This document shows positions 1-64,000 of a stretch of DNA of 64,000 nt, in pieces. Location of the stretch: contig QBVU01000002.1 in assembly GCA_003284275.1 (NCBI GenBank), positions 1 to 64,000 on the forward strand. Reading direction: 5' to 3'. Position 1 is the stretch's first letter. Every line of letters starts with the position of its first letter. The notes beneath the pieces were generated by a model, which did no database searches, was not told the origin of the DNA, and saw nothing but the letters and a program-made list of their open reading frames with translations. This DNA comes from Pelagibacteraceae bacterium AG-313-A04 (GTDB taxonomy: Bacteria > Pseudomonadota > Alphaproteobacteria > Pelagibacterales > Pelagibacteraceae). Position numbers and translations under genes: made by a program.

Positions 1-1233
1 TCCCAAAATAGAACCAATAAAAATACCTTTAGAGCTTTCGAAGCCTAGATTTTCAGAGATAAAATCGCTTACATTTGAAAAAAAAGTTATGAAAGCGACT
101 GCAAGAATTACACCTGGTATTGCGTATCCAGAAACTGAAAAGTTTGTTAGATAAGTTAAAATTTTACTTTTTGAGATACGGCTTCCATAATTGATAAAAA
201 GAGAAATGATAACTATAGATATGCTTGCTAACAATACTAAAAGTAAAGTATTCATATTCATTTTTATTATATTTATATCCTGAAAATATTTAGGAAATTT
301 TATTGTCCAATAAATCATTTGAGATACCGGAAATACAAAGCTTACGAATAATATTAATGCACAGACGATAAATGGTAAAAAGGCTTTTTTCCCATTTAAT
401 TTGATTTTAGTAATAGGCTTAAACCCTCTTCCGGGTTGATGGTATCTTGCTTCCTTTCTTGAATAAATTTCTACAGATAATAAAAAAAGAATAAATATTA
501 ACAATATGAATGATATTTGATTTGCTGTATTTAAATCATCAAAAGAAAGCCAAGAATTATAAATTCCTGTAGTTAAAGTGTTTACACTAAAAAAAGATAC
601 TGTACCGAAATCTGATAAACACTCCATCGATACGAGTGCAAGTCCTGCAAATATTGCTGGTCTAGCTGATGGTAGAATAATTTTAAAGAACGACTCTTTT
701 GATGAGAGTCCTAAATTTTTTCCAACTTCAATATAATTATTAGATTGATAATGAAATGAAGCCCGAGTTAAAACATATACATAGGGGAATAGTGAGAAAG
801 AAATTGCTAAAATTGCTCCAAGAGTTCCATCAATTTTAGGTATAATTATGTTATAATTACTCTCACCAAAAAAGTGAGTTAATATTGAAAATGCTGTTCC
901 GTAATTTTCAAAAAAAGCAATTATTGAAAACGCATAAATATATCCTGGTACTGCAAAAGCTAAAATTAATGACCAGCTAAAAAAATTAGAAAAAGGAAAT
1001 TCATAAAATGAAACAAAGTATGCAGATAATACACCTAAAAAAAAAGTAATTAATAAGACGAAAAATAATATGACTAATGAGTTGTAAACATATTCAAAAA
1101 GGAAAGTATCTTTTAGTAAAATATAATAATCACTAGTTTCACTAAAAAAACTCAAAAAAACTGTAATTATGGGAAAGGCTACTATAGTCGCTATTAATAA
1201 TGAACTAAAGAACCATATATTATATTTAGTCAT
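1..1233 (-). CDS. futB: Fe(III) ABC transporter permease (FutB/FbpB-like), partial, runs off left edge
   Basis: Minus-strand frame open from ATG at 1233 to the window edge; multi-TM, with permease-type text (PYVYVLTRASFHYQSNNYIEVGKNLGLSSKESFFKIILPSARPAIFAGLAL); adjacent to an iron-binding-protein gene. Confidence 0.85.
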   Translation of the reverse strand, partial: MTKYNIWFFSSLLIATIVAFPIITVFLSFFSETSDYYILLKDTFLFEYVYNSLVILFFVLLITFFLGVLSAYFVSFYEFPFSNFFSWSLILAFAVPGYIYAFSIIAFFENYGTAFSILTHFFGESNYNIIIPKIDGTLGAILAISFSLFPYVYVLTRASFHYQSNNYIEVGKNLGLSSKESFFKIILPSARPAIFAGLALVSMECLSDFGTVSFFSVNTLTTGIYNSWLSFDDLNTANQISFILLIFILFLLSVEIYSRKEARYHQPGRGFKPITKIKLNGKKAFLPFIVCALILFVSFVFPVSQMIYWTIKFPKYFQDINIIKMNMNTLLLVLLASISIVIISLFINYGSRISKSKILTYLTNFSVSGYAIPGVILAVAFITFFSNVSDFISENLGFESSKGIFIGSILG

Positions 1234-1243
1234 TTAAATTTTT

Positions 1244-1305
1244 AATTCCCTGGTTAAAGCGGCTTGAGTGTAGAATTCAGCTAGCATTTATAAACCAGGG
1301 AAATT
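1244..1305 (-). promoter_or_regulatory. Intercistronic inverted repeat (long hairpin) between the small CxxC ORF and futB
   Basis: AATTCCCTGGTT (1244-1255) and AACCAGGGAAATT (1293-1305) are complementary with one bulge. Confidence 0.55.
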
Positions 1306-1317
1306 GACGTCAAACTC

Positions 1318-1488
1318 TCAATTATTTTTAAACATTGAAGACACAATCATTTTCACTTCTTCAATTTTAATTTCCGAGATTTTTCTATTTGAAATTTTTT
1401 GTTCCATTTTTTTTGCCTCTGACATACAAGGCGAACAACCAGTTTTTAATTTATTTAAATTAATTTCTTTTTTTGTTGTTCGCCTCAT
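1318..1488 (-). CDS. Small 56-aa CxxC protein in the iron transport operon
   Basis: Read by hand: MRRTTKKEINLNKLKTGCSPCMSEAKKMEQKISNRKISEIKIEEVKMIVSSMFKNN; co-oriented with futA and futB; antisense to the listed 1304..1495 ORF. Confidence 0.6.
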   Translation of the reverse strand: MRRTTKKEINLNKLKTGCSPCMSEAKKMEQKISNRKISEIKIEEVKMIVSSMFKNN

Positions 1489-1498
1489 AAATTAACAA

Positions 1499-2518
1499 CT
1501 ACTTCCAACCTGCTGCTGTCATTACTTCTAAAGCATCTGCTTGTCTTTTTCCGTAATTAACAACTTTTGTTTTTAGATCTTGTTTAAAATCTAATCCCAT
1601 ATTTACAACAAGTGGATGTGGAGACACACCTTTAATCATTGGATACTCAAAAGTATTATTTACAATATGATTTTGGGCTTCCTCACTTAATAAGAACTCA
1701 ACTAATTTTATCGCATTAGCTTTATTTGGAGCTCCCTTTACTAGTCCGGCACCACTAATGTTCATATGAGTTCCTCTTCCATCTTGATTAGGAAAGAATG
1801 GTTTTACTTTTTTTGCAGCTGCTTGTTGCTCTGGACCTTTTTTTCCAGATAACATTAAAGCCAAATAATAAGTATTTGCTACTGCAATGTCAGCTTCTCC
1901 TGCAGCTACAGCTAGTATTTGTGCTCTATCGTTACCTTTAGGAGATCTGGCCATATTAGCTACCATACCTTTAGACCAATCTGCAACTTTTCCTTTTCCA
2001 TTATTTTTAATTAATGAAGCCACAAGTGATTGGTTATAGATATTATTCGATGCTCTAATTACTAATCTACCTTTCCATTTTGGATCAGCTAAACTTTCAT
2101 AAGTTAACCCTGATAGTTCTGAACCACTAACTCTCTCTGGAGCAAAATATACAATTCTCGCTCTCTTTGCTATTCCAGTCCATTTTGATGTTCTAAAGTT
2201 ACTTGGCACTGCTGATTTAATAGCTCCACTTGTTAGTCCACCTTGAAGATTAGCTTCAAAGGCTCCTAGTCTTCCAGCGTCTGCAGTTATATAAAGATCT
2301 GCTTTGCTATCAGCTCCTTCTTCAATTATTCTTTTTTCTAAAGCACCAGATTTTCCTGATACAACATTTACTTTAATCCCCGTTTTTGCGGTAAACTTCT
2401 CATAAAGTTGAACATCAGAGTCGTAATGCCTTGCGCTAAATATATTTACTTCATTCGCTAACAGACTGCTTGTGAATGCAACTAAAAATAGATAGCTGAT
2501 AATTATTGTTTTTTTCAT
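1499..2518 (-). CDS. futA: Fe(III) ABC transporter substrate-binding protein (FutA/IdiA/FbpA family)
   Basis: Signal peptide; NIFSARHYDSDVQLYEKFTAKTGIKVNVVSG; paired with permease; Fur box upstream. Confidence 0.92.
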   Translation of the reverse strand: MKKTIIISYLFLVAFTSSLLANEVNIFSARHYDSDVQLYEKFTAKTGIKVNVVSGKSGALEKRIIEEGADSKADLYITADAGRLGAFEANLQGGLTSGAIKSAVPSNFRTSKWTGIAKRARIVYFAPERVSGSELSGLTYESLADPKWKGRLVIRASNNIYNQSLVASLIKNNGKGKVADWSKGMVANMARSPKGNDRAQILAVAAGEADIAVANTYYLALMLSGKKGPEQQAAAKKVKPFFPNQDGRGTHMNISGAGLVKGAPNKANAIKLVEFLLSEEAQNHIVNNTFEYPMIKGVSPHPLVVNMGLDFKQDLKTKVVNYGKRQADALEVMTAAGWK

Positions 2519-2535
2519 TTTTACCCTCTTTGTTT

Positions 2536-2577
2536 GATAATGATAATCACTTACAAGATAATGATAATGATTATCAT
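2536..2577 (-). promoter_or_regulatory. Fur box (tandem/extended) upstream of futA
   Basis: GATAATGATAATGATTATC (2557-2575) matches the 19-bp Fur consensus GATAATGATAATCATTATC at 18/19; ATGATAAT-G-ATTATCAT (2561-2577) is a perfect palindrome; second half-site set GATAATGATAATCAC at 2536-2550. Confidence 0.88.
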
Positions 2578-2665
2578 TTGCATAATTGACGCACTTAATT
2601 TCATAAATCTAAAATGTCATACATCTAAGAGTTGATTAAAAAGCTAATTACAAGTTAAATGCGTC

Positions 2666-2881
2666 ATGCTTCAAATAAACCCAAAAAAATTCAAGGCCAT
2701 TAAAAATAAGACTATACCAAATCCCTTAAGACCCAAATTTAGGAACAAAGACCAAGCTAACATTTATTTTCTCTCTCAAAGAAAAGTTCAAGGTGAAAGA
2801 AAAGACCAATTCAAACAAAAGTTAAGAGTGATTGCATTATTGACGTTGCTTCTTGTTGGTGGATATTTGTTATCTAATTAA
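2666..2881 (+). CDS. Small membrane-anchored hypothetical protein
   Basis: 71-aa ORF, basic N-terminus and C-terminal TM segment (VIALLTLLLVGGYLL). Confidence 0.55.
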   Translation: MLQINPKKFKAIKNKTIPNPLRPKFRNKDQANIYFLSQRKVQGERKDQFKQKLRVIALLTLLLVGGYLLSN

Positions 2882-3647
2882 TCTTTGTTGTTACAGAACC
2901 CAATTTATCAATTAAACCTTTATAAATTCCTTTTCCTAAAATTGGAACAACACCAACTGAAGATCCAGTAAAAACGTAGAAATCTTTATCTAAAATAATC
3001 TTATCTTTTTGAAGTTTGCTTAAAACAAATCTTAAGGAGTTAAATGGATCAATATAAACTGTGTTTGTGTTTCCATTAACAGATTGATTAATTTTTCTAT
3101 TTGATATTTTTGTTTTTAAGTTCTTAACATTTTGATTTTTATATTTTTTTTTGGGGCCTAAGATAAATTTAACATTTGCGCCAAAGTCAGAACAAAGATC
3201 ACCTAAACTTTTAATTCCTTTTTTCTTTTGCCTATAACCAACTACCTCAATACACGGTGCTATATGTGTAATAAATTTTCTAATATTATTTTTTTTTACT
3301 TTCTGATTTAAATTAAAAAAAGTTTTTTTTATTAAATAACAAACTTCTAATTCAATTCCCATAGTAAATTTATTAATTTTGACACCTTTTTTATTTTTTA
3401 AAACGTTGTGATTATAAACAGTTGCATAAAAAGGTTCTTTTTCTTTTAATTTTTTTAATACTGGAATTCCAGTTCCAGCTGCCTTAAAGCCAATAACAGG
3501 TTTATTAATTTTACTTTCACAAAGCTTTCTGAAATTTTGTGCATTTGATATTTTTTTTGTATATTTTGAAGGTAAAGGAGAAATTATTTTATTTTTAAGA
3601 AATGCATTTACAATTTTAGTTGCATATTTATTGTCATTTTTATTCAT
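2874..3647 (-). CDS. 2-keto-4-pentenoate hydratase-like / fumarylacetoacetase-fold protein
   Basis: IGFKAAGTG...; TMGIELEVCYLI; HIAPCIEVVGYR; VFTGSSVGVVPI, a hydratase-family layout. Confidence 0.65.
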   Translation of the reverse strand: MNKNDNKYATKIVNAFLKNKIISPLPSKYTKKISNAQNFRKLCESKINKPVIGFKAAGTGIPVLKKLKEKEPFYATVYNHNVLKNKKGVKINKFTMGIELEVCYLIKKTFFNLNQKVKKNNIRKFITHIAPCIEVVGYRQKKKGIKSLGDLCSDFGANVKFILGPKKKYKNQNVKNLKTKISNRKINQSVNGNTNTVYIDPFNSLRFVLSKLQKDKIILDKDFYVFTGSSVGVVPILGKGIYKGLIDKLGSVTTKIN

Positions 3648-4735
3648 TAAATTTCGTCTCCTAAATAAATACCTAATGATAAAGCTGTTTCAACGAGAGA
3701 GTCTTTTCTTTCAACGTTTTTGTAAGTATTTATTCCCTCATCGATAGGAACATCGACTACTCGTCTGTCTTTCCAGGCTACCATACGGTCAAATTTTTTC
3801 TGATCTAATAAATCTACAGCATAAACACCAAAAGCACTAGCTAAAATTCTATCACTCGCTGTCGGTGGCGCTCCTCTTTGAACATGACCTAAGGCTGTTA
3901 CTCTACATTCTGTTTCAGTTTTTTTCATAAGTTCTGATGCAATGTAGTCTCCTATTCCACCTAATCTTTTTTCACCATCCATATATTTATGCATTACCGT
4001 TGATCCATCTTCTTTTTTTACAGCCTCTGCAACTACAATAAGAGAATGTTGTATGTCATGTTTTTTCATTTCATTTAATTTTTTTATAATTCCATCAATT
4101 GAATATTTAATTTCTGGAATTAAAATAATATCAGCACCTCCAGCTATACCTGCATTTAATGCTATATGGCCCGCATCTCGTCCCATTACCTCTAAAATCA
4201 TAGCTCTTCTATGGCTGGCCGCTGTTGATTGAAGGTTATCTAAAGCTTGGGTTGCTACATCCACTGCTGTGTGAAATCCAATTGAACTTTCTGTGGCTCC
4301 TACATCGTTATCAATTGTCTTTGGTATGGCTACAATTTTCATATTACCTTCTTTTGCAAGTTTTTTTAGGATTTGCATGCTTCCGTCTCCACCAATAATG
4401 ATAAGACCATCAAGTTTCATTTGCTGATATCCTTCGATTATTTCTTTTGATGTATCGATATATTTTCCATCTTTAGTCGGAAATTTAAATGGGTTTCCTT
4501 TATTGGTAGAGCCCAAAAAAGTACCACCTTGTCTTAATAAATAACCTTCGAAGGTTTTATGTGTTAATTGAACTGCTGCTACTGGTCTTTGGATTAAACC
4601 AGCTGTTCCATCCTTAATTCCAAAAACATCCATATTATATTTATTTTTTGCCCTATAAAAAATAGATCTAATCGCTGCGTTCAAGCCACCACAGTCTCCG
4701 CCGCTAGTCAGTATTCCAATTTTTTTATTACTCAT
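3647..4735 (-). CDS. pfkA: 6-phosphofructokinase
   Basis: GILTSGGDCGGLNAAIR, IIIGGDGSMQIL, IPKTIDNDV, EVMGRDAGHIAL. Confidence 0.92.
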   Translation of the reverse strand: MSNKKIGILTSGGDCGGLNAAIRSIFYRAKNKYNMDVFGIKDGTAGLIQRPVAAVQLTHKTFEGYLLRQGGTFLGSTNKGNPFKFPTKDGKYIDTSKEIIEGYQQMKLDGLIIIGGDGSMQILKKLAKEGNMKIVAIPKTIDNDVGATESSIGFHTAVDVATQALDNLQSTAASHRRAMILEVMGRDAGHIALNAGIAGGADIILIPEIKYSIDGIIKKLNEMKKHDIQHSLIVVAEAVKKEDGSTVMHKYMDGEKRLGGIGDYIASELMKKTETECRVTALGHVQRGAPPTASDRILASAFGVYAVDLLDQKKFDRMVAWKDRRVVDVPIDEGINTYKNVERKDSLVETALSLGIYLGDEI

Positions 4736-4797
4736 ATTTTATTAGTGTTAAATATTTTTATTTGGGGCAAGTAATGTTATAACACAATAATTTCATA

Positions 4798-6210
4798 ATG
4801 GAAAAAAAAGCAAAAATTATAGCAACATTAGGACCAGCAATTTATAATGAAACTAAGCTAAAACAGCTTGTCAAATTAGGAGTTGATGCTTTTAGAATTA
4901 ATTTTAGCCATGAAACAAAAAATGTTTCTTCTATTGTTAAAAAAATAAGAAAAATTGAGAGAAGCACTGATAAAAAAATTGCTCTTATAGCTGATTTACA
5001 AGGCGTAAAACTTAGAATTGGTAAAATCAAAGATAATGTTAAAAAAATTAAGTTTAATCAAAAATTTACTTTTGATGCTAAGAAAGATTTAGGTGATAAA
5101 AATAGAATAAGCTTCCCTTATCCCAAAATTCTTAAGAAATTAAAAAAAGGTAATAAAATTTTAATCGATGATGGTAAATATACTTTTGTCGTAATTGGTA
5201 AAACAGGAACTTCAGTCAAAACATTATGTAAAAGTCAAAATTGTTTAATAAGGAATAATAAAAGCATTCACATTCCAAATTTTGACATCACATTCAACAA
5301 ATTAACATTAAAAGATAAAAAAGATATTAAAACTGCTGTTAAGCTTGGATGTAATTGGGTTGCTCTATCTTACTTACAAAATGAAAAATTAATACTTGAA
5401 GCTAGAAAGTTAATCAAGAAAGACATGGGAATTATTTCTAAAATTGAAAACAAACATGCTCTTCGCAATATAAATAAGATTATACAAGCAACAGACTCGA
5501 TTATGATAGCTAGAGGAGATCTTGCTATAGATATTGGTCATAGCGAAGTTCCAAAAGTTCAATTAAGTTTAATTAAGAAATGCTCTCAATTTTCTAAATC
5601 TGTAATTGTAGCAACACAAATGCTCGAAAGTATGATTGAAAATAATACTGCAACTCGAGCTGAGATTAATGATATAGCAACAGCTATCTTCCAAGGTGCA
5701 GATACAGTTATGCTATCAGCTGAAGCTGCTATTGGTAAATTTCCAACTCAAGCTGTCTCAACAATGGCTGAAACTATTCTTTCAACAGAAAAATATAAAA
5801 GAGAACATATTGAAGATTTTAAAAATTCTATTTTTTCAGATAATGATCCAGTTAAATCAATATTAAGATCAGTAAAAAATATTGCTTACAATAAAAATGT
5901 AAAAGCAATAATTGTTTTTTCTAATTCAGGGAAATCTGCAAAACTAGTTTCTGCTATGAGACCTGCTGCAAAAATTGTAACAATCTCACCAAATATAAAT
6001 ATTTGTAGACAAGTTTCTTTATTATGGGGTGTACAATCTAAAAATAGTAGAGATGCAAATGGTTGGAAAGACATGATGTCTATTTCTAGAGAAATTATTA
6101 GAAAGTTAAAATTTATAAAGAAGAGTGATTTCGTCATAATTACTGCTGGCTTACCATTTGGTAAAGCTGGTATGACGAATATGATTAGACTTTATAAAGT
6201 TGGAACTTAA
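4798..6210 (+). CDS. pyk: Pyruvate kinase
   Basis: KIIATLGPA, FRINFSHE, MIARGDLAIDI, VATQMLESMI, ADTVMLSAEAAIGKFP. Confidence 0.93.
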   Translation: MEKKAKIIATLGPAIYNETKLKQLVKLGVDAFRINFSHETKNVSSIVKKIRKIERSTDKKIALIADLQGVKLRIGKIKDNVKKIKFNQKFTFDAKKDLGDKNRISFPYPKILKKLKKGNKILIDDGKYTFVVIGKTGTSVKTLCKSQNCLIRNNKSIHIPNFDITFNKLTLKDKKDIKTAVKLGCNWVALSYLQNEKLILEARKLIKKDMGIISKIENKHALRNINKIIQATDSIMIARGDLAIDIGHSEVPKVQLSLIKKCSQFSKSVIVATQMLESMIENNTATRAEINDIATAIFQGADTVMLSAEAAIGKFPTQAVSTMAETILSTEKYKREHIEDFKNSIFSDNDPVKSILRSVKNIAYNKNVKAIIVFSNSGKSAKLVSAMRPAAKIVTISPNINICRQVSLLWGVQSKNSRDANGWKDMMSISREIIRKLKFIKKSDFVIITAGLPFGKAGMTNMIRLYKVGT

Positions 6211-7215
6211 TTAAATTAGACCAGCAATTTGAATTGCCGTATCACACATTCTGTTTGAGAATCCCCACTCGTTATCATACCAAGAAAGCACTCTACTAAA
6301 TTTCCCTTTAATAACTTGAGTCTGAGTTAAATCAAAAATTGAACTGTGCGGATTATGATTAAAATCTTTTGATACTAATGGGGATGAATTTGTTGCTAAA
6401 ATACCTTTAAGAGGACCACTAGCAGCTTTACTCATTGCATCATTAATACTTTCAACTGTAACTTCTTTGTTAGGTACAAAAGTAAGATCTATTAAAGAAA
6501 CATTAGGCGTTGGAACTCTTATTGCAGTACCATCTAATTTTCCTTTTAAACTTGGTAAAACTAAGCTCATCGCTTTTGCTGCGCCAGTGGATGTTGGTAT
6601 CATTGCATCTCCTGAAGCTCTTGCTCTTCTAAGATCTTTGTGAAGAGTATCTAATAATTTTTGATCACCAGTATAGCTGTGAATAGTAGTCATATATCCA
6701 TATTGAATTCCAAAACTATTCTCTAAAACCAAAGCTACTGGGGCCAAACAGTTTGTAGTGCATGATCCGTTTGAAATTATATTATGTTCTTTTTTGAGTG
6801 CTTTGCTGTTTACTCCTTGAACAACTGTAAAATCTACCTCTTTAGCAGGAGCAGAAATAATTACTTTTTTAGCCCCGGCTTCGATATGCTTACCTGCTGA
6901 AGCTTTGTCTAAAAAGAAGCCTGTACACTCTAAAACAACATCAGCGCCAATTTTACCCCATGGAAGTTTAGCAGGATCTTTTTCTGCAAAAACTTTTATG
7001 TTTTGATCTCCTATTTGAAATCCTTCAGATGAAGTTTTAACTTCCTGAATTAAAGTTCCATGAGTACTATCGAATTTTATTAAATGTGCATTGGCTTCGA
7101 TTGAGCCAAGATCATTTATACCTACAACTTGAATTTTACCTTTATAATTTTCTAGAAAAGCTCTTAAAATTAATCTTCCTATTCTTCCAAATCCATTTAT
7201 TCCGACTTTGATCAT
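6211..7215 (-). CDS. gap: Glyceraldehyde-3-phosphate dehydrogenase
   Basis: KVGINGFGRIGR, SNGSCTTNCLAP, SWYDNEWGFSNRM. Confidence 0.97.
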   Translation of the reverse strand: MIKVGINGFGRIGRLILRAFLENYKGKIQVVGINDLGSIEANAHLIKFDSTHGTLIQEVKTSSEGFQIGDQNIKVFAEKDPAKLPWGKIGADVVLECTGFFLDKASAGKHIEAGAKKVIISAPAKEVDFTVVQGVNSKALKKEHNIISNGSCTTNCLAPVALVLENSFGIQYGYMTTIHSYTGDQKLLDTLHKDLRRARASGDAMIPTSTGAAKAMSLVLPSLKGKLDGTAIRVPTPNVSLIDLTFVPNKEVTVESINDAMSKAASGPLKGILATNSSPLVSKDFNHNPHSSIFDLTQTQVIKGKFSRVLSWYDNEWGFSNRMCDTAIQIAGLI

Positions 7216-7217
7216 TT

Positions 7218-7574
7218 TTATACGTATTTAAATACAATCACAAAATATGCAACACAAATAATCGTTGCTATCCACAACATACTACCTACAAGACCAAGCC
7301 ATGCTAAATGAATAAACGCACTTCCTAATAATGAAACAAAAAGTCTGTCTCCTCTTGTGGTATCTAACCCTAAGATACCTCGCCTTGGAGATCCGCCTGG
7401 AACTTTTTTCTCCCAGAAATACATCACTGTTATACAAAACGCTATAAAGATAAAAAAACTAGCTGTAGGCCAAGTCCATGCCATCCATGTTATAAAATCA
7501 AAATCAAAAAGACCTTTTTCTTTTGGTTGACCGACTGTTGACCAGCTAGACGCATAAAGATTTGTAAACATCAT
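7218..7574 (-). CDS. DUF2160-type small membrane protein of glycerol ABC transporter operon
   Basis: MAWTWPTASFFIFIAFCITVMYFWE...GGSPRRGILGLDTTRGDRLFVSLLGSAFIHLAWLG; position at the end of the transporter operon. Confidence 0.8.
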   Translation of the reverse strand: MMFTNLYASSWSTVGQPKEKGLFDFDFITWMAWTWPTASFFIFIAFCITVMYFWEKKVPGGSPRRGILGLDTTRGDRLFVSLLGSAFIHLAWLGLVGSMLWIATIICVAYFVIVFKYV

Positions 7575-8371
7575 ACTCTCCCCATCGCAAATCCTTTGGC
7601 AATATAGTTTCTCACAAAATATATTACCACTGCTCCAGGAATAATAGTCAAACTACCAGCTGCTGCTAATAAACCCAGTTCATATCCTGAAGTACTAGAA
7701 GTTCTTGTCATAATTGCTGCAATTGGTTTTGCTATTGTAGCTGTAAGTGTTTTAGCTAATAATAATTCTACCCAAGAAAACATAAAACAAAAAAACATGG
7801 TAATACCTATTCCGGCAGCAATTGTAGGAATAAATATTTTAAAGAAAAATCTTCCAAAAGAATAACCGTCAACATATGCTGTTTCATCTAATTCTTTAGG
7901 TACAGCGGACATAAATCCTTCAAGTATCCAAACTGCTAATGGAATATTAAATAAACAGTGAGATAAAGCAATGGCTATATGAGTATCAAATAAATTAACA
8001 GAAGAATAAAACTGAAAGAATGGCAAAGCAAAAACAGCTGGTGGCGCCATTCTGTTCGTAAGCAACCAAAAAAATAAATGTTTGTCCCCCAAAAATTTAT
8101 ATCTTGAAAAAGCATAAGCTGCTGGTAGAGCGGCAGATACAGAAATAATTGTGTTAAAAACTGTATAAGTTATAGAGTTAACATAACCCATATACCAAGT
8201 GCTATCTGTAAATATTGTTTTATAGTTAATTAATGTAAAGTCTTTTGGCCACAAAGAATAAACATTTATAATTTCGGTGGTTGTTTTGAACGACATGTTT
8301 AACAACCAATAAATAGGTAGCATTAAAAAAACTATGTAAATTGTTGGCACTAACCATTTTATTTTACTCAT
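7571..8371 (-). CDS. glpQ: Glycerol ABC transporter permease (GlpQ-like)
   Basis: Binding-protein-dependent permease: ELDETAYVDGYSFGRFFFKIFIPTIAAG. Confidence 0.78.
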   Translation of the reverse strand: MSKIKWLVPTIYIVFLMLPIYWLLNMSFKTTTEIINVYSLWPKDFTLINYKTIFTDSTWYMGYVNSITYTVFNTIISVSAALPAAYAFSRYKFLGDKHLFFWLLTNRMAPPAVFALPFFQFYSSVNLFDTHIAIALSHCLFNIPLAVWILEGFMSAVPKELDETAYVDGYSFGRFFFKIFIPTIAAGIGITMFFCFMFSWVELLLAKTLTATIAKPIAAIMTRTSSTSGYELGLLAAAGSLTIIPGAVVIYFVRNYIAKGFAMGRV

Positions 8372-9234
8372 GATCTAGCCTCGTCTCTCATCATTATGCT
8401 GTAAAAAACCCAGCATATTAGAAGTACAATTAAAAAATAAATTAGTGACATGGCAGCTGCTGGTCCAAGATCAAATTGACCTAAAGCCATTTTAACTAGA
8501 TCAAGTGATAAAAAATTCGTTGCATTTCCTGGTCCTCCTCCTGTTAAAACAAAAGGCTCTGTATAAATCATAAAACTATCCATAAATCTTAAAAGAATAG
8601 CCAAAGTTAAAACTTTTTTCATTTTTGGTAATTCTATATATCTAAAAATGTCCCATCTACTAGCTCCATCAATCTCTGCTGCTTGATAATAAGCTGGCTG
8701 TATAGAGTTTAAACCTGCATAAGATAATAAAACAACTAAAGAAGTCCAGTGCCACACGTCCATTAAAATAGTTGTAAACCATGCATCACCGCTCTGTTGG
8801 GTAAAATTATAATCAAAACCTAAAGTATTTAGAGAGTTTCCTAAAAAACCAATATCTGGAAGAGCAAATATATTCCACATTGCCCCAACTACATTCCAAG
8901 GAATCAAAAGAGGCATTGACATTAAAATTAGACAAACAGGAACTCCCCAACCTTTTTTAGGCATTGTAAGAGCTATACCTATTCCTAAAGGTAACTGAAT
9001 TAATAAAATTATAAACGTAAATATTACTTGTCGTCCTAAAGAAGCATGAAATCTTTCAGAGTGTAAAATTTCTTTAAACCATCTAGTTCCTTCCCAAGCG
9101 AAAACATTACTTCCAAAAGTTTCTTGAAAAGAGTAATTAACTACGGTCATCAAAGGGACGGCAGCGTTAAATGCTACAAGAACAAAAACTGGAATTACAA
9201 AGAACCAAGCTTTCTGATTAAATGTTTTATTCAT
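8368..9234 (-). CDS. glpP: Glycerol ABC transporter permease (GlpP-like)
   Basis: Permease with QAAEIDGASRWDIFRYIELPKMKKVL EAA loop. Confidence 0.78.
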   Translation of the reverse strand: MNKTFNQKAWFFVIPVFVLVAFNAAVPLMTVVNYSFQETFGSNVFAWEGTRWFKEILHSERFHASLGRQVIFTFIILLIQLPLGIGIALTMPKKGWGVPVCLILMSMPLLIPWNVVGAMWNIFALPDIGFLGNSLNTLGFDYNFTQQSGDAWFTTILMDVWHWTSLVVLLSYAGLNSIQPAYYQAAEIDGASRWDIFRYIELPKMKKVLTLAILLRFMDSFMIYTEPFVLTGGGPGNATNFLSLDLVKMALGQFDLGPAAAMSLIYFLIVLLICWVFYSIMMRDEARS

Positions 9235-10298
9235 TATTCAATTATCCAATTATCTCCATAAGCGTATGTATATTTTTGATCGAACGTGATATGTGCACTT
9301 CCACTTGGTATCTGAGTAGATGAGCTAGCTAAAATTTTGATACTTCCACTCTCACATTCTGTATCGATGACTTTGTGTCTGCCAGTATCACTTACTCTTT
9401 TTACTTTTACAGCTATGCCGTCATCAGAAAAATTAACAAACTCAGGTCTAATTCCAACTTGAGTTTTGTTAAAGTTAGATCTTTTTAAATTAGTATTAGT
9501 TGGTAATATTTTTCCTTCAAAATTAATTTGTCCGTTTTTTATCTCACAAGGAAGGATATTCATTCCAGGTGAACCGATAAAATGACCAACAAAAGTATGT
9601 TTTGGCTTTTCAAATAATTCTACTGGAGTACCTGTCTGTACAATCTGTCCCTCGTGCATTACAACAACTTGATCGGCAAAAGTTAATGCTTCGATTTGAT
9701 CGTGTGTGACATAAATCATTGTACGATTTATTTTTTGGTGTAATTCTTTAAGTTTAGACCTTAAAACCCATTTTAAATGTGGATCAATTACAGTTAAAGG
9801 TTCATCAAACATAATTACGTTTACATCTGATCTCACTAGTCCTCGCCCAAGAGAAATTTTTTGTTTTCCGTCTGCCGTTAAGCCAGATGCTTTGTTGTTT
9901 AAAGTAGAGGTAAGCTCTAACATTTCTCCTATTTCTTTTACTTTGGCGTCAATTTCTGTTTCTGATAACCCTCTATTTTTTAATGGAAATGCTAAATTAT
10001 TGTACACTGTCATAGTGTCATAAATAACTGGAAACTGAAAGATTTGAGCAATATCTCTCTCAACAGGATTTAGTGTTGTAACATCTTTATCATTAAACAA
10101 CACTTCACCTTTTGTTGGTTTTAGTAATCCAGAAATAATATTTAGTAATGTAGTTTTTCCACATCCAGATGGACCAAGTAATGCGTAAGCGCCTCCATCT
10201 TTCCAATCGATATTTACACCTCTTAAAGCCCAGTCTGAATCATTATTTTGTTTAGTTAAATAAGAGTGACTTAAATTATTTAAAGTGATTTTAGCCAT
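9234..10298 (-). CDS. glpT: ABC transporter ATP-binding protein (GlpT-like)
   Basis: LLGPSGCGKTTLLNIISGL Walker A, VIMFDEPLTVIDP Walker B; start moved from 10346 to MAKITLNNL, just after the upstream stop. Confidence 0.8.
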   Translation of the reverse strand: MAKITLNNLSHSYLTKQNNDSDWALRGVNIDWKDGGAYALLGPSGCGKTTLLNIISGLLKPTKGEVLFNDKDVTTLNPVERDIAQIFQFPVIYDTMTVYNNLAFPLKNRGLSETEIDAKVKEIGEMLELTSTLNNKASGLTADGKQKISLGRGLVRSDVNVIMFDEPLTVIDPHLKWVLRSKLKELHQKINRTMIYVTHDQIEALTFADQVVVMHEGQIVQTGTPVELFEKPKHTFVGHFIGSPGMNILPCEIKNGQINFEGKILPTNTNLKRSNFNKTQVGIRPEFVNFSDDGIAVKVKRVSDTGRHKVIDTECESGSIKILASSSTQIPSGSAHITFDQKYTYAYGDNWIIE

Positions 10299-11355
10299 GA
10301 TTAACCAACCTGTTGTTTTGATCAAAATATAAGAATTCATTAACATTCATGTGTAATTTTGTATCTTCTCCAATGTTTTTTTGTTGGATACCATTAGAAA
10401 GAGAAACCCAATTTAAATTTCCATTCGTGAAATGAATTAAACTTTCTGAACCACTAAGTTCAGAAATTAAGACTTTTCCATTAATTTCGACTGAGTTACT
10501 TCCTTCTTTATATGTCGTTATATTGTGAGGTCTTATCCCTATTTTATATTTTCCATCTTTGATTTGTACATTTGATTTCCATTGCACATTATTATCAGCC
10601 AATTTAAAAGTATCACCGGTTTTTATTATTTCAGCTATATTCATTGGTGGATCGCTAAAAACTTTTGCTGAAGTTAAATTATTTGGCTTATTATATACAT
10701 CTAGGGTCTTTCCATATTGAATAACATTACCTTCTAATAATGTTGCAGTATTGCCACCTATCATTAATGCATCTAAAGGTTCTGTTGTTGCATATACAAC
10801 AATGCAATCTCTGTCTTCAAATAGTTTAGGTAATTCCTCTCTTAATTCTTCTCGAAGTTTAAAATCTAAGTTGGCTAAAGGCTCGTCTAATAATATTAAA
10901 TCTGAATCCTTTACCAAAGCTCTGGCCAAAGCTGTTCTTTGTTGCTGACCACCAGATAATTCGTCAGGTTTTTTTTGTAACATTGCAGATAATTTAAGAA
11001 GCTCCGCAACTTTCCCGACTCTTTTTTTAATTTCATCTGTTTTGACTCCAGTAATTTTTAGAGGTGATGCTATGTTTTCAAATACTGTAAAATTTGGGTA
11101 ATTAATAAACTGCTGGTAAACCATTGAGCAATTTCTTTTTTGAACTTCTTTCCCAGTTACATTTTCATCATTAAACCAAATTTCTCCTGAAGTAGGTTTA
11201 TCCAATCCAGCCATGATCTGCATTAAAGTTGTTTTACCTGCAAGCGTTGATCCTAGTAATACGTTGATGGTGTTTTTTTCTAATTTGAGGCTTGTAGAAT
11301 GTATATGAGTTTCTATACCTACTTTTTTCTCAATATTTTTTAATTCTAAACTCAT
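10291..11355 (-). CDS. glpS: ABC transporter ATP-binding protein (GlpS-like)
   Basis: LLGSTLAGKTTLMQIMAGL, LSGGQQQRTALARAL, LILLDEPLANLD. Confidence 0.8.
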   Translation of the reverse strand: MSLELKNIEKKVGIETHIHSTSLKLEKNTINVLLGSTLAGKTTLMQIMAGLDKPTSGEIWFNDENVTGKEVQKRNCSMVYQQFINYPNFTVFENIASPLKITGVKTDEIKKRVGKVAELLKLSAMLQKKPDELSGGQQQRTALARALVKDSDLILLDEPLANLDFKLREELREELPKLFEDRDCIVVYATTEPLDALMIGGNTATLLEGNVIQYGKTLDVYNKPNNLTSAKVFSDPPMNIAEIIKTGDTFKLADNNVQWKSNVQIKDGKYKIGIRPHNITTYKEGSNSVEINGKVLISELSGSESLIHFTNGNLNWVSLSNGIQQKNIGEDTKLHMNVNEFLYFDQNNRLVNHG

Positions 11356-11380
11356 ATTTAAAAATTATAATTTAGTTTTA

Positions 11381-11411
11381 AAAAAAGGGGGCATTAAATG
11401 CCCCCTTTTTT
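11381..11411 (-). terminator. Perfect intercistronic hairpin between glpV and glpS
   Basis: AAAAAAGGGGGCATT-A-AATGCCCCCTTTTTT is a 15-bp perfect inverted repeat with an A/T tract on both sides. Confidence 0.8.
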
Positions 11412-11430
11412 AAATTAAAATTAACCTAGG

Positions 11431-13161
11431 TTATTTCCAAGCTTTTTCAAAAGCTACAGTTTTTCCTTGAGGTTTTTCATTAACTTTGGCTTTAGGTGAA
11501 CCAGCTTTATCCAACCAATAAGATGCTTCTCTTGGTTTATTAAGTCTAGGTCCACATCCACCGTACGCGTTGCTACCTTTGTCAGCAGCTTCCATACGAG
11601 ACATTACTAAGTCCATCTCATCTGCAAGACGATCCATAGTTTGTTGTGGAGTGAATGTGCCAGAGTTAACTTCTCCGATATGCTGCCACCATAATTGTGC
11701 AAGCTTCGGATAATCTGGAACGTTTACCCCTGTAGGCGACCAAACATTTCTGTTTTTAGATCTGTAGAATTCTACAAGTCCACCTAGCTCAGGAGCTCTC
11801 TTAGTAAAGTGTTTGTGATTAATAGTACTTTTTCTCACAAATGTTATACCAACATCAGCTTTTTTAAGAGATACTGTTTTTGAAACAGCAAACTGAGCAT
11901 ACAACCATGCAGCTTTTCTTCTCTCAACGTCAGTAGACTTAAATAAAGTCCAAGATCCAACGTCTTGATAACCAAGCTTCATACCTTGTTCCCAATATGG
12001 TCCTTTTGGTGAAGGTCCCATTCTCCATAACGGCATACCGTTTGCATCAACAACTTTATTGTTAGGATCTTTTCCTACTAAAGATGCTGTGAAAGCCGTG
12101 TACCAGAAAATTTGCTGAGCAACGTTTCCTGAAGATAGTGATGGTAGAGACTGATAAAAGTCCATTGCCGCAGCACCTGGAGGTGCATACTGTCTTAACC
12201 ACTCATCCCATTTTCTAATTGCGTATACAGCAGCAGGGCCGTTTGTGGCTCCACCTCTTGATACGTTAGCACCTACTGGGTTACAAGATCCAGGTTCCAT
12301 TCGAATTCCCCACTCATCTACCGGAACTCCGTTTGGTAATCCTTTACTTCCTGCACCAGCCATTGATAACCACGCATCAGTCATTCTCCAACCTAAGTCT
12401 GGAGCTCTTTTACCGTAGTCCATGTGACCGTATATTCTTACACCATCAATTTCTTTAACATCTTCTGAAAAGAATTTAGCTATATCTTCATAAGCAGACC
12501 AGTTTACTGGAACACCTAAATCATAACCATATTTTTTCTTAAATGCTTTTTGGATTTCAGGTCTATCAAACCAATCTTTTCTAAACCAATAAAGGTTAGC
12601 AAATTGTTGGTCTGGAAGTTGATAAAGATTTCCATCAGGACCTGTAGTAAATTGAAGTCCTATGAAATCATCTAAATCCAACATTGGATTAGTAACGGCT
12701 TTACCCTCACCTTTCATCCAGTCAGTTAAATTCACAGCCTGTTGCATACGCGCGTGCGTACCAATTAAGTCTGAGTCATTTACATACGCATCGTAAATAC
12801 TTACGTTCGTTTGCATTTGAGTTTGTACTGCCATTACTACATCACCTTCACCTATAATTTGGTGTTGGACTTTGATGCCTGTTATCTCTTCAAACGCTTT
12901 TGTAAGAACCTTAGATTCATACACGTGAGTAGGTATTCCTTCAGATACTACTTTTAAAGACATTCCTTTGAATGGCTTAGCAGCATCATGGAACCATTGT
13001 AGTTCTTTTTCTCTATCTTTTGCAGATAGAACTGAAAGACTAAATTCTCCATTTGACCATTTCTTGATTGCAGCCATATGACCGTCTGCAAAAGCACTAG
13101 AAATAGTTACGATTGAAAATGAAACAGTAACAGCAAAAATAGTTTTTAATGTTTTAATCAT
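11431..13161 (-). CDS. glpV: Glycerol ABC transporter substrate-binding protein (GlpV-like)
   Basis: Large SBP with signal peptide (MIKTLKTIFAVTVSFSIVTISSAFA) in an operon with DUF2160, two permeases, two ATPases and glpK; start moved from 13173. Confidence 0.8.
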   Translation of the reverse strand: MIKTLKTIFAVTVSFSIVTISSAFADGHMAAIKKWSNGEFSLSVLSAKDREKELQWFHDAAKPFKGMSLKVVSEGIPTHVYESKVLTKAFEEITGIKVQHQIIGEGDVVMAVQTQMQTNVSIYDAYVNDSDLIGTHARMQQAVNLTDWMKGEGKAVTNPMLDLDDFIGLQFTTGPDGNLYQLPDQQFANLYWFRKDWFDRPEIQKAFKKKYGYDLGVPVNWSAYEDIAKFFSEDVKEIDGVRIYGHMDYGKRAPDLGWRMTDAWLSMAGAGSKGLPNGVPVDEWGIRMEPGSCNPVGANVSRGGATNGPAAVYAIRKWDEWLRQYAPPGAAAMDFYQSLPSLSSGNVAQQIFWYTAFTASLVGKDPNNKVVDANGMPLWRMGPSPKGPYWEQGMKLGYQDVGSWTLFKSTDVERRKAAWLYAQFAVSKTVSLKKADVGITFVRKSTINHKHFTKRAPELGGLVEFYRSKNRNVWSPTGVNVPDYPKLAQLWWQHIGEVNSGTFTPQQTMDRLADEMDLVMSRMEAADKGSNAYGGCGPRLNKPREASYWLDKAGSPKAKVNEKPQGKTVAFEKAWK

Positions 13162-13215
13162 TATTTCCCCCATTTATTGTTATTGTTTTTTTAGAAATTA
13201 ATTGAACCAAAAAAA

Positions 13216-13263
13216 ACCCAAAGTGTATAGGGGTTAATTTAATTAAATATACAACTCTTGGGT
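13216..13263 (-). terminator. Probable rho-independent terminator after glpK / in front of glpV
   Basis: ACCCAAAGTGTATA (13216-13229) and TATACAACTCTTGGGT (13248-13263) are near-complementary; followed on the minus strand by TTTTTTTT. Confidence 0.6.
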
Positions 13264-13266
13264 GTG

Positions 13267-14748
13267 TTAATTGCTTAAAGTTTTTTTAATTGCAGCAGAC
13301 CAACCTTTTAAAAGTTTATTTCTAAAAGAGTTTTTCATTTTCGGTGAAAATTTTTTGTCTAAATGCCAATTTTCTGAAATATCTTTTAATGATTTATAAA
13401 CTCCAATTTGTAACCCTGCCATAAAAGCTGCACCAAGAGCTGTAGTTTCTTGAACTTTAGGTCTAAGAACTTTTACATTTACTATGTCAGATAAAAATTG
13501 TGAAAACCAGTTATTCATTACCATGCCACCATCAACTTTTACAATTTTTGGTCTTAAACCATCATGTTTCATAGCTTCAAATAAATCGTATGTCTGGTAG
13601 GCAACCGCTTCAATTGTAGCTCTAACTATTTCTTTTGGACTTGTGTCTCTAGTAATTCCGCTTAAAACTCCTCTAGCGTTTGCATCCCAGTAAGGAGCTC
13701 CTAGCCCTGTAAAAGCTGGTACTAGATAAATATTATTATTATCTTTTAAAGATTTCACAATTTTTTCTGTTTCTCGGGCTTTCTTAAAAAATTTCATTCT
13801 GTCTCTGAGCCATTGAACGCCTGCACCTGCTATAAAAATCGATCCTTCCATAGCGTATGTTGTCTTACCATTTATTCTATATGCAATTGTAGTTAACAAT
13901 CTATTTTTTGAATAAATCTTTTTACTGCCTGTATTAAGTAAAACAAATGCTCCTGTGCCATACGTGCTTTTAAGAGATCCCGGTTCGAAACAACATTGAC
14001 CAATAGTAGCTGATTGCTGATCCCCAACAACACCGTTTATTGGTATGGACGTACCTGTAATTGATGAATGAGTTTGACCGTAATCATCAGCACAATCTTT
14101 CACCTCAGGAAGAATATGTTTTTTGATTTTTAATAAATTTAAAATCGTATCATCCCATTTATTAGTGCTAATATTATAAATCATTGTTCTACTTGCATTA
14201 GTGGCATCAGTTGCGTGTACTTTTCCTCGAGTTAATCTCCAAATTAGAAAACTATCAATTGTTCCAAACAATAATTGTTTTTTATTCATTAGTTGTTTAG
14301 CTTTAGAAACATTATCTAATATCCATTTAATTTTTGTTCCTGAAAAGTAAGAATCAATTAAAAGACCTGTTTTGTTAAAGATCATTGTATCTTTGTTTTG
14401 TTTTCTTAATTTTTTGCAAAACTCCTCTTGTCTACGGTCTTGCCAGACAATTGCATTGTAAACTGGCTTACCTGTTTTTTTGTCCCACAAAACAGTTGTT
14501 TCTCTTTGATTTGTAATACCTATACTTAAAATTTCACCTCTTAGTCTTTTTGCTTTTCGAATAATATCTTTTAAAGTTTTCAAAGTTGTTCTCCAAATTT
14601 CCTCTGGATTATGTTCCACCCAACCACTTTTTGGGAAATATTGTGTAAACTCTTTTTGTGAAGAAAAAACTGGTTTACCTTTTAAATCAAATAATATTGA
14701 TCGATTAGAAGTAGTCCCAGCATCAATTGAGATTATAAATTTTTTCAT
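13267..14748 (-). CDS. glpK: Glycerol kinase
   Basis: SIDAGTTSNRSILFD, GITNQRETTVLWDKKTGKPVYNAIVWQDRR, GDQQSATIGQCCF. Confidence 0.95.
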   Translation of the reverse strand: MKKFIISIDAGTTSNRSILFDLKGKPVFSSQKEFTQYFPKSGWVEHNPEEIWRTTLKTLKDIIRKAKRLRGEILSIGITNQRETTVLWDKKTGKPVYNAIVWQDRRQEEFCKKLRKQNKDTMIFNKTGLLIDSYFSGTKIKWILDNVSKAKQLMNKKQLLFGTIDSFLIWRLTRGKVHATDATNASRTMIYNISTNKWDDTILNLLKIKKHILPEVKDCADDYGQTHSSITGTSIPINGVVGDQQSATIGQCCFEPGSLKSTYGTGAFVLLNTGSKKIYSKNRLLTTIAYRINGKTTYAMEGSIFIAGAGVQWLRDRMKFFKKARETEKIVKSLKDNNNIYLVPAFTGLGAPYWDANARGVLSGITRDTSPKEIVRATIEAVAYQTYDLFEAMKHDGLRPKIVKVDGGMVMNNWFSQFLSDIVNVKVLRPKVQETTALGAAFMAGLQIGVYKSLKDISENWHLDKKFSPKMKNSFRNKLLKGWSAAIKKTLSN

Positions 14749-15791
14749 CTAAATGACTCCCAATCTAATTCGAGCTTCTTATCATCTACAATAGCATTGA
14801 TCATGCCAAGCATTAAAGGTAATTTTTTTTGATCAAAATCTTCGTTTACTTTTTTTGCGATTTCTTTTGCTAGATCTGCCCCTTCAACTGTTACTTTTTC
14901 CATCTTTGTTTTTTTAGCCTTAGAAAAAGTTAACCCCTCTCCGATGTAAGATCCCATTTTTGCATTTCTTCCACCGCCTGAACTTACATAAAGATCCCCT
15001 AAACCTGCTAGACCTTTAACAGTTTCTTTTTTACCTTTAAGATGTTCAACAAAAATTTCCATTTCATGAATGGACTGTTTGATTAGTGCAGATGCTGTAT
15101 TTAAATAATTTTTTTCTCTTACTTCGTTAGAAATATTTTTACTACACAAACCTCTTGCAGCTCCAACTGCCATTGAAAAAATATTCTTAATTGCTGCTGA
15201 AACTTCAACACCATTTAAATCATCTGAGTGTGATGTATGGTAATAATTTGTATTTAGCATATCTGCTATTTTTTTTGCAATTTGAATATCTTTATTAGCT
15301 ATCACAACACTACTATGAACTCTGTTAGCTAATCCAGCAGCTAAGCAAGGTCCTCCTACAGCTGAAATATCAGCTTTCTTATTTCCTCTATCAGCTAACA
15401 ATCTCTCAAGTTTGTCTACTAATAATTCGTATTGATTTTTATATATGCTCAAACCTTTTGTAAGCATCAATAATTTTGGAATTTTATTCTCTTTATATAT
15501 TCTACTTAATTGATCAGCTACCCATTCTATACCTTTGGAACTTATGCCAAGAACAATTAAGTCTACATTAGATTTTAATAGCTCATCAAATTTTTCAAAT
15601 TTAAATATTTTAATTTTTTTAGGTATTTGAGTGTTTAACCCTGGATGTAAATTATTATTTTTTTTTAGTTGTTCAATAAAATCATTCTCTAAATGGGTTC
15701 CAACAATGTTTATATCATGATTATTATCTAAACATGGTAAAGCAAAAGCTGACCCCATTGCGCCTGCTCCTATGACTACTATTTTTGACAT
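14745..15791 (-). CDS. gpsA: NAD(P)-dependent glycerol-3-phosphate dehydrogenase
   Basis: IGAGAMGSAFALP Rossmann motif, GGPCLAAGLA, VEVSAAIKNIFSMAVG, GLAGLGDLYVS. Confidence 0.85.
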   Translation of the reverse strand: MSKIVVIGAGAMGSAFALPCLDNNHDINIVGTHLENDFIEQLKKNNNLHPGLNTQIPKKIKIFKFEKFDELLKSNVDLIVLGISSKGIEWVADQLSRIYKENKIPKLLMLTKGLSIYKNQYELLVDKLERLLADRGNKKADISAVGGPCLAAGLANRVHSSVVIANKDIQIAKKIADMLNTNYYHTSHSDDLNGVEVSAAIKNIFSMAVGAARGLCSKNISNEVREKNYLNTASALIKQSIHEMEIFVEHLKGKKETVKGLAGLGDLYVSSGGGRNAKMGSYIGEGLTFSKAKKTKMEKVTVEGADLAKEIAKKVNEDFDQKKLPLMLGMINAIVDDKKLELDWESFR

Positions 15792-17203
15792 TAATCCTTA
15801 AATATTACTTTCTTAAAAATTAAAAAAATTGATATTAACTCAATTTTTCCAACTATCATAAAAAATATTAAACTAAGCTTGGAAGATGTTAATAAATTAT
15901 TAAAGTTGATATTTTGCATATTAAACATTTCAGAATTTACAGTATTAGTCAGAGTTAAGATAGATAGTTTAAAAGATTTTTCAAAACCAATGTTATCGAC
16001 AACCAATAAACTTGATAAAATAAAAAGACTCAAAAAAAAGGAAATAAAAATTAAAAAAGATATTCTTATATTATCATCTGAAATTTTTTTATCAGAATTC
16101 AAAATTGTTTTATTTATTACGCTGTTTGGGCTAATTAACTTAATTATTTCTAAAGAAGTTATTTTTAGTAAAATATAAAATCTTATAAGTTTTATTCCAG
16201 ATGTATTAGAAATTATAGAGCCGCCGATTATTGTAATAAGTAAAAAATACAAACTGAGATTTGTATCTGGCTTGAATAATGTTAGGCCAGAGTTAGCTAA
16301 GCAACTTACTAAACTAATAATTACATTTACAGCTGAATAATCATTTAAAGATATTAATATAAAAAGTAAAATTAATATTATAATTAAATAAAAGTCTTCC
16401 TTGTGATCTTTGATCAGGATTTTTTTATTAAATAGATTAAATAATATAAAAATATTGAGCATTGAGATAATTAAAGAAAAAAAGAAAACAATTTTTTGAA
16501 AATTATTAGAAATTATTTTATTAATCTCATTTGTAGGTAAAAAGCCACCTCCTGAAATTAATGTCATTGACATATTAAGGGAGTTAAATAATCTCAGTCC
16601 TGAAAAGCTTAACAAAAGTAAAATTATAAAGCTTAAAACTGAATATATAATTAAGATTTTAATGATATTATCTTTTATATTTACCTCTGATTTTAAATTA
16701 CTATCGCCTGAATAAACAAAGTCTGTCATCTTGTAATTAAAAGATTTATTAGAAAAAATTATTACTAAAAAAAGAAGAAAATATAAACCGCCAATCCACT
16801 GAGATGATGACCTCCACAAAATTAAAGTTGGATCTAAATATTTAATATTTTTAAATGTAGAAAAGCCAGTTCCTGTTAAACCGGATATTGACTCGAAAAT
16901 AGAATTAATGAATGTAACTTGATAGTTACTTAGGTAAAAAGGTACGGCTATAAGAATTGATGCAAGAAAATAAGTGAAAATGATCAGGATTAATTGCTCA
17001 ATAAAATTAATTTTTTTTTGAGAATTTTTTCCGTAGTATAAGAGTGCAGCACCCATTAAAAGTGAAATTAGCAATGTTATAAAATAGGTTTCAATACTTA
17101 AGAAATAATCAAAATAAGACGCATATAAAATATTAATAAAAGCTAAAAAACCTATAGGAAAGCAAAATAAGCTTAAAAAAAAACTTATACTTTTAAAATT
17201 CAT
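15791..17203 (-). CDS. trkH: Potassium uptake membrane protein TrkH
   Basis: Multi-TM; ESISGLTGTGFSTF and WRSSSQWIGGLYFLLF; adjacent to trkA. Confidence 0.88.
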   Translation of the reverse strand: MNFKSISFFLSLFCFPIGFLAFINILYASYFDYFLSIETYFITLLISLLMGAALLYYGKNSQKKINFIEQLILIIFTYFLASILIAVPFYLSNYQVTFINSIFESISGLTGTGFSTFKNIKYLDPTLILWRSSSQWIGGLYFLLFLVIIFSNKSFNYKMTDFVYSGDSNLKSEVNIKDNIIKILIIYSVLSFIILLLLSFSGLRLFNSLNMSMTLISGGGFLPTNEINKIISNNFQKIVFFFSLIISMLNIFILFNLFNKKILIKDHKEDFYLIIILILLFILISLNDYSAVNVIISLVSCLANSGLTLFKPDTNLSLYFLLITIIGGSIISNTSGIKLIRFYILLKITSLEIIKLISPNSVINKTILNSDKKISDDNIRISFLIFISFFLSLFILSSLLVVDNIGFEKSFKLSILTLTNTVNSEMFNMQNINFNNLLTSSKLSLIFFMIVGKIELISIFLIFKKVIFKD

Positions 17204-17208
17204 CGAAT

Positions 17209-18582
17209 TTAAATTACACCCACACTAAATATATTCTCTACTGCTTTTAATTCTTCTCTTTTAACAAGAAATACAACTAAGTCATCTTTCTCGAAAGTAA
17301 AGCTAGATTTAGGAATAACGACTTGATCTTTTCTTATAATTGCGCCAACTCTTATATCTTCAGGTAAATTTGAATCACGAATTTTTTTATTTAATAATTC
17401 AGATTTTTCAGTAATTTTAGCTTCTATAAATTCGTATTCTCCATCCAACAAAGAATAAACAGTTCCAATCGTACCTTTATGAACGTGTTCCATAATTCTT
17501 GAAACTGTAGTCATTCTAGGATCAACAAGATCGTCGATATTTAATGAGTCTTGTAAAAGATTGTAGTTTGTTTTGTTGACTATAGCTATTGTTCTTTTTT
17601 TAAGACCAGTTTTTTCAGCAAGAACACAAGCCATCATATTATTTTCATCATCATTTGTTAAAGCTAAAACGGTTTCAGAACCCTCAAGATTTGCTTCTTT
17701 AAGAATTTCTTCATCTAATGCATCACCGTTAATTACAATTGAGGATGATAATTCATTAGCAATTTCCTCTGCTCTTTGTTTATTCTTTTCTATTATTTTA
17801 ATCCTTAAATCCTCAAAGTTTTCCTCAAGCATTTTAGCTAAATGTAAACCAATGTTTCCACCTCCGATAATTAATACATTTTTAGAAATTTTTTCTTCAT
17901 GGCCAAAAGCTTTCAAAATAGGGGTCAATTGGTCACTACTAATAACAACATAAACATTATCGTCCTCTAACATCTGATCATTTTTTTTAAGATAAATAAA
18001 TTTACCTTTTCTCATTGCACCTAATATATTTGCCTTAAAATCTGGAAATTTTTCAGTTAATTTTTTCAAAGGAATATTTTTTATCGGACAATTTTTTTCA
18101 ATAGATATTTCCAACATTTTTACTTTATTTTTGCCAAACGGAACATTATCTAAAGCACCTGGAGCTTCTAACCGTCTATACAATGATTTTGCAACTTCGA
18201 GTTCAGGTGAAATAATTACATCTATTGGAATATTGGATTTATTATATAACTTACCCCATTTGCCTTCTAAAAAATCTTTTGTTCTAATTCGTGCGATTTT
18301 TTTTGAAACGTTAAATAAGGAGCTCGCTAATTGACAAACAATCATGTTTGTTTCATCATTTCTAGTTACAGCGATAACCATATCTGCCTTTTCTGCTCCA
18401 GCATTTTCTAGAACTGAAGGAAGAGTAGCTCTTCCAACTATTCCTTTAGCATCTTGAGTGTCATTAATCTTTTTGATATCCTCTGAAGACTGATCAATCA
18501 CAGTAACTGAATGGCCTTGCGCAGATAATTGTTTACTTATTGAAAAGCCTACTTTTCCGGCTCCACATATGATTATATTCAT
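17209..18582 (-). CDS. trkA: Trk potassium transporter subunit TrkA
   Basis: Duplicated RCK/TrkA-N: MNIIICGAGKVGFSISKQL and VLIIGGGNIGLHLAKML. Confidence 0.93.
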   Translation of the reverse strand: MNIIICGAGKVGFSISKQLSAQGHSVTVIDQSSEDIKKINDTQDAKGIVGRATLPSVLENAGAEKADMVIAVTRNDETNMIVCQLASSLFNVSKKIARIRTKDFLEGKWGKLYNKSNIPIDVIISPELEVAKSLYRRLEAPGALDNVPFGKNKVKMLEISIEKNCPIKNIPLKKLTEKFPDFKANILGAMRKGKFIYLKKNDQMLEDDNVYVVISSDQLTPILKAFGHEEKISKNVLIIGGGNIGLHLAKMLEENFEDLRIKIIEKNKQRAEEIANELSSSIVINGDALDEEILKEANLEGSETVLALTNDDENNMMACVLAEKTGLKKRTIAIVNKTNYNLLQDSLNIDDLVDPRMTTVSRIMEHVHKGTIGTVYSLLDGEYEFIEAKITEKSELLNKKIRDSNLPEDIRVGAIIRKDQVVIPKSSFTFEKDDLVVFLVKREELKAVENIFSVGVI

Positions 18583-18585
18583 TTT

Positions 18586-19953
18586 TTAATTGATACCCTT
18601 TATTCCTAAAGATTTTAGTTTTCTGTGAAGAGCAGATCTTTCCATGCCTATGAAATCTGCAGTTTTTGAGATATTCCCGTGATGTTTTTTAAGCTGTGTT
18701 GTTAAATATTCTATTTCAAAGTGCTCTCTTGCTTCTTTTAAAGGTGATTGAAAAGATTGTAACAAAGAATTGTTTTCAGTAGAAATGTTAGATGAAGGAT
18801 TTAATATATCGTCTATTAACTGATTGATTTTTTGTTTGCTTTCATTGGATGATAAGATTGTTAATCTTTCAACTAAATTCCTTAATTCTCTAACATTACC
18901 TGGCCAGTTATAGGTATATAGATTATCATTTTTTATATCTATTTCTGGTTTTTGCACACCATTGATTTCTGAAAGCTTCGTTTTAAAGTATTCAATTAAT
19001 AAAGGGATATCCTCAGTTCTTGATGATAATGATGTTAATACCACCGGCATCACATTTAATCTGTGAAATAAATCTTCTCTAAATTTATTTTCTCTGACTA
19101 ATTGATTTAAATCTTTTGAGGTAGAGGAAATAAGCCTTATATTTACATTAATATTTTTTGATCCATTAATTCTTTTAAACTTTTGATCAATTAAAACCCT
19201 TAGTACATTTGCTTGAGTTTCATATGGAATTTCAGAAACCTCATCAATTAATAGTGTTCCTCTATTGGCTCTTTCTAAAGCACCAAATGAAATGTTGCCG
19301 TCTTCAAACTCTTCACCGAATAATTCTTTTTCATAAGTTTTTTCCTTAAGAAGAGCAGCGTTTATTATTATAAAAGGTTCTTTTACTCTAGCTGAATTTT
19401 TATGAATCTTTCTTGCAACTAGTTCTTTACCAGAACCAGTAGGTCCAGAAATTAACACCCTGCTTTCAGAAGTGGATAGTTTCTCAATAATTTTTTTTAC
19501 TTTCATAATATCTGGGCTTTCACCAATTAGGTCAAAAGAGTGAAATAATTTATTTTCAAATATGTCTTTTTCTTTTTTGAGTAACGAAGACTCTAATCCT
19601 CTATTAACATAATTTACAATTTTTTCTTTAGAAAAAGGTTTTTCTATAAACTCATAGGCTCCTAATCTGATTGCCTCAACAGCGACTTTTACTGTTGCAT
19701 GACCTGAAATCATAATTACTGGGGTATTTTTATTTTTTTTTGTGATTAATTTAAGTAAATCAATACCATCTTTATCTGGTTTATCTAATTTAATATCAAC
19801 TATAGCCAGATCAGGAAGTCTTTTATCTATTTCTAGTACTGCTTGGTCATAATTAGCAGCAGTACGAACTTTAAAGTTTTGTTCTTCTAAGATATTACAA
19901 ACTAATAGTCTAATATCTGGGTTATCGTCAATTACTAAAATTTCTTTAAGCAT
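18586..19953 (-). CDS. ntrX: Nitrogen regulation response regulator NtrX (sigma54-dependent family)
   Basis: Receiver domain, AAA+ (GPTGSGKELVARKIH), Fis-type HTH at C-terminus; paired with NtrY. Confidence 0.9.
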   Translation of the reverse strand: MLKEILVIDDNPDIRLLVCNILEEQNFKVRTAANYDQAVLEIDKRLPDLAIVDIKLDKPDKDGIDLLKLITKKNKNTPVIMISGHATVKVAVEAIRLGAYEFIEKPFSKEKIVNYVNRGLESSLLKKEKDIFENKLFHSFDLIGESPDIMKVKKIIEKLSTSESRVLISGPTGSGKELVARKIHKNSARVKEPFIIINAALLKEKTYEKELFGEEFEDGNISFGALERANRGTLLIDEVSEIPYETQANVLRVLIDQKFKRINGSKNINVNIRLISSTSKDLNQLVRENKFREDLFHRLNVMPVVLTSLSSRTEDIPLLIEYFKTKLSEINGVQKPEIDIKNDNLYTYNWPGNVRELRNLVERLTILSSNESKQKINQLIDDILNPSSNISTENNSLLQSFQSPLKEAREHFEIEYLTTQLKKHHGNISKTADFIGMERSALHRKLKSLGIKGIN

Positions 19954-21724
19954 ACTTCGGTAGTGAAATTGTTACTCTTGTGCCTTTACTATCAACTTTG
20001 TTTTTAATTGATAATTTCCCATTATGTTCGTTTATTATTTTTGTTACTATTGGAAGTCCTAATCCCGTTCCGGTTTTTTTAGTGGTAAAATAAGGTGTCA
20101 TTGCTTTTTTAGCGTCTGTAATACCTGTGCCATTATCTATAATTCTTATGACTATATAGTGATTATTGCTATCTATTTCTATGTTAATATTTCCTTTAAA
20201 ATCAGGCTCTTTTTCATTTATTTCTACAAAAGACTCTTCGGAGTTTTTAATAAGGTTAATAAAAACTCTATTAAGTTGATCCTCGTCACCTTTAATAAAT
20301 TTGTCATTCGTATTTTTTGATAAATTAATATCATTTTTAGAATTAAGATTAATAAAATCTAAAGATTTATTTATTAAATTAATTATATCCACCTTTTTGA
20401 ATATTGGTCTAGGCATCCTGGCAAAATTTGAAAATTCATTTACAAGTTTTTCAATATCTTTTATTTGCCTATTGATTGTTTCTAAATATTTTTCAAAATC
20501 GTTATTTTCTTGATTCAGTTTTTTTTTATATTTTTCTCTTAAACTATCTATTGATAATTGAATTGGTGTTAAAGGATTTTTTATTTCATGCGCTAGCTTT
20601 CTTGCAACACTTTCCCAAGCTTCGTATCTTTCAGTGATTAGTAATTTATCTTGCTGCTCTTTTAATCTTTCAATCATTTGATTAAAATTCACATTAAGTT
20701 GTTTTAATTCTTCGTCTGTTTCTAATTCAGGAACTTTAACATCTAAAGCACCTTTGCTAATGGAATCAGAAGCTCCAATTAAATTAACAATTGGCTTTGT
20801 TAATCTTGATGCGAAAGTAATAGCTATTGAAGTTGAAAGAAATAATAGTAGAGTAACCACAATTATATAAATAACGGCAAATGTAACCTTAATTCCAGTT
20901 TGACTATTTTCTACTGAATAATAAAAACTTACTGCTTCTTCTGTTTCATTCAAATATCTCAATATTTCAGGGTCAATGTTTCTAGAAATATACAAATAAG
21001 TATCGACTAATGAAGTTAATTTAGTCATTACTGTTGTTTTATTTTCTAGATTATCAGAAATAAAAACTGGTTTTCCTTCTAAAGCTTGATCATAATTCTC
21101 ATCGGTTGGTACAATAAATTCCTCTGATATATCTCTTACATCAGAAAGCAGTATATTTCCTAAACTATCAATTAAATAAACGTCATCAATTCTTCTTAAA
21201 ATTTTCTCAGATCGCATAATATTTTTAAATCTATTTGGGCTTGAGTAATAAAATCCTGATGCACGATTTAATCCAACACTCATCAATATAACATCAGACA
21301 AAACATTCTCTTTACTTTCTTCCAAATAATTTTTTGCTAAATCAAAAGAATTATTTACAGCTTTTGTAATTTGTTTATCAAAATAATTCTGAACACCAAA
21401 ATTAAAAATAAATAATGAAAAAATTGCTACAATTAAGGATGGTATTACTGTAAATAAAGAAAAAATAGAAATATACCTTAAATTGGTTTGTGATCCTTTT
21501 TTGTTTTTTTTTCCAGTGTAATAAAACCTATAAAAATTTTTAAATATTAATGTAAAAAAAACTAATAATAGAAAAATATCAATAATTAATAAATTTTGTA
21601 AGTTTTTATCAGTTAGTGGTATAAATCCTTCGTTAATAAAAGTTAGAAAAGTAACAATCCCCATGAAAATGCATAGAAATGAAGATAAAATTATCCAATT
21701 AAAATTTTTAATTATCTTAAACAT
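19946..21724 (-). CDS. ntrY: Sensor histidine kinase NtrY
   Basis: N-terminal TMs, HAMP, RKLAHEIKNPLTPIQLS H-box, GTGLGLPIV. Confidence 0.9.
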   Translation of the reverse strand: MFKIIKNFNWIILSSFLCIFMGIVTFLTFINEGFIPLTDKNLQNLLIIDIFLLLVFFTLIFKNFYRFYYTGKKNKKGSQTNLRYISIFSLFTVIPSLIVAIFSLFIFNFGVQNYFDKQITKAVNNSFDLAKNYLEESKENVLSDVILMSVGLNRASGFYYSSPNRFKNIMRSEKILRRIDDVYLIDSLGNILLSDVRDISEEFIVPTDENYDQALEGKPVFISDNLENKTTVMTKLTSLVDTYLYISRNIDPEILRYLNETEEAVSFYYSVENSQTGIKVTFAVIYIIVVTLLLFLSTSIAITFASRLTKPIVNLIGASDSISKGALDVKVPELETDEELKQLNVNFNQMIERLKEQQDKLLITERYEAWESVARKLAHEIKNPLTPIQLSIDSLREKYKKKLNQENNDFEKYLETINRQIKDIEKLVNEFSNFARMPRPIFKKVDIINLINKSLDFINLNSKNDINLSKNTNDKFIKGDEDQLNRVFINLIKNSEESFVEINEKEPDFKGNINIEIDSNNHYIVIRIIDNGTGITDAKKAMTPYFTTKKTGTGLGLPIVTKIINEHNGKLSIKNKVDSKGTRVTISLPKYA

Positions 21725-21772
21725 CTTAAATAACCATTAAATATCTATATAAATATTATATAATTTTATACC

Positions 21773-22918
21773 ATGAGTTTTTGTTTAATCATTCTTGCAG
21801 GGGGTAATAGCCATAGATTTGGTTCTAATATAGGCAAACCATATCAAAAATTAGCTGGCAAATCATTAATTGAAATTATCGTTAGTAAAGCTCGTCAATT
21901 TAAGCAAATTAAAAAGATAGTACTTGTTTATAACAAAAAAGATGCGAAACGAGTCAAAACATTAAAACTAAAAAATATGAAATTAATAATTGGAGGAAGT
22001 AATAGACAACAATCTACATTTAACGCTCTACGGTATTTAATTAATAATAAAGGAACTTCTAAAGTTTTAATTCATGATGCGGCTAGACCTAATTTTTCAA
22101 AAAAACTTTTGGGTCTTATATTGAAAAATATGCGAAATGCTAGGGCTGTTGTGCCTAAAATAAAAATTCAAGATGCAATTAAACAAATATTAGACTCTAG
22201 TAAAGAAGAATACATAGTGGGAAAAAAAAGAGATAACTTATTTTTAACCCAAACTCCTCAAGCGTTTAATTTAAAAGAAATATATCATTTGCATAAAACC
22301 AACTCTGGCAAATATAAGGATGATGATATTTCCCTATACATAGATTTGAACGATGTTAAATTTATTGAAGGAGAAAAAAATAATTTTAAAATTACGGATA
22401 AATCAGATTTTGATAATCTTAAGAATATTTATAAATCTAAACAGAGTGTTGGAATAGGATTTGATGTTCACAGATTAGTACCAAAAAGAAAATTTTATTT
22501 AGCTGGTTTAAGAATTAAATCAAAGTTAGGGACACTAGGTCATTCAGACGGAGACCCTGTTCTCCATTCAGTGACTGATGCTATTTTAGGTGCTTGTAAA
22601 ATGGGTGATATTGGTCAAATGTTTTCAGATAAAAATAAAAAATTTAAAAACATAAGATCCACAATTTTACTTCAAAGAGTAGTAGAACAAGTTAAATTTA
22701 AAGGTTATTTTATTAATAATATTGATATCAATATTATTACTCAAACACCTAAAATCAAAAATTATAAAAATAGAATGATCAATAATATTGCTAAGCTATG
22801 TGAAATTTCGAAAGATCAAATTAATATTAAAGGGAAAACTACTGAAAAACTAGGTTTGATAGGTAAAGAAAAGGCAATAGCATGTGAAGTTATATGTTCA
22901 GTTATAAAATATGATTAA
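21773..22918 (+). CDS. ispDF: Bifunctional IspD/IspF (MEP pathway)
   Basis: IspD N-terminus (LAGGNSHRFG) fused to IspF (GIGFDVHRL, GHSDGDPVLHSVTDAILGA). Confidence 0.95.
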   Translation: MSFCLIILAGGNSHRFGSNIGKPYQKLAGKSLIEIIVSKARQFKQIKKIVLVYNKKDAKRVKTLKLKNMKLIIGGSNRQQSTFNALRYLINNKGTSKVLIHDAARPNFSKKLLGLILKNMRNARAVVPKIKIQDAIKQILDSSKEEYIVGKKRDNLFLTQTPQAFNLKEIYHLHKTNSGKYKDDDISLYIDLNDVKFIEGEKNNFKITDKSDFDNLKNIYKSKQSVGIGFDVHRLVPKRKFYLAGLRIKSKLGTLGHSDGDPVLHSVTDAILGACKMGDIGQMFSDKNKKFKNIRSTILLQRVVEQVKFKGYFINNIDINIITQTPKIKNYKNRMINNIAKLCEISKDQINIKGKTTEKLGLIGKEKAIACEVICSVIKYD

Positions 22919-23414
22919 AACTTTCAATTATTTACTTGTTACTTGTTTTGGTATTGGATCAATTAGATTTGCTCCGGGAACAATAACGTCTCTTATAACA
23001 ACTGTTTTTCTATACAGCTTATTTCATATAATTAATTTACCAAACAACACTATTTTAATAATTTTATTAATAGTTTTTATTTATTCTTTTTATGCTGTGT
23101 CTGAATATATAAAATATGATGAAAACAAAGATCCTAAAGAAGTTGTTATAGATGAATTCATCGGTCAATCTATTCCAATTTATTTATATGAAATTGCTCA
23201 TGGAAGTGCGAAAGACTCAAATGAAGCGGTTTTATTTTATTTATATATTTTCATTTTATTTAGATATTTTGATATTAAAAAACCTTTTCCGGTTAGTTTT
23301 TTCGATAAAAAATTTAAAAATAGTTTTGGAGTAATAATGGATGATGTAGTTGCTGGCTTATATGTGGTCCTTACGTTGATAATTTTTATGGTAATTAAAT
23401 CAAAATTTTTCTAA
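22911..23414 (+). CDS. pgpA: Phosphatidylglycerophosphatase A
   Basis: GIGSIRFAPGTITSL, VVIDEFIGQSI, GVIMDDVVAGLY. Confidence 0.88.
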   Translation: MIKTFNYLLVTCFGIGSIRFAPGTITSLITTVFLYSLFHIINLPNNTILIILLIVFIYSFYAVSEYIKYDENKDPKEVVIDEFIGQSIPIYLYEIAHGSAKDSNEAVLFYLYIFILFRYFDIKKPFPVSFFDKKFKNSFGVIMDDVVAGLYVVLTLIIFMVIKSKFF

Positions 23415-23890
23415 TGAGTTTAAATAAAAAGATAATTTCACTAATCAAAAGAAAAAAGATGAAACTTGCGATTGCTGAGTCATGTACAGGGGGAATGCTG
23501 TCTAGCACTATTACCTCTGTAAGTGGCTCATCAAAAGTATTTACGATGGGCTTAGTTACTTACTCAAATCAAGCCAAAACAGGTATGTTAAAAGTTCCTC
23601 AAAAAATAATTAAAAAACATGGTGCTGTGAGTGTTCAATGTTGTTTAGCTATGGTTAATAACTTAAGTAAAATTAGTAAGTCTAAAGTCTGTGTTTCAAT
23701 TACAGGAATAGCTGGTCCTAAGGGCGGCTCCAAACAAAAACCGGTTGGTTTGGTTTACATTGGAATTAAAGTTAGAAAAAAGGTTATTGTTAATAAATGT
23801 AATTTTAAAAATAAAGGCAGGACATATATTCAAAGACAAACGGTAAAAAAATCTCTTAATTTATTGTTAAATTTAATTAGTTCTAACTAA
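23414..23890 (+). CDS. CinA C-terminal domain protein (NMN amidohydrolase-like)
   Basis: KLAIAESCTGGMLSSTITSVSGSS, GIAGPKGGSKQKPVGLVYIG. Confidence 0.92.
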   Translation: MSLNKKIISLIKRKKMKLAIAESCTGGMLSSTITSVSGSSKVFTMGLVTYSNQAKTGMLKVPQKIIKKHGAVSVQCCLAMVNNLSKISKSKVCVSITGIAGPKGGSKQKPVGLVYIGIKVRKKVIVNKCNFKNKGRTYIQRQTVKKSLNLLLNLISSN

Positions 23891-23967
23891 AAACTTACAA
23901 CCCAGGGTGTATCCAAAAATTGAAAAAAGTTCAAATCGGGTTTATAAGATTTTAACTCAAAAACATT

Positions 23968-26118
23968 ATGAAAAAAAAAATTATCAGTTTTTTAAAGAAA
24001 ATAATTATTATTTTTAAAATTAATATTTTAATTTTTGCTTCTTATACTTCTTCAGTAAATGCAGCTGTTCCAGTTTTCGTTGATACTTTTGATGTATCAA
24101 ATGAAACCACTACGCCTGGTCAGTTAGTTTTTAACAGCGATGGAACAAAAATGTTTCTGACCGGATATAATGACAAAGAAGTTCATGAGTATGCATTATC
24201 AACGGCGTATGATGTTTCAACAGCTTCGATTACCACGAGTTTCAGCGTAGCGGCAAAGGAGATAGCTCTTAATGCTGTTAACTTTAACCCTGATGGAACA
24301 AAAATGTTTATAGTAGGTTCACACAATGACAAAATTCACCAATACAGTCTTTCAACAGGTTTCGATTTAACATCAACAGTAACCTTTGTTAAATCTAGCG
24401 CAGCGGTAACCACTCAAGAAGGAAATCCCGAAGTAATTTTGTTTAATGATGATGGTACAAAAATTTATATAACTGGAAGAGTTTCTGATGCTGTTCATGA
24501 GTACGATTTAGGATCTGCGTACGATGTAGGATCGTTAACACTGGTGACGAGTTTTTCAATGAGTAGTGAGACAGACATTACTGAAGGAATGTCTTTTAAT
24601 GATGACGGAACGAAATTATTTATGAATGATTTACAATTTGATAAAGTTTTCCAATATTCTTTATCAACAGCTTATTCATTTCAATCTACAGTAACGCTAG
24701 AAGGTAGTTTTAGTATAGCGGCTCAAGAAAGTCATTCACAGTACGTAGCGTTCAACAATGATGGAACTAAGATGTATATTGTTGGGAATAACGGAGATGA
24801 TATTACTGAATATTCGCTGAGTTGTGCTTTTCATATATTAACTACGGCATGTAGTTCTTCTAGTTCTTCCTCATCAAGTTCATCAACTTCTGATCCTACA
24901 TCTGATAGTGATGTAATCGGATCTATAAAAACTAGCGCTAAATTATCAAAGAATGTCATTACTCATTCTATTAATTCAATTTCTAATCGACTTAATTTTA
25001 TTAAAAATAATAGATCTAATAAAAATTTATCTAATCAAAATATTAATTTAGATTTTGGAAATCCTATATTTACATCTATGTATGAAGCATCATCAATCTC
25101 AAAAAAATTAAATCAATCTCCTTTAAAAAATAAGTTACCAGAAGGTTGGTCAATGTGGAATGAAGGAACAATTAGTCTAAGTAAAATATTAGATGATAGT
25201 ACAAAAAAAGATATTTTATCAAATAACCTTACTATTGGGTTTGATAAAAAGATAAACGAGAACGAGATAAAAGGATTTGCTTTTCAAGTGGGTTATAGCG
25301 ATATAGAAGTTGGAAAAAACGGCACTGGATCTGACAGTTTAAATTACAACTTTTCAATTTATAGAACTAGACCATTAGAGAACAATAACTATATTGAGAG
25401 TCTTTTTGGTATTGGATTAATTAAAAATGATCTAACAAGAGTAGATGGAAGCAATGTTCTTTCGGGAAATAGAAATGATAAGCAATTATTTGGATCATTT
25501 AAATTAAATAAACCAATTAAAAAAAATAAGTTTACTATCACACCTTCAGCTAAAATAGACTTTGGTTATACATTTTTGGATAGCTTTACTGAGCAAGGCA
25601 CTGATGCTTTGAAGTATTCTAGCCAAGAAATAGAAACTGGTATAGCTTCATTAGGCTTAAAATTTGATGGGTTGACTAATTTCAGCAATAGCAAAATCAA
25701 ACCTTTTGGATCTTTAGCGTATGGATATGATTTTACAGATATATCATCAGCAAGATTGAGTTACATTAACGATACAGGTAATACTTATTCCTATAATCAA
25801 AATGATAATAAAAATCATGTATTAACTTCTAAATTAGGTTTTGACTATACTTTTAAAGATAACCTAAATATTTTTAGTAATTATAATAGAACGCAAAGAA
25901 GTTCTTCAAATCATACAGACTCCATTGATCTTTCGCTTAACTTTAAGTCAAAACGAGAGACAGAATACGCAATGTCACTTGGTGGATCTGAAGACCTGTC
26001 TGCTGGATTTAATCTTACAAAAGATTTAAACGGATTTGATCTCAAATTTGATGTAAATCAATCTTTTCAAGATACTTCTGATAAAAACGCCCAAGTTTCT
26101 TTATCTACTAAATTTTAA
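23968..26118 (+). CDS. Secreted beta-propeller-like repeat protein with C-terminal autotransporter-like beta barrel
   Basis: Signal peptide; five FN(x)DGTKM-type repeats; Ser-rich linker; C-terminal half rich in alternating beta strands ending in Phe (VSLSTKF). Confidence 0.75.
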   Translation: MKKKIISFLKKIIIIFKINILIFASYTSSVNAAVPVFVDTFDVSNETTTPGQLVFNSDGTKMFLTGYNDKEVHEYALSTAYDVSTASITTSFSVAAKEIALNAVNFNPDGTKMFIVGSHNDKIHQYSLSTGFDLTSTVTFVKSSAAVTTQEGNPEVILFNDDGTKIYITGRVSDAVHEYDLGSAYDVGSLTLVTSFSMSSETDITEGMSFNDDGTKLFMNDLQFDKVFQYSLSTAYSFQSTVTLEGSFSIAAQESHSQYVAFNNDGTKMYIVGNNGDDITEYSLSCAFHILTTACSSSSSSSSSSSTSDPTSDSDVIGSIKTSAKLSKNVITHSINSISNRLNFIKNNRSNKNLSNQNINLDFGNPIFTSMYEASSISKKLNQSPLKNKLPEGWSMWNEGTISLSKILDDSTKKDILSNNLTIGFDKKINENEIKGFAFQVGYSDIEVGKNGTGSDSLNYNFSIYRTRPLENNNYIESLFGIGLIKNDLTRVDGSNVLSGNRNDKQLFGSFKLNKPIKKNKFTITPSAKIDFGYTFLDSFTEQGTDALKYSSQEIETGIASLGLKFDGLTNFSNSKIKPFGSLAYGYDFTDISSARLSYINDTGNTYSYNQNDNKNHVLTSKLGFDYTFKDNLNIFSNYNRTQRSSSNHTDSIDLSLNFKSKRETEYAMSLGGSEDLSAGFNLTKDLNGFDLKFDVNQSFQDTSDKNAQVSLSTKF

Positions 26119-26426
26119 ACCGGGTAACTAAATTCTGGATTTACTATAAAATTCAATAAATGAGCCGTAAAACTATTTAATAATAAGAATATACCAAACG
26201 CGTTAAGGTAAAGGATAAAAACTAAGAAATTTCTTGCTCTTTTTTTAGCTAAAAGATTTTTATTTTCGGGCACCCAATCTTTGTTTGGAGATTTAAAATC
26301 ATATGAAAACATCCAATAAGTTATATCGCTTTCATTAGGGTCACCGGTTCTAATTTTTTTAATATATGAAGCTAGGCTTTTAAATGTAAAAAGAAAAACT
26401 ATTAATAAGACTGAAATAATTAACAT
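26115..26426 (-). CDS. Small two-TM hypothetical protein
   Basis: 103-aa ORF with N- and C-terminal hydrophobic segments, 1-nt spacing/overlap with neighbour. Confidence 0.6.
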   Translation of the reverse strand: MLIISVLLIVFLFTFKSLASYIKKIRTGDPNESDITYWMFSYDFKSPNKDWVPENKNLLAKKRARNFLVFILYLNAFGIFLLLNSFTAHLLNFIVNPEFSYPV

Positions 26427-26869
26427 TATTTATATAATTTTATCGCTCGTTCTTCGAAAGCTTTAGCAATTTTATTTAAACCAAGCTCAAAAGACTTTTT
26501 CATAATACCATTTAATATTGGATTTTTTAATTCAAAATCAATAAAAAATTCTAATTGTGTATTGTTATTTATTTCTTTGAAATGCCATTCGTTTTTTAAG
26601 TGTTTTAAAGGACCATCTAAATTTGTGACAATAATTTTATCAGTTCCCTTGTGGTAAGAGACATGGCTTGAAAAAGTTTCATTTAAAATACTTTTACCAA
26701 CTTTTAAATCTCCATTAAAAGTAATTAAATCTGAACTTTCATTCTTATCTAAAATCTTACCTTCTATGCACCAAGGAACAAATTCAGGATATTTTTCAAT
26801 ATCAAGAACCATTTCAATAAGTTGATCTTTTTTACAAGGAATAATTTTTTTTAATGTTGCGGATGACAT
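26426..26869 (-). CDS. RatA/Coq10-like SRPBCC (START-fold) protein
   Basis: [40 protein letters not shown]. Confidence 0.85.
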
Positions 26870-27795
26870 TCAAGCTTTTTATTTCTTGCGTCCTGCAATT
26901 TTTTAAAATCTTCATCAGCATGATAAGATGATCTTGTTAAAGGCGATGAAGAAACAAGTAAGAAACCTTTTGTTTTTGCGAGAGTCTCGAATTCTTTGAA
27001 TTCATCTGGATGATAGTATCGATTAAGAGGATAATGTTTTGCTGATGGTTGAAGATATTGTCCTATTGTTATAAAATCAACATCAGCTGATCTTAGGTCG
27101 TCCATAACTTGCGTCACTTCATCTTTTGTTTCCCCTAAGCCAACCATTATTCCTGACTTTGTAAAAACTTTTTTGTTAAATTTTTTTGCGTTTTTAAGTA
27201 ACTCCAAAGAAGCAAAATATCGTGCGCCGGGCCTTACCTTTACATAAAGTCTTGGAACTGTTTCGATGTTATGGTTGAAAACATCTAAATCTGCTTTTAA
27301 AACTTTTTTATATGCTTCTCCTTTTCTAAGAAAATCCGGTGTTAAAACTTCTATTGAAGTATTTGGATTTTTTTCTCTTGTCGCTTTAACCACCTTATAA
27401 AAATGTTCAGATCCGCCGTCATCAAGATCATCTCTATCTACCGAGGTGATAACAACATGTTTTAAATTCAAATTTTTTACTGCATTAGAAATTTTTACAG
27501 GCTCGAAAATATCTAATGCTGATGGTTTGCCGGTCTTGACATCACAGAATGCACAAGCTCTAGTACAAGTATCTCCCATTATCATGAAAGTTGCATGTTT
27601 TTTACTCCAGCATTCAGTAATATTTGGACAATTGGCCTCCTGGCAAACAGTTACTAAATTGTTTTGATTTACCACTTGTTTAGTTTGGAAGAATACTTGT
27701 GAGTCTACAATTTTAGATCTTATCCACTCAGGTTTTTTTTTTATTGGATTAATAGGTTTATTAACTTTTTCTGGATGTCTTACTTTTTCGTTCAT
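26851..27795 (-). CDS. lipA: Lipoyl synthase
   Basis: [13 protein letters not shown] and [10 protein letters not shown] radical-SAM clusters. Confidence 0.97.
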
Positions 27796-28085
27796 CTTAA
27801 TCTTATTATTATCTCATCTTGTTTAACGAAATTAAATTTTTCTCTATAAAGAATTTCTAAATAATCTGGATCATTATTTTTAATAAGTGAAATTTTATGA
27901 TCTAAGTTTTTTAAATCTTTTGTCAATCTTTCGTCTTTTTCTAATAATTCTCTATAAGTTTTTTTTTTGTCAATGTAAGAGATTAATCCTCTATCTCCTC
28001 CAACAAGATTAATTGCAATATACAGAGTAAAAAAAATATTAAACAGTAAAAATTTTTTATTTTTTAAACCTTCAAATAACTTCAT
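27792..28085 (-). CDS. ftsB: FtsB/DivIC septum formation initiator family
   Basis: Small TM plus coiled-coil protein directly downstream of eno. Confidence 0.75.
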
Positions 28086-28088
28086 TAA

Positions 28089-29345
28089 TTAGACTTTAGC
28101 CATTTTGGCTTGATTGCCAAGTTCTTCTTCGACGCGCAATAATCTATTGTATTTTGCTACTCTTTCAGACCTTGCCAGCGACCCAGTTTTAATTTGAGAA
28201 GACATTGTAGCTACAGCCAAATCAGCAATAAATGTATCTTCGGTATCCCCTGATCTGTGAGAAATAATTGTGTTGAAATTCGCTTTTTTTGCCATTGAAA
28301 TTACTTCAAGTGTCTCTGTTAAAGTTCCAATTTGATTAGGTTTAACTAAAATACTGTTGGCTGATTGTTGTTCAATGCCTTTTTTTAAGCGCTTTGTGTT
28401 GGTAACAAATAAATCATCACCCACTAATTGAATATTTTTACCAATCGCATCTGTGATTTTTTTCCAAGAGCTCCAATCTTCTTCCGCAAAGGGATCCTCG
28501 ATAGATTTAATGGGATAATTTGAAGTTAATTTTTGGTAATATTTGATAACATCGTTAACAGAAGTATAATTTTTTGATTGTATTGAATATTCTCCTTTAT
28601 CATTCATTAATTCATTTGCAGCTACATCTAAGCAAATTACAACATCGCTTTCTGGTTTTAATTTAGATTTTTCAATCGCTTCAACAATTAAATCCAAAGC
28701 CTCTTCATTAGTATTTATTGACGGAGCAAATCCTCCTTCATCACCAACATTGGTGAACATTTTTTTTGATTTTAATATTTTTTTTAAATTATTAATTACC
28801 AAAAAACATTTTTCTACAGCATCCATAAAATTCTTAGCCGAATCTGGTCTAATCATAAATTCTTGGATATTTAAATCATTGTCCGCGTGCGCTCCTCCAT
28901 TGATAATATTCATTAAAGGTAAAGGTAAAGAATAAGATTTTCCTAAATGTTTAAATAAAGATTTTTTATTTGATAGTGCAGAACATTTTGCATTAGCTAA
29001 AGAAACTGCTAGCGTAGCATTAGCACCGAGATTAGTTTTATTTTCACTTCCGTCTAGATCTAATAAAGTTTTATCGATTGATTCTTGTTGATCCGCATCA
29101 AGTCCAATAAGTTTTGAGGAGATCTTATTATTTATATTTTCTACTGCAATATTCACACTTTTTCCTAAGAATTTATTATTATCTTTATCTCTCAATTCGT
29201 GAGCTTCGAATGAACCTGTTGAGGCGCCCGAAGGAGAAATAGAGGTGGCAGAAATGTTATTTTCCAAAAAAACTTCTGCTTCAACAGTTGGATTTCCTCG
29301 GCTATCAAAAACTTGACGACCTTTAACATTTATAATTTTCGCCAT
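28089..29345 (-). CDS. eno: Enolase
   Basis: GRQVFDSRGNPTVEAEV, GDEGGFAPS, SHRSGDTEDTFIADLAVA. Confidence 0.97.
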   Translation of the reverse strand: MAKIINVKGRQVFDSRGNPTVEAEVFLENNISATSISPSGASTGSFEAHELRDKDNNKFLGKSVNIAVENINNKISSKLIGLDADQQESIDKTLLDLDGSENKTNLGANATLAVSLANAKCSALSNKKSLFKHLGKSYSLPLPLMNIINGGAHADNDLNIQEFMIRPDSAKNFMDAVEKCFLVINNLKKILKSKKMFTNVGDEGGFAPSINTNEEALDLIVEAIEKSKLKPESDVVICLDVAANELMNDKGEYSIQSKNYTSVNDVIKYYQKLTSNYPIKSIEDPFAEEDWSSWKKITDAIGKNIQLVGDDLFVTNTKRLKKGIEQQSANSILVKPNQIGTLTETLEVISMAKKANFNTIISHRSGDTEDTFIADLAVATMSSQIKTGSLARSERVAKYNRLLRVEEELGNQAKMAKV

Positions 29346-29348
29346 TTT

Positions 29349-31798
<2,450 letters not shown>

Positions 31799-31833
31799 TT
31801 ATACTTTATATTATCTCAAATACAAAGTCTTAA

Positions 31834-32133
31834 TTACTTAGATTGAGGTATTTGTGGAAGGTTTGAATTTTCTTCCTCCTCTTTTTCGAGAACTGATTGT
31901 GTTTCACGAAACTCATCTCGTGAAATAGCAACTATAGCAATACTACAAATTATAAATAGTGCCGCTACAATTGAGGTTAATTTTGTTAAAAATGTTCCAA
32001 CTGATCTTGTTGACGTGAAATTATCCTGTGAAACACCTAAACCTAAAGCGCCTCCTTCAGATCTTTGAAGTAAAATTATTATCACTAAAATTACAGCTAG
32101 GACAATGTTAACAAAGATGAGTAAACTTTCCAT
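31834..32133 (-). CDS. secG: Preprotein translocase subunit SecG
   Basis: VILLQRSEGGALGLG; two TM. Confidence 0.9.
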   Translation of the reverse strand: MESLLIFVNIVLAVILVIIILLQRSEGGALGLGVSQDNFTSTRSVGTFLTKLTSIVAALFIICSIAIVAISRDEFRETQSVLEKEEEENSNLPQIPQSK

Positions 32134-32138
32134 GATGT

Positions 32139-32882
32139 TTATCTATAGTAATTCTTTATTATATCAATAAATTTTTTAGAAGATTTTGAGGCCCCTCCTA
32201 TTAAAAAACCATCTATTTCTCTTATTTCTTTAAACATTTCAACATTGGTGCCGTCTACTGAACCGCCATAGAGCACTGCTGGACTATTTTTTTTAAATAT
32301 TCCTTTTAAAACTTTTTTAATATGAATTGTAATTTTTTTTAATTCATTTGCAGATGGAATTTTTCCTGTTCCAATCGACCAGATAGGCTCATAAGCAATA
32401 ATTATATCATTTTTTTTAAATTTTTTTTCCATTGCCTTTGTCAATTGCCTTTTTAAAACACTTAATGTTTTTTTATTTTTTTTTTCTGTTTTATTTTCAC
32501 CAATACAAAAAACTACCTTCAAATTATTTTTTAGAGCGTATCTAACTTTATCTTTCAGCATTTCATCTGTATCGCCCTCGCCTCTATTATCTGAGTGTCC
32601 TACTAAAGTGTATTTAGCGCCCACACTTTTAAGCATATAAGAGCTAATAGCTGCAGTATTTGATGAGAATTGATCTTTCTGAAAACAATTTTGAGCACCT
32701 ATCGAAATTTTCTTATTTTTGAAGTGGTTAGAATAACTCTCAATTAGAGTATACGGAGGGGTAATTACTACTTTGTATTTATTTCTATTTTTGTCCTTAG
32801 AATAGTACGAATTAATTTTATTGAGAATACTGACCGATTTTGGCACACCAAACATTTTCCAATTACCAATAAAATATCTCAT
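32139..32882 (-). CDS. tpiA: Triosephosphate isomerase
   Basis: IGNWKMFG, VGHSDNRG, IAYEPIWSIGTGK, LYGGSVDG. Confidence 0.95.
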   Translation of the reverse strand: MRYFIGNWKMFGVPKSVSILNKINSYYSKDKNRNKYKVVITPPYTLIESYSNHFKNKKISIGAQNCFQKDQFSSNTAAISSYMLKSVGAKYTLVGHSDNRGEGDTDEMLKDKVRYALKNNLKVVFCIGENKTEKKNKKTLSVLKRQLTKAMEKKFKKNDIIIAYEPIWSIGTGKIPSANELKKITIHIKKVLKGIFKKNSPAVLYGGSVDGTNVEMFKEIREIDGFLIGGASKSSKKFIDIIKNYYR

Positions 32883-32945
32883 AATTTGCCTTAATTTAAA
32901 ATTTAATCTATAGGTGTATAATTTTGAACTTAATAAATTAATATA

Positions 32946-34400
32946 ATGACAACATCAATAGGTAAATTATCAAAATCCTTTTTTCTTAAACTCCTAGTAG
33001 GAATAATCATACTGCCTTTCGTATTCTGGGGAATGGGAGATGTTTTTAGAGGTGGAAATCAAAACGTTGTTGCAACTGTGGACTCTAATAAAATTAGTAC
33101 ACAGGAATTTGTGAATTATATCAATCGACTTAATTTGAATGAACAACAGAGGAAAAATTTATCTAAAACTGATCTTGTTGAACAAATTTTGTCTGATTAT
33201 ATTGGGAAGAAGGTGATGTCATTAGAAATAGAAAAACTTGGCATCGTAGTAAACGATAATGCTTTAAGGGATATAATTAAAAATGATAAATCTTTTTTTA
33301 AAGATAATAAATTTTCAAGAACTGAGTATGAAAAATTTTTAATCAAAAGTGGAATAACGGCTCCTCAATTTGAGTCAAATGTAATTGAGCAAGAAAAAAG
33401 GAAACAATTTTTAAGTTCTTTAGCAGGTGGAATAGTTATCCCTGAAATTTTAATTGAAAAGGAGTTTAGAAAAGAAAATCAAACAAAAACAGTACAATAT
33501 ATAGATTTAGAAAAATATCACTCAAAAAATAAACCTTCGCAAGAAAGTATAAAGGAGCTTTACGAAAAAAATAAAGAAGTTTTTTTTACCGAAGTTAAAT
33601 CAATAAGGTATGCAGAAATTAAGCCTGAATTTATAAGTGGAGGTACAGAGTATAATGAAAATTTTTTTAAACAATTAGATATGATAGAAAATAAAGTTTT
33701 AGACGGACAATCTTTCGAAGAGACAGTAAAAGCAAATAATTTAAAAACTTTAGAATTTAGTAAAATAAATCGTAAAAAAGAAAATGAAGCAAAGAGTAAG
33801 ATAAATTTACCTGATAATCTTTTTAAGAAGATATACAATTTAAAAGCACCTCTGTCTCCTGAGATTATTAATATTGAGAGCAAATATTATTTAGCAGAAG
33901 TTATAGAAGAAGAAAAAAAGAATAGGCCGATAAGTGATCCTGAAGTTTTAGAGGCACTTAACGCTCAATTAAATTTTAAAAAAAAAATTGAAAACAACAC
34001 ATCTTTAGCTAAAGATATAAGCTTAGGTGCTTTTGACGGTGATAATTTTAAAAAATTTGCTGACAAAAATGGCTTATTAGTAAAAGATTATAAAATCTCA
34101 AATTTAAAACAAAATGATGTTTTTGATGAAGGTCTAATAAAAAGAATTTTTTTAACTAAAGATGGAAATATTAATCTAATTACAAATAGCACGTTCACAA
34201 AAAGTTTTTTATTATCAACTAAAAAAACTGAATATAAAAAACTAGATAAAAAAAGTAATGAATTTGAGAAATACGAAGCTAAGGCACGTTTAAACTTAAT
34301 TAACAAAATCTATCAATCATATGATGAAAATGCTAATCAAAAGTATAAAGTTGAGATTAATCAAAGAACTATAGATCGTGTCAAGAATTCATTTCAATGA
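32946..34400 (+). CDS. PpiD/SurA-N-type periplasmic folding protein
   Basis: N-terminal TM and SurA_N-like region (VATVDSNKISTQEFVNYINRL); precedes trpE as in other alphaproteobacteria. Confidence 0.82.
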   Translation: MTTSIGKLSKSFFLKLLVGIIILPFVFWGMGDVFRGGNQNVVATVDSNKISTQEFVNYINRLNLNEQQRKNLSKTDLVEQILSDYIGKKVMSLEIEKLGIVVNDNALRDIIKNDKSFFKDNKFSRTEYEKFLIKSGITAPQFESNVIEQEKRKQFLSSLAGGIVIPEILIEKEFRKENQTKTVQYIDLEKYHSKNKPSQESIKELYEKNKEVFFTEVKSIRYAEIKPEFISGGTEYNENFFKQLDMIENKVLDGQSFEETVKANNLKTLEFSKINRKKENEAKSKINLPDNLFKKIYNLKAPLSPEIINIESKYYLAEVIEEEKKNRPISDPEVLEALNAQLNFKKKIENNTSLAKDISLGAFDGDNFKKFADKNGLLVKDYKISNLKQNDVFDEGLIKRIFLTKDGNINLITNSTFTKSFLLSTKKTEYKKLDKKSNEFEKYEAKARLNLINKIYQSYDENANQKYKVEINQRTIDRVKNSFQ

Positions 34401-35854
34401 AGTTGAACTTAAATTTTAAAGAATTTAAAAATATTCATTCTAAAAAAAAACATCAAATTTTATTTAGAGTGAAACCATGCAACCAATATTATAAAGTAGA
34501 AAACTTATTTAGATTTCTTTTAGCTGAAAAAAACAGCTTTATTTTTGAGTCTGTTGAAAAAGGAACCATTAAAGGTCGTTATACAATAATTGGTCTAAAT
34601 CCTGATAAAATATGGGATATTAATAAAAATGTAATTACACTTAATAGTTCGGGTAAAAAAACTAAAATAAAATCTGATCCATTAAAATATATTAATAAAC
34701 TTATTAAAGAATTTAAGATTAAAATTCCAAATCAATTACCTTCGATGTCTTCGATGCTTGTGGGATATTTTTCTTATGATGTTATTCGTTATATAGAGAA
34801 AATTCCTAATAATTGTAAAGATGATCTTAAAATTCCTGACGTTAGGCTATCTAGACCAAAAAATTTAATTATTTACGATAACGTTAAAAAAAAGATTTTT
34901 TATTTAGAAAATGTTTATGGAGATACAAAAATTAAAAATTATGAAGAGGAATACCATGCGATAAATAAGAGATTTAACTTGTATGAAGATTTTGAAAATA
35001 TTAAGCTTCCTGAACAATTTTCATTTAGACCTAACAAAAATTTAGTTAAATCAAATACTTCTAAAGAAAAATTTAAATCTCTTGTTAAAAAAGCAAAAAC
35101 TTACATTGAAAAAGGAGATATTTTTCAAGTTGTTTTAAGTCAACGTTTTGAAAGAAAAATAAATAAAACACCGATAGAGATTTATAATTATTTAAGAAAA
35201 TCTAACCCTTCACCTTTTATGTTCTACTTTAACTATAAGGATTTTAACATACTCGGTAGTAGCCCAGAAATATTGGTAAGACTTAGAAGAGGAGAAATAA
35301 CAATAAGGCCTATCGCTGGAACCAGACCAAGAGGAAAAAATAGCAAAGAAGATAAAAAATATGAATTAGATCTTATAAAAGATAAAAAAGAATTAGCAGA
35401 ACATTTGATGCTTTTAGATCTTGGAAGAAATGACGTTGGAAAAGTTTCTAAAGTAAATACGGTTAAAGTAACTGAAAAATTTAAAGTAGAGAGATACTCA
35501 CATGTAATGCATATTGTCTCAAATGTTATAGGTAAATTTAATAATAAATTCTCATTATTTGAAACTTTATTATCAGGATTTCCAGCAGGAACGGTCAGCG
35601 GTGCTCCAAAAATAAGGGCCATGGAAATCATTGATGAATTAGAGAAAACTAAAAGAAAACTGTATGCAGGAGGCATTGGTTATTTCACTCCAAACGGTGA
35701 ATTTGATACCTGCATTGCTTTAAGAACAGCTTTAATAAAAAATAAAAAATTTTATGTACAAGCTGGCGCAGGTGTAGTTGCGGATAGTAAACCTGAGAAA
35801 GAATATGCTGAAACAGTAAATAAAGCCAAAGCCTTAATGAGAGCGGTAGATTAA
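34397..35854 (+). CDS. trpE: Anthranilate synthase component I
   Basis: FQVVLSQRFER, IAGTRPRG, LLSGFPAGTVSGAPKIRAME. Confidence 0.96.
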   Translation: MKLNLNFKEFKNIHSKKKHQILFRVKPCNQYYKVENLFRFLLAEKNSFIFESVEKGTIKGRYTIIGLNPDKIWDINKNVITLNSSGKKTKIKSDPLKYINKLIKEFKIKIPNQLPSMSSMLVGYFSYDVIRYIEKIPNNCKDDLKIPDVRLSRPKNLIIYDNVKKKIFYLENVYGDTKIKNYEEEYHAINKRFNLYEDFENIKLPEQFSFRPNKNLVKSNTSKEKFKSLVKKAKTYIEKGDIFQVVLSQRFERKINKTPIEIYNYLRKSNPSPFMFYFNYKDFNILGSSPEILVRLRRGEITIRPIAGTRPRGKNSKEDKKYELDLIKDKKELAEHLMLLDLGRNDVGKVSKVNTVKVTEKFKVERYSHVMHIVSNVIGKFNNKFSLFETLLSGFPAGTVSGAPKIRAMEIIDELEKTKRKLYAGGIGYFTPNGEFDTCIALRTALIKNKKFYVQAGAGVVADSKPEKEYAETVNKAKALMRAVD

Positions 35855-36420
35855 TGAAAATATTACTAATAGATAACTACGATAGTTTTACTTACAACTT
35901 GTTTCACTACATCTCTAATTTTAAAAAAAATGTTGAAGTAGTTAGAAATGATAAGATTAATGGAAAAATAATATTAAGAAAAAAATATGATAAAATTGTT
36001 ATTTCACCTGGTCCAGGTAATCCTGATCAAGCTGGAAATTGTCTAAAGATAGTTAAAGAAGTTCATAAAAAAATACCTATTCTCGGAGTTTGTTTGGGTC
36101 ATCAGATTATTGGTCAGGTTTTTGGTGGGAAAATAATAAGAGCTAAAAATTTAATGCACGGAAAAACAAGTAAAATTAAACATCAAAAAATAGGTTTATT
36201 CAAAAATATTCAAAATAACTTTGAAGCAACAAGATATCATAGTTTAGTAGTTGACCGTAAAAAGTTCCCAAAAGACTTGATAATTACTGCTGAAACAAAG
36301 AATAAAACGGTTATGGGTTTAATGCATAAAAACTATAATATTCATGGGTTTCAGTTTCATCCTGAGAGCATAAGTACTAAAATGGGTATGAAATTAATTA
36401 AAAATTTCATTAATAATTAA
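35854..36420 (+). CDS. trpG: Anthranilate synthase component II
   Basis: LLIDNYDSFTYNL, ISPGPGNPDQAG, LGVCLGHQIIGQ. Confidence 0.96.
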   Translation: MKILLIDNYDSFTYNLFHYISNFKKNVEVVRNDKINGKIILRKKYDKIVISPGPGNPDQAGNCLKIVKEVHKKIPILGVCLGHQIIGQVFGGKIIRAKNLMHGKTSKIKHQKIGLFKNIQNNFEATRYHSLVVDRKKFPKDLIITAETKNKTVMGLMHKNYNIHGFQFHPESISTKMGMKLIKNFINN

Positions 36421-36422
36421 AT

Positions 36423-37418
36423 ATGTCTGATGTAATAAATAAATTAAAGCAAGGTCAAAACCTTTCGTTTGAGGAAAGCAAGTCCCTATTTTCAAACCTA
36501 ATGGAGGGCAAACATGAAGAGAGTCAAATTATTGAAATTCTAGAAGCTTTAATAAAGAAAGGTGAAACAAAAGATGAATTAGCTGGAGGCATCTTTGTTC
36601 TAAGAGATAAAGCAACAAAAGTTTCAGCAGATTTAAATACTATTGATACATGTGGAACTGGAGGAGATGGTCAAAACTCTTTAAATATTTCAACTGCAGC
36701 TGCAATAGTTTTAGCGAGCATGGGTGTCAAGGTTGCTAAACATGGAAATAAAGCCGTTTCATCTAATTGTGGTTCAGCCGATGTATTAGAGGCATTAAAA
36801 ATTAATATAAATCTTAAACCAAATGAGGCGGAAGAAAGTATTAAAAATTTAAATTTTGCTTTTATGTTTGCGCCAAATTACCACTCAGCAATGAAACATG
36901 TTGGTCCTGCTAGAAAAAAAATGGGTAAGAAAACTATTTTTAATTTGATTGGTCCTTTAAGCAGTCCAGCTCAAGTTAAAAGACAAGTTATTGGTGTTTT
37001 TGATAAAAAATGGATGAAACCATTTGCTGAAGCTTTAAAAGAAAATAATGTTGTTCACGCCTATATTGTTCATAGCGATGATGGAATGGATGAGATTTCA
37101 CCTTTTGCAAAAACTAGTGTTGTAGAATTAAAAGATGGTAAAATTAATGAATTTACAATTGATCCTAAAGATTTTGGTATAAGTTCAGGTAATAAAGAAA
37201 ACTTAAAAGGAAAAAGTGCAGAGTACAATTCTGAAAAAATTATAGAAATATACAAAGGAACTTCTAACGAATTTTCACAGTCTGTTGCTTTAAATGCTGC
37301 TTCTGGATTAATTGTTGCAGGAAAAGAGAGTGATTTTAAAAATGCTTTTAAGAAAGCTTCTGAGCATCTAAACTCTGGTAAAGTATTTGAGCATTTGACA
37401 AAATTGCAATCAAAATAA
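36423..37418 (+). CDS. trpD: Anthranilate phosphoribosyltransferase
   Basis: DTCGTGGDGQNSLNIST, KHGNKAVSSNCGSADVLEALK. Confidence 0.96.
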   Translation: MSDVINKLKQGQNLSFEESKSLFSNLMEGKHEESQIIEILEALIKKGETKDELAGGIFVLRDKATKVSADLNTIDTCGTGGDGQNSLNISTAAAIVLASMGVKVAKHGNKAVSSNCGSADVLEALKININLKPNEAEESIKNLNFAFMFAPNYHSAMKHVGPARKKMGKKTIFNLIGPLSSPAQVKRQVIGVFDKKWMKPFAEALKENNVVHAYIVHSDDGMDEISPFAKTSVVELKDGKINEFTIDPKDFGISSGNKENLKGKSAEYNSEKIIEIYKGTSNEFSQSVALNAASGLIVAGKESDFKNAFKKASEHLNSGKVFEHLTKLQSK

Positions 37419-38212
37419 TGGCTAATGTTTTAGATAAGATAATCGAAGACAAAAAAGAGTCTTTGAAAAATATTAAAAAAATAAATTCTTTAGATTCTCT
37501 TGAGAATACCATCAAATCTTTAAATAATTTTTTAAATTTTAAAGATACCATATCCAATAATAAAGGTATTTCCCTTATCACAGAGATAAAAAAAGCAAGT
37601 CCATCTGCTGGAGAATTAGTTAAAGATTTTAATCATTTAAATATTGCAAAAATGTATTTAGATAACGGTGCTACTTGTCTTTCAGTTTTAACTGAGGAAA
37701 AACATTTCTTAGGTAAACTTGATTATATAAAGGATATTAAAAATAAGTTTAAAATACCTATTCTGGCAAAAGATTTCTTCATAGATCCTTACCAAATTGC
37801 ATTATCTAAAAGTTTTGGCAGTGATTGTATTTTAATCATTGTTGCTGCACTAGATGAGAAGTTAGCAGATGAAATTTATGCTGAAGCAAAAAGACATAAA
37901 CTTTCTGTAATAGTAGAGGTTCATAATAATAAAGAGGCTAAGACTGCTTTAAAGTATGAGGATGCTTTAATTGGAATTAATAATAGAAATCTTAAAACAT
38001 TAGACATATCTATAAACAATACGATTTCTATTTTTGAAACTTTAAAAGAACATAAAGGCCCTATCATTTCAGAAAGTGGAATTAAAAATGAAGCTGATGC
38101 TAAATATATTTATGAAAAGACAGGAATTAAAAATTTTTTAATCGGTGAATCACTTCTAAAATCTGACAATCCAGCAGAATTATTAAAAAAATTTACTCAA
38201 ATAGGTCAATAA
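37418..38212 (+). CDS. trpC: Indole-3-glycerol phosphate synthase
   Basis: ITEIKKASPSAG, LAKDFFIDPYQI, IGINNRNLKTLD. Confidence 0.96.
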   Translation: MANVLDKIIEDKKESLKNIKKINSLDSLENTIKSLNNFLNFKDTISNNKGISLITEIKKASPSAGELVKDFNHLNIAKMYLDNGATCLSVLTEEKHFLGKLDYIKDIKNKFKIPILAKDFFIDPYQIALSKSFGSDCILIIVAALDEKLADEIYAEAKRHKLSVIVEVHNNKEAKTALKYEDALIGINNRNLKTLDISINNTISIFETLKEHKGPIISESGIKNEADAKYIYEKTGIKNFLIGESLLKSDNPAELLKKFTQIGQ

Positions 38213-38245
38213 AATAAGGGCTTATTTCAAGTTGTAATTTAAGTA

Positions 38246-38260
38246 GAACTTTTATAGAAC
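38246..38260 (+). promoter_or_regulatory. LexA/SOS box upstream of lexA
   Basis: GAAC-TTTTATA-GAAC = GAAC(N7)GAAC, the complement of the alphaproteobacterial SOS box GTTC(N7)GTTC, 22 bp before the inferred lexA start. Confidence 0.85.
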
Positions 38261-38282
38261 ATAGATGTACGAGGTTTGTTCT

Positions 38283-38957
38283 ATGCTTACAAAAAAACAA
38301 AAAAACTTACTAATATTCATAAATAAGAAGATTAGATCTTCTGGAATTTCTCCATCATATGAGGAGATGAAAAATTCACTCAACCTTAAGTCGAAATCAG
38401 GAATTCATAGATTAATATCAGCTTTAGAAGAACGAGGATTTGTTAAAAGATTAGCTCACAAAGCAAGAGCTTTAGAAGTTGTTAAATTGCCAGAAAATGC
38501 AAGTGCTAATGATATTTTTAATACTTTTACACCTAGTGTTATCAAAGGTGGATTAGATAAAGAAAACACAAAATCAACTGATGTATCTGTTTTAGGAAGT
38601 ATTGCAGCTGGAACTCCTATTGAGGCAATTCAACAAGAAGTTGATCGAGTGGCTTTACCTGAAGATTTACAGAATAATGGTGAACATTATGGATTAAAAG
38701 TTAAAGGTGACTCAATGATTGAAGCCGGTATCAACGATGGTGATACGGTAATCGTTAAGAAAACCTCAAATGTAGATAGTGGTCAGATTGCGGTTGTTTT
38801 AATTGATGACCAAGAAGCAACTTTAAAAAGAGTTAGAAAAAAAGGAAACACTATTGCTCTAGAAGCTGCAAATAGAAACTACGGTACAAAAATCTACGCC
38901 GCAAACAGAATTAAAATTCAAGGTAAACTTGTTTCTTTATATAGAAACTTTCACTAA
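38283..38957 (+). CDS. lexA: LexA repressor
   Basis: [17 protein letters not shown] wHTH start and Ser/Lys autoprotease region ([21 protein letters not shown]); start moved from 38265. Confidence 0.95.
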
Positions 38958-38976
38958 AATAGTCTAATTAATAGAA

Positions 38977-40371
38977 ATGTCTTTTAATTGTAGGTTTGCG
39001 CCCTCTCCTACTGGGCCTCTTCATATTGGTGGTGTTCGAACAGCTTTATTTAATTGGTTATTAGCTAAGAAAAATAAAGGTAAATATTTTTTAAGAATTG
39101 AAGATACAGATAAAGAAAGATCAAAAGACGAATTTAAAAAACAAATTATTACATCATTATCATGGCTAGGGATTGTTCATGATGGTGAAGAATATATTCA
39201 ATCTAAAAATATTAATAAACACGTTGCAGTAGCTGAAGAATTAATAAAAAAAGGCTTTGCTTATGAATGTTATTGTTCTGAGGAAGAGATAAATGAGCAA
39301 AAAGATAAGTGTAAAAAACAAGGTATACCGTATGTTTACAATAGAAAGTGGAGAGATGCTAAAGACCTTAAAATTCCAGAAGGTGTAAAGCCTGTAATTA
39401 GATTTAAGAGTAAAATTTCAGGAAATACAATCATAAAAGATTTAGTTCAAGGAGAAAGAAACATCTCAAATTCTACAATTGAAGATTTTGTAATTTTGAG
39501 AAAAGATAAATCACCAACATATCAATTATCAGCAACAGTGGATGACCATGAGATGAAAATAACTCACGTAATAAGAGGTGATGATCATATGATTAATTCT
39601 TTTAAACAAAAGCAAATTTATGATGCCATGGGTTGGGAAGTTCCAAATTTTGCTCACATTCCATTAATTCATAGTGAACAAGGGAAAAAATTATCAAAAA
39701 GAGATAACGCCTCTACTCTTGAAGATTATGTTAAAATTGGAGTCATTTCAGATGCACTAAGAAATTATTTATTAAGATTAGGATGGTCTTATAAAGATAA
39801 AGAGATTTTTACTAAGCAAGAAAGTATTGATTTATTTGATCTAAGTGGAGTTGGAAAATCACCCTCAAAGCTAGATATGAATAGAATTTATTCAATAAAT
39901 GAAACTTACATAAAAACAATAGATGAAAAAGATCTTTTTAATTTCTTCAAAGAATACGTCTCGAAATACAAAAAACCTATAGAGCAAGCAAAAGAGGATA
40001 TACTTTTAAAATCAATGGGTTTCTTAAAAAATAAAGCGAAAACTTTAGAAGATATTTGGAATAATGCTCAATATATAATTAATGATAAAATTGAAATTAG
40101 TGCAGATGATAAAAAATTAATTGATGATTTATCTAAGAAAGTAATTAGTGATTTTACCTCTGACTATGAAAAACTTCCCTCTTTATCGAGAGAAACATTA
40201 GAACCTGTAATTAAATCTCTAATTGATAAACATAAGACCAACTTTAAGGGTGTAGGTCAGCCTCTAAGAATAGCACTAGTGGGTTCAAGATTTGGGCCGG
40301 GTCTATATGATGTGATTTTATCTTTAGATAAATCAGAAGTTACAAAAAGATTAAAAAAAATTTTACAATAA
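38977..40371 (+). CDS. gltX: Glutamyl-tRNA synthetase
   Basis: RFAPSPTGPLHIGGVRTALFNWL (HIGH), GKKLSKRDN (KMSKS). Confidence 0.97.
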   Translation: MSFNCRFAPSPTGPLHIGGVRTALFNWLLAKKNKGKYFLRIEDTDKERSKDEFKKQIITSLSWLGIVHDGEEYIQSKNINKHVAVAEELIKKGFAYECYCSEEEINEQKDKCKKQGIPYVYNRKWRDAKDLKIPEGVKPVIRFKSKISGNTIIKDLVQGERNISNSTIEDFVILRKDKSPTYQLSATVDDHEMKITHVIRGDDHMINSFKQKQIYDAMGWEVPNFAHIPLIHSEQGKKLSKRDNASTLEDYVKIGVISDALRNYLLRLGWSYKDKEIFTKQESIDLFDLSGVGKSPSKLDMNRIYSINETYIKTIDEKDLFNFFKEYVSKYKKPIEQAKEDILLKSMGFLKNKAKTLEDIWNNAQYIINDKIEISADDKKLIDDLSKKVISDFTSDYEKLPSLSRETLEPVIKSLIDKHKTNFKGVGQPLRIALVGSRFGPGLYDVILSLDKSEVTKRLKKILQ

Positions 40372-40384
40372 AATATAATTAAAT

Positions 40385-41671
40385 ATGCGATTCTCTTTTT
40401 TAGATCTTTTCTCGGGGATAGGTGGATTTAGAATACCATTAGAAAAAAACGGAGGAATTTGTAAAGGTCACTCAGAGATAGATAAAAATTGTTTAAAAAT
40501 TTACGATGAAAATTTTAAAACAAATGGATCTTACCTTGGAGATATAACAAAGCTCAAAGAACCCCCAAAAGTAGATTTGGTGGTAGGTGGAGTTCCTTGT
40601 CAAGCTTGGTCTGTTGCAGGGTCTAAAAAAGGTTTTGATGATCCACGTGGTAAACTTTGGATGGATTGTTTCAAAGTAATTAAAAAATCTAAACCAAAAG
40701 CTTTTATGTTTGAGAATGTAAAAGGTCTCTATGATAATAGAAATAAAAGTTCTCTTAATCTAATTTTAGATGAATTTAAAAAATGTGGTTATGACGTTTT
40801 CCATAAACTTTTAAACTCATATGACTTTGGTTTGCCACAAAACAGAGACCGATTATTTATAGTAGGAATTCAAAAAAAATTTAATGCAAATTTTTATTTT
40901 CCGTCTCCGGTAAAAGACGTAACTCCGCTATACAAAATATTTCATGATATAAAATATAAAGAGAGTTTTTTTAATAAGAAAAAATTTTTACCAAGAGATT
41001 TATTTGGTGAGAGAATTCCAGTTTCTAGAAATAGATTTCAAAGACCAGATGAATTAAATGATTTTTTTATATTTTGTGATACAAGAAACGGGCATTCAAC
41101 TATTCACTCTTGGGAGTTACTCAAAACATCGAAAAGAGAAAAAGAGATTTGTTTAAAAATATTAAAAAATAGAAGAAAAAAAGAATTTGGTGAATGGGAT
41201 GGAAATCCAATATCTTATAAAAATTTGAAAAAACTTATTCCAAAACTTAAAGAAACTGAATTAAAAAAATTAGTTAAAAAAAACATTCTTCTTCAGGAAG
41301 AAGATAAAAGATATGAACTTGCTCACACTAAAAACTCTGCCGGAATTTTTGGAGTGTATCGAGTTTTTTTACCTCAATCAGAGGTGTTCGCTACGATAAC
41401 TGCAACGGAAAACAGAGACTTTATCGCTACTGAATATATAAACGGAAAAAATAAGGATAAATATAAAGAAAATTTTATTAATAATATTTATGCAAAAAAG
41501 AAATTCAGAATGATTTCTGGGAGAGAGTCAGCAAGATTACAAGGTTTTCCAGAGAATTTTAAAATACATGAGAATGATAAGGTAGCTAAACGTCAGTTTG
41601 GTAATGCTGTGCCAACAAATGTAGTAGGTGCAGTGATAAAAGAAATCTTAAAAACTAATATTTTAAACTAA
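40385..41671 (+). CDS. DNA (cytosine-5) methyltransferase
   Basis: Motif I FLDLFSGIGGFR, IV GGVPCQAWSVAG, VI MFENVKGL, VIII QNRDRLFIVG, X RQFGNAVP. Confidence 0.95.
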   Translation: MRFSFLDLFSGIGGFRIPLEKNGGICKGHSEIDKNCLKIYDENFKTNGSYLGDITKLKEPPKVDLVVGGVPCQAWSVAGSKKGFDDPRGKLWMDCFKVIKKSKPKAFMFENVKGLYDNRNKSSLNLILDEFKKCGYDVFHKLLNSYDFGLPQNRDRLFIVGIQKKFNANFYFPSPVKDVTPLYKIFHDIKYKESFFNKKKFLPRDLFGERIPVSRNRFQRPDELNDFFIFCDTRNGHSTIHSWELLKTSKREKEICLKILKNRRKKEFGEWDGNPISYKNLKKLIPKLKETELKKLVKKNILLQEEDKRYELAHTKNSAGIFGVYRVFLPQSEVFATITATENRDFIATEYINGKNKDKYKENFINNIYAKKKFRMISGRESARLQGFPENFKIHENDKVAKRQFGNAVPTNVVGAVIKEILKTNILN

Positions 41672-42486
41672 TTTTTAAAATTGTTTATTAATGTATCAAG
41701 CTCACTGTACATTGAACCATCTTCTTTAATTTCGTTTATTACCTCTTTAAAAATCTTCATAGCATTTGGATTTCCGGTTATAAATTTCCAATAATCGTTG
41801 TCCACAAGATAGTCTTGATTTTTGATTAAAGGGGATATTCTGCCTTTTTCAGCTTTTTCATAAGGTATATCAAAAGGGTTATAAGGAATGCAAACAAGCG
41901 CTTTGACTTTAGACTTATAATTCCAAAAGAGATGGTGTTGATATTGTCTCATTAATTTTTTGCTAAAATCATTACCATTCCCTGCATTTATATGGGGTGA
42001 TTTAAGCTCTAAAAGATAATTTTTGGTTTTCTTTTTTAGCCAAATGTCTACTCCATCACCCTTACGAACTTTTGCTTTTTGAACTTTTTTAAACTCTTTT
42101 TGTTTTTTTTTAATTTCTTTTTTTAACTCCCTAATATACCCATTCATAGATACTCTTATTCCATCGGCTCTTTTAGAATGCCATTTGTCAATTAGGAAGT
42201 CTAAATCTTTTGTCTTAGGTCTTGAGTTTTGAAATATCTTTTTATCACAAATCTCGAATGAATTTTGTTTTGCAAGATCTACCGTTAATTTTTCCCATAA
42301 TTTTTGTCCTAAACTAGTTTGTAATGATTGGATAATTGTAGCTATTAATCTTTCATTCGGAGCAATTTGATCCAAAAGGATATGAGAGGTATCAATTCCT
42401 TTTTTTAATTTATTTTCTTTCCATGAATTGAATGAGTCTATAAAGATATTTTTGACTATTTTTTTTATTTTTTCGTCGGAAACCAT
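41668..42486 (-). CDS. Type II restriction endonuclease, TdeIII-like family
   Basis: IAPNERLIATIIQSLQTSLGQKLWEKLTVDLAKQNSFEI; PD-(D/E)xK-like DGVDIWLKKKTKNYLLELKSP; convergent with C5 MTase. Confidence 0.75.
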   Translation of the reverse strand: MVSDEKIKKIVKNIFIDSFNSWKENKLKKGIDTSHILLDQIAPNERLIATIIQSLQTSLGQKLWEKLTVDLAKQNSFEICDKKIFQNSRPKTKDLDFLIDKWHSKRADGIRVSMNGYIRELKKEIKKKQKEFKKVQKAKVRKGDGVDIWLKKKTKNYLLELKSPHINAGNGNDFSKKLMRQYQHHLFWNYKSKVKALVCIPYNPFDIPYEKAEKGRISPLIKNQDYLVDNDYWKFITGNPNAMKIFKEVINEIKEDGSMYSELDTLINNFKN

Positions 42487-42505
42487 AAATCTATTCTATA
42501 AAACA

Positions 42506-42808
42506 TTACTGGATTGTGAAATATTTCATTAGTTCTTTTTTGTGATCTTTATAAATTCTGAGGATAATTCTATTATAGTATTTAATTGAATTATTTTCCC
42601 ATAATGCCAAATCTTTTGTAGCTTCTCCATGAATCTCCTGAACTCTATCTTGCAAAAACTGATCTTTGTAATACCAGTCCCCTCCTAAACCTAATATTAA
42701 AAGACGCTTATTATCTTCCTCCCACTTTTCCCATTTTTTTTCATTTTGTTTAATTAAAGTTTCAGTCTCATTTTCACTGATAAATTGTTCAATTTCTCTT
42801 TTTTTCAT
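42506..42808 (-). CDS. Hypothetical protein in helicase/nuclease operon
   Basis: 100-aa ORF whose start overlaps the helicase stop (TAATG). Confidence 0.6.
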   Translation of the reverse strand: MKKREIEQFISENETETLIKQNEKKWEKWEEDNKRLLILGLGGDWYYKDQFLQDRVQEIHGEATKDLALWENNSIKYYNRIILRIYKDHKKELMKYFTIQ

Positions 42809-44334
42809 TATATAAACGTAGATATTCTACTTCTTATTTCTTTAATTGTTGTTTTAAAAATTCTAGCAAGTGCTGCTTCTGGAAGATTTTTTTTAAACAG
42901 CATTTTTAATTTTTTGTCTTTATCATCAGTCCAATCAATTTTCTTATTAATTAAAATCGGTTTTTTTTCAATTTTAATAGGTGCTAAATTCTCTTTAACA
43001 TACTTATTTCTTTTAATAATTTCTTTAATATATTTTTTTTCAAGTTTTTTTCCTAAAAAATCAAAAACCTTCTTATTAAAGATTAAATCTTTTTGCTGAA
43101 TCGGTTGAAATAAAGTAATCCCCTCTATAGATTTAGCTCTACTTAAAGCTACATATGTCTGACCATGTGCAAATGACCCTGTGTCTAGGTCAATAGCTAC
43201 CTTGTCAAACGTTTGTCCTTGGCATTTATGAATTGTTGCAGCCCAAGCTAATTTCAACGGGTACTGAATAAATGTTGCTACTGGTATGGGATTTATCTTA
43301 TTTCCTTTTAATCTATAATTTACCTTTTCCCATTTAACTTTACCTAAATAATAAACTCGATTATTAATCTTGATTTTAATTTTTTCACCTTCTAAAGACT
43401 CTATAATTCCTAAAGTTCCATTTACCCATTTTTGAGGAGTAGAAGTATCGTTTTTTGTTATCATGACCTGAGCACCTACTTTCAAATATAAGATTTTAGC
43501 CACTGGGTATTCATTTTCTTGGAAAGATCCTGAAATTGAAGCATTAAATTCGTATACTTCTCCGGGTAACTCATTTAAACGTTCATTATTAATTGAGTCA
43601 ACTTTTTTATTTCTTGGCGCAAGTATAATTGTTCCTTTCTCCAACTCTTCTTTATTTGTGATAATCCTTTTATTCAAAAAAGATAATTCTTTGTCGTTTA
43701 TTTTTGCAATCCTGATTTTATTTAGCAAATCAATAAAATTTTTTTCTTTCTGTCTAAATATTTTACTTAATTCATGTGTTACGAATTCACCAAGAGGAAA
43801 GCTTTTTGAATTAAAGAAAAATTCTCCCTTAGGATAAAATTTTTCCATCACTTCTTCATCAATTGAGGAAACAACAGGTGGAAGTTGTAATAAATCACCA
43901 AAAAGAATTATTTGAACACCTCCAAAGGGCTTTTTATTTCCTCTATTTTTCTTCAATGATAAGTCTATTGCGTCAAATATATCAGCTCTTAACATTGAGC
44001 TTTCATCAATTAAGAGCGTTTCTAATCTTTGAATATGTTCTCTCTCTCTTAAAACTTTTACATCATCCTTAGAAATAAACCTTGGAGGAAATTTAAAAAA
44101 AGAGTGAACAGTCTGACCTCTCGCTTTGATAGCTGTAATACCGGTAGGAGCTAAAATAGCTATATTTTTTTTTGTATTCTTTCTTATATATTCAATTAGT
44201 GTTGATTTTCCTGAGCCTGCTTTACCTGTTATAAATAAATTTTTTTTAGATTTTTCAACCAAATCAAATAAATCTTTAAATTCAGAAGTAAACTCAAAAT
44301 TTTCTGGTAAATTTGTTCCAGTATCTAATTTCAT
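42808..44334 (-). CDS. PIF1/RecD-like superfamily 1 DNA helicase with C-terminal HTH-like tail
   Basis: ITGKAGSGKSTLIEYI, LLIDESSMLRADIFD, WAATIHKCQGQTFDKVAIDL, TYVALSRAKSIEGITLF; tail WTDDKDKKLKMLFKKNLPEAALARIFKTTIKEIRSRI. Confidence 0.88.
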   Translation of the reverse strand: MKLDTGTNLPENFEFTSEFKDLFDLVEKSKKNLFITGKAGSGKSTLIEYIRKNTKKNIAILAPTGITAIKARGQTVHSFFKFPPRFISKDDVKVLREREHIQRLETLLIDESSMLRADIFDAIDLSLKKNRGNKKPFGGVQIILFGDLLQLPPVVSSIDEEVMEKFYPKGEFFFNSKSFPLGEFVTHELSKIFRQKEKNFIDLLNKIRIAKINDKELSFLNKRIITNKEELEKGTIILAPRNKKVDSINNERLNELPGEVYEFNASISGSFQENEYPVAKILYLKVGAQVMITKNDTSTPQKWVNGTLGIIESLEGEKIKIKINNRVYYLGKVKWEKVNYRLKGNKINPIPVATFIQYPLKLAWAATIHKCQGQTFDKVAIDLDTGSFAHGQTYVALSRAKSIEGITLFQPIQQKDLIFNKKVFDFLGKKLEKKYIKEIIKRNKYVKENLAPIKIEKKPILINKKIDWTDDKDKKLKMLFKKNLPEAALARIFKTTIKEIRSRISTFI

Positions 44335-44337
44335 TAT

Positions 44338-45018
44338 TTAAAGATTGCTATTAACCTCTGTAAATTGACAGGAATTACAATCATCCGAAAAAGGTGGAAT
44401 TTTTGGATTTTCTAAAAGATCAATCAAATTCGTTATGTGGTTTTTAAAATCCTTTTCATTTCTTTGCAATTCAACAAAAGCGACATTGAATTTCATGTTG
44501 TGATCTTTTTTGGTATGATTTGTAATTTCAGAAGGTGAAAATTGTATAATGCCCATTTGTTTAATAGGAGTTAATTTTGGTGTTGGTTTAGATAATTTAC
44601 CAGGGCTAGATAAAATTTGAGCATAGCTTTCTAGTTGATATTTGTAATTTTCTGCTTTTTTTGCACTATAATTTGTTGTTTTAAAATCATAGATAGCATA
44701 TCCACCATCTTTAAGTCTAATAACAATATCGGGATTACCTGTTAATTTAAATTTTCTTTTTTTATTATCTACTAAACCTTCTGAAGTAATTTTACCAGGC
44801 AGCTCTTTACTCGTTACAAAAGACCCATCAGGAAGTCCTTCACACCAATCTTTAGTATTAATTTCTTTGTAGTATGGTTTTTGTTTAGAGTCTAAACTTG
44901 AAAAAACTCTTGGAGGGCCTTTATCACTCTTGATTGAAAATTTTTTGTTTACATAAAAGCATCTTTTACATTTTGTTTGAAAGTCTAGCTCAGATGGTGA
45001 AAACTGATATTCGGTCAT
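44338..45018 (-). CDS. PD-(D/E)xK (Cas4/RecB-like) nuclease with four candidate Fe-S cysteines
   Basis: CKRC near N-terminus, GNPDIVIRLKDGGYAIYDFKTTN core, QLESYAQIL, CNSC at C-terminus. Confidence 0.82.
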   Translation of the reverse strand: MTEYQFSPSELDFQTKCKRCFYVNKKFSIKSDKGPPRVFSSLDSKQKPYYKEINTKDWCEGLPDGSFVTSKELPGKITSEGLVDNKKRKFKLTGNPDIVIRLKDGGYAIYDFKTTNYSAKKAENYKYQLESYAQILSSPGKLSKPTPKLTPIKQMGIIQFSPSEITNHTKKDHNMKFNVAFVELQRNEKDFKNHITNLIDLLENPKIPPFSDDCNSCQFTEVNSNL

Positions 45019-45192
45019 TTAGTATATTTTAGAAACGTATCTTGCCAAGATAGGTTTGGTTAAACTTTCAGACATAATATCTATTTTACCGTTTTCGTGA
45101 TAAAAATATACCCTATAGAAATGATGACCATGCTCATGATCATGAACTTCTTCAACTCTAATTTCTTTGATTTTATCTAATTTATTCTTCAT
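45019..45192 (-). CDS. Small His-rich hypothetical protein (57 aa)
   Basis: Hand-translated: MKNKLDKIKEIRVEEVHDHEHGHHFYRVYFYHENGKIDIMSESLTKPILARYVSKIY; abuts the nuclease start and overlaps the upstream 61-aa ORF. Confidence 0.6.
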   Translation of the reverse strand: MKNKLDKIKEIRVEEVHDHEHGHHFYRVYFYHENGKIDIMSESLTKPILARYVSKIY

Positions 45193-45367
45193 CGAATAAT
45201 TTAACTACTTTCTGTTTGTTTTTTAATGCATCTATTTGAAGTTGCATTAACTCTAATTGATTTTCTAATCTTACAAGTTTTTGCTTGGTTTTGATATAGT
45301 CTGTAACGAAAAGATCGCCTTCAGATATAGATTTTTGTTTAAGTAGGTAAAAGTCTGTGGTTTTCAT
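45182..45367 (-). CDS. Small coiled-coil hypothetical protein
   Basis: 61-aa ORF preceded by AAGGAGG Shine-Dalgarno. Confidence 0.6.
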   Translation of the reverse strand: MKTTDFYLLKQKSISEGDLFVTDYIKTKQKLVRLENQLELMQLQIDALKNKQKVVKLFDEE

Positions 45368-45505
45368 AAGTTAGCCTCCTTGTTGGGTTTCAACAAACTA
45401 ATATAACTTAAGCCTAATATAAGTATTAATTTTAAATTTTCAAGATATCAATTATTTTTTATCTTCATAATTGCGTTTAATCGAATTGTTAATTATATTA
45501 TTTTT

Positions 45506-45820
45506 ATGAGTTCTTTTGATGATAGAAAAAAATCATTTGAAAAAAAATTCGCAAACGACCAAGAGTTACAATTTAAGATAACAAGTAGAAGAAATAAGTA
45601 TTTTGGCGAATGGGCGGCCGAAAAACTCAGCAAAAAAGATGAGGAAGTTGAGAACTATATTAATGAAGTTATAAGGGCTGATCTAAAAGAACCTGGCGAT
45701 ATGGATCTTATTGAAAAAGTCCAGAAAGATTTAGATAGCTTAAGTGATAAAATTTCTATAGACGAAATTAAATCCAAACTAGATGAATGCTTTGAAAAAG
45801 CTAAAAAAGATTTCTTGTAA
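45506..45820 (+). CDS. DUF1476 protein (alphaproteobacterial F1-ATPase zeta-inhibitor-like)
   Basis: MSSFDDRKKSFEKKFANDQELQFKITSRRNKYFGEWAAEKL...ADLKEPGDMDLIEKVQKDL. Confidence 0.85.
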   Translation: MSSFDDRKKSFEKKFANDQELQFKITSRRNKYFGEWAAEKLSKKDEEVENYINEVIRADLKEPGDMDLIEKVQKDLDSLSDKISIDEIKSKLDECFEKAKKDFL

Positions 45821-45822
45821 GG

Positions 45823-46716
45823 CTAGTTTGGCTTAACTAAAAAAGTTCTAAATAACAGTAACAAAAATAAAAGTGATAAAATTTGAGATAGAATACTCGT
45901 AAGAATAAAATAATTTTTTCTTATACTTTGAGTTTTCATTTCTTCAAAAATTAAAGTAAGTTCATCTTCTATTTCAACTATTTCATCATCAATTTTTTCC
46001 ATGATTTCTTCAATGATCAGTGTGTCTTCATGAATTAGCTTTAACAAAAGCATTTTATATCTATAAACATCATACCAATCTCTTGCCTCAAAATTTTTTA
46101 ATGCTTTTTGTCTATAATCAGCTAATTCGTTACTCTTATTTTTCCAATGCCTATTGTAACCAATTAATTTTTCATAAACTAATATGTTATCATTAAAAAA
46201 TAAATTATTTCCTTTATCAATTTTAATATCACTACTAAATAAATTATCTAAATTTCTAATTTCTTTGTTGTTTACTTTTTCAATTATATCTTTGTAATCT
46301 AAATAAAAATCATAATATTGGCTTCTAATTTCATCATTTAATCTAGCAACTTTGTTTAAATCTTTTAACATCATCCATTCTAGATCATCTTGATTATTTT
46401 TAATGTTTGTCCCAGAAAAAAAATCATAACCTTTGAGTTTAGCATCTGTTAGTAAACGTGTTTTGATTAAAAGATTTCTCCGAAGAAGAGTTGGTAATAC
46501 ATTTGAATAATTTGCTTGCGAGATATTTAGTAGTGAGTCTGAGAGTGCTTCATATTTAGACAAATTGTTCTCTATATTTTGAAATTTAATTTTTAAATTT
46601 CTCAATTTATCTTCAGTCCTAATTACTAATTGGTCAAAGCCGTATGAAAAGATTGTAAATATTGCAACAATAAAAATCAGAATTATAGATTTTTTATTTA
46701 ATCTTCCTCTCCTCAT
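45823..46716 (-). CDS. Hypothetical membrane protein: TM - helical extracytoplasmic domain - TM (orphan sensor-like)
   Basis: N-terminal TM, ~230-aa helical region, C-terminal TM, no output domain. Confidence 0.65.
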   Translation of the reverse strand: MRRGRLNKKSIILIFIVAIFTIFSYGFDQLVIRTEDKLRNLKIKFQNIENNLSKYEALSDSLLNISQANYSNVLPTLLRRNLLIKTRLLTDAKLKGYDFFSGTNIKNNQDDLEWMMLKDLNKVARLNDEIRSQYYDFYLDYKDIIEKVNNKEIRNLDNLFSSDIKIDKGNNLFFNDNILVYEKLIGYNRHWKNKSNELADYRQKALKNFEARDWYDVYRYKMLLLKLIHEDTLIIEEIMEKIDDEIVEIEDELTLIFEEMKTQSIRKNYFILTSILSQILSLLFLLLLFRTFLVKPN

Positions 46717-47627
46717 TTAATTTTCTTTCTAATTCTTTTTAAATTAAAATTTACTGATGAAATTTCAAAAAACTGAATAATAATGAATATCGATAGCTGT
46801 AATACAAAAGCTGATAATATTAAGTTTTTTTCTAATTTAGAAAAATATTTAATTTCATTATTTATATCTTTAAGGGCAATGTCACTATAAGTAATACTGC
46901 TACTAGTAATCAATAAAGTATATTCTATTAATTCGTAAAATTGATCTACAATTTTTTCTGCTAGTAAGAATTCTTTACTATATTCGCCTATAAATTTAAG
47001 ATTTTGTTTTTTTTTGGTTGACTCTTTTAAAGATACTAAAAGTTCATCAAATAAATCATCGTATGACCTGTTGTATAAAATATTCTCAAAAATTTTCTCT
47101 TTATCTTCAAGTTTACGTAAAATATTAAGATTTTTTTTTGTTTCCTTTACTAATTTTTTAAATTCCTCATGGTACACTGGTAAAACTTCTTTGAGATATT
47201 CTTCATCTTTTACATAAAGATCAAAAATTTCCATATATTCATCAAAGTCTTTAATTGTGTATGTAATTTCATAAAGACCAGAAGCTTGAATATCATTAGA
47301 TGATATAATTAGTTTTCCAAAATTATTAAATCTCATTAATTCTGAAAATTCTTGATTTGTTTCCTCTATATTTATCACTTGTCTTAATTCTCCAGTAACT
47401 GCGGGTATTAGCTGAATTGTTCTCTCCATTTCTCGTTTGTATTTGGACTCTTCTAAATGTAGAAATTCAAACTGACTTACTTTATTTTCTATATAAAGAG
47501 AGATAAATGCTGCACTACATGCAAATAGTGATAGAAATATTCCCACATTAATTATCAATAAGGCTCTTTTAGAATTTTTTTCCAATGCAAAATAGGTCAT
47601 TAGCATTGAAAATTTTAAAAATTTCAT
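46713..47627 (-). CDS. Hypothetical membrane protein: TM - helical extracytoplasmic domain - TM (orphan sensor-like)
   Basis: Same architecture as the downstream gene, 4-nt overlap. Confidence 0.65.
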   Translation of the reverse strand: MKFLKFSMLMTYFALEKNSKRALLIINVGIFLSLFACSAAFISLYIENKVSQFEFLHLEESKYKREMERTIQLIPAVTGELRQVINIEETNQEFSELMRFNNFGKLIISSNDIQASGLYEITYTIKDFDEYMEIFDLYVKDEEYLKEVLPVYHEEFKKLVKETKKNLNILRKLEDKEKIFENILYNRSYDDLFDELLVSLKESTKKKQNLKFIGEYSKEFLLAEKIVDQFYELIEYTLLITSSSITYSDIALKDINNEIKYFSKLEKNLILSAFVLQLSIFIIIQFFEISSVNFNLKRIRKKIK

Positions 47628-47631
47628 AAAA

Positions 47632-48420
47632 TCAATTTATTAAATTTATGAGATAATTTAAAACTAAATATATTATTAATGTACTAGTTGAAATATTAAT
47701 AAAGCTAGTTATTGAAATATTGTAATATCTTTTATTAAATATAATACTTTGCCTTTGTCTAATTTTGAGATTCTTAAAAATTAAATAAGCTCTTATCGAA
47801 AATATAAGTAGTATAAAATAAGCCACTTGATAACTTATTAGTGTGCTAGCAAAACTGAAATTATACAAGCCGTGCATACCCACAGGAATAAAAAGTGCTA
47901 AAAACAAGTTTAAATAGTTGTATTTTTTTTCAAAAATACTCTGAGAAATTAAAAATCCCATAATAATTCCGCATAACGCGTGCATTGGTATTGCTGTAAA
48001 AGCTCTCACTAATGCAATATCAAATGAAGGATTTTTCTCAAAATATAAAACGTAATCAATATTTTCATACGCTGCAAATCCTAGAGATGCTGCTATTCCA
48101 TAAATCACTCCATCCATTGGTTCGTCAAAGGCTGTTTTACGTGTACAATAAAAAATAATTACACAAGCTTTAAAAAACTCTTCAACAAAAGCTGCTCTAA
48201 TAAAATTTTGAAAAAATAAGTAAGTCTCACCTTTAAAATATTCTTTACTATAATCATCCAACAATGGAATTATTAAATCTATAGCTAAAACAGTAGCACA
48301 ACCAAAAAGAAATGTTTTAAAAACTATTCTAGGCGGCTCTGGAAATTGGTCTTGTTTGTAAGCATATAAAACTAAAACTACGGCAGGCAATATCGCAGCC
48401 AATAAGTACAAAAAGTACAT
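47632..48420 (-). CDS. PrsW family intramembrane metalloprotease
   Basis: AAFVEEFFKACVII (EExxK), GIAASLGFAAYENIDYVL, FTAIPMHALCGIIMGF, PVGMHGLYNF. Confidence 0.85.
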   Translation of the reverse strand: MYFLYLLAAILPAVVLVLYAYKQDQFPEPPRIVFKTFLFGCATVLAIDLIIPLLDDYSKEYFKGETYLFFQNFIRAAFVEEFFKACVIIFYCTRKTAFDEPMDGVIYGIAASLGFAAYENIDYVLYFEKNPSFDIALVRAFTAIPMHALCGIIMGFLISQSIFEKKYNYLNLFLALFIPVGMHGLYNFSFASTLISYQVAYFILLIFSIRAYLIFKNLKIRQRQSIIFNKRYYNISITSFINISTSTLIIYLVLNYLINLIN

Positions 48421-48421
48421 T

Positions 48422-49333
48422 TTATTTTTTTCTTCTACGTCTTTTTATTGATGGTGAGGAAGTATTCGATGAACTTTCTTTTCCACTTAAGAATTTTCCT
48501 AAAAAAGCTAATGGAGCTAATAATATCCACCAAAATTTGGCTAATTTAACAAGTATTCCAGTTTTAGCTAAAGCTTTGACACCTAATGAACCCGCAACTA
48601 AACTTCCTATTCCAACTGCCGCAATTTTGTCTCCTGGTTTATAATCAGAATGTCTAAAGCCATCTTCAAAAATAACACCATTGACAAAATCTTTTGAAAA
48701 ATCTGATTGATATTTTAAATCCATATCTTTTTGATAGCTTACAACGAATGCACTTTCTAAATAACCTTTTTTACCTAAAATTAAATTCTTAGACTCCATA
48801 GACTGTTGACCGCTATTCCAATCTACTTTGTAAGAGTAACTAACTGATTTATTTTTTTCATTTAAAGTTGGCTTAAAAATCCAATCAATTTTATTTACGT
48901 AATCTAAATTTTTATCTTTGAGATAAGTTGCATTAGATTTTGCAATTTCTCTTAATTGAGATAACAAATTCTTTGAGTCAACACTTTTCCAATCATCTAA
49001 CTTGACATAACCATCATCAATATAATCTAGGTACACATCATAACCTGTGCCTCTTATATGCATTACTACATCTTTTTCTGCTGGGAGGCCGAAAGTCCAC
49101 CAACTATACTGATTTATATCATTGAAATTATCTAAATATATTTCATCACCTAAAATAAGAACTTTAACATTTGCTTTTTTTACAAAAACATTATGTTCTT
49201 TATTATCAAGATTTTTCCAATTAAGAGTTTCAACCTTCTTAATCCACTCATCATCACTTAAAAGTTTTTTTTCTAAAGCTTGTACGTGAGTAAAAATTAA
49301 TAAAAAAAATATTATTGAAAATATTTTTTTCAG
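48422..49333 (-). CDS. DUF2167 membrane protein, translated from a non-ATG start
   Basis: Frame open upstream of the listed ATG (49063) through (M)KKIFSIIFFLLIFTHVQALEKKLLSDDEWIKKVETLNW...; full signal peptide recovered with CTG (49333) or ATT (49336) start. Confidence 0.75.
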   Translation of the reverse strand: MKKIFSIIFFLLIFTHVQALEKKLLSDDEWIKKVETLNWKNLDNKEHNVFVKKANVKVLILGDEIYLDNFNDINQYSWWTFGLPAEKDVVMHIRGTGYDVYLDYIDDGYVKLDDWKSVDSKNLLSQLREIAKSNATYLKDKNLDYVNKIDWIFKPTLNEKNKSVSYSYKVDWNSGQQSMESKNLILGKKGYLESAFVVSYQKDMDLKYQSDFSKDFVNGVIFEDGFRHSDYKPGDKIAAVGIGSLVAGSLGVKALAKTGILVKLAKFWWILLAPLAFLGKFLSGKESSSNTSSPSIKRRRRKK

Positions 49334-49337
49334 AATT

Positions 49338-49529
49338 TTATTTCCAATCAGCCTTGACTAAAGCTCCGCCTATCAATCCTATAATTATTGGACTAAATCT
49401 TGATATACCATCTGGTAAAAATGGAGTTAAATTATATCCCATATATGATAAACCAAAATCGGCTAAAGCAAATATTATAAGTAAAAATCCTATGCCTTGC
49501 ATTATTTTTTTCATAATTAAAACTCTCAA
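49338..49529 (-). CDS. Small membrane hypothetical protein
   Basis: 63-aa ORF with two hydrophobic segments. Confidence 0.55.
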   Translation of the reverse strand: MRVLIMKKIMQGIGFLLIIFALADFGLSYMGYNLTPFLPDGISRFSPIIIGLIGGALVKADWK

Positions 49530-49606
49530 ATTCCTATATTAAATTCAAGTTAATTATTCTCTTTTTTTAGTTGTATTTTATTAAATAATTATCCATATAT
49601 TTGACG

Positions 49607-49930
49607 ATGAAAAAATTAAAAAAACAAAATTTCATAGTAAATTTATGGAACGGTAATGAGTCATTAGGAACAAGTTTTTGGGCTGTTTATATTATTGGAG
49701 GAACAATAGTAAGCCTTCCTGCGTTTATACTTCCAGAAACTAGTTATGCAATTCTCTTTTTTGTTCCTTTTCAATTTGTTTACATAGTATGGGCAATAGT
49801 TGGTACATGGAGATCTGCATCAAAGTTTAAACCTAAAAAAAAACAATGGGCTTGGGGAACTATTGCTCAAGTGTATATTGTGCTTTCTGTTTTGAGAATA
49901 TTAATCAGAGTCGCTACAAATCTTAATTAA
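49607..49930 (+). CDS. Small multi-TM hypothetical protein
   Basis: Hydrophobic segments; start moved from TTG 49601 to ATG 49607. Confidence 0.6.
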   Translation: MKKLKKQNFIVNLWNGNESLGTSFWAVYIIGGTIVSLPAFILPETSYAILFFVPFQFVYIVWAIVGTWRSASKFKPKKKQWAWGTIAQVYIVLSVLRILIRVATNLN

Positions 49931-50643
49931 TTTTTATTTTCATCATCGTTATTAGATGATTGATCATTATTTTCTGATTGAGGATCTTCTTCAGTAGTTT
50001 CTGTCGGAGTTTCCTCTTGAACTGGTTGCTCTGGTTCTGGCTGAGGTTCTAGCTCTGAATACGTCTCATCTTGAGTTGGTTCCTCTTGAGGTTCGGGAGT
50101 TGGATCTTGTTGGGATTGCTGAGCTCTAGCAATATCTGCTGCACTTTTCGGCGTTGGCTCTCTTCTCATAAAGAAATATATTCCAGCAGCGATTACAGCA
50201 ATCGCTCCTAATATATAAAGAATAATATTTAGCGCACTAATTCCTTTTTCTTCGGTTGCTTCCTCAGTTTCTTCCACAATTGGCTGAACTTCTTCTTCCT
50301 CGGGTTTGGCGTCTTGTTCTTGAACTGGTTCATTATTAACTTCTTCTTCGGGTTTAGCATCTTGTTCTTGAACTGGTTGAGCACTTACTTCTTCTTTTGG
50401 CTCTTCTTGTACCGGTTCAGGTTCTTTTGCCGGCTCAGGTTCAGGCTCAGGTTCTTTAGCCGGCTCTGGTTGTGTTTCTGGTTCTGGTTCGGCTTCGGGT
50501 TCTGGTTTTGTCTCTTGAACAACTGGAGTTGTCACCTGTGATTCTGGAGCTTTAGCTTCTTCTTTTTGACTACTAGGTTTAGGATCAATTACACCCGTAG
50601 CTACAAATACAACGCTAAAAAAAATAACAGTAATAAGATCCAT
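49927..50643 (-). CDS. Pro/Glu-rich low-complexity membrane protein
   Basis: N-terminal TM, PEPEPEPAKEPEP repeats, duplicated PVQEQDAKPEEE unit, second TM (NIILYILGAIAVIAAGIYFF), acidic tail. Confidence 0.75.
   Translation of the reverse strand: MDLITVIFFSVVFVATGVIDPKPSSQKEEAKAPESQVTTPVVQETKPEPEAEPEPETQPEPAKEPEPEPEPAKEPEPVQEEPKEEVSAQPVQEQDAKPEEEVNNEPVQEQDAKPEEEEVQPIVEETEEATEEKGISALNIILYILGAIAVIAAGIYFFMRREPTPKSAADIARAQQSQQDPTPEPQEEPTQDETYSELEPQPEPEQPVQEETPTETTEEDPQSENNDQSSNNDDENKN
50287..50390. repeat. Imperfect tandem repeat (~51-bp period, two copies) coding for PVQEQDAKPEEE
   Basis: ACTTCTTCTTCctcGGGTTTGGCGTCTTGTTCTTGAACTGGTT at 50288 and ACTTCTTCTTCGGGTTTAGCATCTTGTTCTTGAACTGGTT at 50339. 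Confidence 0.75.
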
Positions 50644-50757
50644 AACTCTAATCTAGTGTTTTATAATTAAAATTCACTCACAAATATGAACACTTTGAGT
50701 TTAGTATGTGTACAAAAAGTAGTGGAATTTGTCGATTTTTTGAAAATAAATAAATTA

Positions 50758-51216
50758 TTACTCGGGTTTAAAAATTAAACATAGGCCATTATTACAAAAT
50801 CTTTTACCTGATTCTCTAGGTCCATCATTAAAAACATGTCCGTGATGTGCTCCACATTTAGCACAATGATACTCAATTCTTTCCATTCCAAAAGAACGAT
50901 CTATTTTTGTTTTAAATGCGCCTGGTAAAGCCTCAGAAAATGACGGCCAGCCTGTGCCACTGTTAAATTTTGAGTTAGAGGCAAAAAGCTTATTCCCACA
51001 ATTAGCACAATGATAAAAACCTTTTCTTTTTTCATTTAATAAGTCACTTGTAAAAGGTCTTTCTGTCCCCTCATTAAACATGATATTTTTTTGTTCTTTA
51101 GATAAGTTAGGATTTATGATTTTTTTAGTGGCAGCAAAAATAGTTTTGAAGGGGAAAATAATCGCTATGATTGAAAGTCCTAAGATTTTGCTGAATATTC
51201 TTTTACTTAACTTCAT
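50758..51216 (-). CDS. msrB: Peptide-methionine (R)-S-oxide reductase with signal peptide
   Basis: YHCANCGNKLFASNSKFNSGTGWPSF, HCAKCGAHHGHVFNDGP, GKRFCNNGLCL. Confidence 0.93.
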   Translation of the reverse strand: MKLSKRIFSKILGLSIIAIIFPFKTIFAATKKIINPNLSKEQKNIMFNEGTERPFTSDLLNEKRKGFYHCANCGNKLFASNSKFNSGTGWPSFSEALPGAFKTKIDRSFGMERIEYHCAKCGAHHGHVFNDGPRESGKRFCNNGLCLIFKPE

Positions 51217-51241
51217 AATATTAATTTAATATATATATGAT

Positions 51242-51364
51242 ATGAAAACAATTTTCTTGTTTTTTTTAACAATTTATATTGCTTATTATCTTTTTAGACC
51301 TGTAACAAAAAAAGAGATTAAAAAATTTAACGATCCTGACAATTGGTCAAATATGGGGTTTTAA
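51242..51364 (+). CDS. Tiny membrane protein (40 aa)
   Basis: Hand-translated: MKTIFLFFLTIYIAYYLFRPVTKKEIKKFNDPDNWSNMGF; fills the gap between msrB and the HDAC-like gene. Confidence 0.45.
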   Translation: MKTIFLFFLTIYIAYYLFRPVTKKEIKKFNDPDNWSNMGF

Positions 51365-52276
51365 AGCTTTAAGGTGCTCTATGATACTCTCAGATAAAGC
51401 TTGTAAATCATAACCACCTTCTAGAAAAGAAATCACTCTTCCGTTAGAATGAGTGTTTGCTACATCCACAATATTTTTTGTTATTTTAAAAAAATCTTCT
51501 GACTCTAGATTAATATTGGCTAAGGGATCTCTTTTATGAGCATCAAAACCTGCTGAAATTAAAATCACCTCAGGTTTGAATTTATCTATGGGTTTTAGAA
51601 CTTTTTGGTCGAATATTTTTATAAATTCATTACTTCCAATACCAGCTTTTAAAGTTGCATTAAAAATATTTCCAACTCCTGTTTCATTTTCTGCCCCAGT
51701 CCCTGGAAATAAAGGAAATTCATGACATGAGCCATACGCTACAGATTGATCCTTATAAAAAATCTCTTGAGTTCCATTACCATGATGTACATCAAAATCT
51801 ATTATTGCTATTTTATTGAGACTATATTGTTTTTGTAAATATTTTGCTGCTACTGCCACATTATTAATAAAACAAAATCCATTAGCTCTTATAGTTTCTG
51901 CATGGTGACCAGGAGGTCTTACTGCACAAAATGCGATTTCATTGTTTTTCATAAGATCATTTACTGCAGCAATGCCAGCACCGCATGATCTGAGTATCGC
52001 ATTTTCACTATTTGGGCAAAGCATAGTATCAGCATAGGGTTCTTTTTCTACGCCTATAATTCCTTTTTTAGGAATATTAGAAAAAATATTTTTAATATGC
52101 TCTTTTGGATGAACTAAGGAAACAATTTCTAAGTCAACTAAAGGAGCTTCTCTAAAATTAGCTTTTAAATTAGATGATTTTATTGAATTAATAATACTAT
52201 CTAATCTTTCTTTTTTTTCGGGATGACCATTACCGTTAAATTTTTTTAAACAGTCCTCATGAGTGTAAATAATCAT
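51347..52276 (-). CDS. Histone deacetylase/acetoin utilization family deacetylase
   Basis: RPPGHHAE, IDFDVHHGNGTQEIFY, SAGFDAHKRDPL. Confidence 0.92.
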   Translation of the reverse strand: MIIYTHEDCLKKFNGNGHPEKKERLDSIINSIKSSNLKANFREAPLVDLEIVSLVHPKEHIKNIFSNIPKKGIIGVEKEPYADTMLCPNSENAILRSCGAGIAAVNDLMKNNEIAFCAVRPPGHHAETIRANGFCFINNVAVAAKYLQKQYSLNKIAIIDFDVHHGNGTQEIFYKDQSVAYGSCHEFPLFPGTGAENETGVGNIFNATLKAGIGSNEFIKIFDQKVLKPIDKFKPEVILISAGFDAHKRDPLANINLESEDFFKITKNIVDVANTHSNGRVISFLEGGYDLQALSESIIEHLKALKPHI

Positions 52277-53403
52277 AAAAAATTATTTAAGGATTCTGCT
52301 GCTAATCTTGAAGGTGAATTTTTTGTTTTGAAACCTTTTAAAATTAATTGAACACTCTTAACTTGCTCATCCATTTTTTCAGGATTATCAAGATACTGTG
52401 AAGTGCATTCAAATATTCTTTTTGGATTACAATCAGATTGTAGTAACTCTGGTATAATTTCTTTTTTTGCTGCTATATTTATAATATTTGCAAATTTTGT
52501 ATTAACCAACATTTTAACAATTAAAAAATTTATTAATCCCATTTTATATAAAATTATAGATGGTATTTTTGCATTACAAATCTCTAATGAAACTGTACCA
52601 GATTTAGCTACCGCAAAAACTGATTTTTGTAAAATATGTTTTTTTATTTTATTATCACTTATCACTTCACAATTTTTAAGATTATTTTGTTTTAGATATG
52701 ATTGAATTAAATTTGAATATTCATTTGTTGCATGAAAAACAAAAGTAAAATCATTATATTTTTTATTCATTAGTTTGATAAAATCTATTATAATCGGAGT
52801 TAGTACTATGATTTCTGATTGACGACTTCCTGCAAAAATTGAAATCAAGGCTTTATTTTTTCCTAGAATTTCATTTATATCAATTCCGCTCTCTTGCTTT
52901 TGTTCTAATAAAGGATGACCTACAAATTCATTGCTAATATTCTCTTTGTCAAAATAAGGTTTTTCAAAATCAAATAATAACAAGACATGATCTATGAATT
53001 CTTTTATCTTTTTAACTCTTTTCTCTCTCCATGCCCAAACTTGAGGCGCTACGTAATGAACAGTTTTAATTGCTTGATTATTTTTTTTTACCTTTTCTGC
53101 AACTCTTAAAGTGAAATCAGGACTATCAACTGTAAACAGTATATCGGGTTGAAAATCATTAATAGCTTTCACTGTTTCATCAATTTTTTTTTTAATCTTA
53201 AAAATATTAAATAAAACTTTCGTAAATCCCAAATAAGTTACTTCTTTAAGATCGTATATTGTTTTTATTCCTAATTTTTCTAAATTTTCTCCACCAACAG
53301 AAAGATAATTAATGTTAGGATTAATTTTTTTTAAGTTTGATATTACTTCTGAAGCCAGCTTATCTCCTGAGGCTTCTCCTGTTAGTATAAATATCTTTTT
53401 CAT
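52273..53403 (-). CDS. lpxB: Lipid-A-disaccharide synthase
   Basis: ILTGEASGDKLASEVI, HYVAPQVWAWREKRV, FAGSRQSEI, AVAKSGTVSLE; start moved from 53418. Confidence 0.94.
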   Translation of the reverse strand: MKKIFILTGEASGDKLASEVISNLKKINPNINYLSVGGENLEKLGIKTIYDLKEVTYLGFTKVLFNIFKIKKKIDETVKAINDFQPDILFTVDSPDFTLRVAEKVKKNNQAIKTVHYVAPQVWAWREKRVKKIKEFIDHVLLLFDFEKPYFDKENISNEFVGHPLLEQKQESGIDINEILGKNKALISIFAGSRQSEIIVLTPIIIDFIKLMNKKYNDFTFVFHATNEYSNLIQSYLKQNNLKNCEVISDNKIKKHILQKSVFAVAKSGTVSLEICNAKIPSIILYKMGLINFLIVKMLVNTKFANIINIAAKKEIIPELLQSDCNPKRIFECTSQYLDNPEKMDEQVKSVQLILKGFKTKNSPSRLAAESLNNFL

Positions 53404-54467
53404 TTTGAAAGTGTCCAAACAGAACCCTGGTCATTAATTAAAAAAATTCTTCCTGTATTTTCTTGAATTTCAATATCTCTTATTCTTCCAATTTTTTCTT
53501 TAAAAATTATTTCTTCATTTATAAATTTATTATTTTTAAACCTAATTTTTCTAAGAGATTGATCTCGAAGCGAAGTAATCAAAGCGTCACCGTTCCATTC
53601 TTTAAATTCCATACCTTTATATATAATCATTGAGCTGACAGCTATAGACGGCACCCAATATTTTATTGCTTTAGTAAAACCTTTTTTCCATTTTCGACCA
53701 ATCTTTGTTCCCGTATAATTTGTCCCTCCCCAACCAAGAATTTTCCAACCATAGTTTTCGGCGTACTTGGCTTCACCAAACCAATCACCGCCTTTAGCTC
53801 CGTGGTTAGTTAAATATATTTTGTTATCATATGGAGATACATCCATTCCTTGAGGATTTCTTACTCCGATTTGATAAATTTCTGGCAACCAATCTTCTTT
53901 ACCGTTAAATTTCGGGTTATCTATAGGAATACTGCCGTCTAAATGAATTTTAATTATGCTTCCAGGATGTTTTGATGGATCTTGGGCAATCATACCTTGT
54001 CCCCTCTCTCCGGCAGTTATAAAAAGAAATTTATCCTTAATAACAAGTCTAGATCCAAAATGGTAACCAGAGTTTATTGGTGGCTCAGCTCTAAAAATAT
54101 TTTTAAAATTAAGACTGTTATTATCAAAATTAGCTACGGCAACTGAAGTACTTGATTTGCCGCCTCCTCTATTTTCAGAATAAGAGACGAAAACCATTTC
54201 ATTATAAAAAAGAATTTCAAGCAATCCTCCCTGACCATCTTCCAATATATTTAAATTATGTTTTATTTTTTTAATTTTGTTTTTTTTTAAATCAACTAGT
54301 AAAATTTGACCAGATTTCTCTGTTACTAAAATTTTATTTTCTTCTGTAAAAGTTAAGCTCCAAGGGCTATTTAGTCCTGATATTATTTCTTTTAATGCAA
54401 AATCTTCTGACCTTAAATTAAAGGTTTGAATAAAAATAAGCATAAAAATAAAAAAAATCTTTTTCAT
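53400..54467 (-). CDS. PQQ-dependent sugar (aldose/sorbosone) dehydrogenase family
   Basis: Signal peptide; ISGLNSPWSLTFTE, FITAGERGQGMIAQDPSKHPGSIIKIHLDGSIP, GVRNPQGMDVSP, NHGAKGGDW. Confidence 0.87.
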   Translation of the reverse strand: MKKIFFIFMLIFIQTFNLRSEDFALKEIISGLNSPWSLTFTEENKILVTEKSGQILLVDLKKNKIKKIKHNLNILEDGQGGLLEILFYNEMVFVSYSENRGGGKSSTSVAVANFDNNSLNFKNIFRAEPPINSGYHFGSRLVIKDKFLFITAGERGQGMIAQDPSKHPGSIIKIHLDGSIPIDNPKFNGKEDWLPEIYQIGVRNPQGMDVSPYDNKIYLTNHGAKGGDWFGEAKYAENYGWKILGWGGTNYTGTKIGRKWKKGFTKAIKYWVPSIAVSSMIIYKGMEFKEWNGDALITSLRDQSLRKIRFKNNKFINEEIIFKEKIGRIRDIEIQENTGRIFLINDQGSVWTLSK

Positions 54468-55252
54468 TGTACTAAAATAAACATACTATTTTTGTTGGCA
54501 AATTTGATTGCCTCAGATTTATCTAAAAAGATATTATTTTTATGTTTTAAGACTACTCCCTTCAAGCCAGCAGATTTGCATTGTCTTAAGGTTTTCAAGC
54601 CAACTGTAGGTAGGTCTATTCTGTTATCTTGTTTTTTTTTAGGAAATTTGACTAAAACCCCATTATTTATATTTTTTTGTTTTTTAATATTTTTTAATAA
54701 ATATTTAGTTCCTTTTCTTTTTTCTAAAACTACTGAATTATTTCTTCCTACAGCAGCTTGGATATGACTGTAAGGTTTTGATTTATTAAGATATTTAATT
54801 GCATTTTTTATATCTCTTCTATCAATGGCATCAGGTTTATATCTTGAATAATTTCCTCTTTTTAAATTTAATTCTGGCGTAAATAAAGTTGAACTTATTG
54901 TTTTTATACCTTCTTTTTTTAAAATATTTATTATTTCCTTTAAAATTGCTGCGTCTCCGGTTTTCGATTTTTTAATTAATCTTGATATGTAGTAGATGCC
55001 TTTTAAGTCTAATTTAAGTTTTGAAAAATTGGGTTTATTTACTTTACCAGCAAATAATACTTTTTTGCAATTATTTTTTTTTAAAATAGATATTATTTTT
55101 CCAAATTGTCCGATTGATGCTTTATGTGAACTTTTATCTTTTTTAAATAAATTTTTGTTAGTCAAATCGATTATTGTATATTTTTTTTTATTTCTAATTT
55201 TTCTATATATATATTTTGGAAAATCAGTTTCTCCAAAAATTAGACCAATCAT
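54464..55252 (-). CDS. lpxI: UDP-2,3-diacylglucosamine pyrophosphatase LpxI (DUF1009)
   Basis: FGKIISILKKNNCKKVLFAGKVNKPNF; QAAVGRNNSVVLEKRKGT; LPTVGLKTL; position between lpxA and lpxB. Confidence 0.88.
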   Translation of the reverse strand: MIGLIFGETDFPKYIYRKIRNKKKYTIIDLTNKNLFKKDKSSHKASIGQFGKIISILKKNNCKKVLFAGKVNKPNFSKLKLDLKGIYYISRLIKKSKTGDAAILKEIINILKKEGIKTISSTLFTPELNLKRGNYSRYKPDAIDRRDIKNAIKYLNKSKPYSHIQAAVGRNNSVVLEKRKGTKYLLKNIKKQKNINNGVLVKFPKKKQDNRIDLPTVGLKTLRQCKSAGLKGVVLKHKNNIFLDKSEAIKFANKNSMFILVQ

Positions 55253-55256
55253 AATT

Positions 55257-56066
55257 CTATTTTTGTGGGGTGCAGATAGGACGTTTTTTATCTTTTTCTA
55301 TAAAATTTATCACCTCTGAAACTAACTCATTATCTTTATATTCTCCGTTGATTCTGCTGAGGTTTTCATGAAAATTTTCTGAAGCAAATATTTCTTTGTA
55401 AGCTTTATCTAATCCCATTATTTTCTTATTATCATATTTTTTTCTTCTTAGCCCAATTAAATTTATTCCTTGCAAATAATTTCTATTACCAATCGATAAG
55501 CCAAAAGGAATGACGTCTTTTAAAACTCCAGTCATACCCCCAATCATGGCAAGCCTACCTATTCTTGTAAATTGTTGCACAGCTGAATTTCCTCCAATAA
55601 TTACATTATCTTCAATAGTAACATGTCCGCCTAATGGAACATTGTTAGCAATAATTACATTGTCTCCAATTTTACAATCATGAGCAACGTGGGAAGATAT
55701 CATTAATAAACAGTTGTTACCTATAATAGTTTTAGAACCACCACCTTCTGTGCCTGGATTTATTGTAACATATTCTCTGATAAGATTATTTTCACCAATT
55801 GATAAACTATTTTTTTCATTTTTAAATTTAAGATCTTGTGGTTGTGTGCCTATACTTGCAAAAGGGAAAATCTTAGTCCCTTTTCCAATTTTTGTATAAC
55901 CTTCAATATGAACATGAGAAACAAGTTCTACATTATCAGCTAATTCTACGTTTGGACCAACATAACAAAATGGACCAATTACAACTTTTTTTGAAATTTT
56001 AGCTTTTTTGTCTACTACACTTGAATTATGAATCATTTTTTTCTGTCTACTATAGTTGCAGACCAT
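55257..56066 (-). CDS. lpxA: UDP-N-acetylglucosamine acyltransferase
   Basis: Hexapeptide repeats; IREYVTINPGTEGGG, MISSHVAHDC. Confidence 0.95.
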   Translation of the reverse strand: MVCNYSRQKKMIHNSSVVDKKAKISKKVVIGPFCYVGPNVELADNVELVSHVHIEGYTKIGKGTKIFPFASIGTQPQDLKFKNEKNSLSIGENNLIREYVTINPGTEGGGSKTIIGNNCLLMISSHVAHDCKIGDNVIIANNVPLGGHVTIEDNVIIGGNSAVQQFTRIGRLAMIGGMTGVLKDVIPFGLSIGNRNYLQGINLIGLRRKKYDNKKIMGLDKAYKEIFASENFHENLSRINGEYKDNELVSEVINFIEKDKKRPICTPQK

Positions 56067-56488
56067 TCGGCATCTGCCATTCTTTTACCTTCGACTTTTG
56101 CTGTTCCTTTATATTTCCAAACTCTACCATGTGATCTAATCGCTTCTATTTCCAAGTGAAGTTCGCAATCTGGTATTACGGGATTTCTAAATCTAGCCTT
56201 GTCTACTCCCATTAGATAAACTAATTTATTTTCATATTCTTTAGGATCAATGCCGTATGCAGTTAATGCAGCGGCAGCTTGACCAAAAGCCTCAACAATT
56301 AGTACACCCGGCATCACTGGTTGATTTGGAAAATGTCCTTGTACGTAAAATCCATTTTTCTTTACGTGCATAATTGCTGTTGCAGATTTTAAGTGGACAA
56401 TTTTGGTTAATTTATCAATCAAAAGCATCGGCTCTCTATGAGGTAATAGTGTCTCAATAGCTTTTTTATCTAACTCTTTTTCGCTCAT
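56033..56488 (-). CDS. fabZ: 3-hydroxyacyl-ACP dehydratase FabZ
   Basis: LLPHREPMLLIDK, GHFPNQPVMPGVLIVEAFGQAAA. Confidence 0.95.
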   Translation of the reverse strand: MSEKELDKKAIETLLPHREPMLLIDKLTKIVHLKSATAIMHVKKNGFYVQGHFPNQPVMPGVLIVEAFGQAAAALTAYGIDPKEYENKLVYLMGVDKARFRNPVIPDCELHLEIEAIRSHGRVWKYKGTAKVEGKRMADAEWSATIVDRKK

Positions 56489-57447
56489 ACTTTCTTTTTT
56501 AAAAAATCTTTTAATGGAACAGCAGGATAACCCATTATTATTTGATTATCTTGAATATTTTTAACCACTCCACTGCCTCCGCCTATCTTAACGTTATTCC
56601 CAATATTCAAATGACCAGAAATACCAGCTTGTCCACCTATAGAAACATTATTTCCAATTTGAGAACTTCCAGCAAATCCAACTTGGCCAGCTATCATGCA
56701 ATTTGATCCAATCTTTACATTGTGAGCAATATGGACCTGATTATCAATATAAGTATTATCCCCTATCGTAGTGTCATCAATTGATCCTCTGTCTATTGTA
56801 CAGCCAGAGGCAATTTCAACATTATCTGATATGATGACTTTGCCAATATGTGGAAATTTTATATTTTTCCCTTTTATTGGAATAAATCCAAAGCCTTTTT
56901 GACCAATTTTACAATTATCCTGTATCACAACGTTATTCCCAATTATTGTGTTTTTAATTATTACTCCTGAATTTATTGTACAATCACTACCAATTTGAAC
57001 ATTGCTTTCTAAAATTGTATTAGATCCTACGATTGAATTTTTACCAATTTTTACATTTTTGCCAATTAAAACATTATTACCAAATTTAACCTTACTAAAA
57101 TTATCCTTTTTCACAATTTTTAAATTTAAGTCTGGATAATCAATATCTGCATTCGGATAAATAATCTTAAGTGATTTAGCCAATTCTAATAATACGTTAC
57201 TGACTATTATTGCTTCAGTATTTTTTGGCAAATAAACACTTAATTTTTCTGTAGTAATACAAGCTCCAGCTTGTGTTTTAGCGGCTTCAGATTTGTATTT
57301 AACTGTGTCTAAAAATGTAAGATCGTTCTTTTTTGACTTCAATAAAGGTTTTACGTCATTAATAATAAAATTTTTTTTAAATTTATAATTCTTAAAAATA
57401 CTATTTAAAGTAACTTTTTCTTTTTCAAAAAATATATTTAATGACAT
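56485..57447 (-). CDS. lpxD: UDP-3-O-acylglucosamine N-acyltransferase
   Basis: Hexapeptide repeats; GQKGFGFIP, IDRGSIDDTTIGDNTYIDNQVHIAHNVKIG. Confidence 0.95.
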   Translation of the reverse strand: MSLNIFFEKEKVTLNSIFKNYKFKKNFIINDVKPLLKSKKNDLTFLDTVKYKSEAAKTQAGACITTEKLSVYLPKNTEAIIVSNVLLELAKSLKIIYPNADIDYPDLNLKIVKKDNFSKVKFGNNVLIGKNVKIGKNSIVGSNTILESNVQIGSDCTINSGVIIKNTIIGNNVVIQDNCKIGQKGFGFIPIKGKNIKFPHIGKVIISDNVEIASGCTIDRGSIDDTTIGDNTYIDNQVHIAHNVKIGSNCMIAGQVGFAGSSQIGNNVSIGGQAGISGHLNIGNNVKIGGGSGVVKNIQDNQIIMGYPAVPLKDFLKKKV

Positions 57448-57453
57448 TCAAAT

Positions 57454-57975
57454 TTAATTGAATTTAATTGATTTCAACTTTTTGTTTAACAAAGTTATTA
57501 TATCCTTCGTAATATCAAGATTATCATCTGCTAATAAGAGGTTTTTTTTATCAATTACCATTCTAATTTTTTTCTCTAACATATAATCTTTAATAATTGG
57601 ATTTAAGTTTTTTAATAGCTCTTTCCTTGCATTACTTCTTTGCTTGGCAACATCATTTAAAAGATTATTTCTCTCTTTTTGTAAATTAGAAACCTTATTT
57701 CTTAACTCATTTACTTTTTTTTTATACTCCTCAGCTGAAATAATTTTTTTTTGAGCTACTATCTTTTTTTCTTCCTCTTGAAGATTTTTTTCCTTTACTT
57801 TAAGTTTTTTTATACCATTATCTAATTTGCTTTTTAATGTTTGCTGTGCTTTTTTTCCAGCATCACTTTGATTTAATATATATTTAAAATCTAAATAGTG
57901 TGGTACTTCTGCATAAAGTAAAGATTGAAAATTTAGCACAAAAATTAATATTGCTAATTTTATTATATTTTTCAT
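57454..57975 (-). CDS. skp: OmpH/Skp-family periplasmic chaperone
   Basis: Signal peptide MKNIIKLAILIFVLNFQSLLYA and coiled coil; start moved from 58056, which overlapped bamA. Confidence 0.85.
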   Translation of the reverse strand: MKNIIKLAILIFVLNFQSLLYAEVPHYLDFKYILNQSDAGKKAQQTLKSKLDNGIKKLKVKEKNLQEEEKKIVAQKKIISAEEYKKKVNELRNKVSNLQKERNNLLNDVAKQRSNARKELLKNLNPIIKDYMLEKKIRMVIDKKNLLLADDNLDITKDIITLLNKKLKSIKFN

Positions 57976-57976
57976 A

Positions 57977-60211
57977 TTAAAAAGTTGTTCCAAGGTTAAA
58001 GTTGAAGCTTTCCGTTTTATCCGAACTTGTTTTTTGCAATACTGTAGAGAAGACAAAAGACATTGGCCCGATTGGTGAGTTCCAATTAGCCGCCACTCCT
58101 GTAGAAGACCTTACTTTATTACTATTATCTAAAGAACTATCATAATCAACGCCCCAAACATTTCCAAAATCTAAAAACAAACTTAAATCAGTGTTTGAAT
58201 CCTCTGGTAAAAAGTTTGGTAGATTTGCCTCCAAATTCAATGCTGCTGCATAGTTACCCCCGATATGATCGCTTCCATCAACAGGACCAACCTTGCCTCT
58301 TTCGAACCCACGAAGTCTGTTAGAACTTAATGATTTTCTTTTACTAAGTCTTACATCATCATCTATACCATTTACGCTTGACAGAAAAAGTTTTGTTGCC
58401 GTAACAACATCCTCTGAAAAAGAAAAATATTTACTAGCAGATAAGGTGTTTCCTATAAAAGCTTTATCTGCATATAAGGGTAAAGTTTGATTAAATGATA
58501 TAATTGAGCCATCAGTTGGCATAAACTTTCTATCACGCTTATCGAAAGAAAGTCCATAGTTAGCAGAAATTTCTGAAAACTCTCCACTTTGTTTTTTTAA
58601 AGAATCTGAAGCGGAGTCTAAGGTTTGTAAATCATCATAAGAAGTTGCTAAACCTAAACTTAAATTTATATCTTTATATTGTTCGAAGCTTGTTAGAACT
58701 TCAGCTGTAATAATCGAATTTTCATAACCTCTAGTAGGCACATCATTTTTCTCACTTCGAAGCGAGTAATAAATAGAATTACCAAGAAAATCATAGTTAG
58801 GATTTAGATAACTAAATGTACCAGATAAGGACTCTTTATCTACTTCCAAATCAAAACCCAACTGTTTACCTTCACCAAGGTAATTATTTTCTTTAATTCC
58901 AATAGCGAAACTTCCTCCATTAGTGCCAATGCCTGCACCAGCAGATATCTCACCTGTTGGTTTTTCCTCAATATTTATCTTAATATTTTTTAAATTATCT
59001 TTACTTCCTTCTTCGACTTCGTAATTAACATCTTTAAAAATATTTCTAGCTTTCAATTCAGATACAGATTTATCTAATCCTATTTTTGTGAAGGGATCGC
59101 CCTCATCTATAATTAACTCACCTCTTATTACACTCTCATCAGTGACATTATTTCCTAAAATATCAATTCTCTCGACTAAATTTTTTTCTCCTTCAAAAAT
59201 ATTAAAAACTATAGAAATTGTATTTTTACCTAAATTTTCTTGAACATTATGTTCAACAAATTGTAAATTATTATCCTCTATTAAATTATCAATATTATCC
59301 AAAAGTTTTTTTATCTTAAAAGGGGAATGATATGTTCCGATATATTCTTTGTAAAAATCTTCTAAAGGAAAGAAAATATCTTTATCAAAAACTGAGTCTA
59401 CATTAGTCGATATTTGATTTATTACAAACCTTTCTCCTTCATTAATTGAATAAGTAATTTCGGCGTCCCCCGCTTCATTTATTTTTGCTGTTTTAGAGTT
59501 TATCTCTACGTTATAAAATCCATTTGACCTGTAATAATTTCTTAACAACCTTTCATCTAATTGAATCAAATTTTCACTTAAACTTGTATTCTTAGAAATA
59601 ACTTTCCAAAATTTATCTTCCTCGGAAGCAATAATTTCTCTTAATCTATTTGATCTTACTGATTTATTCCCTAAAAAATTAATTTTTTTAATTTTTGTCT
59701 TATTGCCTCTTTCAATTTCTATTATTAAATCAAAATTGTCACTATCAATTTCTTTTACTCTAGCATTAACTTTTGCAAAATTATAACCCAAATATGAATA
59801 AACGTTTTTAATATTTTCAACATCTTTAGCTAGATAAGATTTTATAAAAGATCTTTTTTCCTTTAGTTGCATCGACTTTTTAATTTCATCTTTAAATTTA
59901 TTACTTTTCTCACCAATAAGTATTAATTGATTTAAAACTGGATGCTCTTTTAGATTTATTATTAAATTATCTTTATTTAATGTAATTTGAACATCTTCAA
60001 AAAAATTCGTAGAGTATAAATTTCTAATAACCTTGTTAATGTCTGCTTCTGAGTAATCTTTTTTTAGTTTTATATCGCCATACAAAATAATTGTTTCATC
60101 AGAAATTCTTTTATTGCCATTAATAATAGTATTGTTTACGATTTCGGCTTTAACAAAAGAAAATTGCAGCGATAAAGTTATTAATATTGTCGTAAAAAAT
60201 TTTTTCATCAA
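57977..60211 (-). CDS. bamA: Outer membrane assembly factor BamA
   Basis: POTRA repeats and surface-antigen barrel (RLRGFERGKVGP), terminal Phe. Confidence 0.95.
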   Translation of the reverse strand: MMKKFFTTILITLSLQFSFVKAEIVNNTIINGNKRISDETIILYGDIKLKKDYSEADINKVIRNLYSTNFFEDVQITLNKDNLIINLKEHPVLNQLILIGEKSNKFKDEIKKSMQLKEKRSFIKSYLAKDVENIKNVYSYLGYNFAKVNARVKEIDSDNFDLIIEIERGNKTKIKKINFLGNKSVRSNRLREIIASEEDKFWKVISKNTSLSENLIQLDERLLRNYYRSNGFYNVEINSKTAKINEAGDAEITYSINEGERFVINQISTNVDSVFDKDIFFPLEDFYKEYIGTYHSPFKIKKLLDNIDNLIEDNNLQFVEHNVQENLGKNTISIVFNIFEGEKNLVERIDILGNNVTDESVIRGELIIDEGDPFTKIGLDKSVSELKARNIFKDVNYEVEEGSKDNLKNIKINIEEKPTGEISAGAGIGTNGGSFAIGIKENNYLGEGKQLGFDLEVDKESLSGTFSYLNPNYDFLGNSIYYSLRSEKNDVPTRGYENSIITAEVLTSFEQYKDINLSLGLATSYDDLQTLDSASDSLKKQSGEFSEISANYGLSFDKRDRKFMPTDGSIISFNQTLPLYADKAFIGNTLSASKYFSFSEDVVTATKLFLSSVNGIDDDVRLSKRKSLSSNRLRGFERGKVGPVDGSDHIGGNYAAALNLEANLPNFLPEDSNTDLSLFLDFGNVWGVDYDSSLDNSNKVRSSTGVAANWNSPIGPMSFVFSTVLQKTSSDKTESFNFNLGTTF

Positions 60212-61371
60212 TTATTTATTTTTTCTAAAGTAGTTTTTTTTGCCCAGTCATTAATAGCGTATATTTGATTTATGTTTTTAGGTTTTCTTATAGCATAATT
60301 TCTATAATTTTTATCTTTAAGGACGACCATTATGTATTTAAAAATGTCATAAAAAGCAATCTTTTTAGCCAAAAATTGATCGACCAAAACTTCATTAGAT
60401 GCATTAATGATAATCGGCGAAGAAGGTCCTGAATTTATCAATTTTTTCAGTTTAATAGTTGGAAATATATTGTGATTAACGACGTCAAAAGTTAAATTTT
60501 TTTTAAATTTTCTTTTTAACTTAGATTTATAAAAATTCTCTATATTAAAATCATTATCAAAAATTGCATTAGCTATTGGAATAATCATAGAATTTTCATG
60601 ATAGATGAATTTATATAAGCCATTATTAAATTGAATAATCGCATGAACAAAGGAGTCAGGATGAATTAAAATATCAAGTTTATTGTAAGGAATTTTAAAA
60701 AGTTTGTGAGCTTCTACTAATTCTAAAATTTTATTCATTAGAGTAGCTGAGTCAATTGAGATTTTTTTTCCCATATTCCATTTCGGATGTTTAAGAGCCT
60801 CTTTAGGGCTAATACTTTTAATTTTTTTTCTGCTTGATTTTAAAAAAGGACCTCCAGATGCTGTCAAATATATTCTTTTAATTTCAGCAATTTGATGATT
60901 TTGAATTAATTTAAATATTGAAAAGTGTTCTGAATCAATTGGAATAATTTTTGTTTTATTTTCTTGTGCTAATTTTTCTATAAGGTCCCAACCACAGATA
61001 ATAGACTCTTTGTTTGCAATTAGTAGTTTTCTGCTTTTCTTTAAAAGTAAAAGAGTTGGGTTTAGTCCTGATATTCCTGGTATAGCTGAAATTGAAATAT
61101 CAATTTTTTTTTTAAATTTTATATCGAGAATATTATTTATTATTTTAGTTTTTTTATTTTTGAATTTTTTTTTAATTTTATTGAAAATAGTATCGTCAGA
61201 GATAAAAAAATATTTCGGTTTAAACCTCAGAATTTGCCTATTAATTTCATTAAAATTTTTATTTGCGGAAAGAAAATAAATCTCAAATTTATTTTTTTTT
61301 TTATTTATAATTTCTAATGTTTGAACACCTATTGAACCTGTTGAACCTAATATAGATATAGTTTTTTTCAT
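60208..61371 (-). CDS. dxr: 1-deoxy-D-xylulose-5-phosphate reductoisomerase
   Basis: ILGSTGSIGVQTLEII, IANKESIICG, TASGGPF, NMGKKISIDSATLMNK. Confidence 0.96.
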   Translation of the reverse strand: MKKTISILGSTGSIGVQTLEIINKKKNKFEIYFLSANKNFNEINRQILRFKPKYFFISDDTIFNKIKKKFKNKKTKIINNILDIKFKKKIDISISAIPGISGLNPTLLLLKKSRKLLIANKESIICGWDLIEKLAQENKTKIIPIDSEHFSIFKLIQNHQIAEIKRIYLTASGGPFLKSSRKKIKSISPKEALKHPKWNMGKKISIDSATLMNKILELVEAHKLFKIPYNKLDILIHPDSFVHAIIQFNNGLYKFIYHENSMIIPIANAIFDNDFNIENFYKSKLKRKFKKNLTFDVVNHNIFPTIKLKKLINSGPSSPIIINASNEVLVDQFLAKKIAFYDIFKYIMVVLKDKNYRNYAIRKPKNINQIYAINDWAKKTTLEKINN

Positions 61372-62022
61372 TTAATTCAATATTACAAATATGACAAATC
61401 CTAAAGGGATTCCCAAAAGTATTCCATCTACTCTATCAAGAATACCCCCGTGACCGGGTAATATGTTTCCTGTGTCATTTAGTTTTGCTTTTCTTTTCAA
61501 GAATGAGAAAAGCAAATCTCCAACTTGACAGAAAATTGAAGTTAAAGTTGCAAATATTATTAGTTTTAAATTTATAGATATTTGAAAATATACGGATAAA
61601 AAGAAAACTACTATAACAGACAAAATTATAGAACCAAAAGATCCTGAGTAAGTTTTGTTTGGACTAATTTTTGTAAGTTTTGGACCTTTAAATATTTTTC
61701 CAAATATAAAACCGCCAATGTCCGACGCAACACAAGCAAATAATAAAATAATTAAGATTATCTTTAAACCCGAAATATTTGAAAAAAAAAGGAAATAAAT
61801 ACAAAAAAGGAATATGTAAATTGAAAAAAAAATATTTATAAAATAATTTACAAATAAATTTAATTTTAATTTTTTTATAATGTTTGCAAACTCTATAATA
61901 GCTAGCACGCCGCAAACTAAGAGACAATAAATCATAATAAAATTAAAATTAAAAATTAAAAAGATTAATAAAAATAAAATTAAAGTTGTAAAAAGTCTTT
62001 TATATAGGTTTGTCAAAATCAT
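61372..62022 (-). CDS. cdsA: Phosphatidate cytidylyltransferase
   Basis: SDIGGFIFGKIFKGPKLTKISPNKTYSGSFGS; RKAKLNDTGNILPGHGGILDRVDG signature. Confidence 0.95.
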   Translation of the reverse strand: MILTNLYKRLFTTLILFLLIFLIFNFNFIMIYCLLVCGVLAIIEFANIIKKLKLNLFVNYFINIFFSIYIFLFCIYFLFFSNISGLKIILIILLFACVASDIGGFIFGKIFKGPKLTKISPNKTYSGSFGSIILSVIVVFFLSVYFQISINLKLIIFATLTSIFCQVGDLLFSFLKRKAKLNDTGNILPGHGGILDRVDGILLGIPLGFVIFVILN

Positions 62023-62687
62023 ATGTTTCCGAAATTCCTTTGAATTTTGTTATATCTTCTAATAATTTTTCGTAAATCTCTAGAGTTGAAATCAGGCCAC
62101 AATTTTTTTAGAAAAAAAAGCTCTGTATAAGCTAATTGCCAAAGTAAGAAGTTACTTAATCTTTGATACCCACCAGTTCTAATTAAGATATCTGGATTAG
62201 GTATACTTTTAGTATATAAATTTTTTTCTATTTTTTTTATTGTTAGATTCCCTCTTGTTTTTTTTAAAGCGTTTAGAATTTCTATTTTTGAACCATAGTT
62301 TAATGCTAAATTAATTATAATTTTTTTATTTTTATTTGTAAGATCTTTAGTTTTTCTCAGTATTAGTTTTAATTCTTTGGAAAACTTCTTTACGTCGCCT
62401 AGAATATTAATTTTAATATCTTGTTTTACAATATTATTTAATTCATTAAAAAAATATTCCTTTAAAAGCTTAAATAAAAATGTTTTTTCCTTTTTTGGTC
62501 TTTTCCAATTCTCAGATGAAAAAACATAAAAAGTTAATACGGGTATGTTAAGTTTCAATGATTCTTTGACAATTTTTTTAACTGTTTCTACCCCTTTTAG
62601 ATGGCCAAAATTCCTACCTTTACCTTTTTTTTTACCCCACCTCCCATTGCCATCCATAATAAATGCAATATGGTTTAGGTTGTTCAT
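62019..62687 (-). CDS. uppS: Isoprenyl (undecaprenyl) diphosphate synthase
   Basis: HIAFIMDGNGRWGKKKGKGRNFGHLKG, FSSENWKRPKKE, PDILIRTGGYQRLSNFLLWQLAYTEL. Confidence 0.96.
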   Translation of the reverse strand: MNNLNHIAFIMDGNGRWGKKKGKGRNFGHLKGVETVKKIVKESLKLNIPVLTFYVFSSENWKRPKKEKTFLFKLLKEYFFNELNNIVKQDIKINILGDVKKFSKELKLILRKTKDLTNKNKKIIINLALNYGSKIEILNALKKTRGNLTIKKIEKNLYTKSIPNPDILIRTGGYQRLSNFLLWQLAYTELFFLKKLWPDFNSRDLRKIIRRYNKIQRNFGNI

Positions 62688-63244
62688 ATTAAACTTATCT
62701 CTTTTTCTTTTTCAGTTAATGTTTTCTCTATTATATCTATGTATTTGTCAGTCAACTTTTGAATATTTTTTTCAAAATTTTTATTACTATCCTCTGAAAT
62801 TATTTTTTCTTTAAGTTTTTTTTTAAGATCTTCATTAGCTTCACGTCTTATATTTCTAATAGCAACTTTACCTTTTTCGCCCATATTCTTTAAAATTTTT
62901 ATAAGATCTTTTCTTCTTTCTTCTGTCAAATCTGGTATTCTAATTCTAATAATTTGACCATCCAATTGCGGGTTAACACCTAAATCAGATTTTTGTATCG
63001 CGCTCTCAATTAGAGTAGTGTTAGTTTTATCCCAAACTTGTATAGAAATTAGTCTTGCCTCAGGAACGCTAATTGTTGCTAATTGTTCAATAGGCATAAG
63101 TTGACCATAAACATCGACTTTAATTGTATCTAACATATTTATATTAGCTCTTCCTGTTCTTAGTGTTGAAATATCTTTTTTCAATGAAAGAATACTTTTA
63201 TCCATTTTTGAGGAATAATCTGACTCTTTAAATTCGCTACTCAT
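62684..63244 (-). CDS. frr: Ribosome recycling factor
   Basis: LRTGRANINMLDTIKVDVYGQLMPIEQLATISVPEARL. Confidence 0.97.
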   Translation of the reverse strand: MSSEFKESDYSSKMDKSILSLKKDISTLRTGRANINMLDTIKVDVYGQLMPIEQLATISVPEARLISIQVWDKTNTTLIESAIQKSDLGVNPQLDGQIIRIRIPDLTEERRKDLIKILKNMGEKGKVAIRNIRREANEDLKKKLKEKIISEDSNKNFEKNIQKLTDKYIDIIEKTLTEKEKEISLI

Positions 63245-63247
63245 TGA

Positions 63248-64000
63248 TTACACACCTTCTCCAACTTTATATCTAATAAAATCCAATATTTTCATCTCTT
63301 TGTCTACAGAGTTTTCCTTTAAAATTTCAGAGACCTTTTTTTTTGGATCCATTATCCATAGCTGGCTCAAAAGTGAATTATCATTCAAAAATTTGGTTAA
63401 TTTTCCTTTTGAAATTTTTTCTGCCATAGGAGCTGGTTTACCTGAATTACTAATCTCTGCTTTTATTATTTCTAATTCTTTATCAATTATATCCTGATTA
63501 ATACCTTCATTATTTATCGCTAAAGGACTTGATGCCGCGATATGCATCGCAATCTTGTTGCCTATGTCATCGTTTTTTCCTTTTGATATACCGTCTATTT
63601 TTACAACAGAAATTATCTTACCTATACCTTTTTCAATTGCTGAGTGAACATAAAAAAAATTAGTTCCTTGAGAGTTTTCGAAAAAATCTGATCTTCTAAT
63701 TGTAATTTTTTCTCCAATTTTTGAAATTAAATTAACTAAGTTGTCTTTTACAGTAATTCCATTTAACATTTTTACTTGATTAAGTTTATCCAAATCACCT
63801 TTTGTATTAAAGTTTATTTCTGATAGCTCTTTACAAAATTTGATAAAATCTTGGTTCTTTGCGACAAAATCTGTTTCGCTGTTTATTTCAATCAAAGAAA
63901 TATTTCCCTTGCTCTCTTTTACTAAGGCTAAGCCTTCCGAGGCAGTCCTGCTCATTTTTTTGGAGGCTTTTGCTATTCCTTTTTTACGTAAAAACTCGAC
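63248..64000 (-). CDS. tsf: Elongation factor Ts, partial (continues past right edge)
   Basis: EGLALVKESKGNISLIEINSETDFVAKNQDF; MHIAASSPLAI. Confidence 0.93.
   Translation of the reverse strand, partial: VEFLRKKGIAKASKKMSRTASEGLALVKESKGNISLIEINSETDFVAKNQDFIKFCKELSEINFNTKGDLDKLNQVKMLNGITVKDNLVNLISKIGEKITIRRSDFFENSQGTNFFYVHSAIEKGIGKIISVVKIDGISKGKNDDIGNKIAMHIAASSPLAINNEGINQDIIDKELEIIKAEISNSGKPAPMAEKISKGKLTKFLNDNSLLSQLWIMDPKKKVSEILKENSVDKEMKILDFIRYKVGEGV

What the first reader, a model, noticed from the sequence alone, without database searches (positions are those of the whole stretch)
41668..45367. Candidate defence/DNA-processing operon: two small proteins, Cas4-like nuclease, PIF1-like helicase, 100-aa protein and restriction endonuclease
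Six minus-strand ORFs with overlapping or near-abutting ends form one apparent transcription unit, with the endonuclease last and its methyltransferase convergent. Coupling of a four-Cys PD-(D/E)xK nuclease, an SF1 helicase, unknown small proteins and a Type II REase is not a standard R-M layout and could be an extended anti-phage or recombination module.
Basis: partly seen in the sequence, partly recalled or inferred. Interest (0 to 1): 0.72.

Follow-up and report, generated by a model that had tools for sequence, protein, structure and literature searches.

The report
Swappable restriction operon in ocean SAR11
In the abundant ocean bacterium SAR11, one chromosome spot nearly always holds a Cas4-like DNA-cutting enzyme, and unrelated phage-restriction systems are swapped in beside it; this window shows one such assembly, built of a nuclease, a helicase and a restriction-modification pair.

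Summary
The six-ORF minus-strand unit is real, with overlaps or gaps of at most 19 bp, and a convergent C5-methyltransferase. The exact six-gene order is unique to this genome: TdeIII-type REase in 1/327 Pelagibacterales, and p100 an orphan. The architecture does recur. The locus is the gltX-lpxB interval of Pelagibacter. All 30 gltX loci read there hold a Cas4-like PD-(D/E)xK nuclease, from mutually exclusive subfamilies (the window's is 23% identical to its sister genome's, whose gltX is 97% identical). Nine genomes carry the same small gene p61, usually with p57, directly upstream of the nuclease. Behind it sits nothing, or unrelated restriction modules: TdeIII+PIF1, Z1+DUF4420+C5-MTase, Mza, BglII, ResIII+MT-A70. 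Solo-nuclease relatives show that R-M was inserted between gltX and the nuclease. A second SAR11 hot spot behaves the same way. PIF1 is usually a solo gene, recruited here. SAR11 has no RecBCD/AddAB, so my best model is that the nuclease, helped here by PIF1, destroys DNA ends made by whatever restriction enzyme is present. Function is inferred. Cas4-like nucleases beside R-M were already known (PMC5704561). The mosaic hot spot, nuclease swapping and constant small-protein head are new as far as searched.

The parts
38265..38957 (+). lexA, left flank of the locus (context)
   Evidence: PF00717 + PF01726; 99% identical in G218
38977..40371 (+). gltX, left border of the hot spot
   Evidence: DNA homology to G218, G054 and L093 ends at about 40350-40365
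40385..41671 (+). C5-cytosine DNA methyltransferase of the R-M pair, convergent to RE
   Evidence: PF00145 E 3.6e-81; PADLOC MTase_II 2.5e-137
41668..42486 (-). TdeIII-family Type II restriction endonuclease
   Evidence: PF09520 E 1.6e-20 above cut-off; only copy in 327 Pelagibacterales; 28% to Vibrio plasmid TdeIII
42506..42808 (-). p100, orphan 100-aa protein
   Evidence: no family, no relative in viral contigs or in any fetched locus
42808..44334 (-). PIF1-like SF1B helicase
   Evidence: PF05970 3.4e-28, PHROG Dda-like 2.5e-76, solved Pif1 structures 1e-97 to 4e-129; solo gene in most relatives
44338..45018 (-). NUC, Cas4-like four-Cys PD-(D/E)xK nuclease
   Evidence: PF12705 3e-11, invariant Cys and DFK motif, Foldseek to Cas4/EXO5/AdnAB
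45019..45192 (-). p57, small three-strand protein coupled to NUC
   Evidence: found with nucleases in many genomes; AF2 model pLDDT 86.7, three strands
45182..45367 (-). p61, small protein heading the operon (coiled-coil-like by eye)
   Evidence: 6 of 73 genus genomes, in all 6 directly upstream of the slot nuclease or its p57; conserved in L104, L111
45506..49063 (.). neighbouring variable segment: ATPase zeta-subunit gene, two unknown proteins, PrsW protease, DUF2167; not part of the restriction operon
   Evidence: present in G007 and G102, absent from this place in G218
49927..53418 (-). right flank: w49927, SelR, histone-deacetylase-like, lpxB
   Evidence: DNA homology to G218 resumes at 49930

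Best explanation
This is one state of a defence hot spot between gltX and lpxB in Pelagibacter (SAR11). A resident four-Cys, probably Fe-S, Cas4/EXO5-like exonuclease, often headed by p61 and p57, occupies the spot. Restriction systems of unrelated families are exchanged next to it, here a TdeIII-type Type II R-M pair with a recruited PIF1 helicase and an orphan protein. Proposed mechanism: the REase cuts unmethylated invading DNA; the nuclease, helped here by the PIF1 helicase, degrades the cut ends and so makes the cut irreversible, a job done elsewhere by RecBCD or AddAB, which SAR11 lacks; the host is spared by C5 methylation; p61/p57 would tether or restrain the nuclease. Shown: gene content, spacing, recurrence, insertion next to the nuclease, nuclease swapping, absence of AddB and of a RecB/AddA-type helicase. 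Inferred: nuclease and helicase activity, joint action, the role of p57/p61.
For: (1) Hot spot: all 30 gltX loci read hold a Cas4-like nuclease in the slot, 26 of them NUC3 directly after gltX. (2) Mutual exclusion: NUC3 in 0 of 23 genomes with NUC1/2/4 and in 23 of 28 others. (3) Xenologous swap: window vs G218 gltX 97%, lexA 99%, p57 81%, p61 74%, nuclease 23%. (4) R-M insertion: L093/L095 have gltX abutting NUC1 with no R-M; G054 has BglII + MT-A70 between them; the window has MT/RE/p100/PIF1 between them. (5) Constant head, variable tail: p61(-p57)-nuclease followed by Z1+DUF4420+C5MT (G218), Mza set+C5MT (G102), HNH+ResIII+MT-A70 (G013, L111), HNH+ResIII+BglII (L104), or nothing (G007, G286, G467). 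(6) NUC lies within 11 kb of a C5 MTase in 12 of 14 genomes holding both, 8 within 3 kb. (7) Second hot spot: near-identical nucleases with HsdMSR, HerA, C5MT, Mza or DUF4011-helicase cargo; DNA homology stops at the NUC stop codon and, in the L107/L110 pair, resumes beyond the cargo. (8) No AddB in 21 genomes; one UvrD-sized PF00580 protein in 12 of 14 genomes; RecBCD reported absent in SAR11 (PMC12374537). (9) NUC model resembles Fe-S exonucleases.
Against: Most Pelagibacter carry the slot nuclease with no R-M, so it has a life without restriction. Many modules already contain their own helicase or nuclease. PIF1 pairs with NUC here and in only one other locus (L109, divergent orientation). 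Defence genes cluster in islands anyway, so closeness is not cooperation. No activity is known for any member, and most genomes are incomplete MAGs or SAGs.
Confidence: 0.52

Rival explanations
1. Hitch-hiking at a permissive site: the nuclease is a housekeeping DNA-repair enzyme, in many genomes read in line after lexA-gltX, and R-M modules land next to gltX only because insertion there is harmless. No functional link.
For: 26 of 30 gltX loci carry the solo nuclease NUC3 co-directional with lexA-gltX; UmuDC, an empty site or unrelated genes occupy the spot in G103, G101, G299.
Against: The same nuclease superfamily adjoins restriction systems at a second locus and in other genera; p61-p57 lie in one operon-like run with the restriction cargo; unrelated nuclease subfamilies keep the same place, which a simple repair ortholog would not need.
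Confidence: 0.27
2. A single six-gene anti-phage system in which p61, p57, NUC, PIF1 and p100 form one complex with the TdeIII enzyme.
For: Tight spacing of all six genes; NUC-helicase neighbours recur in L109 and G218.
Against: The gene set recurs nowhere; RE and p100 are unique in the order, PIF1 is usually solo.
Confidence: 0.08
3. The p61-p57-nuclease head is an addiction or toxin-antitoxin-like element that keeps the locus in place, with p57/p61 restraining a toxic nuclease.
For: Two small proteins overlap or abut the nuclease start; the head is kept while the nuclease is exchanged.
Against: NUC1, NUC2 and NUC3 occur without p57/p61 in many genomes, so no antitoxin is needed there.
Confidence: 0.07
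4. The nuclease (with PIF1) is a recombination module that promotes exchange of cargo at the hot spot rather than defence.
For: Cargo swaps at the nuclease stop codon with conserved flanks.
Against: No integrase, recombinase or direct-repeat evidence was sought or seen; ordinary homologous recombination in the conserved flanks suffices.
Confidence: 0.06

Closest known systems
UvrD-Cas4 fusions and solo-Cas4 beside R-M (Hudaiberdiev et al. 2017, PMC5704561)
   Same: pfam12705 Cas4-like nuclease coupled to an SF1 helicase and encoded beside Type III R-M or Dcm genes; proposed ancillary role in several defence pathways
   Different: Separate genes, PIF1 (SF1B) instead of UvrD, p61/p57 head, SAR11 hot spot with exchange of both nuclease and cargo; Pelagibacter is not mentioned in that paper
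Type II restriction-modification, TdeIII family (PF09520)
   Same: REase above the family cut-off with a C5 MTase overlapping tail to tail
   Different: Joined to a nuclease-helicase operon; specificity unknown
RecBCD / AddAB / AdnAB end-processing machines
   Same: SF1 helicase plus RecB/Cas4-type nuclease; AdnAB and AddAB among the fold matches
   Different: Not members by sequence (AddB 13.9 bits against a cut-off of 486.5); separate small proteins, a PIF1-type helicase
Mza system
   Same: Occupies the same gltX slot behind p61-p57-nuclease in G102 (by Pfam domains and position); NUC also adjoins MzaB-E in L112
   Different: No Mza genes in the window
Cas4 / EXO5 Fe-S exonucleases
   Same: Fold and four conserved Cys
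   Different: Cysteines 2+2 instead of Cas4's 1+3; no CRISPR; below the Cas4 cut-off

Membership tests
Type II R-M (TdeIII) | REase above the PF09520 gathering score | tested here: met
   74.2 bits vs 27.2
Type II R-M (TdeIII) | Adjacent DNA methyltransferase | tested here: met
   PF00145 273.6 bits, genes overlap 4 bp
Type II R-M (TdeIII) | REase and MTase share one recognition site | not testable with these tools
   Needs methylome or digestion; GGNCC (site recalled from memory) is not avoided in the window, 44 vs 40 expected
Cas4 (TIGR00372) | Score above family cut-off | tested here: not met
   27.3 bits vs 65
Cas4 (TIGR00372) | Four Cys in 1+3 arrangement | tested here: not met
   2+2: C17, C20, C214, C217
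PD-(D/E)xK superfamily, PF12705 | Above gathering score, catalytic motif, fold | tested here: met
   44.2 vs 22 bits; D97 and D111-F-K113 invariant; Foldseek
Fe-S exonuclease | Bound Fe-S cluster and exonuclease activity | not testable with these tools
   Only the four invariant Cys are shown
PIF1 helicase (PF05970) | Above gathering score, helicase motifs | tested here: met
   99.2 vs 25.9 bits; solved Pif1 structures up to 4e-129
AddB / RecBCD | Family score | tested here: not met
   AddB 13.9 bits vs 486.5
UvrD-Cas4 fusion + R-M | Helicase and nuclease fused, UvrD type | tested here: not met
   Two genes; helicase is PIF1 type
Mza | MzaB-E proteins | tested here: not met
   No Mza hit for any window protein
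Any complete PADLOC system beyond R-M | All core genes match | tested here: not met
   Only MTase_II and REase_II hits plus weak Cas4 and generic helicase hits

The most novel reading that the evidence does not exclude
The four-Cys nuclease with its p61/p57 head is a general restriction-executor platform in SAR11: a constant end-destroying module on which any sequence-specific restriction system can be plugged, replacing the missing RecBCD/AddAB and itself swapped between unrelated nuclease subfamilies, perhaps to escape phage inhibitors.
Probability: 0.27. Interest if true: 0.8.

Novelty: new variant of a known kind. Interest (0 to 1): 0.6.

Why it matters
SAR11 are among the most abundant cells in the ocean and live under strong phage pressure with tiny genomes and no RecBCD/AddAB. 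A chromosomal slot where a Cas4-like nuclease stays while restriction systems rotate beside it would explain how such cells arm themselves. It would also make open questions directly testable: what finishes off restricted phage DNA when RecBCD is absent, and what solo Cas4-like nucleases in small genomes do (left open in PMC5704561).

Tried and rejected
PADLOC, NCBIfam and PHROGs gave no ready-made system for the whole unit. PIF1, p100 and p61 have no relatives in viral contigs, so a pelagiphage origin of these genes is not supported; NUC has only 20-25% matches there. PF09520 across 327 Pelagibacterales found only the window, so the TdeIII pair has no local history; the one Vibrio plasmid TdeIII locus read carries no nuclease-helicase neighbour. 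Site avoidance of GGNCC: none. Promoter and terminator scan: at chance. p57 against PDB sequences: nothing. DUF2779 protein compared with the NUC profile: no alignment, so that slot enzyme is called Cas4-like only from its D..ExK and 1+3 Cys pattern read directly. Two SAR11 papers on genome variation and recombination do not mention gltX, and a search for Pelagibacter with gltX and restriction found only an unrelated paper.

Full report
Observation. Pfam gives TdeIII-type REase, PIF1 helicase, PD-(D/E)xK nuclease and C5 MTase, all above their cut-offs; p57, p61 and p100 match no family.

Where it is. The genome is a Pelagibacter-type SAR11: 959 kb assembly, about 29% GC, and named relatives are Pelagibacteraceae single-cell genomes. 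The flanks are lexA-gltX on the left and w49927-SelR-histone deacetylase-lpxB on the right. Against G218 (gltX 97%, lexA 99%) DNA homology stops at 40354, reappears only over p57-p61 (45028-45395) and resumes for good at 49930. So the unit sits inside a variable interval.

The helicase. PIF1 relatives were found in 3 of 100 close relatives and, with a profile, in 8 of 397 Pelagibacterales including the window. In G043 and G057 it lies near rlmN and RmuC, in G336 and G298 near tgt, gyrA and recG, and in G249, G186 and G386 among ordinary genes; in G088 it follows an RNase_H_2/AAA_12 protein next to HsdS (gene names other than the Pfam-scanned ones read by eye). The helicase-nuclease pair is therefore not a conserved housekeeping pair. 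A second pairing exists in AG-447-A02: another PIF1 helicase divergent from a NUC gene, with HsdM nearby.

The nuclease and its slot. NUC relatives were found in 13 of 150 relatives and 31 of 397 in the order. All 30 gltX loci read contain a Cas4-like nuclease in the slot: 26 have a 255-aa protein, NUC3 (PF12705 E 9.6e-9), directly after gltX and co-directional; the other four are NUC1 (window, G054), a diverged NUC3 (G218) and a DUF2779 protein whose N-terminal half shows D..ExK and a Cas4-like 1+3 Cys pattern (G286). NUC2 occupies the slot alone in several more genomes. NUC3 is absent from all 23 genomes with NUC1, NUC2 or NUC4 and present in 23 of 28 others; five of the 23 come from other genera, where NUC3 may never have been present. 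Between window and G218 the neighbours are 74-99% identical but the nucleases 23%, so the enzyme has been exchanged in place. Exceptions without a nuclease are G101 (empty site), G103 (UmuDC) and G299.

Cargo. L093 and L095 have gltX abutting NUC1 with no R-M. G054 has a BglII-family REase and MT-A70 MTase inserted exactly there, and the window has MT, RE, p100 and PIF1 there. Other fillings of the slot are C5 MTase + HNH_2 + NUC4 (G227); Z1 + DUF4420 + C5 MTase behind p61-p57-nuclease (G218); the Mza set, assigned by Pfam domains and position, + C5 MTase behind p61-p57-DUF2779 (G102); HNH + ResIII + MT-A70 (G013, L111) or HNH + ResIII + BglII (L104) behind p61-p57-NUC1; and a PLD/SNF2 helicase with an Eco57I-type MTase beyond NUC3 (G413). 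p61 was found in 6 of 73 genus genomes, every time directly upstream of the slot nuclease or its p57; three of these have no restriction genes (G007, G286, G467).

Outside the gltX slot. In related genera NUC, often after p57 and a 60-70-aa protein, adjoins C5 MTases, HsdMSR, an AspBHI/Mrr enzyme, Mza, a HerA protein, a DUF4011-helicase-nuclease and a Type IIG enzyme. In 12 of 14 genomes with both genes a C5 MTase lies within 11 kb of NUC, in 8 within 3 kb. The p-values there assume independence and uniform placement, so they are only indicative. In the tree, near-identical nucleases carry five different cargos, and in one pair (L107/L110) DNA homology ends at the NUC stop codon and resumes beyond the cargo.

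Mechanism. AddB is absent from 21 SAR11 genomes while the Caulobacter control rings; 12 of 14 genomes hold a single UvrD-sized helicase of the family that would also catch RecB and AddA (G054 has a 956-aa one, the window genome none found). A paper states that RecBCD is absent from SAR11 (PMC12374537). The NUC model resembles Cas4 SSO0001, EXO5, AdnAB, DinG and AddAB, mostly Fe-S exonucleases by my own knowledge of these families. The simplest reading is that the slot nuclease is SAR11's end-processing enzyme, and that restriction systems profit from sitting beside it because an enzyme that destroys cut ends makes restriction irreversible. PIF1 (SF1B, 5'-3' by general knowledge of the family) would supply unwinding. 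None of this activity has been shown.

Known or new. Cas4-like nucleases fused to UvrD beside Type III R-M and Dcm, and solo-Cas4 beside R-M in DPANN archaea, were described in 2017 (PMC5704561). What I found in no paper searched is the SAR11 gltX hot spot, the mutual exclusion and in-place exchange of nuclease subfamilies, and the constant p61/p57 head in front of unrelated restriction tails. The paper library is open-access only, so prior description elsewhere cannot be excluded.

Limits. Most genomes are single-cell or metagenome assemblies of 60-98% completeness; absence from one genome is weak, but slots were read directly. Closeness among defence genes does not prove cooperation. Genome draws are not phylogenetically independent.

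Noticed in passing
L106-L108, L110, L112 (other Pelagibacteraceae SAGs): A second hot spot in a sister genus: near-identical NUC genes followed by HsdMSR, HerA-type, C5 MTase, Mza or DUF4011-helicase cargo, with homology ending at the NUC stop codon.
   Followed up: partly
45506-49063: The alphaproteobacterial F1-ATPase inhibitor zeta gene lies inside the variable interval with PrsW, DUF2167 and two unknown proteins; this block is present in G007 and G102 but absent from this place in G218.
   Followed up: partly
L161:6874-8512 (G103): UmuDC-like translesion polymerase genes occupy the gltX slot in place of the nuclease.
   Followed up: no
L163 (G101): gltX directly abuts lpxB: the empty site, useful as an outgroup state.
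   Followed up: no
L114:1618-2490 (Rhodospirillaceae AG-430-C17): NUC relative with an N-terminal DUF5710 domain, outside Pelagibacterales.
   Followed up: no
L029:8750-10883 and L068:2544-4929: NUC2-like nucleases lie next to ATP-dependent DNA or RNA ligase-like proteins (L029 by Pfam, L068 by similarity read by eye), a possible repair context.
   Followed up: no
L060, L061, L062, L096, L098, L102, L103: A 60-71-aa protein (ribbon-helix-helix-like by eye) precedes p57-NUC in the sister genus, followed by conserved 92-98-aa and 118-149-aa proteins of unknown function.
   Followed up: no
L179:2081-3616 and L158:9252-10778: DUF2779-type proteins (511 and 508 aa): N-terminal Cas4-like motif with 1+3 Cys plus a C-terminal DEDD-exonuclease-like domain (by eye), taking the nuclease place in the gltX slot.
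   Followed up: partly
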